DNA from: Owenia fusiformis
Taxonomy: Eukaryota > Annelida > Polychaeta > Sabellida > Oweniidae
Direction: 5' to 3'
DNA length: 64,000 nucleotides
Assembly: GCA_903813345.2 (NCBI GenBank)
Contig: CAIIXF020000011.1
Location: forward strand, 935,001 to 999,000
Shown here: in pieces, positions 1-64,000 of the stretch
Layout of the letters: each line of letters starts with the position of its first letter
How positions within the stretch are numbered: position 1 is the first letter of the stretch
The notes under the pieces: generated by a model
The model's database searches: none
Told to the model about the DNA's origin: nothing
Seen by the model: only the letters and a program-made list of their open reading frames with translations
Program-made: the position numbers and the translations under genes

Positions 1-627
1 CATTGAAATGCCTTACTGGCATATTTTACTATTTATTTCAAGCTATCATTTTTCCAAGTGTTAATATATTACATGATAAAGTATTTTCATGAAACTTGTG
101 TAAATGTTTCTGTTTGTTTATGATATTTTTAATTGTCTTGAAAATTTGATCGATGTCGAAAAGTCATTTGTTAGGATAATATTTCATTATTTGCTCACTA
201 CAAAATGCTACAAATTCACTATTTTAGCAACTAAAGCAAGAAAAAATATATGTTTCAAAGATCAATGCACACTTATGCATAAACGGTGTTTTATTACTAC
301 AAATAAGTGACCATACATATGAGCAAAATTCCAGGTGCCCATTTTCTAACAATAAAGCTTTCTATATTTTATTTTCGAATCTTCTTTAGAATATTTTTGA
401 CTACAAATGATTATTCCAAGTCTATTATATGTCAAGTTAATATGACAAAGGAAATAATACTTAATTTACGTGGTTTAATATGGAATTATAAATCCAGGTG
501 CCCAAGGGGACACCTAGGTCCACGTAAGTGACTTTTTTTATGTTTATTCATTTATCAGCACGTATTATACATTGAAAAACCTGTGTGTTTTTTCCGGAGT
601 AAATCCCCCTTTTTTGCATTGGACATT
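1..627. other. No gene recognised (window start)
   Basis: AT-rich sequence with only short ORFs lacking any recognisable domain. No repeat or RNA structure stands out. Confidence 0.6.
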
Positions 628-673
628 GTCTGGCCCAGATCTACGAGGTCGGGAGTAGATAACTGGGCCAGAC
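628..673. repeat. Hairpin-forming inverted repeat upstream of BCKDHB
   Basis: GTCTGGCCCAG (628-638) pairs perfectly with CTGGGCCAGAC (663-673), and the adjacent ATCTAC (639-644) pairs with GTAGAT (655-660). This gives a 17-bp stem with a 2-nt bulge and 10-nt loop. It is GC-rich against an AT-rich background. Confidence 0.75.
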
Positions 674-1090
674 GGGTTTGGTTAACTCTAGCCTACACGT
701 ACTGTTATAATTTCAACATTTGGGGTTACCAACAGAAGTAACCAACAGCATCAACAAGTTTTACTGTTGATTTCTTGCTTAATAAGAAAGGGAGATATTG
801 AACTAAATTAAATCTACATTCAGGAATAGGATAGGTGGGAATTGGCTGTGATAAACCTAAAAAGATAAAAACCATGATAATTTTTTTTACTTTTTGTTTT
901 GGGGAAGTAAATGATTAGACCATAGCCCTATTTTCTACTCATTTGTTTCAAACAAAACTTATTACAAGTAATCCATATTACCATGTGAATAGTTGGTATC
1001 CGTTTTGCCACAGTATCCGCATCTGTAACCCTCATGTCCAGCAAAATATTCGACGATAGAACGATTTGACATTTTTGCAAATTGGAACTT

Positions 1091-1137
1091 ATTTGCATCT
1101 GACGTGTCATGGATGTTTACTTATTTTTCTAACCAAT
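1091..1137 (+). promoter_or_regulatory. Possible BCKDHB promoter motifs (octamer, CRE-like, CCAAT)
   Basis: An ATTTGCAT octamer at 1091-1098, a CRE-like TGACGTGTCA at 1100-1109 and CCAAT at 1133-1137 cluster just upstream of the ATG at 1163. No TATA box in a sensible place was seen. Motif matching only; the transcription start is unknown. Confidence 0.35.
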
Positions 1138-1162
1138 CAGATTGCGAGATATATTCACAAAA

Positions 1163-1313
1163 ATGGCAGCTACAAAAATTTTCACATTTTTTACTCGAGG
1201 TCTACAAAATGCATTATTGCGGGAAAATGCAGCAATATCAAGTGTTTCTATTCATCCAAAACGAAACTCCTCATCATTTACATATGTTCCAGAGGAAGCA
1301 CCCGAAGATGCAG
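1163..1313 (+). CDS. BCKDHB: BCKDHB exon 1 (mitochondrial leader)
   Basis: Encodes residues 1-50 and the first base of Gly51. The donor is cag|gtgagc, close to consensus, phase 1. The reading frame is open both upstream (TTG at 1142) and into the intron, so the exact start rests on the first ATG. The leader is poorly conserved, as is usual for targeting peptides. Confidence 0.88.
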
Positions 1314-4300
1314 GTGAGCATGACTTTGTTTACAGATCTTCGAAGACTGATTTTCTCCCGGGGATTTTTTGCATTTGGCACAAGAATCAGGATCGCAGGG
1401 AAGGGGTCTAAGTACATCATTTGATAGATAATTGGTAAAGCAATACAAAAATATACATGCCGATGCGATCAGAGCCATACAAGTCGAGAGTTTTAGAAGG
1501 AATTTTTCTGAAAAATTCGTAAAAAAAACATGATTTGCCTGCCCCAAAAAATTTCGTTATCTTGAAGTTTTACGATATTTACTTAGATCTACCTATTTTT
1601 TATAAAACTTGTTGATCGATAGTTGCTTTATAATATCCTGTGCTGTTATATTTCAACACTGTATATGTCACCATTTGTGTTGCGTGTACGTTTCCCATGA
1701 GTTGATAAATATGTTGTCAATTTGTTTCCTAGCTTTATACTGTTACATAGTATGATTACAGGCCTGGAAATATGACAAAATATCCCATTTACGTATAATT
1801 GAAATGTAATTTTAAATGTACTCTGTATTTAACATGTATTTACTTGGTCTTAAAAAGTTTATCAAAACTAACAAGCCATTGCGCGCCTTGTTACGAGCCT
1901 TGTAAGGTCAAGTACGTGGGTCGAAAGTTACGGGTTCTTAGAGGCATCGATATGACAGGTCACTACAGACTACAGACCTCGGAAATAGCGAGCTATTACG
2001 AGTTCTAACGGGCCTTGTATTCCAAGCCAGTATGATGTTCAGAATTTACTAGCAATTAGGGGACTCACTACGAGACCCATACAAGGTTGTACAGAGGCCA
2101 TTGAGGCAACAGGGCTCGTACAACCTAGTACGGGCCCTGACGTAATTTGCCTGTGTAGTCACATAATCAAAGTCACATAATAACATAGTCACATATTGAC
2201 CTAGTCACATAATCACATAGTCATCTCGTCACATAATCACATCGTCATCTAGTCACATAATCATATAGTCGCATAGTCACATAATCAGATAATCATCTAG
2301 TCACATAATCACATAGTCACATACACTGTAATCACATGATCACATAGTCACATAGTCACGTAATCACATGATCACATAGTCACATAGTAACATAGTCACA
2401 TAATCACATAGTCACATAAGCACATAATCACATGATCACATAGTCACATATGTCTATCGTTTCAGGTGAAACAGCCAGGATGAATCTATTTCAATCTCTC
2501 ACAAGTGCAATGGACATAGCCCTTGAAAAAGACCCTTCTGCTGTTATATTTGGTGAAGATGTCGCCTTTGGTGGAGTATTCAGATGCACAGTCGGTCTTA
2601 AAGATAAATACGGTTGGTATATTGTTTATATCATTTGCATTTAATTTTGAATCCAACCTGCATAAAGAGTTAAAAGATGATAGTATGCACAGTTGAGTCT
2701 ATTATAGCCTAAGCTCCCGTCATCAGATGTGAAGATTTTAGATTAGTTTCGAGGCAAATGTATCACAAGTACCATTCTCATATTTTTATTTTTTATTTAT
2801 CATTGCTCTTCAAACATAGGTACATTTTACAGGATAGTTTTGTCATTATTCACACCACCATCGTTCAATCATTTTCATAATGAAAATATATGTTTTATTT
2901 AAAATATATGTTTTATTTATGTCTCTCACACCTCCTCTCCAAGGTTTAGGGACCATAATCACAATAAAATAAAAATGAAACATGATCAAGTAATTAAATT
3001 GGCTTAGTAGCAGAGTCAAGATAACCACTCTCGCTTGGCTCTGGGTTCGATTCCTGGTACAGACAAGTTTGTTAATGCGTTATGTAATTCTGGGTGTTTG
3101 ACTGAGTGGTCCATGACTCATATAAAAAAACTGTGGTGTGTGCTTGTATGTCTTTGTAACGGTGCACACATAAGAACACAGGGATCCTCCAAGGAGGGGT
3201 TTCTGGCTCTTTTTTCGAGTGTAAAATACAGAATATACCAATGAGGTATTGCTCGCCAATTATGGCGGTAACAAAGATACAATAAAATGCAATTACAAAA
3301 TATGTTAGAGAATCACTTTTTGTTTTCTCCAGGAAAAGATCGGGTTTTTAACACTCCGCTAAGTGAGCAGGGAATCGTGGGATTTGGTATAGGTGTCGCT
3401 GCTGCAGGTGCAACCGCCATAGCTGAAATTCAATTCGCTGATTATATTTATCCCGCATTCGATCAGGTAATAATTTTGATATTTGTTAATGAAAACACAG
3501 AACGAAATTCTGTGCTAAGGGCTGATGTGAAAAAGTCAGTCCACCCCAGTGGGGATCGAACCCACAACCCTTGCTTACAAGCCGATTGCTCTACCACTGA
3601 GCTATAGGACCGACTGGCTCCTTATTTAAATCTCAGAGTTGTAGATGCAAAAGTTTACCACTAAATGTATTTGCTTCATGGGAGACTGGATAAACAGAAG
3701 AAAATTGAAGAACAATAGTTGTTCGAAAGTCATAGCTATGCTGCAATCTGCAACTTTTTCAATGATTGGTGTTAAACATTCAGGGTTTGCACCAAATTCT
3801 AACAACTTCCATTAGGAAAAATGTCTATGATTGTATTGAAAATGTATACTAGTGATGCTATCATAACAAGTCTATGGGAGATCACTTTATAAATCATGTC
3901 GTATAATGGCTCCAGTAGATTATCCTTTAAAAAAAAAACTCCTAGTTTAGATTCTCCGGATATATTTTTGACATTTACATATTTGGTGTCTGACATCTGT
4001 AACAAATGGCAGGTTGTGTAGGCTATTAGCTGTTTTTTGCAAAATCATGCAGTTTTTCACCATTCTGACCATTTTTGTGTGATTTTTGGCGCAAATTTGC
4101 CAAAGTGAACCCCCTAAAATATTTTTGAAAAGTGAAGCCCCCTTTGGAAATTCTGTCAAAATGACTGTGACATTTTGCATGTTAATGCCTTGTAATAGTT
4201 TAATTTCTATTTTATGTTTTCAGATAGTAAATGAAGCGTCAAAGTTTCGCTACAGGTCAGGGAATTTATTCAATGCAGGAAGATTAACGATACGAGCGCC

Positions 4301-7300
4301 ATGCGGGGCAGTAGGTCATGGCGCCCTCTATCATTCACAGAGTCCAGAAGCTTATTTCGCACATACTCCCGGTATTAAGGTATGTACACTGTACATGAAT
4401 ATCATAATCACTAACATGTTTTTTAATTTTAATCACTTGAATACTGGGAAACTTGTTGCAGATTTTTCTGTAAAATCACTGTTTGTTTGGCAAAATGTAT
4501 CTGATTTTAACAATTAGATCATGTTTTGCCTCCTCCATTCTTAGGCACGTATGAAGACAAATATTGAAATATAGAACAATTTTAGTAAAAATATAAATGT
4601 GAATAATCAAGAATACATGTTGACATTATTGTCAAGCTTTTGGGTTTAGGGCCTAGGGAGCATTTCAAATGATCAATGACTGAAAATTAGCTGTATTTGA
4701 ACAGTTTATCTGTAACCCCCTCCCTCCCCCCTTCATAAATGTGTTTGAAAAATGTTAATGTGTGTCATTGCGTTAAAGTCACTCTATAACTTTGTAATAC
4801 AGTAAATTTTTTACAATTACTCCAATCTGTATTATTGTACAGTATCAGCATGAGATTATCTCTTGTATTGTATCTCATTGTAGAATCCTGACTTTTATAT
4901 CCAACAAAATTTGCTCAAATAAAATTCCAGGAACGATGTTGGAAAGCTAACTTTTAAGGCTAAAAACATCCTCCCCCATAACTGGTTAAATACAGTTAAT
5001 TTACTGTCAAATAAAATTCCAGGAACGATGTCGGAAAGCTAACTTTTAATGCTGAAAACATCCTCCCCAATAACTGTTAAAATTCAGTTAAGTTTCCATC
5101 ATCAAACTTTTGTTATGCTCCCTTAATAGCTCAAGGGACATTCAATTTTATCTCGTCTTTCTGTTAACCTATAGTACCAGAGTTCTCTAAAATAGTAATG
5201 TTATTTGTGTTTTTCCAGGTGGTCATACCAAGGGGTCCTATTCAAGCAAAGGGGCTCCTTCTCAGCTGTATAAGAGATGATAACCCATGTATATACTTTG
5301 AACCTAAAATCCTATACAGATCTGCAGTAGAACAAGTCCCAACAGGCGACTACATGTTACCTTTATCAAAAGCAGAAGTGTTGGTGGAAGGTACATTAGT
5401 TTAGATTAATAAATAAGCCAAAAGTTCTTCTGAAATCCAAAAAACGGCTGTACAAGCAGGTGCCAACTGGTCTCATAATTGTTATCTCTAGCCACATTTG
5501 AATCGTAATTTTCTCCAAAGTATCCGTAATTAAGAATTCAAACTTTTTTTCAATTGGGATATGAAATGAAATATCTTGCGGAAACGTTACCTTGTTGGTT
5601 CTGTAAATCACTGAATATTTTCAGAAAAAAATAATAAGTATATGCACCATAAATAGATGGCAGCATTGCAGTATATGTAATTGAAATGAACACTTAGATT
5701 GCAGAGGAGGAATGATCGTTCCCACAATTTTTTACAGCTAGCTGAAATAATTAGGCTCTTTTGATTGGTCAGAGTGGCAGTGTTTGCTTTTTTAGACAAA
5801 ATTCAGAAGTTTAAGTTATATAAAAGCCAAATCAAGCTCTTGTTGATCCAAATATAGAATAAGGTGCTTGAATTTCCTGATATTAACTTCTTAATCCGAA
5901 GTCTATTTTTCAGGTTCCGATCTGACACTTGTCGGTTGGGGTACGCAAGTCCATGTGCTTAGGGAAGTGGGAAAAATGGCTGAAGAGAAGTTGAATATAT
6001 CTTGTGAAGTAATAGATCTTGTTACGATCCTGCCCTGGGATTCAGATACCATCAATGAGGTAACTCTTTGTAAGATGTTAAAAGGGCTTGAGAGACTACC
6101 CTTTGTAAGACCCTGTAAGACATTGCCTCACTCTCAAGTAGGCATAGAGATTAGAGACAGATAACAAAGAGAGATGAGTGTGAAGGCATTGAATGTATCT
6201 GACAAAAACAAAATAGTTCAAATATCATTTATTTTTTTCTACATCTCAGTTTTTGTATACATTTTTATATTTGATCAGATAACCTATTTTTCAGAAAATA
6301 GAATCAAAATTCTGAAACATTGGAGTCATTTTGGAACAATTTTTAAATTTTTTTTTAACTCAACTAACCAATCAGATAACCTCTGGAGGTTCATCTTTGT
6401 AGAGAAATAGGGTTCTCTATGAATTCTGGGAAATTTCTTTCTCTGTAATGAGAATTTTTGAAAGTTGGTATTATTGCTACATGATGTATCTTTATTTTTC
6501 AGTCCGTCTCAAAAACTGGTCGACTTTTAATCGCTCACGAAGCTCCATTGACGGGAGGATTTGCTGCGGAAATTGCTGCATCTGTACAGGTGGGCTTTTT
6601 GGCTTTGATAAGTCTTAGTTTCAATGCTATTATTAATATCAATCAATATAAAGAAATATATCATGCTATTTATCACCCATGGACATTTTAGGTCAAGATA
6701 TGAGGGATATCTACTGCATATAAGCATATCTACTGTACATCTGTTATAGGATATCCTTTGATTTCGAGGAATATCATTTTTTTTATCTACGAAGTGATAT
6801 TGATGCACGAGAGAGCAAAGCGAACAAGTCCTTGCAACCAATTAAAAACCTGTTTGCACCCAATTAAAAATCTGTTTGCACTGACATAAATAAGAAAATT
6901 TTATTAATATTTGTATATTTTGACCAATTTTGATCAGAATTGTAAAAAATCTCTGATCTATACCCAATTGTTTGAAACAAATATTTTGAGTTGTTGTTTC
7001 CTCATTACAAATATTTATCTTATAATTATTGGTTTCTGTTTATGAAGATAAACAATGCTTTTTATCACACCATCGGTGGGATATAGTCGTCATACTGGTC
7101 GTGGTCGTGATCGTGGTCGTGATCGTCCCGCTTTTTGTCATCGCAGTTTAAGGAAAACTGCTCATCAGATTTTCTCCAAATTCACAGAGATGATAGAGCA
7201 TATGAAGTACAAGAGCTGATTAACTTTTGGGTGGCCATCTTGTTTTCTGGTGGCCATTTTGAAGGTTTTTCGAAAAATCTTGTCATAGCCATTTCAGGAA

Positions 7301-9689
7301 AACAGCTCATTGGATTTCCTTCAAATTTACACAAATGATAGAGGATATCAAGTACAAGTGCTGATTAACTTTTGGGCGGCCATCTTGTTTTCTGGTGGCC
7401 ATTTTGAAGGTTTTTTGAAAAATCTTGTCATCGCCGTTTCAGGAAAACCGCTCATCGGATTTCCTTCAAATTTACACACATGAAAGAGGATATCAAGTAC
7501 TAGAGCTGATTAACTTTGTGGCAGCCATCTTCTTTTCTGGTGGCCATTTGAAGTTTTCTCGAAAAAATCTTGTCATTGCCAATTTAGGAAAACCGCTCAT
7601 CGGATTTCCTTCAAATTCGCACAGATGATAGAGGATATCAAGTACTAGCGTTGATTAACTTTGGGCGGCTATCTTGTTTTCTGGTGGCCATTTTTAAGGT
7701 TTTTCGAAAAATCTTGTCATTGCCATTTCAGGAAAACTGCTCATCGGATTTCCTGTACATGATAGGGGATATCAAGTTCTAGAACTTATTAAATTTTGGG
7801 TGGCCATTTTGTTTTCTGGCGGCCATTTTGAAGGTTTTTCAATAAATCGCCATTTCAAGAAAACCCCTCATCAGATTTGCTCCAAATTCCCACACATGAT
7901 AGAGGATATCAAGAACTAGAGCTGATTAACTTTTGGGTGGCCATCTTGTTTTCTGGTGGCCACTTTGAAGGTTTTTTTTGATAAATCTTGTCATCACCAT
8001 TTTAGAAAAAAACGCTTATTGGATTTCCTTCAAATTCGCACACATGATAGGGGCTATCAAGTTCTACACCTATTTGATGGTGTGATCTCGTTCACGTCCT
8101 GTGCCTTGTTTTAAAAAGTATGGTTTTTCGTCAATATGTATAACACAATTTTTATACAATACAATTATTTATCAGTAACTGTCTAGTATAAGAGACAAAT
8201 CATTCTGTGAACAGAATTGATAGCATTCCATTTGGTCATACATGCTATAGATATAAAAAAATTGCTTATCAAGTAGGCGCTGAAAGCTTTTAAACCAAAT
8301 AGGAAATGAAAGTGTATTCATTTTTAAAGATTCTAATTTCTACTGGGGTCAACATGACTTTTAGTCTAGACACATTAAGAAGTAATTTCTCCTTGACAAT
8401 ACGAACCAATTGTTATATTTTGAACAATGTTAGTAATTAGAGATATGTCTCTGTAATATTGATTTTGTTAAAGATGAAGTAGGCCAACGAGACACATTTT
8501 TGGGATATGTGCAGCTGATTTTCTTAGCTACTTTTGTGTGTTAACTCAAAGGACGATAGCAGTGAAAATATGTTTTATTTTTCTGAATTTTTTTCATTTT
8601 TTGGTAGTGAGTGAAAGATCATATGGAGATTACAGCTGCGGTCAATGCTGTGGTCAAATTGACCCCAAGGTTTTAAGTTCAGCCAGTCTATTAAGTGAAT
8701 TTGCCTGTGATGACTGAAGCTTAGGTCAAACACTGGCCTGGCCTGGTCTATGTTTTGTTTGGCTATTTATTTCATAGAATGCAGCGGATGTTATTTGTTT
8801 TAACATTGTTATGAATTTTTATTTTCAGAATGAATGTTTCCTAAACCTTGAAGCCCCCATACAATATGTATGTGGATACGACACTCCCTTCCCCCATATT
8901 TATGATACATTCTACATGTTCAACATTGTTATACATCTTCATTTTCAGAATGAATGTTTCCTTAACCAAGAAGCCCCAATACAACGTGTATGCGGATACG
9001 ACACTCCCTTCCCCCATATTTATGAGCCATTTTACAAGTTCAACATTGTTATTCATCTTCATTTTCAGAATGAATGTTTCCTTAACCTTGAAGCCCCCAT
9101 ACAACGTGTATGTGGATACGACACTCCCTTCCCCCATATTTATGAGCCATTCTACATGTTCAACATTGTTATACATCTTCATTTTCAGAATGAATGTTTC
9201 CTAAACCTTGAAGCCCCCATACAACGTGTATGCGGATACGACACTCCCTTCCCCCATATTTATGATCCATTCTACAAGTTCAACATTGTTATACACCTTC
9301 ATTTTCAGAATGAATGTTTCCTAAACCTTGAAGCCCCAATACAATGTGTATGCGGATACGACACTCCCTTCCCCCATATTTATGATCCATTCTACAAGTT
9401 CAACATTGTTATTCATCTTCATTTTCAGAATGAATGTTTCCTTAACCTTGAAGCCCCTATACAACGTGTATGTGGATACGACACTCCCTTCCCCCATATT
9501 TATGAGCCTTTCTACAAGTTCAACATTGTTATTCATCTTCATTTTCAGAATGAATGTTTCCTTAACCTTGAAGCCCCTATACAACGTGTATGTGGATACG
9601 ACACTCCCTTCCCCCATATTTATGAGCCATTCTACATGCCAGACAAATGGAGGTGCTTCGACGCAGTGAAGAAAGTGATGAATTATTAA
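1163..9689 (+). CDS. BCKDHB: Branched-chain 2-oxoacid dehydrogenase E1 beta subunit, 8 exons
   Basis: Spliced CDS join(1163-1313, 2466-2612, 3333-3466, 4224-4379, 5219-5390, 5914-6059, 6503-6589, 9549-9689) is 1134 nt, 377 residues, close to the roughly 390 of vertebrate E1 beta. With E1 alpha the protein forms the thiamine-diphosphate decarboxylase that commits leucine, isoleucine and valine 2-oxoacids to oxidation in the mitochondrial matrix. Residues 1-50 ([10 protein letters not shown]..., Arg at 12, 20 and 34, few acids at first) look like a targeting peptide. From MNLFQS (56) on, the match to the family is near continuous. Visible landmarks are FGEDVAFGG (79-87), the cofactor glutamate in TPLSEQG (Glu111), [17 protein letters not shown] with the active-site His181, FEPKILYR (223-230), [13 protein letters not shown] (314-326) and [15 protein letters not shown] (346-360). 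All introns are GT-AG and all phases match. The ATG at 1163 is the only start that gives a leader of normal size. Exon 8 has six extra upstream acceptors (see 8829-9548), so longer isoforms are possible. No frameshift or missing key residue seen. Confidence 0.96.
1880..2158. mobile_element. GC-richer MITE-like fragment in BCKDHB intron 1
   Basis: Contains several variants of acgagcc, cctcgtac and tacgggcc and ends in gtaatttgcctgtgtagt. The same vocabulary and a near-identical end (gtaatttgcctttgt) occur in the element at 27917-28173, so both belong to one family. No matching left terminus was found here. Confidence 0.5.
2156..2450. repeat. 10-bp minisatellite in BCKDHB intron 1
   Basis: About 29 copies of tcacatagtc and variants (tcacataatc, tcatctagtc, tcacatgatc). 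The array ends only about 15 bp before the exon 2 acceptor, so any branch point for intron 1 lies within or next to it. Confidence 0.95.
2466..2612 (+). CDS. BCKDHB: BCKDHB exon 2
   Basis: Encodes Gly51 to Gly100: [17 protein letters not shown]... through [22 protein letters not shown]. Acceptor is cgtttcag, phase 1. Donor phase 1 is forced by the next exon (GKDRVF) and falls at g|gttggt, an unusual donor without the purine at +3. Confidence 0.95.
2998..3240 (+). mobile_element. tRNA-derived SINE-like element in BCKDHB intron 2
   Basis: Has an A-box-like tggcttagtag (3000-3010) and a perfect B-box ggttcgattcc (3044-3054) at tRNA-like spacing. A body without tRNA similarity follows. The arrangement is typical of a tRNA-derived SINE head. 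No target-site duplication was defined. Confidence 0.5.
3333..3466 (+). CDS. BCKDHB: BCKDHB exon 3 (cofactor glutamate)
   Basis: Encodes [20 protein letters not shown]... to [15 protein letters not shown]. It holds Glu111, equivalent to the mature Glu76 of human E1 beta that contacts the thiamine aminopyrimidine ring. Acceptor ttctccag, donor cag|gtaata, ends in phase 0. Confidence 0.96.
3541..3611 (-). pseudogene. tRNA-Thr(UGU)-like relic in BCKDHB intron 3
   Basis: The reverse complement reads as a tRNA: D-arm GCTCAGTGGTAGAGC, anticodon loop CTTGTAA (anticodon TGT at 3577-3579) and T-arm GGGTTCGATCCCC. The anticodon stem does not pair (ATCGG against GCAAG) and the acceptor stem has a mismatch and several G-T pairs. 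It is more likely a tRNA-derived repeat or pseudogene than a working tRNA gene. Confidence 0.6.
4010..4150 (-). mobile_element. Decayed copy of the 34-kb MITE family in BCKDHB intron 3
   Basis: The reverse complement shares aatggtgaaaa, ctgcatgatttt and the gaggggcttcacttt-like head with the element at 33961-34116. The ends are degraded. Confidence 0.5.
4224..4379 (+). CDS. BCKDHB: BCKDHB exon 4 (active-site histidine)
   Basis: Encodes [16 protein letters not shown]... to HTPGIK, 52 codons in phase 0. It carries His181 in LYHSQSPEA, equivalent to mature His146 of human E1 beta. Acceptor gttttcag, donor aag|gtatgt. Confidence 0.96.
4915..5094. repeat. 90-bp direct duplication in BCKDHB intron 4
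   Basis: Two adjacent copies starting tcaaataaaattccagg at 4915 and 5005, differing at scattered positions (for example gatgttgg versus gatgtcgg). Confidence 0.9.
5219..5390 (+). CDS. BCKDHB: BCKDHB exon 5
   Basis: Encodes [17 protein letters not shown]... to [10 protein letters not shown], including FEPKILYR at the end of the pyrimidine-binding domain. Acceptor tttttccag, donor gaag|gtacat, phase 1. Confidence 0.96.
5914..6059 (+). CDS. BCKDHB: BCKDHB exon 6 (C-terminal transketolase domain)
   Basis: Encodes (G)[18 protein letters not shown]... to [18 protein letters not shown], the start of the transketolase C-terminal domain. Acceptor tttttcag, donor gag|gtaact, phase 0. Confidence 0.96.
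6503..6589 (+). CDS. BCKDHB: BCKDHB exon 7
   Basis: 29 codons, [20 protein letters not shown]... ending ASVQ. Acceptor atttttcag, donor cag|gtgggc, phase 0. It must join an acceptor followed by codon Asn-Glu-Cys, of which there are seven (8829, 8949, 9069, 9189, 9309, 9429, 9549). Confidence 0.95.
7064..8086. mobile_element. Inverted-terminal element with seven 145-bp repeats in intron 7
   Basis: Bounded by perfect 11-bp inverted ends, atcacaccatc (7064-7074) and gatggtgtgat (8076-8086). The inside is a tandem array whose landmark ctcatcggattt recurs near 7161, 7306, 7451, 7596, 7740, 7867 and 8015. Spacing is 144-148 bp except one shortened 127-bp unit. Each unit also carries ggtggccatcttgttttctgg. 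The ORFs it contains are repeat translations, not genes. Confidence 0.75.
8829..9548 (+). repeat. Six extra in-frame copies of intron-7-end plus exon-8-start (120-bp unit)
   Basis: Period 120 bp, copies starting at the acceptors 8829, 8949, 9069, 9189, 9309 and 9429, followed by the terminal copy at 9549. Each unit is 90 bp of exon (30 residues, [20 protein letters not shown] then FPHIYEPFY and M or K) followed by 30 bp of intron end that reads [10 protein letters not shown] and finishes in ttcattttcag. The frame is open over all 287 codons to 9689. Copies differ slightly: QYV, QRV or QCV; DTF, EPF or DPF; final Met in copies 1, 3 and 7, Lys in the others. They are therefore not identical assembly stutters. 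Every copy has its own polypyrimidine tract and a possible branch point (ttcaac). Whether the upstream copies are exon or intron in mRNA cannot be decided from DNA. Confidence 0.95.
9549..9689 (+). CDS. BCKDHB: BCKDHB exon 8, canonical terminal copy
   Basis: Last of seven repeated copies and the only one that runs on into the normal C-terminus, [17 protein letters not shown] and TAA at 9687-9689. The acceptor is cattttcag|aatgaatg. Using this acceptor gives the family-length protein of 377 residues. Using the first (8829) would give 617. Confidence 0.93.
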
Positions 9690-9708
9690 ATATTACAAAT
9701 CAAGAAAG
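9690..9708 (+). other. BCKDHB 3'UTR start with a possible 3'UTR splice donor
   Basis: Nineteen bases after the stop codon the sequence reads aaag|gtgagt (donor GT at 9709-9710), a consensus splice donor. If unused, the nearest polyadenylation-like signals seen are ATTAAA at 10084 and AATAAA at 11008 and 11083. If used, a possible partner is the acceptor at 26476-26477. Confidence 0.4.
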
Positions 9709-9807
9709 GTGAGTTTGTTTCACAGAAAACAGTTGTTTATCAACAATTTTTGTTAAGGTGGTTAGCTAGATCTGATACTCTATTTAATAATTGTTGAAAA
9801 GGTTAAC

Positions 9808-9925
9808 ATGTGCCATAGCAACCTAATTTTCACATGATGTGCCATAGCAACCTCCTTTTCATACAATGTACCATAGCAACCTAATTTTCACACAATGTTC
9901 CATAGCAACCTAATTTTCACACAAA
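9808..9925. repeat. 30-bp tandem repeat, 4 copies
   Basis: Repeats of ccatagcaacctaattttca with spacers such as cacaatgt, just downstream of BCKDHB. Confidence 0.9.
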
Positions 9926-10338
9926 TGACACATGACTTAGTTTGTCAACTTACTTGACAATAATCAATTTCTTGGTTGATCAATTGAAATACTCCTTAAC
10001 AATGAAGCAAATCACTTTCTATTCCTCTTTATTGAATTGAATTGAATTGAATATTCATCAGCTGTGAGGGAGGTTGCACTAGGATTAAATTGATTGAAAA
10101 AATGAGAAACGTATTCTACTACTTGCGTGATAATTGAATTTTTTCATTTTTCAAAGCAATTGGCGATTACGGTTAATTTTTTAAAAACACTCAATTACAT
10201 GCATAATTAGGTTTTAATCTTTAAAAAGAGGAGGTGAGGTATTACTGTCAGCTTAACAGTTTGTTGGTAAGCCACAATGTTTCAAGATAAACCTCTGTTG
10301 ATAATGTATTGATTTGCAATTTTAGTGATATTACTAGG

Positions 10339-10805
10339 TACAGTAGAAATTTTGTAAATGAAATGCTTTTGGTGCCACAAAAAGTGCTCCACTTGTGAGG
10401 TGTTTCACTTACAGAGGTTCATTAACTTGGAGTCAACGGGCCATAAGACTTTAAAAATCCCTTCCACGTGTGAGGTGTTCCACTTACAAAGGTTCATTAA
10501 CTTGGAGTCAAAGGGCCATAAGACTTTAAAAATCTGTTCCACTTGTGAGCTGTTCCACTTACAGAGGTTCATTAACTTGGAGTCAAAGGCCACCCGACTT
10601 AAAATATCTGTTCCACTTGTGAGGTGTTCCACTAACAGAGGTAAAAGAGCCACAGGACTTTAAAAATCTGTTTCACTTGTGAGCTGTTCCACTTCCAGAG
10701 GTTCATTAATTTGGAGTCAAAGGGCCACGGGACTTTAAACATCTGTTCCACTTTGGTGGTGTTCCACTTACAGAGGTGTTTCACTTAGCAGTTTCTACTA
10801 TTGTA
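10339..10805. mobile_element. MITE-like element with 77-bp internal repeats
   Basis: Starts tacagtagaaattttgtaa and ends cagtttctactattgta, weakly inverted and related to the acagtaaaacctgt family. Inside, five to six units of 60-78 bp begin ttccacttgtgaggtgttcc and contain ttcattaacttggagtcaa. ORFs across it are repeat translations. Confidence 0.65.
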
Positions 10806-11698
10806 TTGTATTGTATATTTATTTACCTCTAATTAATAGAGAGTTACAATAGTTTAAATACATTAAAGTGTAATATAAATGCAACTACTGTATATTGAAA
10901 CCTCCAGCTGCAGTAGTTTTGGGCATGCTGGGTTGATTACAAACTGGCAATTGCAATTTTAGAATTTTCAGTTACAATAGGATTCAAAGCAATTATTTTT
11001 CTTGAATAATAAATATTATGAGTAGATAAAGTTGTAAATAATTGTAGTTGTAATAATTCTATTTACTCCGATAATAATTGTGAATAAAAACTGTCACAAA
11101 TGGAATTTCAGTCAAGTTTGTTAAAATTGGCTTTCTGTTATCATCAAAGTTTATTATTAACGGTAATTAAAACATAGTTAAAGAAAAATATAATTCTCAT
11201 GAATATGGTGGCATTAACTGACATTTACTGACATCTTACTGACATCACTAAAGGTTGCACTTGACTGGATACAAACCAAGATTTTATAGTCTAATGTCAA
11301 TGCCCTTAGATACTGTCAATAGATGGCGAAGAATTCATTGGGTTTAATTATACAAGGGTCGATCCAGATATTCTGATAAAAATGCTCTCATTTCTTTATT
11401 TTTGGAAGTTATTACTTGTAATTTGGACAGACAAAAGATAATTTGTATACTTTAACATGTAAAAATTACCTAGAATTCTCCAAAGATATATTTCAATGAA
11501 ATGAGGCAAAGCCTCGTTTGGTTGAATAAATGAGGAATAACAAGATAGAGAACCTTGTACCCAGTAGAAAAAGGGGAGCAAACACTTTATTTTTTAAGTC
11601 CAGTTCATTGTTCTCCAAATTGTGCAGGGACTGCTAAACAAAAAATTGATTTGCCAGAGCCTTATGGAGTTATGAGTCCTTTAGCCATCTTTAACTAA

Positions 11699-11963
11699 CT
11701 GTCAGACTGGGTCAGCATACTTATGCCTTGGTCACATATGCTCCGATCCATCGGCCGGCGCCCGGCCAATTGAGTGTTTTATTCAATATTGTATTCAATT
11801 TTGAACAAAATACTCAATCGGCCAGGCGCCGTAGTGAAAATTGGAGCAAATGTGACCAAGGCATTACTGCGTTGTGTTCGGGCTTGACGTTGACCTCAAT
11901 GCATTTTCTAGTGGCTGTACAGTCGAAGCCACGCAGTAAGGATGCAGCATCAGTCTGACGGAC
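11699..11963. mobile_element. Outer palindromic MITE interrupted by a second MITE
   Basis: Left arm cagactgggtcagcatac and right arm (as reverse complement) cagactgatgctgcatcc are similar. The match continues through ttactgcgt once the nested element at 11724-11863 and one TTA are removed. Confidence 0.75.
11724..11863. mobile_element. 140-bp MITE inserted at TTA
   Basis: Ends are TGCCTTGGTCACA and its exact inverse, flanked on both sides by TTA (11721-11723 and 11864-11866). Internal arms ggccggcgcccggcc, aattgagtgttttatt and their near-inverses extend the palindrome. A 3-bp TTA duplication is what PIF/Harbinger-type transposition leaves, so that class is inferred. Confidence 0.85.
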
Positions 11964-13253
11964 CCTTACTTATTGTGAGAATGGCAATCCTGAGGCTTAT
12001 TGACACCTTGACTTATTATTTTTACCCTGAGAATCACCACTAAGCAGTTCAATACTACACTCTGAGTACATCGAATGATTTAAGGAGTTTGATACAGAAA
12101 ATATACTCACCAGGCCTCAACTGTTGCTTTTTGGCTTTTTGATGTATACTGTATGTAGATATAATTATTATTATTGCAGTATTGTTCCTTATTTAAAAGA
12201 AGTTATTTTACTAACTCAAAATCTTCTATATTTTAAGAGTATAGATTAATCCCTTCAACATTTGCAAAGGGTAGCACTGTTATTGAAAGCAACAATATTA
12301 AAGATGTCATATGACGTAAATGATGTCAAGTTGGCAGTTCGTTGAACTTGTACTTGGAGATTATCCGATGACATATTGACAGCCTGTCATTCAACTAATT
12401 GTGGTCTAGCGAAAGCAGAGATGAAATAAGTCCAGACTTCTTTATTGGCTTACAACAAGCGAGCTATCTCCGACTTGTCCATCCTTCGTTCTGTCCTTAC
12501 TTTGTGTGTCCTTTCCTTCGATCATTAACATTTTTTTTCATTTAAAAGTTTATTGCAATGATTCAAAACTGGTTTGCAAATGAGAAGATTTAACATTGAT
12601 CGGTTGAGTAAATGCTTCTGAGTAGTCCAGTAGACTCAACCAAACATGCATATTACATTTCAACTAATGTTTTGAAGAAAAGAAAAATACATTTGAAATT
12701 TAATTTTTAGACACTTAGCATTTCACTGTCTCAAAGTCGATCATTAACATGAAAACTTTAATTCATGATTAAGTCAGTGCCCATATGCATTTTTTTATGA
12801 GTTACATATGATTAGTTTCAACTTCTTATTGTGTCTTCTTTCTGACAAATCAGCATTAAACACCATAAATACTCACCGTCCAAAATGTTCTATTTATTGG
12901 GTCAAAAAATGGCCATTCATTCCCCTGCAGCTAACAAATGTTGAACATAAGCTGCTATGGCGATTTCAGAGGTGTATCAGTCATCTGTGAAATAGTCATC
13001 AATTCTTGTAATTAGTACTATTTTATGTCTGGATTCTGGATGACCTCGTTTCTCACAATATGTCACATATCGTACGTACATGTACATGTATCTACAAAAG
13101 TCATTGACATCTACAGTTATAGTGTACCACTAAATAGAATGTCTATGGTACCTAAAAATACTGTTCTATTTTCTCATATTGTTTTGAATCAATGGTTAAC
13201 TAAATAGAATATCCATGGTACCTCAAGATAGTTTTCTGAAATCGTTTTGAATT

Positions 13254-13973
13254 AATGGTTTACTAGTTGTTGCAGTGTTCTAATTTTGAGGTGTTCCACT
13301 ATGAAGGCGTTACATTTTGGAGGTATTCTATTGGAAGTGTTTCCATTTGGAGGTATTCCACTTTCCAAATGAAATGTCCCACTTACAACGGTGTTCCACT
13401 TTGGAGGTGTTGCACTATGGAGGTGTTCCACTTTGGAGGTGTTCCACTTTGGAGGTGTTCCACTTTGGAGGTGTTCCACTTTTGTGGGATTTTACTTCCA
13501 AGGTGTTCCACTTTGGAGGTGTTCCACTTTGGAGGTGTTCCACTTTGGAGGTGTTCCACTATGGAGGTGTTCCACTTTGGAGGTGTTCCACTTTTGTGGG
13601 ATTTTACTTCCAAGGTGTTCCACTTTGGAGGTGTTCCACTTTTGTGGGATTTTACTTCCAAGGTGTTCCACTTTTGAGGTGTTCCACTTTGGAGGTGTTC
13701 CACTATGGAGGTATTCCACTTTGGAGGTGTTCCACTTTGGAGGTGTTCCACTTTTGTGGGATTTTACTTCCAAGGTGTTCCACTTTGGAGGTGTTCCACT
13801 TTGGAGGTGTTCCACTTTTGTGGGATTTTACTTCCAAGGTGTTCTACTTTGGTGGGGTTCCACTATGGAGGTCTCTCCACATTTGGTGGTTTTCCACTTG
13901 TTTGGTGTTTTGGTGGGACTTCACTTTGGAGTAAGTCCACTTACAGAGGTGTTCCATTTGACAGGTTTTACTG
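13254..13973. repeat. 17-bp minisatellite with higher-order units, ending in a MITE terminus
   Basis: About 40 copies of ggaggtgttccacttt-like units. A longer variant containing tgtgggattttacttccaa is interspersed at about 13483, 13594, 13645, 13754 and 13819. The array closes with gttccatttgacaggttttactg, the acaggttttactg terminus shared with the elements at 22.7-25.9, 43.7 and 63.9 kb. The long overlapping ORFs on both strands come from the repeat. Confidence 0.92.
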
Positions 13974-13999
13974 CTCGTTTATTACTATGAACTTAATTG

Positions 14000-15420
14000 T
14001 TAGAATATAATGTCACTATAATCAAATTCTCAATCTTTTACCATGGCCTAATTAAAAGCATATAATATGACTATTATCAGAATTAGGATCTGGTAATTAC
14101 CTTTTGAGACTATCATTATATACAATGTCATCTGAATGTGAAACCTTGATATGAATTGATATGGCTTTGCAATTGTCTTTTGAAGTTCACCATTCATTAA
14201 AGGTCATTTACCCTGTACTCACAAAGTCACATGGGAATTTTATCAGCATGTGCCAGTTTTACTATTTTGATATCATTCATTCAAAAATTAGAGTGTTATT
14301 GTGCTGATGGTAATCACTCTGGTATTTTTTGACATTTTTTTATACTGTTGATTAAGATTTTTGTCTTTTTTTAAATATTGAAATCTAGCTGTAGTTTAAT
14401 TTTTATGCTTTATTCACTTAATTGTTGACTAATATGTCATTGTTCTGACGTCAGAGTGTTATAAAAGTCATCTATATTTTTCAATTCTGCATTTATAGAT
14501 GTCACTGTAGTAAAATACTCCATTAATTAAGGGAAAGCTGAACCATTATCAATGTGTGGTAGAGACCATTGCAAAAGTCAGTATGGGATATTTAAATATT
14601 TTAAAAGTTAGTGGGTACAAATAAACAGTCTGGGAATATGGATTATTTGTGTCACCCGCTTATTGTTAAATGCATATAGCTTGATAAATAAACAAATAAA
14701 TGAAAGTACCAATAATATAGATAAACACTTTTTAAAAACATTAAACAATGGAGATGTAATAGTAATAAAATACATGATTAATGCATTTGTACATGATTAA
14801 TTTAGAATTGTTTCCATCAATCTATTGCTATTTTACAATGCTCATAAATCATATACTCTTTGTCTAGACAAACCCATATATTGTTATCTAGTTTCGACAA
14901 ATAATACAATTGTATTAAAAATGTAGTTCCAGTTATTGGCACCTTGCAATTAGATATATGTTTAACAATAATAATATTAATATGTTTGATATTACCCCTT
15001 GTCCAAATTTTGTCTTTTTACAAAAAAAATACATTATACTTTTTTTTTTTCATTTTGACAATTCTGAAATTAAGTTGGTGGGTGACTGGGTGCAAACCTT
15101 CATAAATAGTTACCGTATATATAAAAATATGTTCCGAGAGTAAGAATTAGTATGCAGTGTATTGTTTATTTAAGTGAACAAATACTTATCCAGTAGTGGC
15201 CTGAAATATCAAATACTTATCAGTTGTAGAAACTCCCAATTTTGTTTTAGCAACGCCTAAAATTGTTATATTCAAATATTTCATAAAAGTGAGATTGAGA
15301 GATGTATGCAAATACCTTTTAACAAAAAAGTCAAAATTTCAAAAAAACTTGAAGAATCTTCTTCAATTGATTGTCATGAATAAAAGAGGGGTGATCAATA
15401 AGTAATGGGAGCTTTTTTAC
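14000..15420. other. No gene or clear repeat seen
   Basis: AT-rich intergenic DNA with short meaningless ORFs and homopolymer runs. Confidence 0.6.
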
Positions 15421-15424
15421 ACTT

Positions 15425-15580
15425 GTCACTTGTCACAGCATTCACCTAAATTTTAAAAACAGGCTCATGCACTCACCTGAAAATTCATTTTCACCCACTC
15501 GATAATGAGAAAATCATAATTTGACTTGTTCTGATTTGGATTGTGAAAATGAAAATTTTGCACCCATTTGAGAAAATATT
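15425..15580 (+). repeat. Left partner of a dispersed inverted repeat
   Basis: Contains ttttaaaaacagg, cactcacctgaaaattca and gataatgagaaaatcat. The reverse complement of 17195-17345 gives matching strings in the same order. The two copies lie in opposite orientation, 1.6 kb apart. Confidence 0.65.
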
Positions 15581-16239
15581 GTTGGGAGAATGCTGCTTGT
15601 ATACACAGATACATTGTTCAGTAAGTTCAATGTATTTTTAAAAAAATTGAATGGAAAACAATATGTATAAACATGTACACAATAATGAGTACTATAATAT
15701 TTAACACATTTTCTATAAATCACACACTGGCATGTAACAGGTGGCATGCTTCTTGAGCCTATAGCCAAAAAGGAAACGACAAATTAGATAATTATTAATA
15801 GTGTGTTAAGAATTATAAATAAAAAATTGCTTATTTGATTTACAATCCTTACAAACTGATTTATTTATCAAAGACTAAATTAAGTAAGGTTAAAATATGA
15901 AGTTTACCTATATTCGTTAAAAATAAACACAACATCTAAAAGTGCATTTTTTCATTACCATTTAGATATTGATTGTAGGCTTTATGCGTACTAACAGTTT
16001 TCAAAATTATTTTGTCAGATTCCATACCAATTAGCACAGAATTAGAATTATTGATTTACGTGTTTGTTTAATAAAAGTTATTGATTTAAGGGATGGTGTC
16101 CAGCTACCAACACTCATGAAAGAATGTAGTAGGTTTTTAAAGGGGGATGGGTGGGGGTTGGGGATGGGTGTAATTGATGATTTCGTCAGCTATGAGTGTT
16201 GATTTTTTGTCACCACTTCAATTCATGACATATTGTTAG

Positions 16240-16335
16240 GTGTCATTTTGGACGGTATTCCGCAGTTTGAGTTCATTGCTTAGTGTTCAGCAGTTGATGT
16301 TCGGCATCTGTAACAAATGGTAGGTGGTGATATTT
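16240..16335 (+). mobile_element. Partial copy of the ggtggtgaca MITE family
   Basis: Right-half similarity to 35120-35261: gttcagcagttgatgttcgg, then acaaatggtaggtggtga. The left half is degraded. Confidence 0.55.
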
Positions 16336-16439
16336 TGCCTTGTTTGAATATATGAAGAGTGAGCACAATTTATTGGTTCACAACCCACCCAAAAATATCT
16401 TCCATACATTACTGAATACTACTGTACATCTAGATGGCC

Positions 16440-16645
16440 ATTTTAATTTGTTGGACCCGCCAAATTGTTAAAGTTTGCCAAATTAAGTAGCCACCAAATT
16501 CATTATTTCATATTTCACTCGTAAATGTGTATGGTATATACATTTCAATATTGCAAGTCCGCCAAATCAAGTAGTCGCCAAATATTCAAAACAGCAAATC
16601 GCCAAAATACAGGTAGCATCAAATTTAGAAGAAGTACAGTAGGTA
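16440..16645. mobile_element. Decayed relative of the 59.7-kb transposon
   Basis: Repeats of gccaaattaagtag and cgccaaat plus a terminal gtacagtaggt resemble the right part of 59672-60151. No intact inverted ends. Confidence 0.5.
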
Positions 16646-17194
16646 ATACCTTACCTGAAAAAAATGAAAAACAAAGAAACCTGCTCACAATGGTACTTCA
16701 TTCGGATTAAATTCAATTTATAAAATGTTTTTTCTAATAAATCATTTTAGAAATCATATTGAGGAGAATTATGAGAGAGTGATAATATATAAAAAAGGTT
16801 TATGTGATGGGGCATGTTGACACTCAGATATAAGCTTCATAATCGTAGATTTTATTACATTTAGAATGTGAATATAATGTAATATTAAAATAAAACTTTT
16901 TTTGTGTGTTTTCTTTTGGCAATAAATTGAAAAAAAATCATATTAAGGAATTAGAAAGTATGGTACTCGCAAAAAGGTACAAGGGTTTGCAATAGCTTCG
17001 AAATAACTTCTGCAGAACTTTTTTAGATGTTTGTAGTCAGCAGGTTAATGAGGGAAACGGAAGGTAAAGAATTATATAATAATACCAAAACAGGAAAATG
17101 CAGATCATGATTTCATGCAATATGATCAAAATTCAAATTGAATTTTCTGAAAATTAAAATGGCAAAAAAATTGAATATAACACATTGTTTTCTA

Positions 17195-17345
17195 TAGGAC
17201 TTTTTCTCTGATGGGTGCAAAAATTCTCATTTTCACAATAATTGATCAAGGTATGCCAATTTTCCATGATTTTTCTCATTTTGAAATGGGTGCAAATGGA
17301 TTTTCAGGTGGGTTCTGTTTTTAAAATCTCAGGTGGGTGTTTCAA
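17195..17345 (-). repeat. Right partner of a dispersed inverted repeat
   Basis: Holds tgggtgcaaatggattttca and caggtgggttctgtttttaa, the inverse of the block at 15425-15580. The interval between them could be one element, but no transposase was seen. Confidence 0.65.
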
Positions 17346-17494
17346 CCACTTGCTTTAATGCTAGGGAGATCACTGTTACACTAATTGTAATATTGTATAC
17401 AACGTACTTATGTTATAAATTATCTTGTCAGATTTGTAAACAATGGATGTTTACAATAAAAGTACCTCTGTGAGTGTTTTATAGGCAGCATCAA

Positions 17495-18590
17495 ATGTAT
17501 TAACCAATAAGGGGAGGGGTGGTAATGTTCTTGTTGTAATGGGGGGAGGTAATGTACTTGTTGTGATGGGGGGTAGTGTATATGTTGCAATGGGGGGTGG
17601 TAATGTACTTGTTGTGATGGGGGGTAGTGTATATGTTGCAATGGGGGGGAGGTAATGTACTTGTTGCAATAGGGGGGTAATGTACTTGTTGTGATGGGGG
17701 GGTAGTGTATTTGTTACAATGGGGGGTAATGTACTTGTTGCAATGGGGGGTAATGTACTTGTTGCAATAGGGGGGTAATGTACTTGTTGCAATAGGGGGG
17801 TAATGTACTTGTTGCAATTGGGGGGTAATGTACTTGTTGCAATAGGGGGTAATGTACTTGTTGCAATGGGGGGTAATGTACTTGTTGCAATAGGGGGGTA
17901 ATGTACTTGTTGCAATAGGGGGTAATGTACTTGTTGCAATAGGGGGTAATGTACTTGTTGCAATAGGGGGTAATGTACTTGTTGCCATGGGGGGTAATGT
18001 ACTTGTTGCAATAGGGGGGTAATGTACTTGTTGCAATAGGGGGTAATGTACTTGTTGCAATAGGGGGTAATGTACTTGTTGCAATAGGGGGTAATGTACT
18101 TGTTGCAATAGGGGGGTAATGTACTTGTTGCAATAGGGGGTAATGTACTTGTTGCAATAGGGGGTAATGTACTTGTTGCAATAGGGGGTAATGTACTTGT
18201 TGCAATAGGGGGTAATGTACTTGTTGCAATAGGGGGTAATGTACTTGTTGCAATAGGGGGTAATGTACTTGTTGCAATAGGGGGTAATGTACTTGTTGCC
18301 ATGGGGGGGTAATGTACTTGTTGCAATAGGGGGTAATGTACTTGTTGCAATAGGGGGGTAATGTACTTGTTGCAATAGGGGGTAATGTACTTGTTGCAAT
18401 AGGGGGTAATGTACTTGTTGCAATAGGGGGGTAATGTACGTGTTGCAATAGGGGGTAATGTACTTGTTGCAATAGGGGGTAATGTACTTGTTGCAATACG
18501 GGGTAATGTACTTGTTGCCATGGGGGGGTAATGTACTTGTTGTAATGGGGGTGGAGGTAATGTTCTTGTTGCAATTCTTTATATTTCACT
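17495..18590. repeat. G-rich 24-25-bp minisatellite, about 42 copies
   Basis: Unit taatgtacttgttgcaata followed by a run of four to seven G, the G-run varying between copies. The left end is more divergent (tgatgggg, tagtgtatatgttgcaatg). All G-runs are on the + strand. The minus-strand frames stay open throughout (ATSTLPPI, CNKYITPY and LQQVHYPL repeats) purely because of the unit composition. Confidence 0.96.
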
Positions 18591-18599
18591 TGACATAAG

Positions 18600-20060
18600 A
18601 CTATTCGCACTTTTATTTTAGTTTTCGGTTTCATTTCATGAAGACCTGGGTCCTGTGTTTGTCTGATTTTACTCACGATTACAATCACTATCATCAGGTA
18701 TCATAATAAATTATTTCACAATTTGTTGAAACTGTATTAATCTTTGAGTATGTAAATGCAGTTAATGGTAGCTTAAAGTCCAATGTATACAAATAAACAA
18801 AGAAGGTTCAATTCATGGACTTTGAGATTTGTGGACTTTTGGCACCAATTAATTCTGACATTTGATTATCAAAGTTGTTTATTGTCATATAAGTGTGGTA
18901 CATCTGTTAACCCAGAATTTATAAGGATTAAATTGTGAATTATACAAATATTTTGAAATTTAATTTGATATTGTAAACAGATATTAAGATTTTCATCCAT
19001 GATTTTTCTGTAGTTCTTCCTAAATTGTATAAACATGATTGCGAAAATGTTATATTTTGATCAACATCGGGATATGTGAAATGAGAATCTTAGCCCTACA
19101 TCTAGGAGTTAAAAAACACTTGTTATCTTTAATTTGATAACAGTTGCAATAATGAATAAATCGACATGCTGTCAAGGCTGAGTCTTCAAGAGTTCAAGAT
19201 TTACTGATCTTTTGTGCCATGGTTCATAATCCAATGTTCATATTTTACAGATCCAAGCAGGGGAAAATCTATTTTAGTTTTGGGGTTGTTGAATGAATTA
19301 TACAGGGTGTCAAAGAAGTCCTGTCCCCCCCCCTGCTCTACAGCCAAAAAAAATAGATGAAATAAATAGTTAAATAGAAATAAATAGTTCAATGGTAAAT
19401 ATATACCAAGTTTTCTAATAAATCAGAAAACAATTTGAGGTTAGCAGGGTCAGAAGATTGAAATAAATATTGTCATTTTTTTGTAGTTTCTGTCAAAAGT
19501 TTTGAACATTTCCATTCATTCTGACCAAACCGCTTCTTATCTAATGTTTGTGTGGGATGCGTTTTTGAAAGTGGGTGTATGATTAGAGATTTTATATGCA
19601 ATCAATAGTTACCCGTTTACATGATTCCTCACATATTCCACTCTTTCTTTGTTCTATTTAAAAAGTTGTCTACTTCAACGTTATCTTGTTGACAATTTTC
19701 AAGAAGTAAATTCTCAAGAATTAAATATACTTTGTCTATATGCATATATATATGAGTCTATTTTTCTATTTTTTTTATTTTTTTCAAATAGTCTATTTAA
19801 ATAGTCTATTAGGTTTCGGACTGATTCCACGTACCCTATCTATTTCATCTCCAGGGTGAGGAGGGGGTAATAAGGACTTAAAACAAGAATTTGAAAAAGC
19901 TATTTAGCTGCTTCATATTCTTGTTGTTATGTCTGGTGGGCGTTAGCGGCTTCAATAAGACGTCACTTATTTTGGTTATTAAAGTCCTGATCTCATCTTT
20001 ATTCATAAAGGTCGAAAGGGCCTCATTGCGATTATTAATGACCACAGGAGACTTATAGTT
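18600..20060. other. No gene established
   Basis: AT-rich DNA. A 61-codon minus-strand ORF at 19878-20063 has protein-like composition but no recognised domain and no splice support. Confidence 0.5.
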
Positions 20061-20066
20061 CAAGTA

Positions 20067-20092
20067 GGGGGGGGGGGGGGGGGGGGGGGGGG
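20067..20092 (+). repeat. Poly-G tract of 26
   Basis: Uninterrupted G26. Exact length in such a tract is easily miscounted by sequencing. Confidence 0.9.
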
Positions 20093-21030
20093 CAATTCAA
20101 CGATCATCGACCAGTGTCGAAATATATTTAAGTTTGGATATTTCATCAAGGCTAACATATATTTTTATTATCTCCAAAGAAAACCACAGGACGAACATTA
20201 TTTCAGCTGATATTCCTCTTGAAACGTGGTGGATCTTAAAAATCTATAAGTGGGACTTCCTTTATAGAAGCTTTGAACTTAATTTACACTTCTTAATGCT
20301 GAAACTGATAGTTTATACATACATTTCAAGAAAAAAGGTATGTCAAAGAAGGTGTTAAGCCAAATATTGACCTGTAGCTCAGAAAAAATAAAAATTTTCG
20401 AATTTTCTCTCTTCAGTCCTTGTTTCCCCTATAAGTTTTTTGTAATTTTAACTCCAAAGGTTCATAAAGAGTTCATATTGTTGTTTCTAACTCCTAATCA
20501 GCTGTTGATATTATTTTTAGATTTTAGATCGAACATGTCTTTTTGCACGGGTTTATTTTATGAGTTTTTTGACCTTTTAAAATGTAGAATATACATAAAC
20601 AATTACAAATCTTTAAGATACATTCGAACATTACTGTATTCACGCCTTCTATAAACCTTCTATAAGACTAATTCATCTATACTTTTTAAACTGATTAAAT
20701 CAAAAAATGTATCCCTTTGGAGATTTACATTATGTGGATTAAATTCAGTTAACAAAAGATAAACTAAAACATAATTTACGAGAAGTAATGACTCAAGTCA
20801 ATGACTAGTAATTCTATTCTCTTAAAATCTGTTTTTACAGATTTTTTGTAACCGGATGACCAATGGGTGATAATAGACCATCATAATTAACACCAACATG
20901 CAATAACATAGTTTAATAGGTTAAAAACAGGAAATGCATTTTATGTAACATGTATTGTGATCATTAAGTAATATACATATACATATAAGCATGAATATCA
21001 AGTCAAGAATTCGTATATTCTGCCATTATA
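20093..21030. other. No gene established
   Basis: AT-rich. Short ORFs on both strands without recognisable families. Confidence 0.55.
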
Positions 21031-21034
21031 GTCT

Positions 21035-21290
21035 TGAACCCTATTGGTGAAATCTTGATCCCTGTTGGTAAAATCTTGATCCCTTTTGATTAAATCTTGA
21101 TCCCTGTTGGTAAAATCTTGATCCCTTTTGATTAAAACTTGATCCCTGCTGGTAAAACCTCAATCCCTGCTCCGGTAAAACCTTGATCCCTGATTTGGTA
21201 AAGTCATGATCCCTTTTGATCTTGATCCCTGCTGGTTAAATCTCGATCCCTGCTGGTAAAATCTTGAATTCTACTAGTAAATCAAAGAAA
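21035..21290. repeat. 21-24-bp tandem repeat, about 11 copies
   Basis: Degenerate units of taaaatcttgatccctgttg, alternating with ttttgattaaatcttgatcc. Confidence 0.9.
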
Positions 21291-22658
21291 CAAGGTTTGA
21301 TGTATATAGTGAGTCAAAAAAGGTAACGCCAAACAAATATTAATAACTCAGTCATTCAGCATTAGGATTAAAAGTCATACTTGGCACAATTCAACCTAAG
21401 TTGTTCAATGTTCTTTCAATCTACCAGGCTTTATTGGTTTTGTGGCAATTTTACAAAACATGCTCCAATGGTAAGATTACATAATAGCATTGTTAAAAAG
21501 AGATTGCATATTGTATTCTTAGATTTTAACTCTTAAAAACTTATTATCATATATTTTGACTTTGGGAGGAGTTGATCTCATTGAACAGAAGGTTCAATGT
21601 GAAGCTAATTTGACCCAGTCATCTACTTTATATAGGTGCTACAAAGTTGAGAATAGTTTTGAACTTAGGCATAAATCTTAAGTGAACATACTTTCTGACA
21701 AATTTCAATTTTCCTCTAACCCCTATGCACTAGTCATTGTGTTGATCAATTTCATTGTGTTGATCAATTTCTCCAAGCTCTGTCATTGGTTGAAAATGTC
21801 ACACCCATAAATTCTGAAATTAGAAATCAGAAATTATCAAATAATAGTTTTAGATATGGACAGGTAGTTCAAAGGCCATTGGTCAATGTTCAGTATGCAG
21901 GTACAAGTATTGATTCAAATATGCATAATGAATGATATGTTACTTAAGTTTAAGTTTCTTTATCTCTGTTTCATCAGACATATGCTTAGTATAAAGTTGA
22001 CTCGATTGTAAAATATTGAAGCAGAACTCAAAGAAAATATATGTCTTTTGATGTATTTATTTTAGTAAAAATTATTTTTACTTCAATCTTCACTCTGTTG
22101 ACCCTTGGGAGATATGTACAAGTTATGTATGCTTGTATATATCCCTGAGAATAAACCATATATCTGAAACCTACCAGTTAAAACATATATATCCCATACA
22201 TATATCTACTTATGTTCTCCCGACATTTCGAAATGTGTGAAAAATGAAATTATAAATTGAGTTTGAGAAAACGGAGAAATTGGACCACAACCGATATTTC
22301 TTCATGCCCCAGACCCCAAATATATTGTAAAAATACAAAATATGTGTTTTAAATCTAAATGTTGGCGTATAAAGCTTTTAATTGAAGGATTTTTTCGGTT
22401 CTTATAATTGTTATATGGAGTCAGTCATTAGTTATTACAAATTAAATAAACAAAATTGATTAAAGTAGGCCAAGCAGAATGAATATAGTGAATAAACTGA
22501 CTCAAAAAATTAATGATTTGCGTCATGAACACATTTTTAAAAGTACAAAATATAGGTTATCTGTAATTTGCATGTATTGTTGTAACGATTTTCAAATAGT
22601 GCTCTAACCCCACCTCTAAGGACATATGCACTACAGATAATATTTACCAATTTGCTAA

Positions 22659-22931
22659 TACTGTAGAACCTGTCTTAGTGCACACCTCTCTCTAGTGCTC
22701 AACCTTCATCCGCACATACTCTACTGATGTCTGTATAAATTGCCCTCTCTTAAATGGAACTAGATACCAGCAAAGCATAGCTAATACCATCAAACAGCCA
22801 TGGCTGGCATTTTTACAAAGTATATAGCAAAAATGGCAGCCTTTTTCAAAATGACCACCTTCTACCACCTGCCTACAGTTAACACATTTTTGTGGCTCAA
22901 TAGGTGTTTACTATACACAGGTTTTACTGTA
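22659..22931. mobile_element. MITE-like element of the acagtaaaacctgt family
   Basis: Left end tactgtagaacctgtcttag and right end cacaggttttactgta are inverted relatives. The interior has no ORF. It abuts the satellite-bearing element that follows. Confidence 0.6.
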
Positions 22932-25900
22932 TATTTGACACTTTTCTCATTTGAACACTTCTCAATCTGAACACTTTTCCCCTGTCCCAATTTCGTAACT
23001 TACCATTGACTCATGCATCAGGACCCTTGAAATGTGAATATTTGCTTGACTCATACAACAGGACCCTTGAAATGTGAATATTTGCTTGACTCATGCATGA
23101 GGTCCCTTGAAATGTGAACATTTGCTTGACTCATACAACAGGACCCTTGAAATGTGAACATTTGCTTGACTCATGCATCAGGACCCTTGAAATTTGAATA
23201 TTTGCTTGACTTATGCATCAGGACCCTTGAAATATGAACGTTTGCTTGACTCATGCAGCAGGACCCTTGAAATGTGAACATTTGCTTGACTCATGCATCA
23301 GGACCCTTGAAATATGAACATTTGCTTGACTCATGCATCAGGACCCTTGAAATGTTAACATTTGCTTGACTCATGCATCAGGACCCTTGAAATGTGAACA
23401 TTTGCTTGACTCATGCATCAGGACTCTTCAAATGTGAACATTTGCTTGATTCATGCAACAGGACCCTTGAAATGTGAACATTTGCTTGACTCATACAACA
23501 GGACCCTTGAAATGTGAACATTTGCTTGACTCATGCAACAGGACCCTTGAAATGTGAACATTTGCTTGACTCATACAACAGGACCCTTGAAATGTGAACA
23601 TTTGCTTGACTCATGCAACAGGACCCTTGAAATGTGAACATTTGCTTGACTCATGCATCAGGACCCTTGAAATGTGAATATTTGCTTGACTCATGCAACA
23701 GGACCCTTGAAATGTGAACATTTGCTTGACTCATACAACAGGACCCTTGAAATGTGAACATTTGCTTGACTCATACAACAGGACCCTTGACATGTGAACA
23801 ATTGCTTGACTCATGCATCAGGACCCTTGAAATGTGAACATTTGCTTGACTCATGCATCAGGACCCTTAAAATGTGAACATTTGCTTGACTTATGCATCA
23901 GGACTCTTCAAATGTGAACATTTGCTTGACTCATGTATCAGGACTCTTCAAATGTAAACATTTGCTTGACTCATGCATCAGGACCCTTGAAATGTGAACA
24001 TTTGCTTGACTCGTGCATCAGGACCCTTGAAATGTGAACATTTGCTTGACTCATGCATCAGGACCCTTGAAATGTGAACATTTGCTTTACTCATGCATCA
24101 GGACCCTTGAAATGTGAACATTTGCTTGACTCGTGCATCAGGACCCTTGAAATATGAACATTTGCTTGACTCATGCATCAGGACCCTTGAAATGTGAACA
24201 TTTGCTTGACTCGTGCACCAGGACCTTTGAAATGTGAACATTTGCTTGACTCATGCATCAGGACCCTTGAAATGTGAACATTTGCTTGACTCATACAACA
24301 GGACCCTTGACATGTGAACAATTGCTTGACTCATGCATCAGGACCCTTGAAATGTGAACATTTGCTTGACTCATGCATCAGGACCATTAAAATGTGAACA
24401 TTTGCTTGACTTATGCATCAGGACTCTTCAAATGTGAACATTTGCTTGACTCATGCATCAGGACTCTTCAAATGTAAACATTTGCTTGACTCATGCATCA
24501 GGACCCTTGAAATGTGAACATTTGCTTGACTCGTGCATCAGGACCCTTGAAATGTGAACATTTGCTTGACTCATGCATCAGGACCCTTGAAATGTGAACA
24601 TTTGCTTGACTCATGCATCAGGACCCTTGAAATGTGAACATTTGCTTGACTCGTGCATCAGGACCCTTGAAATATGAACATTTGCTTGACTCATGCACCA
24701 GGACCTTTGAAATGTGAACATTTGCTTGACTCATGCATCAGGACCCTTGAAATGTGAACATTTGCTTGACTCGTGCATCAGGACCCTTGAAATGTGAATA
24801 TTTGCTTGACTCATGCAACAGGACCCTTGAAATGTGAACATTTGCTTGACTCATACAACAGGACCCTTGAAATGTGAACATTTGCTTGACTCATACAACA
24901 GGACCCTTGACATGTGAACAATTGCTTGACTCATGCATCAGGACCCTTGAAATGTGAACATTTGCTTGACTCATGCATCAGGACCCTTAAAATGTGAACA
25001 TTTGCTTGACTTATGCATCAGGACTCTTCAAATGTGAACATTTGCTTGACTCGTGCACCAGGACCTTTGAAATGTGAACATTTGCTTGACTCATGCATCA
25101 GGACCCTTGAAATGTGAACATTTGCTTGACTCATACAACAGGACCCTTGACATGTGAACAATTGCTTGACTCATGCATCAGGACCCTTGAAATGTGAACA
25201 TTTGCTTGACTCATGCATCAGGACCATTAAAATGTGAACATTTGCTTGACTTATGCATCAGGACTCTTCAAATGTGAACATTTGCTTGACTCATGCATCA
25301 GGACTCTTCAAATGTAAACATTTGCTTGACTCATGCATCAGGACCCTTGAAATGTGAACATTTGCTTGACTCGTGCATCAGGACCCTTGAAATGTGAACA
25401 TTTGCTTGACTCATGCATCAGGACCCTTGAAATGTGAACATTTGCTTGACTCATGCATCAGGACCCTTGAAATGTGAACATTTGCTTGACTCGTGCATCA
25501 GGACCCTTGAAATATGAACATTTGCTTGACTCATGCATCAGGACCCTTGACATGTGAACATTTGCTTGACTCATGCACCAGGACCTTTGAAATGTGAACA
25601 TTTGCTTGACTCATGCATCAGGACCCTTGAAATGTGAACATTTGCTTGACTCGTGCATCAGGACCCTTGAAATGTGAACATTTGCTTGACTCATGCATCA
25701 GGACCCTTGAAATGTGAACATTTGCTTGACTCATACAACAGGACCCTTGAAATGTGAACATTTGCTTGACTCATGCATCAGGACCCTTGGAATGTGAACA
25801 TTTGCTTGACTCATGCATCAGGACCCTTGAAATGTGAACATTTGCTTGACTCATGCATCAGGACCCTTGAAATGTGAACATTTGCTATGTGAACATTTTT

Positions 25901-25942
25901 GTCTGCTCCTTGTAGTGCTCGAATAGGACAGGTTTTACTGTA
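22932..25942. mobile_element. MITE-family element expanded by an internal satellite
   Basis: The left unique part (cacttttctcatttgaacac, ctcaatctgaacacttttcc, ctgtccca) and the right unique part (tgtgaacatttttgtctgct, gtgctcgaataggacagg, then ttttactgta) correspond in order to the left and right halves of the single-copy element at 43705-43898. The middle is the 40-bp array. Confidence 0.75.
23008..25886. repeat. 40-bp satellite, about 72 copies
   Basis: Unit gactcatgcatcaggaccct followed by tgaaatgtgaacatttgctt. Variants include tcatacaaca, tcgtgcatca, ggactcttca and catgtgaacaattgc. A multi-unit block with the catgtgaacaattgc variant followed two to three units later by ggactcttca recurs near 23790, 24310, 24910 and 25150, showing segmental duplication in steps of 6, 13 and 15 units. 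No spacers, so it is not CRISPR-like. Confidence 0.97.
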
Positions 25943-26189
25943 TAACCTATTGTCATCGGTTTGCTGAAGAATAATATGACCTTATGATAAGATGAAATAT
26001 ATGTAATCAAAGACTTGTATAAGATTTTCAAGGTCTCGTTATCAGTTGAAAATTGTAAAATAAAACCTTCTGAATTGAAGATTCTAGAAAATGAATCCTT
26101 TGAAATGTGAATACTTTTTGATTGGGTCTTAAACATTACTGTATTAAAATGAATGTTTTGCCTTATATTGATCTTATATTGATCTAGGT

Positions 26190-26310
26190 GTGACTCTATC
26201 AAACAATCAATTAATTGGGTGTGTCTCTAACAACCAATCAATTAATTGGGTGTGTCTCTAGCAACCAATCAATTAATTGGATGTGTCTCTATCAACCAAT
26301 CATATATTGA
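26190..26310. repeat. 33-bp tandem repeat, 4 copies
   Basis: Units of gtgtgtctctaacaaccaat plus caattaattgg. Confidence 0.9.
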
Positions 26311-26477
26311 ATTCAAGCCTTGTCAGATAATAATTATTATTAACTATAGGTCACAAGTATTAACTTTCAAACCTCATTTGTTGTATAATGCAAATTATTT
26401 ATGATTTTTTCTATTCTATTTTTGTAATTGTGTCTTATGCCGTTTATTTATATTGTTTACATTTTGTGTATTTTCAG

Positions 26478-26580
26478 TAAAATCCTTGGAGCTGATGACC
26501 TATGGCAAGTTTGTGATAAAATGGATAATTTTCTTAAACAAGAAACGATGATATCTTCTGAGACAGCAGAAAAGAAGTGA
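26478..26580 (+). other. Possible terminal or 3'UTR exon
   Basis: Follows a good acceptor (tgtattttcag). In phase 2 it is open for 33 codons (KILGADDLWQVCDKMDNFL..., ending EKK) to TGA at 26578. Composition looks protein-like, but I recognise no family. It cannot be in frame with any BCKDHB donor, so for BCKDHB it could only be a 3'UTR exon joined from 9708. A short sequence just downstream (taatccaacctga near 26609) recurs near 33321, suggesting part of this is repeat. Confidence 0.25.
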
Positions 26581-26769
26581 AAAGAAGAAAAAAAAAGTTT
26601 TGAGATTTAATAATCCAACCTGAAAAACATGTCTAGCACCATTGAGACTGACTAAAAGCCTTAAGATTGGCAGGTCCTCACATTTTGAGTGTTTTACATG
26701 AAAATCTATGGCAGAGTAAAAATGGGACAAAAAAGCATTCCTTTCAGATTAGTTTCTGGATATACATGT

Positions 26770-27200
26770 TTAACTGTGTACACTCCCCTCCATAAGTTTG
26801 ACAATACACTCCCCTCCATAAGTTTGACAATACACTCCCCTCCATAAGTTTGGCAATACACTCCCCTCCAAAAGTTTGACAATACACTCCCCTCCATAAG
26901 TTTGACAATACACTCCCCTCCATAAGTTTGACAATACACTCCCCTCCATAAGTTTGCCTCCATAAGTTTGGCAATACACTCCCCTCCATAAGTTTGGCAA
27001 TACACTCCCCTCCATAAGTTTGGCAATACACTCCCCTCCATAAGTTTGGTAATACACTCCCCTCCATAAGTTTGACAATACACTCCCCTCCATAAGTTTG
27101 GCAATACACTCCCCTCCATAAGTTTGGCAATACACTCCCCTCCATAAGTTTGGTAATACACTCCCCTCCATAAGTTTGACAATATACTCCCCTCCATTAA
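26770..27200. repeat. 26-bp minisatellite, about 16 copies
   Basis: Unit cactcccctccataagtttg followed by acaata, gcaata or gtaata, with one truncated copy near 26955. The minus-strand ORFs (MEGSVLPNLWRGVYCQTYGG repeats) are products of the array. Confidence 0.96.
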
Positions 27201-27239
27201 TTTGTAAACTGGAAGTTTTCTTTTAATAGCATATCAACG

Positions 27240-27385
27240 CTTGTCTATGTTTCAGTCTTTCTCTGTCCCAATTTTGTTTTCTCATTGACTCAAATATTAA
27301 AAATCCTTAAAATGCGAACACATACTAATCTGAAGACTTTTGTCTGGTCCGAGTGGTGTCCAGATTCGACAATTTTTACTGCAGT
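27240..27385. mobile_element. Single-unit relative of the satellite-bearing MITE
   Basis: Contains ctctgtcccaattttg, gactcaaatattaaaaatcc, ttaaaatgcgaacaca and cttttgtctggtccgagtgg in the same order as in 22932-25942, with one 40-bp unit. The right end aatttttactgca is a degraded terminus. Confidence 0.65.
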
Positions 27386-27916
27386 TTAATGAACACCTAT
27401 CGTACAAAATGAACTGTTCCCTTATAATAATCAATGATATAGTGAGAGCGCAACCAATAATATGACGGTAACATATTTCATTGATATATCGATGGATAAA
27501 CCTACACAAATGAAGATCATATTTTTTTTATACATGTGGACATTTATTTAATAATTGTCAGACATTTAAACTAATGACATAAAAAGCCATTTATGAATAA
27601 TAAAGGTATAAGTTGGCTGAACCTATGAGGGGTGTTCAAAATATACTAACCCTCATGAAGGCTAATGTGAATACATGCAATAATATCCAACAAAAGGCTG
27701 CTATGATACGAAAAAAGAAGAGACAATAAAACAAGTTGTGAATTTGTAAGACATGAATATGGCTTATTCTGTGGACAATTTTTAACTAAAATGACTGTAA
27801 TATGAAAAGCCAAAAAGACTGAAACAATCTCATCAAAATGATTTCAAAAACTAAAGAGAAATAAAGAGATGTGTCTATAAAACAGATGCAATGCTTTCCT
27901 GTTTCGGACCAGTGAT

Positions 27917-28173
27917 ACACAGGCAAATTATATCGGGCCTCGTACAAGCTTGAACGAGGCTCAAAAATTATTGGTCAATACGGGCAAAAAGGAGCACATT
28001 CCTCGGACCGTCTTGTAAGGGGCTCGTTTTTGAGGCCCGTACAAGCTCGTACAGTGCTGGTAATTGTTGTTTTTGAAGCCCATACGATCATATATGAGTC
28101 ATAATATCGAGGCTCATACGAGGTTCGTTATTAAACTCTGCTCGCACAGGATCCGATGTAATTTGCCTTTGTA
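27917..28173. mobile_element. MITE with acacaggcaaatta ends
   Basis: Left end acacaggcaaattat and right end taatttgcctttgt are inverted. The interior repeats acgaggctc, cgtacaagc and ggcccgtac motifs in both orientations. Related to 1880-2158. Confidence 0.65.
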
Positions 28174-28199
28174 CTTCTCATTAAGGTATTTGATATTGT

Positions 28200-28320
28200 T
28201 ACGTCACCTGCATGGTGGTGACATATTGTTATACTCTCGAACTTTTTTGGTGTTTGGCAGTCGGTGTTTGGTTTTCAATTTTTTTCAATTTGCAATAACT
28301 TACATGGTGGTGACATGATG
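28200..28320. mobile_element. Partial copy of the ggtggtgaca MITE family
   Basis: Contains tggtggtgacat twice and tgtttggcagtcggtgtttg, as in the other family members. Confidence 0.5.
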
Positions 28321-28329
28321 TCATGTTAG

Positions 28330-29030
28330 TGCCTTGTTTTTTTGTTCCATTTAACATGAGCAAGGACCTGGTTTATTGATGTCATGAGTATGACTCATGT
28401 ACAATTAACATTATTGTTGTAGGCCTAGAAACAATTAATAAATGGCCCTCCTGAGAGCAGTATAAAGTACATACCCATTGTACTTCACTGTAGATGTAGA
28501 ATATCCATTCTGATACTCATCCCATCTTTCCACATTTTTTTTTAATTTATTTATTTCAATAGAATACACAAATACATCTTTCATCATTCAGCTCGAAGCA
28601 TCATTGCACGCTCGGTCTTCACTGCGCTCGACCGAGGGGAGCCTAGTGAACGAAGATGGCTACAAGAGAGAAGCTTACAGAAGACCCTGATTTCTCATGA
28701 TGAGAAATATCCCGAATATAATCGTTACCTGGATCAGTCAACCTTACCAAATAAGGATATGAAACATATAATGCAAATTTGGAAATATCAAAAGTGATTG
28801 AAATACAGAAATAAAAGAAAGCAAACCATAAATGATTGATCTTAAAATTAATTCTATGATGAAAATTGTTTATTTTGAATTTTATTGCGAGTGGCCATTT
28901 TTGCCATAGGGCTATGTATCAAGGCTAGTGGTCAGTACACACCTTGACAAAATTAATTACATCATATGTTTCCTTTCTTAATTAATGTTATGTTTTGGAA
29001 GTTCCCGCTGTCCTAACGGATGTTTGTATG
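28330..29030. other. No gene or repeat established
   Basis: AT-rich intergenic DNA without recognisable coding sequence. Confidence 0.5.
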
Positions 29031-29034
29031 AATC

Positions 29035-29180
29035 AATTAGTGAAATCCAAGTAATGTATTCAAAACTACACCCCCACTATAAGTTTAGAAATCCAAGTAA
29101 TGTATTCAAAACTACACCCCGAATATAAGTGTAGAATCCAAGTTATGTATTCAAAACTACACCCCCACTCACTATAAGTA
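29035..29180. repeat. 47-bp tandem repeat, 3 copies
   Basis: Units of aatccaagtaatgtattcaa then aactacacccccactataag. Confidence 0.9.
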
Positions 29181-29719
29181 TAGCAATCAGAATTCTCAAT
29201 TAGAGCAACAATTTAAAAGATATTTAATTTGAATCCTAATTTTGTTCGGCAATATAAATCCGTCAGAGATATATGACTTGAAATTTGCAAACATGTACAG
29301 AACACCAGGCTCTTAGTCTAACACTTGGTTCGAAACGGGACTTCTGGTTTCCAAACCTTTTTCTGGAATTGTATGCTACACATTAGTACATGTACAAAAC
29401 AAGTGTTAATGGACCTAAATTGCATATGCTTTTTAGGGGTTTGTTTGAGTTGTTTTTTCTGATATGAGATCACAGAATAAAGGATTCAAGCATGTCTTGC
29501 TTGTAATATTTATAATTATGAACGGATTGACGTTCATTGAGAATTATATGAGCTGGCAATAATTGGGAGATAATAGTTCTGACGTTATTGAGATTTCAAT
29601 TTATCCCACAATTGTTTATCAGCCACATACGGCTAATATCGTGTATCAGCTAAATATCTGTATGATAGATGGACTTGAATATTTTGATTTTTTACAATAC
29701 TTGATTTTAATCATGCAAT

Positions 29720-29945
29720 ATACCCATATCAGGGGGGAAAAAAATAGTTTTGGGCCCCACATTTTGTAGGACCTTAAAAATTGGCCTTTTGGGTCAATAT
29801 ACCAAAAATGGGCCTTAGTTTTTCGACATTTGGACCCAATATTTGGTTTTAGGGTCCAAAAGAATTTTCTACGCACATTATTTTCCAGACTGACAATTTG
29901 CCTCCCCCCAACCTTGTTAATTTCTGGATCTGCCACTGCATTCCA
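29720..29945 (-). mobile_element. Interspersed repeat reading GCAGTGGCAGATCCAGAAAT at its head
   Basis: On the minus strand it opens with a gcagtggcagatccag head and then carries a gggggg-type segment and gggccc motifs. The minus ORF with AVADPEI is the usual translation of this repeat. A related gggccc-rich segment lies at 47390-47570. Confidence 0.5.
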
Positions 29946-29989
29946 GACCAATCAAGTGGGTAGTCTGTAGGTGGTTGTATTGGGTGGAA

Positions 29990-31080
29990 TCACATCCTCA
30001 TCAAAAATATCAGTCAGTCATTCACTTTATTGTGAAATTGTTGTCATCTTATATTTGAAATTGCTATTTGATGTTCAAAAGGAAATTGGATCTTAACGAT
30101 ATTGCATTTTGTTCTCGCCAACACATAAATTGTTTTTTTGCTACTCAATATGGTAAATCTAAAGCGAGGCTGGTGGCCTTCACGATTAAGAAACCAAACT
30201 CATATAGTCATTATTATAATGCCTCATAAAAATAATTTAAAGTATTTTTTTCTTCTTTCTTGTGTAAAAAGAAAATGAATGACTTCCAAGTCTGCCACCT
30301 GGTGGTGAAACTAGTAACTAGCTACTAATTTGGGTCTTGGGCCGGTCATGAGAGTTCACAGGTTTATTACTTTCAGTCCAAACTACTTTAAAAACTTCAA
30401 CAGTATTTTATTTACACTGGTCACCAATATTATTTGGACACCTTTTATTTACAAAAAAAAGGTAAAGCAGGCAAGCAATTGTTGTTTATTTAAAATGTAG
30501 AAATTGTAATCTGATATTACTTTCTTTTATTTGTTTTTCAGTTGGTCATATTCTTCGCTCTCTGATCTTAAATAAAAAATTGTTTGGAGAAAAACTTTTT
30601 CATCATTTCATCAATCAATTTATCTTAGAATATTAAAATGAATTCTCACACTTAATTTTATACCCATGACTTAAATAAATAAATGATCGTTCCGTTATCC
30701 TTATTTTAGCAGAGTTATAGCCAGAATCTATAAGGGAAATTACATAGTGTAGGACACAATATTCAGTTTCTAGTGAAAAAATGTTGAAAAATATTTTTCT
30801 GTTTTGATTTGCCGTACTTGTAGTGCAAATACAATATGTTAAGCACAGTACTGCAATATCCATACTCTCTTTGTCTTGAACCAAGTAGTAGATAAAAGGG
30901 GAGGGGGGGTCTGGTAGACCAGGATAAAAGTACAGTGTCTTGTTCTTACCTAACTACATAAAATATTAGTTAAATCCTGATTCATATTTCATAAAGCCCA
31001 ATTAGTCAAAATCATTACAATTTCATCATACCTCTTGTGGAACCAGGTCAAGTATTTGTATAAATTCTTTGTAGCTTGGT
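29990..31080. other. No gene established
   Basis: AT-rich, short ORFs only. Confidence 0.55.
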
Positions 31081-31082
31081 AA

Positions 31083-31228
31083 AATGAGCTGGGCTTCATT
31101 CAATGAGCTGGGCTTTATTCAATGAGCTGGCCTTCATTCAATGAGCTGGGCTTTATTCAATGAGCTGGGTTTCATTCAATGAGATGGACTTTATTCAATG
31201 AGCTGGGCTTTATTCAACGAGCTGGGGT
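31083..31228. repeat. 19-20-bp tandem repeat, 7 copies
   Basis: Units of aatgagctgggctttattc with small changes. Confidence 0.92.
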
Positions 31229-31229
31229 T

Positions 31230-32380
31230 TATATTATATTAGCTTGGCAATTAGCAATAATTAATAAAGTGGTGGTCAACTTTCACTTGGATCTTTACAG
31301 ATGCAGTTCAAAATCAAAAAATATATATTTCAATTCAAATGTAATCGAAATGCTAGTGTTCCAATGCAGAACTACTGAACTAGATCAGTTCTGATTGCTA
31401 ATTAGCTTCTTCAAAAAACAACGATTGAGTATAAAATAATTTGTTTTAGTATGAAATATTAAATGAGATAATATTTTGGTGATTATATTAATTTATTTTA
31501 TTAACACTACCTGTGATATTGTCTATCAAACTTCCTCCTTACATCATTTTACACCTCGCCAAGGGCCATCGATTCTCAACCCCGGGGATGTTTAGTGCAA
31601 GTTATTTCATTAGATATCATTAATTAAATGATATTTGAATTAACACATTTGAAGGATATTTAGATCGTGATAATTAAATTAAGATATCAACCGCCCATGC
31701 TTGTTATTTATCCTCAATATTAACATACAATAGATTTTGCAAATTCCTGAACAATTGTAATATTTGTATAAAGTTTGGGATATCATTTTATCACATAGTT
31801 ACATTCTGGAATCGCAAAACTGGTTAAAAGATGTGGTTGTGTTGAAGTGAATTCCCTTTTCACAGTTTAAATCAATGGTTTGTTTGTTGTTTGTTTTACA
31901 TTGATCAATTTATGTACACTTACTCGAATATATGAAAATCTTGATTTTTTGATGTGAAAATGGCAGAAAACTCAATCAAATGTAAAACATAAACCCCGTT
32001 CAACTTTTTGTTAAACAACTCCCTAATCTCGAGGAATAATATTACAATGATCAAAAAATGTATCCAAACTTCACATAGGGCCTTTAATATCCCAAGATTG
32101 ACGAACGTGATTTTTAAACCACTCCCACTTGATAATTCGTAGGAACATCTATTTCATTAAGAAAAATGGGGTGTATAAAAGAGATAGAATTCACCCGATT
32201 TCAATAGACAAATAAGTTATAACAGAAAGGGCATGTATGGCAAATATTTGATTTTAGATTTCATCTTCACCTCCAAAGTTTTTCAAAGATGTTTTAATTA
32301 GTTGTCAGATAAGTATACAATTAAACTGTTATAAAAGTGCAGAGGTTCATTTGGATTGGGCTTGTGAACAAATTTGAATT
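31230..32380. other. No gene established
   Basis: AT-rich, short ORFs only. Confidence 0.55.
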
Positions 32381-32384
32381 GATA

Positions 32385-32695
32385 CAAATTTCAGTTACAC
32401 TACCTAAAATAACTAGATTTTTTATTGATGTTTTGGAGGTTCGTCGGTATGGTTCTCATTAAAGTTGAAACAGATTCTAACTATGTTATCCAACATTTTC
32501 ATTGATGTTTCAGACTATTTAAAATTGAAATGTGATTTCAGTTACACTACCAAAAATAACTTCATATTGATGTTTTGCAGGTTGAAAATATCAGTTACAC
32601 TACCCCAAATAACTAACATTTTTATTGATGCCGCGTACGTTATAATTACAAATTTATATTACACTACCCTAAATAACTGAGATTTTTATCTACAT
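32385..32695. repeat. Degenerate repeat of cagttacactacc-aaataact
   Basis: Four copies of ttacactacc(c/t)(a/c)aaataact followed by atttttattgatg, spaced irregularly. Confidence 0.8.
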
Positions 32696-33254
32696 TGACG
32701 TTTAAGTGGCCTTCCTGAATAATCAGAGTAAAACATCCTACATTATAAAAGCAACATTATATCACCTTCCATGTTATATACTCTACCCTTTCTCATCACA
32801 TGTTCCTCTATACTCTAACTAAGACCGATCAGTGAATATGGTGTTAAAGAGATCAGCGAATTTAAAAGAGGCAACTCATGTTTTTGTACTCATATGTAGA
32901 ATGTCTATGTGGGTCGTGGAAGGTCTGGTCTGATTGGCCGGCTTGATGCATGAATAAAAGGATTTATCGGATATGTAAAGAGTGCTAGATAAAGTTGATC
33001 GTAAAAAGGGTAGATCATGTCGGGTCTATGTCAACTACTACTTTACACATGTTGAGGATATAATCCCAGATATCAACATACTGTCACATTTTCGAATCAC
33101 AAAACACGATGCGAAACATTATTCACACGTTGCTGTCATAAACATGGGTGGATTCATAATACTCAGCTGTTTGAAAAAAGTTTAATATTTAATCACAAAA
33201 AAAAAATTTTCTCTTCTTTTCACAACCTTTATTTTACTAAACAGGACGTTTCGG

Positions 33255-33316
33255 ATCCTGTCTGGATCCCTTTTCAACTGCGTAAAAACTCAGTTGAGAA
33301 AGGATCCAGACAGGAT
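33255..33316. repeat. Long hairpin, 26-bp arms
   Basis: Arms 33255-33280 and 33291-33316 match at 24 of 26 positions around a 10-nt loop (cgtaaaaact). The arms read atcctgtctggatccctttt and its inverse. Confidence 0.85.
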
Positions 33317-33960
33317 TTGATAATCCAACCTGAAGAACATATTAAGAATATTTAATATTTGTTCGAGAGAGCTTCGCCTTCAGTTAATTACTTGACTTTA
33401 CACGGGTACAGTCTCTTCGGCTGTTCTGCACACATGTACAATCTGCCGTCCAAGAATTTCCTTAAAAAGTGGCACTCGGCTGTCTCTTTTTGCCACGAGT
33501 AACCCTTGTGTGTCCTTTCGAGGGCTCCCCAAGAGGGGGGGGGGGGGGTGAGGTCGCTTTAGTCACTTTAAAAATTCCAAAATTGTCATTTGTCACTTTT
33601 GAAATGTACTTGTCATATTTTGTCAGATTCATTATTTTTTAGTCAGTCAAAGCATGTAATGCAACAAATGGTCTGTTGTATGACCATTGTTTGATCACTA
33701 GTTAATTTGGATGGAGAAAAGGTGTTTACATTAAGTATTGTCCATATACACGAACGAGATTATTTTGGCATACGCATTTATCTTTAACTGGGAAAGCTTC
33801 AACAATATTGCCCTGAAGGCCTAGGTTTAGTTGTTAACCTGAGAAAATGTGATACAGGTGTCATGTTTTGAAATAAGATAGAGAGAAAGAGAATGGAATA
33901 AGCAAGGAATAAACTTAACAGGCATGTAGTCTCTAGTCTAAAGACTATAGACATCAAGCT

Positions 33961-34116
33961 CGTAGCCAGGATTTGCCAAGGGGGGTCACTTTTTAAAAAA
34001 ATCCAGGGGGTTCACTTGTGACAATTTTGGTCCAAAAATGGCCAGAAATCAGAATGGTGAAAATCTGCATGATTTTGAAAGATTTTTTTGGCCATCGACC
34101 CCCCCCCCTGGCTACG
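33961..34116 (+). mobile_element. MITE with cgtagccagg ends
   Basis: Perfect 10-bp inverted ends cgtagccagg and cctggctacg. The inside has aaggggggtcac and poly-C near the right end. A degraded relative lies at 4010-4150. Confidence 0.75.
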
Positions 34117-34540
34117 GGTCTGGACATGCAAGAAAAATTAGGCGGTTCAAGTTATAGAGGAAAATGTCAGGATTTGTCGTAAACAGAGTGTTTGAGTTTA
34201 GGACGGGAATACGATTAATCAATTATAAACTAAACATACATTCACAGTATCAAGGAGAAAATCTTATTTTTACTAGTTTGACTTTTGAAAGCTTTCTGTC
34301 CCATGCAGCAGTTTTGTAAGCGCCGTCTATGGGAGAAACTGGGTAGCTGGGGTGACAAAACAAGTAGGCTCGTGTGGGTGAAATGACCGTTTGACGTTTT
34401 TTGTTGCTGAAATTAATTGGCTGTTTGTTAATTGATGAATGGTGAACTTGATGAATCATCATTGACGAGCTAATCAACCTTTAGAACACAATGGAAGTCA
34501 TTGACATTCAAACTGCCAGAGCCTGCCATTTTGTACAAAA

Positions 34541-34985
34541 GCCAAGCCGAGCACCAACTACCAACTACCGAACACCCAAACTGCCCAACTACCGAACACC
34601 AACTGCCCAACTACCGAACACCAACTACCAACTACCGAACACCCAAACTGCCCAACTACCGAACACCAACTGCCCAACTACCGAACACCAACTGCCCAAC
34701 TACCGAACACCAACTGCCCAACTACCGAACACCAACTGCCCAACTACCGAACACCAACTCCCCAACTACCGAACACCAACTGCCCAACTACCGAACACCC
34801 AAACTGCCCAACTACCGAACACCCAAACTGCCCAACTACCGAACACCCAAACTGCCCAACTACAGAACACCAACTGCCCAACTTCCGAACACCAACTGCC
34901 CAACTACCGAACACCAATTGCCAAATGCCTACCGTTCACAAAAAGTTGGAGACTATAACAATGTGTCTCCACTTCTAGTACATTC
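34541..34985. mobile_element. ggtggtgaca-family MITE expanded into a 21-bp minisatellite
   Basis: 34548-34925 is about 17 copies of aactaccgaacaccaactgc plus c or of the aacacccaaactgccc variant. The unique tail cgttcacaaaaagttgg then actataacaatgtgtc matches the right half of the intact element at 56659-56776. Two frames across the array are open only because of the repeat. Confidence 0.85.
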
Positions 34986-35119
34986 TATTTTATAAAGCAT
35001 GTACTTTTTCCGTTAGTAACATGATCTTCATAATCACAAATGTAATGATTTCATAGCCTTTTTTCTTAGATTTAAATATGAAATGAATGCTAGTACAAAA
35101 ATGTGCAGAACTATAAACA

Positions 35120-35261
35120 ATTGTATGTTACCAGTAGAAGTGGTAACATTTATGGATTCCAATTTATTGTGGAGTGTGCTTGGTGGTCGGCGGTTGGTGA
35201 TCGGCAGTCGGCATTCGAAAGTCAGCGTTCGGCGTGTTAAACAAATGGCAGGTGGTGACAT
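35120..35261 (-). mobile_element. Inverted copy of the ggtggtgaca MITE family
   Basis: Ends acaaatggcaggtggtgaca, with gtcggcggttggtgatcgg inside. It faces the copy at 34541-34985. Confidence 0.75.
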
Positions 35262-35688
35262 TTCGTTTTGTTTGTATCAGCGTGGATGCAGACCAAATCA
35301 AAATATATCACATTCTATCTATAATGCAAACTCTTTAGACAAAATACGGTATATCTTTTTTTTTGAAGAGGGAATAAGTAGCCTGGCATCTTGGTCAGGG
35401 TAAACGCCAAAAATACCGCCTACGCTCACATCACATCGAATTGGAAATAATTTCAATGACATATGCAGGTCATTATCGGCCAGTTTTGATGTATAATGAT
35501 CATCTGAAGTACCACCCTATTTTGAATAAAAACAACTTCACAAATTTTTATTTCAGAGTAAAACTGAAGTAATATGTACTCTAATTGCTGTGCTGTACTA
35601 TAGACTTGCTGAATAATTTTCCTAAATTACGAGAACCTTATTTTAGATTTTCCTTGGAAATAATGCTTTTTTATCTTTTTTGAGATGT

Positions 35689-36000
35689 GGAATTTCTGTA
35701 TTATTCGAGTGTTGATTACATGCCTGTTTACTTTATTCCTTGATGAATTTATCCTATTTATTTGTTTATGTTTGACCACCGAGGCTGCCTTCTTACAAGG
35801 TTTATAGATTGTAATAACTTTGATTTCATAGTCATTTAATATTTCATGTTTCTAACATTGTCTGGGCTGTACTGCTTAATAAAATATAGCAGAGTGATGT
35901 TTTAAAACAGAAAATATCGTACAAAGGCGAGGAATTAGCAAGGAATGAAGTAAACAGACATGAAGCAAATACTCTAAATTTTAAAGAAATGCAAGAAAAT
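35689..36000. mobile_element. Inverted-repeat interspersed element
   Basis: Left arm ttcgagtgttgattacatgc and ctgtttactttattccttg is the imperfect inverse of caaggaatgaagtaaacag and acatgaagcaaatactc on the right. Fragments of the same family occur at 33888-33960, 37505-37615 and 42950-43045. Confidence 0.65.
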
Positions 36001-36009
36001 CAGACAGTT

Positions 36010-37500
36010 CAATCAAATATTTGGAAGAAATTGTGTAAAGTTGTCATTTTTTGGATCCAAATTTTGGTTCATTTGTTTAACAGAGGTGTCAACAGTGTAA
36101 ACAACTAACAATTCAAGTACCATATTTATATGTATTATTCATGAATTTCCCATATATAAAGTACTTGTTACCAAGGAAGGTTTCAAACAGTTTATAATAA
36201 AATAGCATCTTCAGAAGTTATAAAAATGCATGCATTATTTAACAGCTTAACATCTTCATAGTTACTGGTATATAAAAACGATCAAGTTTTTGTCTTCAAA
36301 AATGAAGAAAAAATTTTAAAATAGAATTTTGTCATTTATCTCATTGATATTAGTTTTCTGTGTGCTTTTGCTTTCAAATTGTTGCCCTTTGTGTATACGA
36401 TTGATCTGTTTGAATCATAGCCATATTTTATGCAAGGGGCCTTAAAATTATCTTACCTTTAGATAGCATTTAGCAAGGATTATCTCGTTCTCAATGCAAA
36501 GGGCAATATCCTCCTTTCGAAGAAAATGTTGAGATAGTGGAGGATTTCAAGATTTTACTTCAATTCTTCCATTATTGTTACTGTATATTATTGTAATATT
36601 CATTTGGGATTAATGAGATTTGACTTCCGTTTTGCCTGCACCTTCACAGCTTGACAGTTTGGGGTTTACTCCATACAAGTATCTTATCAAAATAAGTAGC
36701 CTAATAACACTGTTTATAAGTGCATGGATACCCCGACGGATACTCATTCTGATGCAGCGTCTCTCTCATTCTGATACTCATAGCATCTTTCTGTTTCATT
36801 TGAAACATCAACTCAAGGCCGAGAAGAAATGAAATGTCATGGTCTATCATGATGGGTCTCTCTTTATCTGTATCCTTTATGTATTTCAAGGAATAGAACA
36901 GGGTGTGAATCCCACAATAACAATTGAGCCTGGCCATAGGAAAACCGGTCTTATCACAAAAATTAAAATTGTGCTACAGAGCCAAAAATGTGCCCAAGAT
37001 TAAGAGGAAAATGTGCTAAATTAAAATCCGACTTTTTGGTCTATATATGCAAGGAAAAATCGTTTACTCATAAGTCATGGCTCATTTGAAAGGTCTTTTT
37101 GTGCTTTTTAAGATAAACAAAAAACAAAATATTGAAAAATCTGTGACAAGACCCCTTTTTCTGTGGCATGGCTCAATTACTTATTATATTCTAGAAAACA
37201 AACCCTTGCCTTGGATAAAGAAGAGAACATCATATCCAATTAAACAACTGCATGTAATTCAAACTCTGTACTTTTGGATTTTATCATTATCGGACAAACT
37301 CAGTGCAAACCAATTCAGCGTTATTAGTTCATAACAAATATGAACATTTTATAAATAAATAGAAAATATCAATTAGGTGCATGACCAAGGATAAGTTTAA
37401 ATATGATTACTGTTGGTGTGTTGACACTATTTAACATTGATAAATCCACATACTGTATTCACGTTTATCTAAAATTAGCCGTCTGCTCGTGCTTATTTCT
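36010..37500. other. No gene established
   Basis: AT-rich, short ORFs without recognised domains. Confidence 0.55.
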
Positions 37501-37504
37501 TTCA

Positions 37505-37615
37505 ATTTCTCTCTAAAATGTGAATGGAATTTCTGGTTTTCCGGCATTTCTCTACAATTTAGAGTGTTGACTATATGCCTGTTAAATTTATTCCTTGCCG
37601 ATTCCACCATTTTTT
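37505..37615. mobile_element. Fragment of the 35.7-kb inverted-repeat family
   Basis: Shares gcatttctctacaatttaga, gtgttgactatatgcctgtt and tttattccttgc. Confidence 0.65.
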
Positions 37616-37619
37616 CTCC

Positions 37620-38405
37620 ATTTTTAATTCGAATATTATACAATGTTTGTGACATTTTTGGCATTTGAGAAAATGACGTAGGTTCCACCAAAATATTTTT
37701 TTCAGTTTTTTCAATCAAATAAACCCCACCCAGAAACATCAAAACTTTGTTTACATTTTGAAAAATAACTTTCCAAATATCTCCCTTCAATTGCGATTCG
37801 TGTAGTCAATCATTATTCAAATAATCCTATAAATAAACAAATGAATATAAAGGACCAAGTGAATAACCACAAAAATGAAAAATCTAATAAATCAATATGA
37901 AAAAACAATTCACTAAACAATCAAACCAAATAACAACTGACTTAAAAACCAAATAAACAAACAAACAAATGAATGAATAAATATTCTTGTGGCAAATTAT
38001 AAACTAAATTATTTATATAAGAATTATAACGTGTTGACCTTGAGGTTGATCTAAGGTCCTAAACTTGAATATGAGGTTCAGATCATTTAATAGATTCAGG
38101 TTGTTAAGAGGATGTGTCAGGTGTATAATAACTTGTTTAGATAAGAATAATATGACCTTGAGGTTGATCTAAGGTCGTTATCCCAGCTGTGAGATTCACA
38201 TAGCATCTCTCCACTTGCCCTGCCCCTGCCCCCCCCCCTTAATTGCTTGCCCCCTTGGGGTGAAGTGATTGAAAGGATGTTATACACGCTTAAGATTTCA
38301 TTACAATTTTAACGTCATCCGATTGTTGAAAAAATCAGTGAACTAAAAGAACCATTAGTATTAGTATTGAATAATGAAACCCCCTTACATAAATGAAACA
38401 TTTCC
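37620..38405. other. No gene established
   Basis: AT-rich, with aaataaacaaac-type simple sequence near 37940 and a diverged duplication of tgaccttgaggttgatctaa at about 38035 and 38153. Confidence 0.55.
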
Positions 38406-38410
38406 CATGA

Positions 38411-38490
38411 TTAAAGAAATTGAGGATTAAAGAAATTGAAGATTAAAGAAATTGAGGATTAAAGAAATTGAGGATTAAAGAAATTGAGGC
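38411..38490. repeat. 16-bp tandem repeat, 5 copies
   Basis: Units of attaaagaaattgagg. Confidence 0.93.
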
Positions 38491-38854
38491 AATTAAATGT
38501 GAAAGCCCAATTTTTTGGGTGGAGGGGGTGGCTCAAAAAAGAAACTCTACTTATGATACGGAGCATATACCCCACCATTGTTAAATGTTTAAAATAAATT
38601 AGACAGTGCAGTCTTTGCCACTTTAATGACAAATGAAAAATTTAGCAGCCAACATAATCCACTCATACCAAATATCGTCATGATTTGATATTTACAAGCT
38701 TCTAAAGGGTGATTTCTCAAAGAACTATTTCAACAATGATCCGTAAAGCGTCATTCAGTCTGTACACAATCTCTGCCCATGGTGTGGTGCTCAATCTTGA
38801 CCTGGTTGTACTTGGAAACCACCTAAGTGAAGAAGCATGTTGGTTGAGGTATAA

Positions 38855-39400
38855 TGAAGAAGATTGTACAGAAGCATGGTCATTAAGAAGTGTGTTGATA
38901 ACAGAAGCATGTTGATTGTAGAAACATGTTGATTGTAGAAACGTGTTGATTGGAGAAGTCTGTTGATTGAAAAAGTATTTCGATTAAAAATCATGTTGAT
39001 TAAATGATTGATAAAGTATTTTGAATGAAGCAGCATATTGATTGAAGAAGCATGTTGATTGAAGAAGCATGTTGATTGAATAAACATGTTGATTAAAGAA
39101 GCATGTTGATTGAATAAACATGTTGATTAAAGAAGCATGTTGATTGAAGAAGCATGTTGATTGAATAAACATGTTGATTAAAGAAGCATGTTGATTGAAG
39201 AAGCATGTTGATTGAATAAACATGTTGATTAAAGAAGCATGTTGATTGAATAAACATGTTGATTAAAGAAGCATGTTGATTGAAGAAGCATGTTGATTGA
39301 ATAAACATGTTGATTAAAGAAGCATATGTTTATTAAAGAAGCATGTTGATTGTAGAAGCATGTTGATGGAAGAAATATTTTGATTAAAGAAGCATGTAAC
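38855..39400. repeat. 16-bp minisatellite, about 33 copies
   Basis: Units gaagcatgttgattga and aataaacatgttgattaa alternate in higher-order pairs or triples. Minus-strand ORFs (MFIQSTCFFNQHASLINM) arise from it. Confidence 0.95.
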
Positions 39401-39734
39401 TCATCTACAAACTTAGAAATTGTGAATTGAGGATAAACAAACCCAGTCAGATCATATAGACAGAATCAATACATTCAGACTATACTACAGTGTTATGTTT
39501 GTATAAATAAAGTATAATTGATATCAAACAATTCAAACATCATACGTTTGTCCACCTGGACAATAAATCTTGACTAATGAGCAATGTTGTTCTGATAAGC
39601 ATATAATATTTTAATCTGTTTGCGTTTTAATCATTATATGTGATAGTATTTTTCTCTGTTGATTGTAATTGATTCGAATTCCCAATCCTGAACTCCTTAT
39701 TTGTGTATTATGTAAAAATAAAAACAATATAATC

Positions 39735-41240
39735 TAGTCTTGCTGGAAATATAGGCTAGTCTTATTTCGAATATAGGGTAGTCTTGCTAGGAATTTAGGC
39801 TAGTCTTGTTTGGAATAAAGGCTAGTCTTGCTAGTAATATAGGCTAGTCTTGCTAGTAATATAGGCTAGTCTTATTTGGAATATAAGCTAGTCTTGTTTG
39901 GAATAAAGGCTAGTCTTGTTTGGAATAAAGGCTAGTCTTGCTAGTAATATAGGCTAGTCTTATTTGGAATATAGGCTAGTCTTGTTTGGAATAAAGGCTA
40001 GTCTTGTTCGGAATAAAGGCTGGTCTTGCTAATAATATAGGCTAGTCTTGTTTGGAATAAAGGCTAGTCTTGCTAAGAATATAGGCTAGTCTTGTTTTGG
40101 AATATAGGCTAGTCTTGCTGAGAATATAGGCTAGTCTTTCTGGGAATATAGGCTAGTCTTGTTTGGAATAAACGCTAGTCTTGTTTGGAATAAAGGCTTG
40201 TCTTGCTTGGAATAAAGGTTAGTCTTGCTAGGAATAAAGGTTAGTCTTGCTAGAATATAGTCTAGTCTTGTTTGGAGGCTAGTCTTGTTGAAAATATAGG
40301 CTAGTCTTTCTGGGAATATATGCTAGTCTTCTTGCAGGGGATATAGGCTAGCCTTGCTTGGAATAAAGGTTAGTCTTGCTAGGAATAAAGGTTAATCTTG
40401 CTAGAATATAGTCTAGTCTTGTTTGGAGGCTAGTCTTGTTGAGAATATAGGCTAGTCTTTCTGGGAATATATGCTAGTCTTCTTGCAGGGGATATAGGCG
40501 CTAGCCTTGCTTGGAATAAAGGTTAGTCTTGCTAGGAATAAAGGTTAGTCTTGCTAGAATATAGTCTAGTCTTGTTTGGAGGCTAGTCTTGTTGAGAATA
40601 TAGGCTAGTCTTTCTGGGAATATATGCTAGTCTTCTTGCTGGGGATATAGGCTAGCCTTGCTTGGAATAAAGGTTAGTCTTGCTAGGAATAAATGTTAGT
40701 CTTGCTAGAATATAGTCTAGTCTTGTTTGGAGGCTAGTCTTGTTGAGAATATAGGCTAGTCTTTCTGGGAAAATATGCTAGTCTTCTTGCAGGGGATATA
40801 GGCTAGCCTTGCTTGGAATAAAGGTTAGTCTTGCTAGGAATACAGGTTAGTCTTGCTAGAATATAGTCTAGTCTTGTTTGGAGGCTAGTCTTGTTGAGAA
40901 TATAGGCTAGTCTTTCTGGGAATATATGCTAGTCTTCTTGCAGGGGATATAGGCTAGCCTTGCTTGGAATAAAGGTTAGTCTTGCTAGGAATAAGGTTAG
41001 TCTTGCTAGAATATAGTCTAGTCTTGTTTGGAGGCTAGTCTTGTTGAGAATATAAGCTAGTCTTTCTGGGAATATATGCTAGTCTTCTTGCAGGGGATAT
41101 AGGCTAGCCTTGCTTGGAATAAAAGTTAGACTAGCTGGGAATATAGGCTAATCTCGCTGGGAGTATACAGTAGCCTTGTTTGCAATATAGGCTAATTGCA
41201 CTGCAAAGGGCACGCCTTGCTTGGAATATATAGTCTGGGC
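39735..41240. repeat. 20-23-bp repeat with a 151-bp higher-order unit
   Basis: Basic unit ggctagtcttgctnggaata. From about 40250 a higher-order unit of six or seven variant monomers repeats six times. Its landmark tagaatatagtctagtcttg occurs at 40251, 40402, 40555, 40706, 40857 and 41007, spacing 150-153 bp. No coding sense. Confidence 0.95.
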
Positions 41241-42945
41241 TTTCTTCTTATAAAATTCCAATGTAATTATCCCTAGAAAATAAAACAAGTTGTTAATAAA
41301 AATAAAAGAGTGTCGTGTTTATTGTTTTAGACATGTCTGCAAAAATAATTGAAAAAAAAATAATTCGTTAGAATAACAATTGAAATCTGCTAAATAAATG
41401 CTAAACTGAATAAAACGTGCCATGCTGTTCATCTATATTTATTGATCTGTGATTGACCTTCATTGTAGGACAAAATATTGCTCCAAAGCAGCTAGAGTTA
41501 TAAATGTATCTCCCGCTTTTGTTGTTTTTTCGTGATTTATTCAGAAAACATTTAAGGAATAATTGTCTATCTAGAATTGTATTTAATTTCCTAAAAATAA
41601 CCTTCTGACCTTGGAAATGAGTTGATTTAAATGATAGATGATAGTCAGAAATTGAAATGAAAACAACAAAATGTACAATTATGTGAGTAAAATATTAGAG
41701 ATCCAATTGATAAGATGCAACGTCTTTACCTTCTAGAGGCCCATTTAACTGAAATAAAAGTAAAATAATTCAAAAGTCATATTTCATAAGATAGAACCAT
41801 TAATTATCTAAGAGATGATTCATGAGATAATTGAGGCATTCCTGTTAGATTTATTTCTAAAAATTCTTTGTTATTCTTCATATATCAAGATAAAATCATC
41901 TCATAAAAAATATTTATGGAATAATTCCTTCTTCGTTTAAACCACCAACATGTTTTCTTTTATTGTGTTTTAACTCTTTTGTGCCCGATTAGTTTTAATT
42001 TTATTGCCATTTTGCTACATTAATATGCACAATATTGGAGGTTCGGTTTGGTTGATAAGTAAAATAAAACAAGATCTGCTACAGGGACGTACCCTTGGTA
42101 AGCCGATGTGCTTCATAAATTTGAAAACCTAATTCGAGCACAAAGAGCATACCTATTGCCAGGTTCAATTTAGGTCTAGCCTTAATTTTAGTCCACTTTA
42201 GGTATAGGCATATTGTAAAAATTCTGTCTCTCAAAGGGTTAACAATAGTCAATTTTTTCCGAGCTGGTATTTATCTAAATGAAATGTCACTCTGATCAAT
42301 CCTGGATACAGATTTGATATTTATTTATTTCATTATTTATTTTATTCATTCATTAGGGAAAAAACTTTTTGAACAGCAGCACATTTAACGTACGTCCAAA
42401 AAGAAATTCATTAAGTAAATATGAAATACACAAGTGAAAATGTTTGAAACTACAATCTTATAGATTTGAGCATGCATAAAAACATATTATGGAACATTTA
42501 AGCTAATGTGACGAGTAGTTATGTATGACATTTAAAAAAATCATAATTTATATTGTTAATAAAATGTGTATTGTAGCGAATTACATAATGAAAATCTTGA
42601 CATTTATTAGATAAAAATAGCGGGAAATTCAACAAAAGTCAAACATTATTTCCAAGAAATGAACAATTTTTGTGTTTTATAAAAAAATATCCGAGTTTCA
42701 GACAATCCTATAAAAAATACATGCATGTATATTTCTAATGATTACAAATGAATGGATAAATATGCAAATGTAAAAACTGCCTCGAGTTTGTACATTAACA
42801 TAAGTGAATCCCTTTTTACAATACAGGACTGAGATTTGCCTGAAGCTTCTCCGCATTGGCAGTAATGACTTACTGTCTCATTAAAACTTTCCTTACCAAG
42901 AATATGTCAATGACGGCTATGTTTTGATATTGAAATTGTAAACAA
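41240..42945. other. No gene established
   Basis: AT-rich intergenic DNA. Confidence 0.55.
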
Positions 42946-42949
42946 ATGG

Positions 42950-43045
42950 GTGGAATTAGCAAGGAATAAAGTAAATAGGGATGTTGTCAACACTCGAAAT
43001 TGTAGAGAAATGTCAAAAAGTCAAACAGTTCATTCAAGTTTCATA
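42950..43045. mobile_element. Fragment of the 35.7-kb inverted-repeat family
   Basis: Shares ggaattagcaaggaataaag, taaatagggatgttgtcaac and cagttcattcaa. Confidence 0.65.
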
Positions 43046-43444
43046 GAGAAATGAAACAAAATAGGCATAACTTGGGTGATGTTTTTGTATAGGTTTTGTC
43101 ATTTCAGACCGGAAATTATTACCATTTGTTTCACATATGTATGAATAACTATAATTGTCTAATAATGATAATCATGCAATATTTGAAGTATACTATGATA
43201 TAAGTCTGCTCTTACTGGCATGGAAATCAACAGATATCTTTGAGCAATTTGTTTAGTGCTACCATGCCTTCCCTTCTGTTCAAGTCATTTTGGGCCCATT
43301 TTGGGATGACAAACTGCCATAGAGATAAAAAAAGCAGCATCAATTGTACATCTTAGTTATTCACTCAGTGGCTTGATATGATGGTGAAATTCAATGGAAT
43401 GTTGAATTGAAATATAGGTCAAAGGTAAGTCAGTGATAAATCAG

Positions 43445-43545
43445 TGGTATGGTATTATGTTTGTGGTATTTGGGTAAGTTTGTGGTATTTCGGTAAGTTT
43501 GTGGTATTTGGTAAGTTTGTGGTATTTTGGTAAGTCTGCGGTATT
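43445..43545. repeat. 18-19-bp tandem repeat, 5 copies
   Basis: Units of gtggtatttgggtaagttt. Confidence 0.93.
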
Positions 43546-43704
43546 CTGATACGTCAACGGTGTGGTAAAAAGTCAATGACAGTGTGATAATTCAGAATAT
43601 TCAGTTGCTCTGTAATATAAAACTACAGTATGGTCATACACGGTTGTGATTATCTGTAGTGTTTTTTATCAGTGTTACATAAAAAATACATGTAGTAGTA
43701 TTGA

Positions 43705-43898
43705 TACAGTGAAACCCGTATATCCAAACACCTCAGTCTCTAATTCGAACATCTTCCAATCTGAACACTTTTTCTCAGTCCTAATCTGCTATCTCCGATA
43801 GACTCACTTATTAAGAAAACCTCGAAATGTGAACACCTGCTTATGTGAACACTTTTGGTCAGTCCCAGAGGGGTTCGCATAAGATAGGTTTTACTGTA
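43705..43898. mobile_element. Complete single-unit MITE, acagtaaaacctgt family
   Basis: Ends tacagtgaaacccgtat and ataggttttactgta. Internal order is attcgaacatcttccaatct, gaacactttttctcagtcc, one copy of the 40-bp unit (gactcacttattaagaaaac then ctcgaaatgtgaacacc), then cttatgtgaacacttttggt. It is the best reference copy for the satellite-bearing element at 22932-25942. Confidence 0.8.
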
Positions 43899-44129
43899 TA
43901 TGTGTTTGGGTTATGTACTGAATATTGTAGAACTTTGTCTCAGTTGATTCCAGAAGTAGACAGAAGTTACAAGCTACGAAATTTATTCAATGGTGTTATA
44001 TACTGATGAAGATTACCCAACGTACTCATGCTTTGCATAGTAAACTTTTTAAAATGACACAGTGTTCATATTACTAGGTGTTCCCATTTAGACGTTCAGA
44101 AAAGCATATGAGAGACATCCTTCAAGTGC

Positions 44130-44470
44130 TGAAAAGTGTTCACATTTTGAGGTGCTAACATTTTGAGGTGTTTGCATCAGTTGTTCTTATTTAAATATTT
44201 TAACTTTGTGAAAGATGTTGACATGTAAAGATATCTAATTGTTGTTCCTATTTGATTTTTTCATTTCAAAAAAAATGTTCCCATATGGATATAAGTTTAC
44301 CTCTAAAGATTTGTTCCCATATGAATATATTTACTTTTAAATATGTTCCAATATGAATATGTTTACTTTAAAATATGTTCCCATATAAATATGTTTAATT
44401 TAAAAATGTGTTCCCATATGAATATGTTTACTTTAAAAAGGAGTTTCCGTATAAGTTCAATTTAAAAGAC
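44130..44470. repeat. About 30-bp degenerate repeat
   Basis: Units of gttcccatatgaatatgttt plus actttaaaaat, about 6 clear copies and more degenerate ones to the left. Confidence 0.85.
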
Positions 44471-44479
44471 GTTTCCTGT

Positions 44480-46915
44480 ATAAAGGTTTCAATGTATAGA
44501 AGCATTTAAATATAAAATGAAAGTAAATATTTGACCCATTCACTTTTAATACTCAATCTCGAGGGCTATGCTGACACTTACGTTTCTAATCCTATGTACA
44601 ATTTTAAACAAACGCTCCCCTAATCTGCTTTGGAAATGATCAGCAATGATATTCATGGGATTTCTTAAATGAACAGGATTTGGTTAAAAAGTACATTTCA
44701 TTGACAGTTTCGTATTCATTTAGTGAGAACCTGGTACAGAACAATGAAATATTTTCGGATAACTTTTTATGATAAAATTTCAATATGACAAAATGTGTTG
44801 GTAACATGACATAGATTTCAGAACCTTTTCTAGGCAAAATCATGAATTCAAAATACAAGATTAATATACTAGTATTGTATTATTCTGATAATGCCTTCTG
44901 TTGGAAAATGTGTTTGTAAATCTAAAAATCACCTTTTAAATATAAATATGTATTTATCCGTGTTATGGGTTCTTATAACCATGTAAGGGTTGCACGACCC
45001 CCCCCCCTTCCTACTCATTTCTTTAAAAGTGAGAGATCTTATTAACCCCCCCCCACATGTATTTTTCTGTATTATGAGAGTACATGGTATCTAAAATTAC
45101 CTATTACCTTAAATTACCTTATTAAGAGAGGCCCTGTACACCCCATCTTCTTCATTCCTTGATAGGATAGAGGGCGGAGGGGGTACAAGCGAGGGCACAG
45201 GGCCGTAGTGCGGACTACTGTAAAGGGCGTTCCAAATGCTAGAACTTGAACTTGAACATATGGATTTGGTCCTTCAGTTTATTAATATACTTATTCAAAC
45301 CTTGACTTATAATTTTGTTTACACATACTCTCTTAACCCATTTGTTCTGTGCAGTTATGAAAATACTTATGTGTAATACTTGGTATAATCTGATATTTGT
45401 TGTACCGTTTACAATTCTTTGTCTAGAAAATAAGGACTATGTTAACTCATGGATAAAATGCTGTCTTTAAAATACTACAGTTCTTTTTATCCAATGGTTC
45501 ATTAAAATACTTATGTGTGATATTTATAACAACATGATATTTTCTGTGCTTTTAATGTCATTTTTAAATTGTATAAACTGTACATTCATTTTCTCTTCAT
45601 AGCATGACGATGCCATATATGTATTAATGTAATATGTTACTAAGTTGTGTCAATAAATTTTAAATAAAACTTAAGAATCTTTTGTCTTGAAAACAGGTGC
45701 CATGTAACTTGTGGATAAAAATGTTATCTGTAGAACATGCGATAACCAGACGGCTTTGAATATCAAATGATGAATGTAATAATGTCGTGTATACAGACTG
45801 CGCCATCCTAATTATCTGAACAATGAAGCTAAACTTTGATAAAAGGAAGTATTTAACTGTCTGTGTTCTGTTCATCTGTCAACATAGTAATTCAAATAGC
45901 AGTGAACGATCCAATGATTCAGAGGCAGAGTGGGGGGGGGGGGGTAGTGAAACAAAACATTTCTGGGCCCTGAACTTATCGGGCCTCCTTTTTTACCTTT
46001 TGGCTATTTGTAGGAGTTTACTCCAAATCATGTACAAATACTTCGTTACATATTCAAAAATTGAGAATCTTTTGGTGTTTGGGAGGAGTAGTATGGCTAA
46101 ATAAAACATTGGTGGTTAGATGAAACATGGGTGAATAAAACATGGGAAGTTCGATTGTAGGTCAAAAATGTCAAATATGTGCCTTTAACAGTAACTTAGA
46201 AAAGTCTGGATTTACAATTGAATCAAATGACATTTACAATCAATTTTCTGATACTGTATATCATTATTTAATACTGATAGTACTATTATATATGGCGATG
46301 ACACATTATGATATGGCAGTACTGCATTTAATTATTTGTGGGATCGTGCTCCTAACTAATGCACTTTACTTATTTTGCTGCTTATTGCAGTGATAACTAG
46401 AAAACTTTATTCAATTCATTGATTGTCTGAAAACATCATTCTTGAAATATTATGTAGACCTTGAACTATATTTTACATTATGTGCGCCATCTAGGACATT
46501 ATGAGGATATGTTATTTCTATCTTACTTAAAATATACTCTATTGGTGTTGTCTTGAATTCTGTGATGATAGGAGGTGGGCCGCTGCCAAAAATATTTTCA
46601 TCAAGATTAAAAGAAAATCATTCATCTAAAAGTTAAATTTTTTCAGATTAGAGAGCGGTTCCGAGGGCTGCATAGGTTTTGCATGCTGGGTAATTACCCT
46701 GTATCCACCTTTCACCTATCCTTCAAGGTCGGTCCTTCGCTGCTTTCATAAAGAAGTCAAATGCCCTTGGACCAAGGATGCCTTTCCCCCAAGTTTGATA
46801 TTCATCACTTTGTGTCTCGTTAGAATTATGTTCTATGAAGACATACCCAGTAATCTTACATTCCGACTTGTTTGTCATTGCAGGTATGATGTCACAATGA
46901 ATAGCAGCAGTCAAC
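44480..46915. other. No gene established
   Basis: AT-rich with poly-C and poly-G stretches (45000, 45045, 45933). ORFs up to 93 codons show no recognised family. Confidence 0.5.
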
Positions 46916-46919
46916 TTGA

Positions 46920-47375
46920 AAAAAGAACTAATCAATCTTGAACCAATGGACTGGGTAATCTTGAACCAATGGACTAAGCAATCTTCAATGAATGGACTAG
47001 GCATTCTTGAACAAAAGAACCAACCAATCTTGAACAAATGGACAAGGTAATCTTGAACAAATGGACTAAGCAATCTTGAACAAAAGAACCAACCAATCTT
47101 GAACAAATGGACTAGGCATTCTTGAACAAAAGAACCAACCAATCTTGCACCAATGAACCAACCAATCTTGAACCAATGGACTAAGCAATCTTGCACCAAT
47201 GAACTAAGCAATCTTGAACCAATGAACTAAGCAATCTTGCACCAATGAACTAAGCAATCTTGCACCAATGAACTAAGCAATCTTGAACCAATGAACTAAG
47301 CAATCTTGCACCAATGAACTAAGCAATCTTGCACCAATGAACTAAGCAATCTTGCACCAAGGAATTAGGTAGACT
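46920..47375. repeat. About 22-bp minisatellite, about 20 copies
   Basis: Units of aagcaatcttgaaccaatga plus act, with variants gcaccaatg and gaacaaaagaaccaacc. The minus-strand ORF of 162 codons there (LVHWFKIG repeats) is a repeat translation. Confidence 0.94.
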
Positions 47376-47389
47376 TGAGCCAAGGAACT

Positions 47390-47570
47390 AGGCCAGGGGT
47401 GGATCTGAAACCTAATAGGGGAGGGGGGAGGGGGCTCATTTCGAGTCTGAAACCAAAAATTGGGCCCCGAGTATTGAACGTTTAAGGCCCATTCTTCTGA
47501 TTATTTAGCTTAGAGTTAAAGAAATAAGGCCCAAATGACCCAAACATGCCTAAAAAGCCCATTAACCAAT
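47390..47570. mobile_element. gggccc-type interspersed repeat fragment
   Basis: Contains aggggtggatctgaaacc, a G-rich run and gggccccgag, similar in style to 29720-29945. Confidence 0.4.
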
Positions 47571-47579
47571 GGACTAAAC

Positions 47580-48830
47580 AATATTGAACCAAAAAGAACT
47601 AAGCAGCCTTCAATAAGACTAACTTTAACCAAGAAAGTGCAGGCCATTATGAATTCTAGCATATTTGAACCAAGAAACTACATGTAGATGCATGCCATTT
47701 TGAATCACCATTCTAGAACAACTCGAACCCTAGTCATTGTGACCCAAAGAAGAAAACACTCAGATTTCAGAGAAAAAATAGTTGAGTGAAAAATAAAACA
47801 GGAAAATTAAAAGAGCTATCACAACTGGAATATATTGGTAAAGGCTGTAGAAATGGTGTGGGCTACACTGGACTACTACTAGCTACTAGCTAGAAACGAC
47901 TCGTGTACACTGGGCTACTAGCTACCTGTAGAAACACCAGCGTACACTTGCCAACGATCTAGATATACCTGTAAGAATGTAGATTATTTATTGTTATATG
48001 ATACCATCTGCTGACTTATTTCATTTTTAGCCCATAGCATACCCCTATCAAATAAGACAACTTATTTAATCATACAAAATAAAAATACTATATTCTTGAA
48101 TTTAATAGCACTGTATGAAATAACAGTGATAGCTTATAGTGAAGGTGCTATAGAGATAACAATTAAAATCTGTTAAGATAAAAATATCTTTAAAAACTTG
48201 GTGTCACAAGCTTTATTTTTAATACTATATCCAAAAATAATTATTTACTTAATACTCATTTACTATTTTCATAAAGATAAATATAAGAATACAGTATTTA
48301 GAAATTGTCAACAAAACAGTGAAACTCCCAAATTAATTACATGTTTATCAAATTATTGATTCACCTTATTAATAATAGCATCAAAATAAACATAGGTGTA
48401 AAATTTTAGGTTATGAAACCATTAATTAATTTATTGATTAAATAAGTTGTAGATGTACTTATAGCTAGAAGAGTAATAGAAAAGTTTGAATGTTTACTCC
48501 TGATATAGGAAAATAGACGTAATAGAGAGTGAAAAATGTTGGAAAAAGTTATATTTTCAACAATTGTATTAACGTTTGTCTTAATCCTAATCTATAACTC
48601 AGATATCTGATTAAAATGGAAGCTAATTTTTTGTTTCATAATTTCACACCCACGCTCAATTAATGAAGATTTTTGAGTGCATCCCTTGTAAATAATATGT
48701 GAATTATATGATGAATCGGTGTGAATTGACCTAACCAAAACACATTTTTTCATATTTTCTCATTCATTTTATTGAAAATTATAATTGGTTATAGTTATCG
48801 TAACAAGACGGCAATGGGCGAGTAAGGAAT
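47580..48830. other. No gene established
   Basis: AT-rich. A short ctagctac-type simple stretch near 47875-47930. Confidence 0.55.
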
Positions 48831-48834
48831 GTAT

Positions 48835-49015
48835 CTTGGCGGATTCTGACAGACTGTCTCCCTTTAACGATTCTGACAGACTGTCTCCCTTTAAGGATTA
48901 CGATTGACTGTCTCCCTTCAAAGATGCTGGCATACTGTCTCTCTTTTAGGAATCTGACAGGACAAACTGTCTCCCTTTAAGGATTCTGACAGACTGTCTC
49001 CCTTTAAGGACACTG
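48835..49015. repeat. 26-bp tandem repeat, 6 to 7 copies
   Basis: Units of ggattctgacagactgtctc plus ccttta. Confidence 0.93.
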
Positions 49016-49789
49016 AACATGTTTTTTATATTTATGATTCATTTTCAAGTACTTTTGTCATATCAACAAAGTGACATTTACAAGGAAAAGCACTTTGTAA
49101 TTTGTACCATCCCATTTAAAAAATAATTGAATTAAAAATACATGCTGGCGAATTAACGTTTATTGTTTTTCTACATTGCTATTCTTCTCTTCCGCATTAG
49201 AATGTTTATCTTAGGTTTTACAACTGGTAACATATGTTCCCAGGAAAAAAATGTTTTTTATACAAATTCTGTATTCAATTGCTCCTAATTTCAATCTATA
49301 CAAAGAGGGAGGGGGTGTAACCATAGTCATCTTTTTCTGGCCCTGTAGCCATTTCCTCAAAGATCCCCTGATTTTCAAAAGTGGCAGGACTAAAATTGAT
49401 TATTTAAAAAAATGGAAAAAATCATACAAAATCCAGGTTCATTTTCTTAAAAGCCATGTTTTTTTTATATATTCTGAGTAAAATAAACTAAAAATAACAA
49501 TGTATCCTGTATGTACATATGATACATAGTCCTGCCTCAAGGTCACAAAATTGAGAAGGTCATTTCATTTTAATCTATACATATAAAGGATATTGCATAA
49601 TAAACTGCACAAGTGTATTAAGGACACTCCGATTATAGAATGACATTGATATCACTACAGTAAAACCTGTCATATGAAAAACCTTTGAAAGTAAACGTTA
49701 TGAAAAATATAATTCACACCCCCCCCTCAATAAGTGTGGTGATAGGATTAGTCCCCTTCTTGGTCACCTGGGTTATGTACACAGGGAGA

Positions 49790-50060
49790 TATGCCGAGTA
49801 CTAAAATAGTACTCCTGGCATTTTAACGCTAACTGAGTACTCATTTCAGTAAATATTAGTACTAAATGAGCACTTATGACATGGGTACTGATTTATTGCA
49901 TGTTTTAGTACTAAATGAGTACTTATATGATGAGTGAACAGTATTTCATTGATTTTTCAGAGCTAAATGAGTACTCATATCATGAGTGATAAAATAGTAC
50001 AAATAAAATTCTTTTTCAGCACTCATATCATGAATCAGTACTAAATAAGCACCCATGAGT
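49790..50060. repeat. Degenerate repeat of gtactaaatgagtactta
   Basis: Several irregular copies of agtactaaatgagtacttat and gatgagtgaa motifs. Confidence 0.7.
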
Positions 50061-52127
50061 GCTCATGAGTGCACGTGATGGCGATTAAAAAAATTATCAA
50101 AGTCGTAAATGTCTGAACTGTTGCAGTAAATTAACGAACAAAGTGAAATTGAAGACTAACGTGCTATCAAATAAAGAACTTTAGTTTTCAAAATTATGGA
50201 GGGGAGTGTAGAACAAATATCAAGTATTATATTTGCATTATTGAATGAAATGAACATTTCTCATCTGGTTATTAATGTATGGAGAGAAATTATGAGTTCT
50301 CATTCTCACATATCATATTACTCAGGGACCCAGCCTGAATATTTTTGTTTTTGAATATTGGAGAGTATTACGCGAGATTTTTCCATTTTCTTGTTGCAAA
50401 ATATATTTATTTTATGATGTGGAGTGATATCCAGAATTTGAGGCTTGCGAAAATAAGATATCCTCATCTTTATACCCCCCACCCTATAATTTCAGGGGGG
50501 TCAGAAGAAAATAAACTTTAATTCATAACTTTGGAAGTAAATGAGATACAAACTTAATTTTTTCACCATAATTTATAGAATAACATCAGTAATGCAGAAA
50601 AAAATATATCAAACGAAAATAAGCTAATTTGCATAATTTAACCCTTAAACCGCCATAAAAACTATTAAATAACGGAATGATAATAAACAACTTTTACTGT
50701 AATTGCCTTCATATGAAGTTATAACTTATGAAATAATTCCTAAAAATGCATCTATATATGTATATTAGATGTGCAAAATATCAAAAGTGTATCTTACATA
50801 ACGACTGTGAAAAATATTTCTCCCCTTACCCTAAAATTGAAGGGAGGGGGTCAAAAGAAAATAAACTTTAATTCATAACTTTAGAAGTATATAAGATACA
50901 AACTTAATTTTTTCACCAAAATTTACAAAATAATATCAGTAATGGAGAAAAAAATATTTTGAACAAAAATAAGCTAATTTGCATAATTTAACCCTTAAAC
51001 CGCCATAAAAACTATTAAATGACAAAATTATAATATACGACATTTACTGTAATTACCTTCATATGAAGTTTTACCTGATGAAATAATTCCTAAAAATGCA
51101 TCTATATATGTATAATAGATGTGAAAAATATTAAAAGTGCATCTTATATATAGATTGTGAAAAAGTTTCTCCCCCTACCCAGATATTTCAGGGGGGTCAA
51201 CTGAAAATGGACTTTAATTTATAACTTTGGAAGTACATGAGGTATAAACCTATTTGTTCACCAAAATTTATGTAATAATATCAGTAACTAAGAAAAAACA
51301 TTTTTGATATGCAAATAAGCTAATTTGCATAATTTAGCCCTTATACAGTCATAAAAACCGTTAAATGACAAAACGGTTAAAATACGACATTTATTTTAAT
51401 CGACCTCTCATGAAGTTATAACTTATGAAATAATTCATATAGTTGCATTTTGTATAACAGATGTGCAAAATATTAAAAGTGTATCTTACATAACGACTGT
51501 GAAAAAAATTCTCCCCCTACCCAGATATTTGAGGGGGGGTCAAAATGAAAATGGACTTCATAAGAATTCATAACTTTGGAAGTATATGAGGTACAAACTT
51601 TATTTTTCACCAATATTTATGTTATATCATCAGTAATTCAGAAAAAATATTTTTTGATATGCAAATAAGCTAATTTGCATAATTTAACCCTTATAAAGTA
51701 ATAAAAACCGTTAAATGACGAAGTGATAAAATATGGCATTTACTTTAATTGACTTCTTATGAAGTTATAACTTCGAGAAAAAATTTACAACAGTTATGCA
51801 CAATATAAAGAGGTTATTTTATATAATGAGTGTGAAAAGAATCTTACACCCTACCTTAATAATTTTGAGGGCTCGGGGGGGGGGGGTTAAAGAAAATAAT
51901 AGACTTTAACTCATAACTTTGAAATAATTTAAGAAAGAGCTTATATTTCTTCGCTGAAAATTGAGAAATCACATCAATAATGAAACGAATATTACATGGG
52001 GACAATACTATATTTCAACTAATTTGCATAATTTAAGCTTCAAACAGTCATGAGAATCATTATAAGGCAAAGTGGTTCTATACTGAAATTGACTTCACAT
52101 GAAGTAAGGACTTTGACAATATATCCT

Positions 52128-52401
52128 TACTTAATACTAGCATTTAAATGGAAAAATGATATCAACAATTATGAAGCTATTTTTCCCAACTATTTCAATG
52201 CCCATGGAGATTTTCATAGATATAATACTAGAGGCAAATCAAACTTCACCCTTCCTAAAGCAAAATTGAAAATTATGGCAAAAAACAATAGCCTTTAGTG
52301 GTTACTCCATATGGAACAATCTCTCAAAAGAAATAAAAAAGTCAAATTCCATTTCTTTTCTTAAATCAAAACTGAAGAAGCATATTCTCTTAGCTTATTA
52401 A
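52128..52401 (+). pseudogene. Non-LTR retrotransposon reverse-transcriptase C-terminus, frameshifted
   Basis: One frame reads FNAHGDFHRYNTRGKSNFTL and ends at 52298. The next frame continues FSGYSIWNNLSKEIKKSNSI and FLKSKLKKHILLAY to TAA at 52399. The order HxYNTR, then FxGxxxWNxLxxxIK, then SxxxFKxxLKxxLL is typical of the C-terminal end of LINE-type ORF2 proteins in invertebrates. The frame break near 52290 makes it a dead fragment in the palindrome loop. Confidence 0.7.
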
Positions 52402-52893
52402 TCATTAGTTGACTATATCATTTCTTGTTTCTTCAGTAAGAAGGGTAGGCTCTCAAGGGAGGTACATGGGCCAACCTGGGGGCTGCTCCAAACTACTTAA
52501 GATTTAAAATAATAATTCTGACCATACCAACCTTGGGGAAGGTACAATAATAACTAATATTTTATAAGAATCACACTTTTAACGATTATTTGCGTCAATG
52601 CGGTAGCCTGGTATCTTTAAATAATAATTAATGAAGCTACACATTCATAAAATTTCCCCATGGCATATGGCACCTTCTTGGCTTCAAATGAAACGAGCAA
52701 CATGGATCCCCCATACCTTTATTTATTATAATCTAACTTTTGTGATTACATTCCGGTTTAATTCGTTGACAACATAATGATATACTTCATGATTTAACTA
52801 CTATATGTACGGGTATTTAAGCATCACATGTGGTGCCACCTATTATTAATAATATGTGTACACATAATGATTAAATGTATGAATAAATTGAGT

Positions 52894-53205
52894 TTAATTG
52901 AACTTGCAATGTTTCAGAATAACCCTTAAAAAGGTAACCATAACAATTCTAAAGTTTATTGAACCATATTCAGAGTCACTGTGGGGACTGGTGTCATATT
53001 CTAGGTTGTAGGTACCTGATGCAGTGAAAATGTCATCATATATGTTTGGGTTAATCCACTCATTCCCGTCCACACTCACTTTCCTTTGAGCCGCATGAAC
53101 ATGCAGCAAAACATTCTGTACCTGCAGTGGCACATGAGCAAGTGGTTTAACATATTGCTTTGTCCTTGTATCGTCTGCATGTGCAAAATGACTTTGGGAT
53201 TTTTG
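52894..53205 (-). pseudogene. Unidentified coding-like fragment
   Basis: Open for 103 codons without an ATG in frame near its start. It reads ...KQYVKPLAHVPLQVQNVLLH, then VHAAQRKVSVDGNEWINPN and IYDDIFTASGTYNLEYDTS. Composition looks like real protein, and the same frame upstream of a single stop (53206-53208) also looks coding (MNADKPLFEIPEPGNGFGCQ). I do not recognise the family. It lies in the loop of the palindrome and may be carried cargo or a decayed exon. Confidence 0.35.
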
Positions 53206-53456
53206 TTATATCAAGTTTCGGTTTTTGGTCATTTTAATGGTCTCAAGAGTAATATGAACCACTTGACATCCAAATCCATTCCCTGGCTCTGGAATCTCAA
53301 AAAGTGGTTTGTCAGCATTCATTGAAATGTATAATTGTTATAAACCAAAAATGCATCCATAGTTAGTGGCAATGCTCTAATATCATTTTGGATGCTGCAA
53401 ACAAGTGTAATACATCCAATGATAGTTTGTTTTTGTATTGAAATATAAACAAAAAT

Positions 53457-53702
53457 AACGCAACTCCCCTAGACCAGAGATTGTGCCCATGTGGACAGTC
53501 AATGGAGACAGAAACTCACTTTAAAGTAGAATGTCATATGTTTGAAAATGAACGATTAAGTCTTTTTGCCTACATGACTGATATCCATATTGACTTTTAC
53601 ATGTATACAAGTCTAGGAAAATATTGTATAATAATGAATGAAAAAAACTGTTCAAAGGACACTTGGAAAATGTATGATAAATATGTTAGTCAAAAGGCGT
53701 GA
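53457..53702 (+). pseudogene. Second non-LTR retrotransposon C-terminal fragment
   Basis: Reads ATPLDQRLCPCGQSMETETH then FKVECHMFENERLSLF. The RxCxxC...EtexHFxxxCxxFxxxR arrangement is the zinc-knuckle-like tail of many LINE reverse transcriptases. It ends at a stop at 53700. It differs in type from the fragment at 52128-52401. Confidence 0.65.
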
Positions 53703-55194
53703 AATAGTTACATGCGATGGTCTCTAATAGGTCGACATCAACCAGGAATTGTTTTATTTCATGTATGTATCTTAATGTAACATCTTTAGTGTGTTAGACT
53801 TTAATTAATAAATTAACTACTACTACTAGTATAATATTGTTTCCATGTAATATTTGTTTCATTCTTCATGTGATTTCTCAATATTCTGGCGAAGAAATAC
53901 ATGTATAAGCTCTTTCTTATACGATTTCAAAGTTATGAATCAAAGTTTATTATTTTCTTTTAACTTCCCCCAGCCCTAAAATATTAGGGTAGGGTGTGAG
54001 ATTTTTTCACACTCATTATATACAATACCCTTTTTATATTGTGCATACCCGTTGTAAATGTATTTCTAGGAATTATTTCACAAGTTATAACTTCATAGAA
54101 GTCAATTAAAGTAAATTTCGTATTTCATCACTTTGTCATTTAATGTTTTTTATGACTGTATAAGGGTTAAATTATGCAAATTAGCTTATTTTCATATGAA
54201 GATATTTTTTCCGAATTACTGACGTTATAACATAAATTTTGGTGAAAGAATTAAGTTTGTACCTCATATACTTCCAAAGTTATGAATTAAAGTCTATTTC
54301 CATTTGACCCCCCTCAAATATCTGGGTAGGGGGACAATTTTTTTGTCAGCGTCGTTATGTAAGATACACTTTTAATATTTTGCACATCTGTTATACATAT
54401 ATAGATGCATTTTTAGGAATTACTTTATTTGTTTAAACTTCATGAGAGGCCAATTAGAGTAAATGTCGTATTTTATCGCATCGTCATTTAACAGTTTTTA
54501 TGACTGTATAAGGGTTAAATTAGCTTATTTGCATATCAAAAATATTTTTTTCTGAATTACAGATGTAATTACCTAAACTTTGGTGAAAAAATTAAGTTTG
54601 TACCTCATATACTTTTAAAATTATGAATTAAAGTCCATTTTTATTTGACCCCCTCCCCTCAAAAATCTGGATAGGGGGAGAATTATTTTCACAGTCTTTA
54701 TGTAAGATACACTTCTAATATTTTGCACATTTATTATACATATATAGATGCATTTTTAGGAATTATTTCATAAGTTATAACTTCATATGAAGGAAATAAC
54801 AGTAAATGTGATATAACATCATTTCGTCATTTACTAGTTTTTATGGCAGTTTAAGGGTTAAATTATGCAAATTAGCTTTTTTTCATTCAAAATATTTTTT
54901 TCTTCATTACTGATGTTATTTCATAAATTTTGGTGAAAAAATTAAGTTTGTATCTCATATACTTCCAAAGTTATGAATTAAAGTCTATTTTCTTCTGACC
55001 CCCCTAAAATTATAGGGCGGGGGGTATAAAGATGAAGATATCTTATTTTCGCAAGTCTCAAACTCTAGATATCACCCCACATCATAAAAGTAACTTATTT
55101 TCCAGCAAGAACTGAAAAAATCTCGCGTAATACTTTCCAATATCCATTTTCACTTTCTAGCTGTTTCTCAGAACTTGGGTCCCTGAGTATATCT

Positions 55195-56080
55195 AGTATG
55201 TTCCAATAGTAAAGGTTGATCGCCAGCAATATTCAAGTTCAGTTCACGGGGCATTTTAACATTTCAAACAAGCAAAAATTGATTATAAACCTTGGAAATA
55301 CTGTAATTCTAAGTTGATATGTACGGTTTAATATATTTTTGTTGCAATATCACATTGTTTTTGATCCCCCCCAAATTTGATGAATAATTTAAAACATTTT
55401 GAACACTCTCCTTGATCAGAATCGAGAATCTAGAACAGGTGTTGAATCATGGTGTCCAGAACATTTTTATTTTTGTCAGTTTTTTAGTTTTGCTGGATAC
55501 ATAATCAACAAGAAGCTCAATAAAAAATAAATTCAGTGAAAAAAATCGGCGTTTTCTTGTCACGTTGAATCCCAATGTTAATATATGGGTAGCCTAGGTC
55601 GTGTGCTTCTCAAGATTGGCCATTTAATATAAACTTCATGAGGTTAAGAATTTTCAAATAAATCGTTGTTGCCATGGACATAATATATATAATAGGATTT
55701 TATTAGTACTGATGCCCTTTTAGGGCCAAACGTACATCCGATATACAATTTTCAATAACAGTAGATATAGCAATAAAGTGAAGAAAATGAATAATGATGT
55801 CATAGTGAGAGAACAATTGACTTAAATAACTCTAACTTAACAGAGCTTATGTTACTAATCCATTCAGGTTACGAACAACTTGACACAATTCAACGTAATA
55901 TAAATCAGTACAGTTTTTTCTACCTAACTTTAAACAATATGCTTAATAGATAAAACACAATATCAGGTTTCATAATATTGGGTCCACAGCATCTTAACCA
56001 GATGCACAGAACTAGTACTTTTAACTTTTTGTACAATGTTTCCTGGTCTGGTGAAAAATCGCGTGATTCATCTAAATTAC
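55195..56080. other. No gene established
   Basis: AT-rich intergenic DNA. Confidence 0.55.
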
Positions 56081-56084
56081 CAGA

Positions 56085-56225
56085 GTTGATTGCGCTTGGT
56101 TGTTTTTGATTGTGCTGGATTGTGTCTGGTTGTTCTGGATTGTGTCTGGTTGTGCTCGATTGTGTCTGGTTGTGCTCGATTGTGTCTGGTTGTTCTTGAT
56201 TGTGTCTGGTTGTTCTGGCTGTTAC
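56085..56225. repeat. 13/26-bp tandem repeat
   Basis: Units of gattgtgtctggttgtgctc with variants, about 10 half-units. Minus ORFs (HNQTQSRTTRHN) come from it. Confidence 0.92.
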
Positions 56226-56658
56226 AGAATGCACTTGGAGTATGATTGTTATTATTAATCCTTAGTATGGATGATAGGTTCAGTGGTTTTAAGTTTTTGG
56301 ATTGTTGTTTTGATTCATGGATACGGGATGGTGGGGGTTGGTTAGACGTTGTATCTATCTGTACATTCAAATATGTTCAAAGGTTAGGATATCGAGAGTT
56401 TGTTTTTATGAATGTTTCTTCTCTTTGTTTCTGTAGCAACTGTTACTCTTTTGTAACCATTTGCAGGTTGTTACACATGGAATTTACTTTTGTTGTGCTG
56501 TTCACTTATCTCTAAAGGAACGAATTCCATTGAATATGAGATAAAAGTAATATATAGTTCATCAATCGTGGGATAAAAGTATGGGATAAATACAAATATT
56601 CAAATATTGTCAGACATATATTTTACATGATTAATTACAAGGCATAAACATATGCAAA

Positions 56659-56776
56659 ATGTCACCACCTGCCATTTGTTGCTGAACGCTGATCGCCAAC
56701 TGCCATTCACCAACCGCTGAACATTGTTCACAAAAAGTTGCAACTAAAACAGTGTCACTACTTATGGTGGTGACAT
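56659..56776. mobile_element. Intact 118-bp MITE, ggtggtgaca family
   Basis: Perfect 11-bp inverted ends atgtcaccacc and ggtggtgacat. The inside has ctgaacgctgatcgccaact and gttcacaaaaagttgcaac. This is the reference copy for the fragments at 16.2, 28.2, 34.5-35.0 and 35.1 kb. Confidence 0.85.
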
Positions 56777-56779
56777 AAA

Positions 56780-59525
56780 ACCGTCTTAAATAAATATGAT
56801 TAATTGCACCTCTTTAATTACATATTGGTATAGGGTTATCTCCAACTTATCAGATCTAATAGAATAAAAGACCATGTTCTGGCTCACGTTCTGATATAGA
56901 GATTGGTTTGAGCAGGTACAGACTTGTAACTCTGTTACACAAGTTGAGAAAACATGAGCTGGAGTCAAAGTAAAATGTCCAGAACTAGGGATCAAGTCAA
57001 AGATCAAATACCAATTTAACATGAAATTACAGAATTAATTACATTTAAGCCTCTAACAATCTCAGAAAGGGCTGAAAATTGCTCGTACACTTTTTGAAAA
57101 GTAGACCTTTTCGGAAAAGTGAGTCTCAAATTTTCAAAAATACTCCGCCCCCTCCCTCCAATTCCTCCATCATTCCAAAATTGCCCTTAGTAGGATATAA
57201 TGAAGCCCCAAGTATATAAGCTAAAAAAACATTGACGAGAAAAACATTAATTCATTCATAAGTGATAGATATTTCAATAGCTCAAGAGAGGGAGAAACAT
57301 GGTAAATTCCTTCATAATTTCAAAATGCGCTTTAGGATCTTGACACGGTCCCAAAGACTGATAACACCCACTTGAGATAACTTTTTTGAAGGGTTTGATA
57401 AACTGCTGACATCAGCTGACATTAGGGTGACATCACACTTGCTTTGGGATTACCATTATTCAGCACAATTAGATTATCCCATTCTTCTTGATGTTTTCTG
57501 TCTTATCAATGCAAATTGAAAGAGACATTGAGCTTTTATGTCTTACACTTTAACACCATGGCCTCGGAATTTGAAGTACCTGGGCAATGCACTCGGTTGA
57601 TATTTGTACTTTTTGCACTCATTTGTATTCTGAGTTCAAAATAATTAACACCATTGTAATGATATCCTCATTTTCTCACAGCAACTAAACCATATAATGG
57701 TAGTGACATCAGAAATATGGTACTATATCTGAGAATCTTAAATCAATCCAAATATTGGGAATGAATAGGGTTTCTTTAACAGGGGTTTCATTTGGTTTTT
57801 AAGCTTTTGTTAAACCTCTGTGAGCAACTATATGTGATTCAATTGTACTTCCTTCTTAATAAATGTGAATTTTGTCATGCTGTATTTTACAATGGTGTTG
57901 TATTTTTGAATTTGTTTTTGTGGTTATACTTGTTTTAGTTTCGTTTTGTATATTGTTTGATGTAGTGGCCAATATTTCAAAATTACATCTTGAAAATTAA
58001 AGGAAACCATGATCATATCAAGGTGTATGGATTTCAGGTGTACACAAAAATGCCCTGATAGAGTATTTGGATAAAAATAGCCCTCTGCCCTCTACTTCAT
58101 GTCAGTGAGGGCATGCGAGGGCTTCAAGAAAATTGTTGGTTTATCTACACCACTTTCAGCTTAAAACAATGGTATACGTAATATTCTTAAGTCATGCGCT
58201 TTCCCCTAATTTTTTCTCTACTTTTGGAAAAAGGGCTGAGGCGGGAGTTTTTTCATGTTTGGGAACAAAAGGGCTTGAGGCAAGGTGACTAATTTTTTAT
58301 CAAAATGTTAAAGTACCAATTCCACACCTTAGTTAGCTAAGTTCCACACCTTGGTTAGCTTCTCCAACTACAAAAATAACATATACATAAAATAGTTTTT
58401 AGTTTTTTGTCTTTATTTTTATACTGCAATAATCTTATAATGTACAGTTTTAAACATAATATTTTCTTTGTTGTGAAGTACAATGAATGTTGAAGTACAA
58501 AATACAATCATAGACTTTTAGACAAGGCTTTCTAAAGGTACATGGCTTTTTAAAGGTACATAACAACACTGGTTCATTGATCAGTAAGTTACACCCCCAC
58601 CAGAAGTTTGGTAACCCTAATTCCTTTAATCAACCAAGTGTGAAATCTATTACTATGGCAATTTTCAAGGTTACTCAAAATAATAAATTTTCGACCAATC
58701 GAAATCTGGAGGATGAAAATCCAAATTCAGACATCACTAGGATTTCACACTTTATCCATTGAGGTGTTGGTTTTTCCATACTTTTGTAGGGGGTTTAATT
58801 ACATGGGTAAATTGCACACTTTTGTCAGTATTGATACTCAGGTAGTTAACACGGTAAAATAAATTGAAAATTACATGTAAGTTTGAAATTTGTAAATTGG
58901 TTTGTTACATAGTTTGAATTGTCACTTCAAAAAATTGGAAGTTTTTGATTATATCTTATTCCTGAGGCATGTCATGATTTTAAATACTCAACAATTTCTT
59001 GAGTTTCTGTAAAATTTCTTGAGTGTTAACAATTTCTTGAGTTTTTGTATTGTGTACAGTTAAATGTATACAAAGATGATAAGAAAAACTCAAAAAATGA
59101 ATACTTGGGATGTGAAAACTTCAAATCCCATCTTTGAGATAATTCAGAAGACTACTCAAGAGTTTTTAGCTCTAAAAGTAAAAAGGAAGAGTTGAAGTTT
59201 TAAACAACGTACCCCATAAATGTTTTACAATACAGTTGTATACAGGCTTTTCTATATTATTATTGAGATACAAACAGTTGAATTTCTGGGGACTGTTTCT
59301 AGAAAATATCATGTTTTGTGAATTTTGGTTAATTTCAAACGTGTAACAATCGTGGGATGATATTGAGTTTTGTCATATTTTTGGAAGGCTAAATCTAAAG
59401 TTAATTAAAAAATAATTTCAGGGCCTCAATTTACAATATTTTCAGGGCAATCTTCATGATATTTTTAAGAAATCACTACAGTCAAAAAATCTTTGGTATC
59501 ATTATTATATTATTGCTATTATTTT
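56780..59525. other. No gene established
   Basis: AT-rich. A 61-codon ORF at 58577-58762 has ordinary-looking composition but no recognised family. A small duplication of ttccacacctt(a/g)gttagct lies at 58320-58360. Confidence 0.5.
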
Positions 59526-59529
59526 ACAT

Positions 59530-59605
59530 GATGCTTCACAATTATGTCACATGATGCTTCACAATTATGTCACATGATGCTTCACAAATGTCACATGATG
59601 CTTCA
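59530..59605. repeat. 23-bp tandem repeat, 4 copies
   Basis: Units of cacatgatgcttcacaatta plus tgt. Confidence 0.93.
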
Positions 59606-59671
59606 CAATTATGTCAATATGGTATTTTCTGTAACATCAGACATCTAATCATCCATGAAAACATATTTAAA

Positions 59672-60151
59672 TACTGTAGATTGGGTTAATTTGGCGCCCG
59701 CTTTAATTTGGCGAAATTGAAAAATTCGCCAATATAAATCTTCGCCAAAATTTAGAATGAATCCCCGGGAATTATCTAGGGTATTTCGTCGAGTGTATTT
59801 AGGTCACTTCTGGTTTAGTTTTTTCCAAAAATATGAAAAAATGTCTCTCATAAATTGGCTCAGAACTGGTCAGTCACTTATTAATACTCAGGGAAAAACT
59901 AAAAAGGAAAAGTGCAGTATAGTAGCAGCATCAATCGAGGTGCAAAATGTAAAGGATGATCTCACAAAAATGTACAAACGTGGTGAATATTGCCAGTAGT
60001 CCTCAAAAGAAAAAATTAACATAAAATTTGCAAACAACGCGTAAGTTAATTAAATTTTTTTTTGCATATCCGCCAAATTAAATAGCCGCCAATATGCCAA
60101 AATGGCAAAATCGCCAAATTAAGTAGCGCCAAATTAACCCAATCTACAGTA
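59672..60151. mobile_element. 480-bp transposon with perfect 26-bp inverted ends
   Basis: 59672-59697 and 60126-60151 are exact inverses (outer part TACTGTAGATTGGGTTAATT). Terminal TA may be a duplicated TA target, as in Tc1/mariner-type elements. Subterminal ttggcgaa and cgccaa motifs repeat on both sides. It encloses an 80-codon ORF (59757-59999, MNPRELSRVFRRVYLGHFWF...) that is not a recognisable transposase. Confidence 0.85.
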
Positions 60152-60154
60152 CCC

Positions 60155-61855
60155 ATGTTCATATCTCCAGCAGTTCTTCCAGTGCCATTCTGTAGAGAAA
60201 CTAAATTGTCATGGGTGAAATTGAAATAAACTACATGTCCATGTATTATGTACTGTTTTGCATTATCTCTTGCCCTTTTTGACAATCTTAGTTGATTTTA
60301 TTATTTCAAGAGGAAATATATCACAAAATTGTGACGAGGTGACGAGGAAATGCAAATTTTGAAGCTGTTCATAAATAAGGAAGACATTTTTCAAGGAATT
60401 TAATGCAAGGTGGAAGATAAGGCCAGGAGGCATGATGGCAGTAAATGCAGAAGGGGAGGGGGGGGGGCTAAGGAGGCATGATGGCACTGAATGAACAGCT
60501 TGGAGATTGACTTATTCGTTTTCTCAAAATTTAAATTTACAGAAATATTGATACCCATAAAAATATGGCCATATTTGGAAAATATAATAATGCTGGAGTA
60601 AAAACCTGAAAATGTGACATTTTGACGAACATCAAGGACATTTTGAAAAATAATCCATCAGTTTTACTGATGACGTCAAACTTCATTGTACAATACTATA
60701 AAATGGAAAACATCACATTTCGCAGATTAAATTACATCAAATATTTTCATGGTCATAGATTCCTTTCAATCAAGCTTTTCAATAAATTTCATAAAACACG
60801 TCAATGATGTCTGAGTGAATTAGCCATACACTATAATTACTGTATCAATTCTGTAAATATTTTATAAAGAATAATACACAAATGTTAACTGTATTCGAAA
60901 CCATTGAGTTTATATTCAACAACTACAAGGTTAACATTTAGAGCTTTATAAATCACCAAAAGTCTATTTTGATCGATTTGATTTCAGATAATTTCACATA
61001 AAAAGGGAATACCTATAAAAGTAGTACATGATGTTTTTCAATGCCTAATTTACTCAATACATGATGTTAGTAGTGACAGTTACATGTGTTGGTACATTAA
61101 AAGTCACGACTTCATCATAGTCGACCAGTGCTGTTTTAAAATTGAACATATTAAGTTGACATTTCTTTTATATTTACTATGTCATGTTTATGCATGTTAC
61201 ATATGATGCATGACAATTGCGCCTTGTTAAATATATGGTGCATGACAATTGCGCCTTGTTAAACATATGGTACACAATAATCGTGCCTAGGTAGTCTAAA
61301 AAGCATGAGTACTTGAACAGGTTCAATAATAAGAGTCCAGCCCTTGTATTTCGCCTTCTAAGCCCTGTTTATATCCATTAAAATGATGGCCCTTGAAATG
61401 TTATATAAACCTTGTAGATCCTTTAAAATGTTATATAAAATTAAAAATATCGGCCAATGTTGGAAACCACAGGATTTATTATGTTTTTGCCAATTTTTGC
61501 CATTTAACTTTTTAACTTGATACATATATTATATAAAACATCTTATGCTCAATTTGGTACACAATTTTGTTAACAGCAGACCGATTCTTAATTTCTACAC
61601 ATTTAAAAACAAAATTTGGATTGGAATAAAATTGTCAAAGTCAGAGAAAAAGCCGAAAAATTATGTGACAAGATATCGTCACATTAGATCTCAAATCAAA
61701 TGTGACAAACAATCATGTCACTCTAGGGTAGAGGTGAACACAGTGAAACACTACTTGGCAAGGGTTGATAAATATTTGTTCCTTTTTAATTTTCCCATAT
61801 TAAGTACTCATGAATTTTTAGACTATCTGCCCCACTGATTGTTGTGTGCAATATC
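60155..61855. other. No gene established
   Basis: AT-rich. A 35-bp duplication containing gcatgacaattgcgccttgt occurs at 61208-61270. The ORF at 61545-61838 has no recognised domain. Confidence 0.5.
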
Positions 61856-61861
61856 TAGAAC

Positions 61862-62065
61862 TTTAGTGTCTAATATTTAGAACGTTAGTGTCTAATATTT
61901 AGAACTTTAGTGTCTAATATTTAGAACTTTAGTGTCTAATATTTAGAACGTTAGTGTCTAATATTTAGAACGTTTGTGTCTAATATTTAGAACGTTAGTG
62001 TCTAATATTTAGAACGTTAGTGTCTAATATTTAGAACGTTAGTGTCTAATATTTAGAGCTTTTGA
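61862..62065. repeat. 22-bp tandem repeat, about 9 copies
   Basis: Units of tgtctaatatttagaacgtt plus ag. Confidence 0.95.
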
Positions 62066-62069
62066 GTTA

Positions 62070-62700
62070 AATATTTAGAACTTTTTAGACACATTTTTTC
62101 AAAATTCTATACCGTAACTGCAGTGTCTGTTTCCTTTGTACTGTACATCATGTTTGGATTAATTAATTTATTTCTATATAGCAATCATATTGCGTAATCT
62201 AATAACTTTGCAAATATCACACTTAGTTCGTCTCTGTCATTTTAAAACATGTTTCTCTGATTCAAATACATTTACATCTTATTGGCATAAGTTCTTTATA
62301 ACATCACCTGAAAACTCTTGCAAGAAATATTACATCATGTCGCTGGACCCCCCTATACATTTATCCATTACTGTTATCATACGTAGCTATTTGATGTAAG
62401 ACTGCAGAGTCAGACTCCCCCCCCTTTCTTGTCGAATTTCTCACTTGACTTGGATTTAAAGAGAGAATGAGAGGATAGATGAACTAATTCAAACCAGCAT
62501 TCTAGTTACCCTCCTTCTTTTGTATGAAGGAGGGGGGGGGGAAGAGTTCTGCTATCAAGTGGCAGTATGCCCTCATTTAATATTTCCTAAAAGCATAACC
62601 CTCAGGAATTTTGGGGAGGGGGTCCAGTGACTTGATACGAAATAATGGTAAATGTAAGTTTGCTTTTAGATAAGTTGTATGTTTTAATCACTTGTGAATG
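62070..62700. other. No gene established
   Basis: AT-rich with G- and C-runs near 62340-62630. Confidence 0.5.
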
Positions 62701-62702
62701 GT

Positions 62703-62760
62703 TGCATATGTGATAATTTCATATGTGATAATTTCATATGTGATAATTTCATATGTAATC
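62703..62760. repeat. 15-bp tandem repeat, 4 copies
   Basis: Units of atatgtgataatttc. Confidence 0.9.
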
Positions 62761-62764
62761 ATGT

Positions 62765-63850
62765 CAGAACTTAACAACATAATGTCATGGTAACTATAGC
62801 AACGGTCTCATTTTCTGAAATTAGAAAACAACCGAAATGCTTCAATTGTCTTTTCAATCTACTGTACATTTATTCAGTAGCTGTTCATTATAGATAGTTT
62901 CCACCGATTTTAAAGTTGGATCGATCGGGTTATTAGAATAAGAGTATGCAAAATCAGTTTGTTTAACATCAATTATAAGCACAATTCAAACATGCCAGAA
63001 AATATTGGCAGAATATTAATTGTTAAAACAAAACAATATTCATGGTTATTTCACCCAATAAAGCTCTATAACATGAATCATAACAAAGTAGGCTTAAATA
63101 TTTTTAATTTTTTCATTGTAATATCGGGATCAAATTCGTAGATTGTTTCAAGTCATCTTGGTTATGAACAGATCTGATTTTAGTATTTCATATGTTTACT
63201 TAATGAACTGAAAATGTCAGGGTATTTCAGATTTTCCTTAAAAATGGCTGGAAAATTATAGAATTCTGCCGAAAATCAGTTGGGGAGAAAAGTCTGAGAA
63301 TTTGAAGTGATAATGAAGAATTACTGGACCACAAACTGAATTGAATTGGTATTCTTAAAAAACATTTTTCTGAAGCTGACTCAGGTCAACATGACCTGTT
63401 TAACAATAATTCAATGAGGCCCATGAGTTTATAGTAAAGTTGACCTTTGAATCAAGAAGTATGAAAGTTTATAAAAACATCTAAACTCACCAGGTTTGGC
63501 AAGTCAAAACGTTAGTAAAAACATGTTTTAACAGCAAAATAGAAGATCATCCTCAAGAGTTGCTCATCATAATGTAAACACTTAGCTTCCTAAGGAAATA
63601 ATGCAAATCTGGATTGCGCTAGATTGGACTAGAATACTATTAGCGACAACTAGGTTAAATATTCATCTCAATCCAGTTGGTAACGTACAATGAATTGATA
63701 GAATAAATTTCAGCCGGATTGGAAATATACATTTTATAGTAGGATCGAGAGACTACATTTTAGCCTAATAGCGATAACTACTAGAGAAGCGAAGAAGCTC
63801 TATATAATATTAATACTATTTTAAATTCATTTTAAATTCAAACGAAATAA
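62765..63850. other. No gene established
   Basis: AT-rich intergenic DNA. Confidence 0.55.
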
Positions 63851-63854
63851 AAAC

Positions 63855-64000
63855 TACAGTAAAACCTGTAAAGTGGAACACATCTGTAAGTGGAACACCT
63901 CAATAAGTGAAACACATCAATCAGTAGAACACCTCAAAGTTCAGTTATCCAGCATTCGGTTAATCAAAATTGAAGCTTTGTTAACACTTGCCTATTGAAC
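63855..64000. mobile_element. acagtaaaacctgt-family element cut by window end
   Basis: Begins tacagtaaaacctgtaaagt and continues with five variants of gtggaacacctcaataa. This is the inverse of the gaggtgttccac vocabulary at 10.4 and 13.3-14.0 kb. Confidence 0.7.

Follow-up and report, generated by a model that had tools for sequence, protein, structure and literature searches.

The closest described parallels to the array considered here are the tandem boundary duplications of lancelets, known as 'mirages'. In the BflGb6 globin gene, the tandemly repeated unit runs from an intron's 3' end into the 5' portion of the exon that follows. The units are 150-160 bp long, number six and three in two haplotypes and share 81-100% identity; the array undergoes concerted evolution from which the cluster boundary is excluded, and RT-PCR is said to suggest regular splicing (PMC3087553). 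The lancelet Adh3, troponin C (TnC) and PGBD5 genes also carry tandem boundary repeats that duplicate splice sites. In PGBD5 the units are 60 and 108 bp long and copy number varies between assemblies, and no aberrant mRNAs reportedly arise from the Adh and TnC mirages (PMC3902484). In human duplicated genes, internal tandem repeats located where exon meets intron are described as a possible cause of new introns, and the frame is preserved by most of the coding repeats of that set (PMC2812944).

We considered how an array in the BCKDHB gene of the annelid Owenia fusiformis, located within a 64-kb window, compares with these systems. As in BflGb6, the repeated unit spans the boundary and includes a splice signal, and divergence is greatest in a copy at the array's edge (copy 1), as in the lancelet arrays; the two cases differ in the gene affected, in the 120-bp unit and in the seven copies, and every BCKDHB acceptor leads to an intact C-terminus, a point for which the accessible portion of PMC3087553 does not state the frame of the units. 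In contrast to BCKDHB, the repeated boundaries of the Adh3, TnC and PGBD5 set include 5' splice sites, and splicing around the PGBD5 repeats is largely predicted (PMC3902484). The human repeats sit in recent paralogues, and a seven-acceptor array is not described in the available part of that report (PMC2812944). The statement in the original prediction that no such case had been described thus fails as far as structure is concerned, since the lancelet mirages share the duplication of an intron 3' end and exon 5' part (PMC3087553, PMC3902484). A search of the literature, to which most subscription journals did not belong, returned no annelid example of splice-site duplication by a minisatellite. 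We conclude that the array is almost certainly a mirage, that is, a minisatellite-like tandem duplication of an intron/exon boundary.

Structure of the gene and its repeat array

The gene is BCKDHB (branched-chain 2-oxoacid dehydrogenase E1 beta), as judged from the full-length match of its 377-aa product to the human protein (1dtw_B, residues 38-377, E 1.5e-186), which surpasses the weaker match to human PDHB (1ni4_B, E 1.3e-53). Exons 1-7, which range from 87 to 172 nt, join in frame through GT-AG junctions to give 993 nt (Table 1). A protein search of the genome revealed no second BCKDHB locus, with 14 of its 15 matches falling inside this gene, and the array was found at a single place in the 498-Mb assembly.

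Table 1. Features of the BCKDHB locus, in window coordinates.
Feature	Position	Strand	Basis or remarks
Exons 1-7	1163-1313, 2466-2612, 3333-3466, 4224-4379, 5219-5390, 5914-6059, 6503-6589	+	GT-AG joins in frame; genome search exon matches on contig C11; human BCKDHB match
Intron 7, to first acceptor (2239 nt)	6590-8828	+	
Copy 1, acceptor 8829	8799-8918	+	Invariant R344 to Y; E357D, P358T; the one copy preceded by branch-like TTTTAAC (26 nt before the acceptor); most divergent
Copy 2, acceptor 8949	8919-9038	+	Invariant L338 to Q; M361K
Copy 3, acceptor 9069	9039-9158	+	Canonical residues
Copy 4, acceptor 9189	9159-9278	+	E357D, M361K
Copy 5, acceptor 9309	9279-9398	+	Invariant R344 to C; E357D, M361K
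Copy 6, acceptor 9429	9399-9518	+	M361K as sole change
Copy 7, acceptor 9549	9519-9638	+	Canonical residues; runs into unique C-terminal part
Unique coding end, including stop	9639-9689	+	Joins and human BCKDHB match
Short 3' untranslated part ahead of probable 3'UTR donor AAG/GTGAGT (9708/9709)	9690-9708	+	Donor motif

Seven tandem 120-bp copies occupy positions 8799-9638, each composed of 30 bp from the end of intron 7 and 90 bp from the start of exon 8, with CAG/AAT at the junction in 7/7. This organization had been proposed beforehand and is confirmed both by the exon joins and by Tandem Repeats Finder (8802-9636, period 120, 7.0 copies, 94% match, 0% indels), whose score of 1453 rules out a chance origin. 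The seven acceptors share phase 0, and joining exons 1-7 to each of them yields, in every case, an in-frame product with one stop, at its end, of 617, 577, 537, 497, 457, 417 and 377 aa from acceptor 1 to acceptor 7, again as had been predicted. The further emphasis on a unit that is in frame and free of stops was right in its arithmetic but carries little weight, because 42-71% of simulated sets stayed stop-free with 13 or 22 random substitutions; we therefore discarded the absence of stops as evidence. We also considered a 31-nt mini-intron between copies, beginning at a GT ahead of the intron-derived part, and rejected it by hand reasoning, since its removal would take 31 nt from a 120-nt unit and so break the reading frame.

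Other tandem arrays are common in the window and in the sampled pieces of the genome, making up 23.5% and 10.3% of bases, respectively. One of them, a 40-bp x 72 array at 23006-25886, likewise has 0% indels, for which reason the absence of indels was not used as evidence. GC content is 35.3% in the 130 kb of genome sampled. A tRNA scan found none, a COX1 search gave 0 matches, and among six window ORFs searched against Pfam four gave one to three weak matches below the cut-off and two gave none. At aldehyde dehydrogenase exons, where we looked for further mirages, 0/16 exon matches lay within 30 bp of a Tandem Repeats Finder array, a survey in which 12 of 214 candidates were scored, too few for an estimate of mirage frequency.

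That the copy number of seven is an artefact of assembly seems scarcely credible: the copies carry distinct substitutions at 18 of 120 columns, the stretch holding them contains no N, and other arrays are numerous in the window and in the sampled pieces.

Splice signals and the choice of acceptor

The sequence AAGGTGAGT at 9706-9714 occurs nowhere else on either strand of the window, and the looser motif MAGGTRAGT occurs three times on the two strands taken together, with this site included (0.007 per 300 nt). The donor it defines lies 19 nt past the stop codon and matches the consensus at 9/9 letters, compared with 6-8/9 for the gene's seven other donors. Exon 8, previously called the last exon, is thus probably internal. 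No acceptor for the putative 3'UTR intron was found; this intron, and hence the exon-definition argument that follows, leans on the donor motif alone. With this donor as its end, exon 8 would measure 160 nt via acceptor 7 and 880 nt via acceptor 1. The shorter form fits the size range of exons 1-7 and the longer does not, which favours the last acceptor.

We favour, as a fairly likely though by no means assured reading, that the acceptor at 9549 is the one mainly used and that the gene would make an ordinary 377-aa E1 beta. Tandem duplication and unequal exchange may have enlarged a minisatellite across the junction of intron 7 with exon 8, much as in the lancelet mirages, and the array would have been tolerated because each 120-bp unit brings a full acceptor and whole codons. 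Exon 8 would be defined from its downstream end, with the strong 5' splice site past the stop pairing with the nearest upstream acceptor. In other words, the acceptor at 9549 would mostly be chosen, and copies 1-6 would remain intronic.

The acceptors themselves are less discriminating. Pyrimidine tracts are similar at the seven array sites (12-14/17) and at the gene's six other acceptors (11-15), so that no local feature marks out the last one. Acceptor 1 alone is preceded by a good branch-site-like motif, TTAAC; copies 2-7 carry TTCAAC in its place. A yUnAy motif is present 47 nt upstream in all six of these copies, with others at 35 nt (acceptor 3) and 14 nt (acceptors 3, 6 and 7), and in 5/6 the stretch from the 47-nt motif to the acceptor contains an AG. 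However, a branch motif at 12-70 nt is also missing from three of the gene's six other acceptors.

The position of the branch-like motif counts against the last acceptor and would suit use of the first AG beyond the only good branch site, giving mainly a 617-aa E1 beta in which an extra 240 residues are tolerated. In classical experiments with duplicated acceptors the upstream site is reported to have been preferred in some constructs. We nevertheless consider this outcome improbable, given the 880-nt exon it would require, the R344Y and E357D changes of copy 1, and an insertion that would fall within a conserved domain, in a gene for which one locus was found.

Divergence among the copies and its possible consequences for the protein

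Pairwise differences number 1-8 within copies 2-7 and 10-16 between copy 1 and the others. Copy 1 therefore conforms to concerted evolution with the edge copy excluded; copy 7, at the opposite edge, is not divergent. R344 and L338 are each conserved in 69/69 bacterial homologues and E357 in 68/69, and three of the six upstream copies have lost one of the two invariant residues, whereas copy 7 has zero changes at positions fixed in relatives. This difference also favours the last acceptor, although copy 3, one difference away from copy 7, is equally canonical and counts against it.

The distribution of changes also counts against the last acceptor. Of the 12 variable columns among copies 2-7, 9 fall at third codon positions (p = 0.004). 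A hand count puts synonymous changes at 8 of 13 (simulated P 0.001-0.005), and the two sites that vary within the intron-derived 30 bp are among them; this excess comes from a small sample tested after the fact and weakens once copy 1 is included. This bias looks like coding constraint on supposedly intronic copies, although exchange with a functional copy could be its source.

The original prediction asked whether six sites are skipped or modular isoforms are made, and we judge that to be the correct question. Modular isoforms may exist. Mixed use of several acceptors would produce a ladder of E1 beta proteins carrying 0-6 additional 40-residue modules, and activity would be needed in the shortest of them alone. 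The near-identity of the acceptors, the seven in-frame joins and the mostly synonymous divergence of copies 2-7 would all agree with this, but residues fixed in every homologue are lost from copies 1, 2 and 5, the synonymous excess is open to the explanation and reservations just given, and the lancelet Adh and TnC mirages are reported to yield no aberrant mRNAs (PMC3902484). We regard mixed use as a tentative possibility. Its stronger form, a length-variable cassette whose 1-6-module isoforms are under selection for coding sense and whose copy number, and so its ladder, varies between individuals, we consider unlikely.

In the model of a bacterial homologue, the acceptor position interrupts a helix predicted at residues 269-284 (block means of 88 and 92 at 271-290; 64.3 for the whole model), so that extra modules would land within the conserved domain. 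An AlphaFold2 model of the 286-aa repeat part, folded from a single sequence, contains regularly spaced beta strands (mean pLDDT 76.7, pTM 0.75), which we read as a putative beta-solenoid; the fold was rejected as evidence. Pfam adds little on the array: Transketolase_C scores 19 bits on exon 8 via acceptor 7 alone, under the cut-off of 25.9, and 95 bits in six stretches, over it, on the seven-copy part.

Implications of an annelid mirage

Seven near-identical in-frame acceptors in a conserved enzyme gene constitute a natural experiment on 3' splice site choice, in which opposing outcomes are predicted: a branch site followed by the first AG points to the first acceptor, and exon definition points to the last. 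With an annelid as host, mirages are not specific to lancelets and may arise wherever minisatellites are dense, where they would provide raw material from which introns could be gained and proteins lengthened.

A seven-copy array at the intron 7/exon 8 boundary

The product of the gene aligns to human BCKDHB (1dtw_B) over residues 38-377 with an E value of 1.5e-186, versus 1.3e-53 for human PDHB (1ni4_B) against the same product. A protein search of the assembly returned one BCKDHB locus, with 14 of 15 matches falling within this gene and the fifteenth representing a weaker relative on C5 (42% identity over 60 residues). No retrocopy of BCKDHB, which would reveal the spliced form, appeared in this search, in which only the best candidates are scored.

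Coordinates of BCKDHB features in the window
Feature	Position	Strand	Basis
BCKDHB exons 1-7	1163-6589	+	in-frame join, 993 nt
Seven tandem copies of the final 30 bp of intron 7 plus the initial 90 bp of exon 8	8799-9638	+	sequence comparison, TRF

TRF assigns the array a period of 120 and 7.0 copies, with 94% match and 0% indels. A CAG/AAT junction is present at all seven acceptors (8829 + 120n), each in phase 0, and all seven exon joins share the stop codon at 9687-9689, giving products of 617, 577, 537, 497, 457, 417 and 377 aa. The original prediction of seven in-frame acceptors yielding 377-617 aa was right in both coordinates and arithmetic. Variation at 18 of the 120 columns indicates that the array is not a single copy multiplied by the assembler, and a search of the 498-Mb assembly located it at a single site. 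Copy 1 is the most distant, with 10-16 differences to the others versus 1-8 within copies 2-7. The seven-copy array is real, and its initial description was a good one.

A probable splice donor beyond the stop codon

Exon 8 had also been called the last BCKDHB exon, a claim that is probably wrong given the perfect 5' splice site AAG/GTGAGT at 9708/9709 (9706-9714), 19 nt past the stop. This donor scores 9 of 9 consensus letters, and the seven other donors of the gene score 6-8 of 9. Counting both strands of the window, AAGGTGAGT at 9706-9714 is the sole occurrence of that sequence, and MAGGTRAGT occurs three times including this site, or 0.007 per 300 nt. Judged from its sequence, the donor probably starts a 3'UTR intron, which would make exon 8 internal. 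No 3' exon for it was found; within 9721-16000 there is one YYYYYYNYAG match, at 12921. Downstream of exon 8, the first AATAAA lies at 11008 and the first ATTAAA at 10084. Human BCKDHB transcripts also vary by 3'UTR splicing. Nonsense-mediated decay follows a rule of about 50 nt between stop and junction, and a junction 19 nt past the stop should not trigger it. With acceptor 7, an internal exon 8 would measure 160 nt; acceptors 6 to 1 would lengthen it to 280, 400, 520, 640, 760 and 880 nt, respectively. Exons 1-7 span 87-172 nt.

Residues and splice signals across the copies

We considered which copy encodes a working enzyme using 69 bacterial homologues (11 of the 80 fetched were left out). 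All 69 carry R344 and L338, position 357 is E in 68/69, and human BCKDHB has identical letters at all three. Copy 1 changes R344 to Y, E357 to D and P358 to T; copy 2 changes L338 to Q; copy 5 changes R344 to C; and E357 is also D in copies 4 and 5. M361, a variable position, is K in copies 2, 4, 5 and 6. Only copies 3 and 7 are free of such changes, and copy 7 is the one joined to the unique C-terminus; that the last copy is one of the two clean ones would, taken alone, be a weak pointer to the working copy. In the model of a bacterial homologue, the acceptor site maps into a helix at 269-284 (the blocks 271-280 and 281-290 average pLDDT 88 and 92), so that additional modules would fall within the conserved domain. 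The short strand that follows (290-293), with the equivalent of R344, is modelled at low confidence (block mean 47; whole model 64.3).

Judged by local signals, the best acceptor looks to be the first, 8829. A branch-like TTTTAAC lies 26 nt upstream of it, where copies 2-7 have TTCAAC; the only yUnAy match common to copies 2-7 is TTTAT, 47 nt upstream, with an intervening AG in five of the six. Three of the gene's six other acceptors also have no branch-like motif at 12-70 nt, and thus the motif is not required in this gene.

Third codon positions account for 9 of the 12 variable columns in copies 2-7 (p = 0.004). By hand count, 8 of 13 changes in these copies are synonymous (expected 2.5-3.3; simulated P 0.001-0.005), in a small-sample test devised after inspection of the data. 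Only one of seven changes private to copy 1 is synonymous (hand count), and with copy 1 included the figure is 9/20 (P 0.011-0.08 for at least 9 in simulations of 22 changes). The pattern resembles the mark of coding constraint acting on copies 2-7; unequal exchange with a functional last copy could account for the synonymous excess equally well. The absence of stops carries little weight, with 42-71% of simulated sets being stop-free.

Minisatellite setting and acceptor choice

The window holds 44 merged tandem arrays totalling 15,064 bp (23.5%). Across 13 pieces taken from other parts of the genome (130 kb in all) the figure is 10.3%, with a single piece supplying 6,113 of about 13,300 array bp; 10 of the 13 were picked around gene matches, so the set is not a random sample. 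GC content over 130 kb of the assembly is 35.3%, compared with about 41% in lancelets. The longest window array, at 23006-25886, has a 40-bp unit repeated 72 times (94% match, 0% indels). Within BCKDHB, a TAGTCACA minisatellite (2156-2450) stops 15 bp short of the exon 2 acceptor and is a second array nearly abutting a splice boundary. Intron 7 also carries an element of about 1 kb (7064-8086) with 11-nt perfect terminal inverted repeats, ATCACACCATC and GATGGTGTGAT, between which lies a tandem array of 6.5 copies of a 145-bp unit. With 40 of 293 candidates scored, at least 39 further places in the genome carry the right end of the element (8060 to about 8116), which resembles a non-autonomous DNA transposon that is dispersed in the genome and built around a core of tandem repeats.

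The boundary array structurally resembles the mirages of lancelet genes, which are minisatellite-like tandem duplications of an intron/exon boundary, with copy 1 as the excluded edge. On this structural likeness it is a further mirage case, and possibly the first outside lancelets; a single search of an open-access library found no paper on an annelid boundary minisatellite. The Adh and TnC mirages reportedly produce no aberrant mRNAs, and the PGBD5 boundary repeats have 60- and 108-bp units (PMC3902484).

Most probably, in a minisatellite-prone genome, a minisatellite expanded over the intron 7/exon 8 boundary, its unit containing by chance a complete acceptor and an integral number of codons. 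We infer that the strong donor at 9708/9709 would define exon 8 and pair with the closest acceptor, 9549; copies 1-6 would then leave with intron 7, yielding the ordinary 377-aa enzyme. Some fraction of longer E1-beta forms may also be made. The BCKDHB array is valuable because it puts acceptor choice to a direct test.
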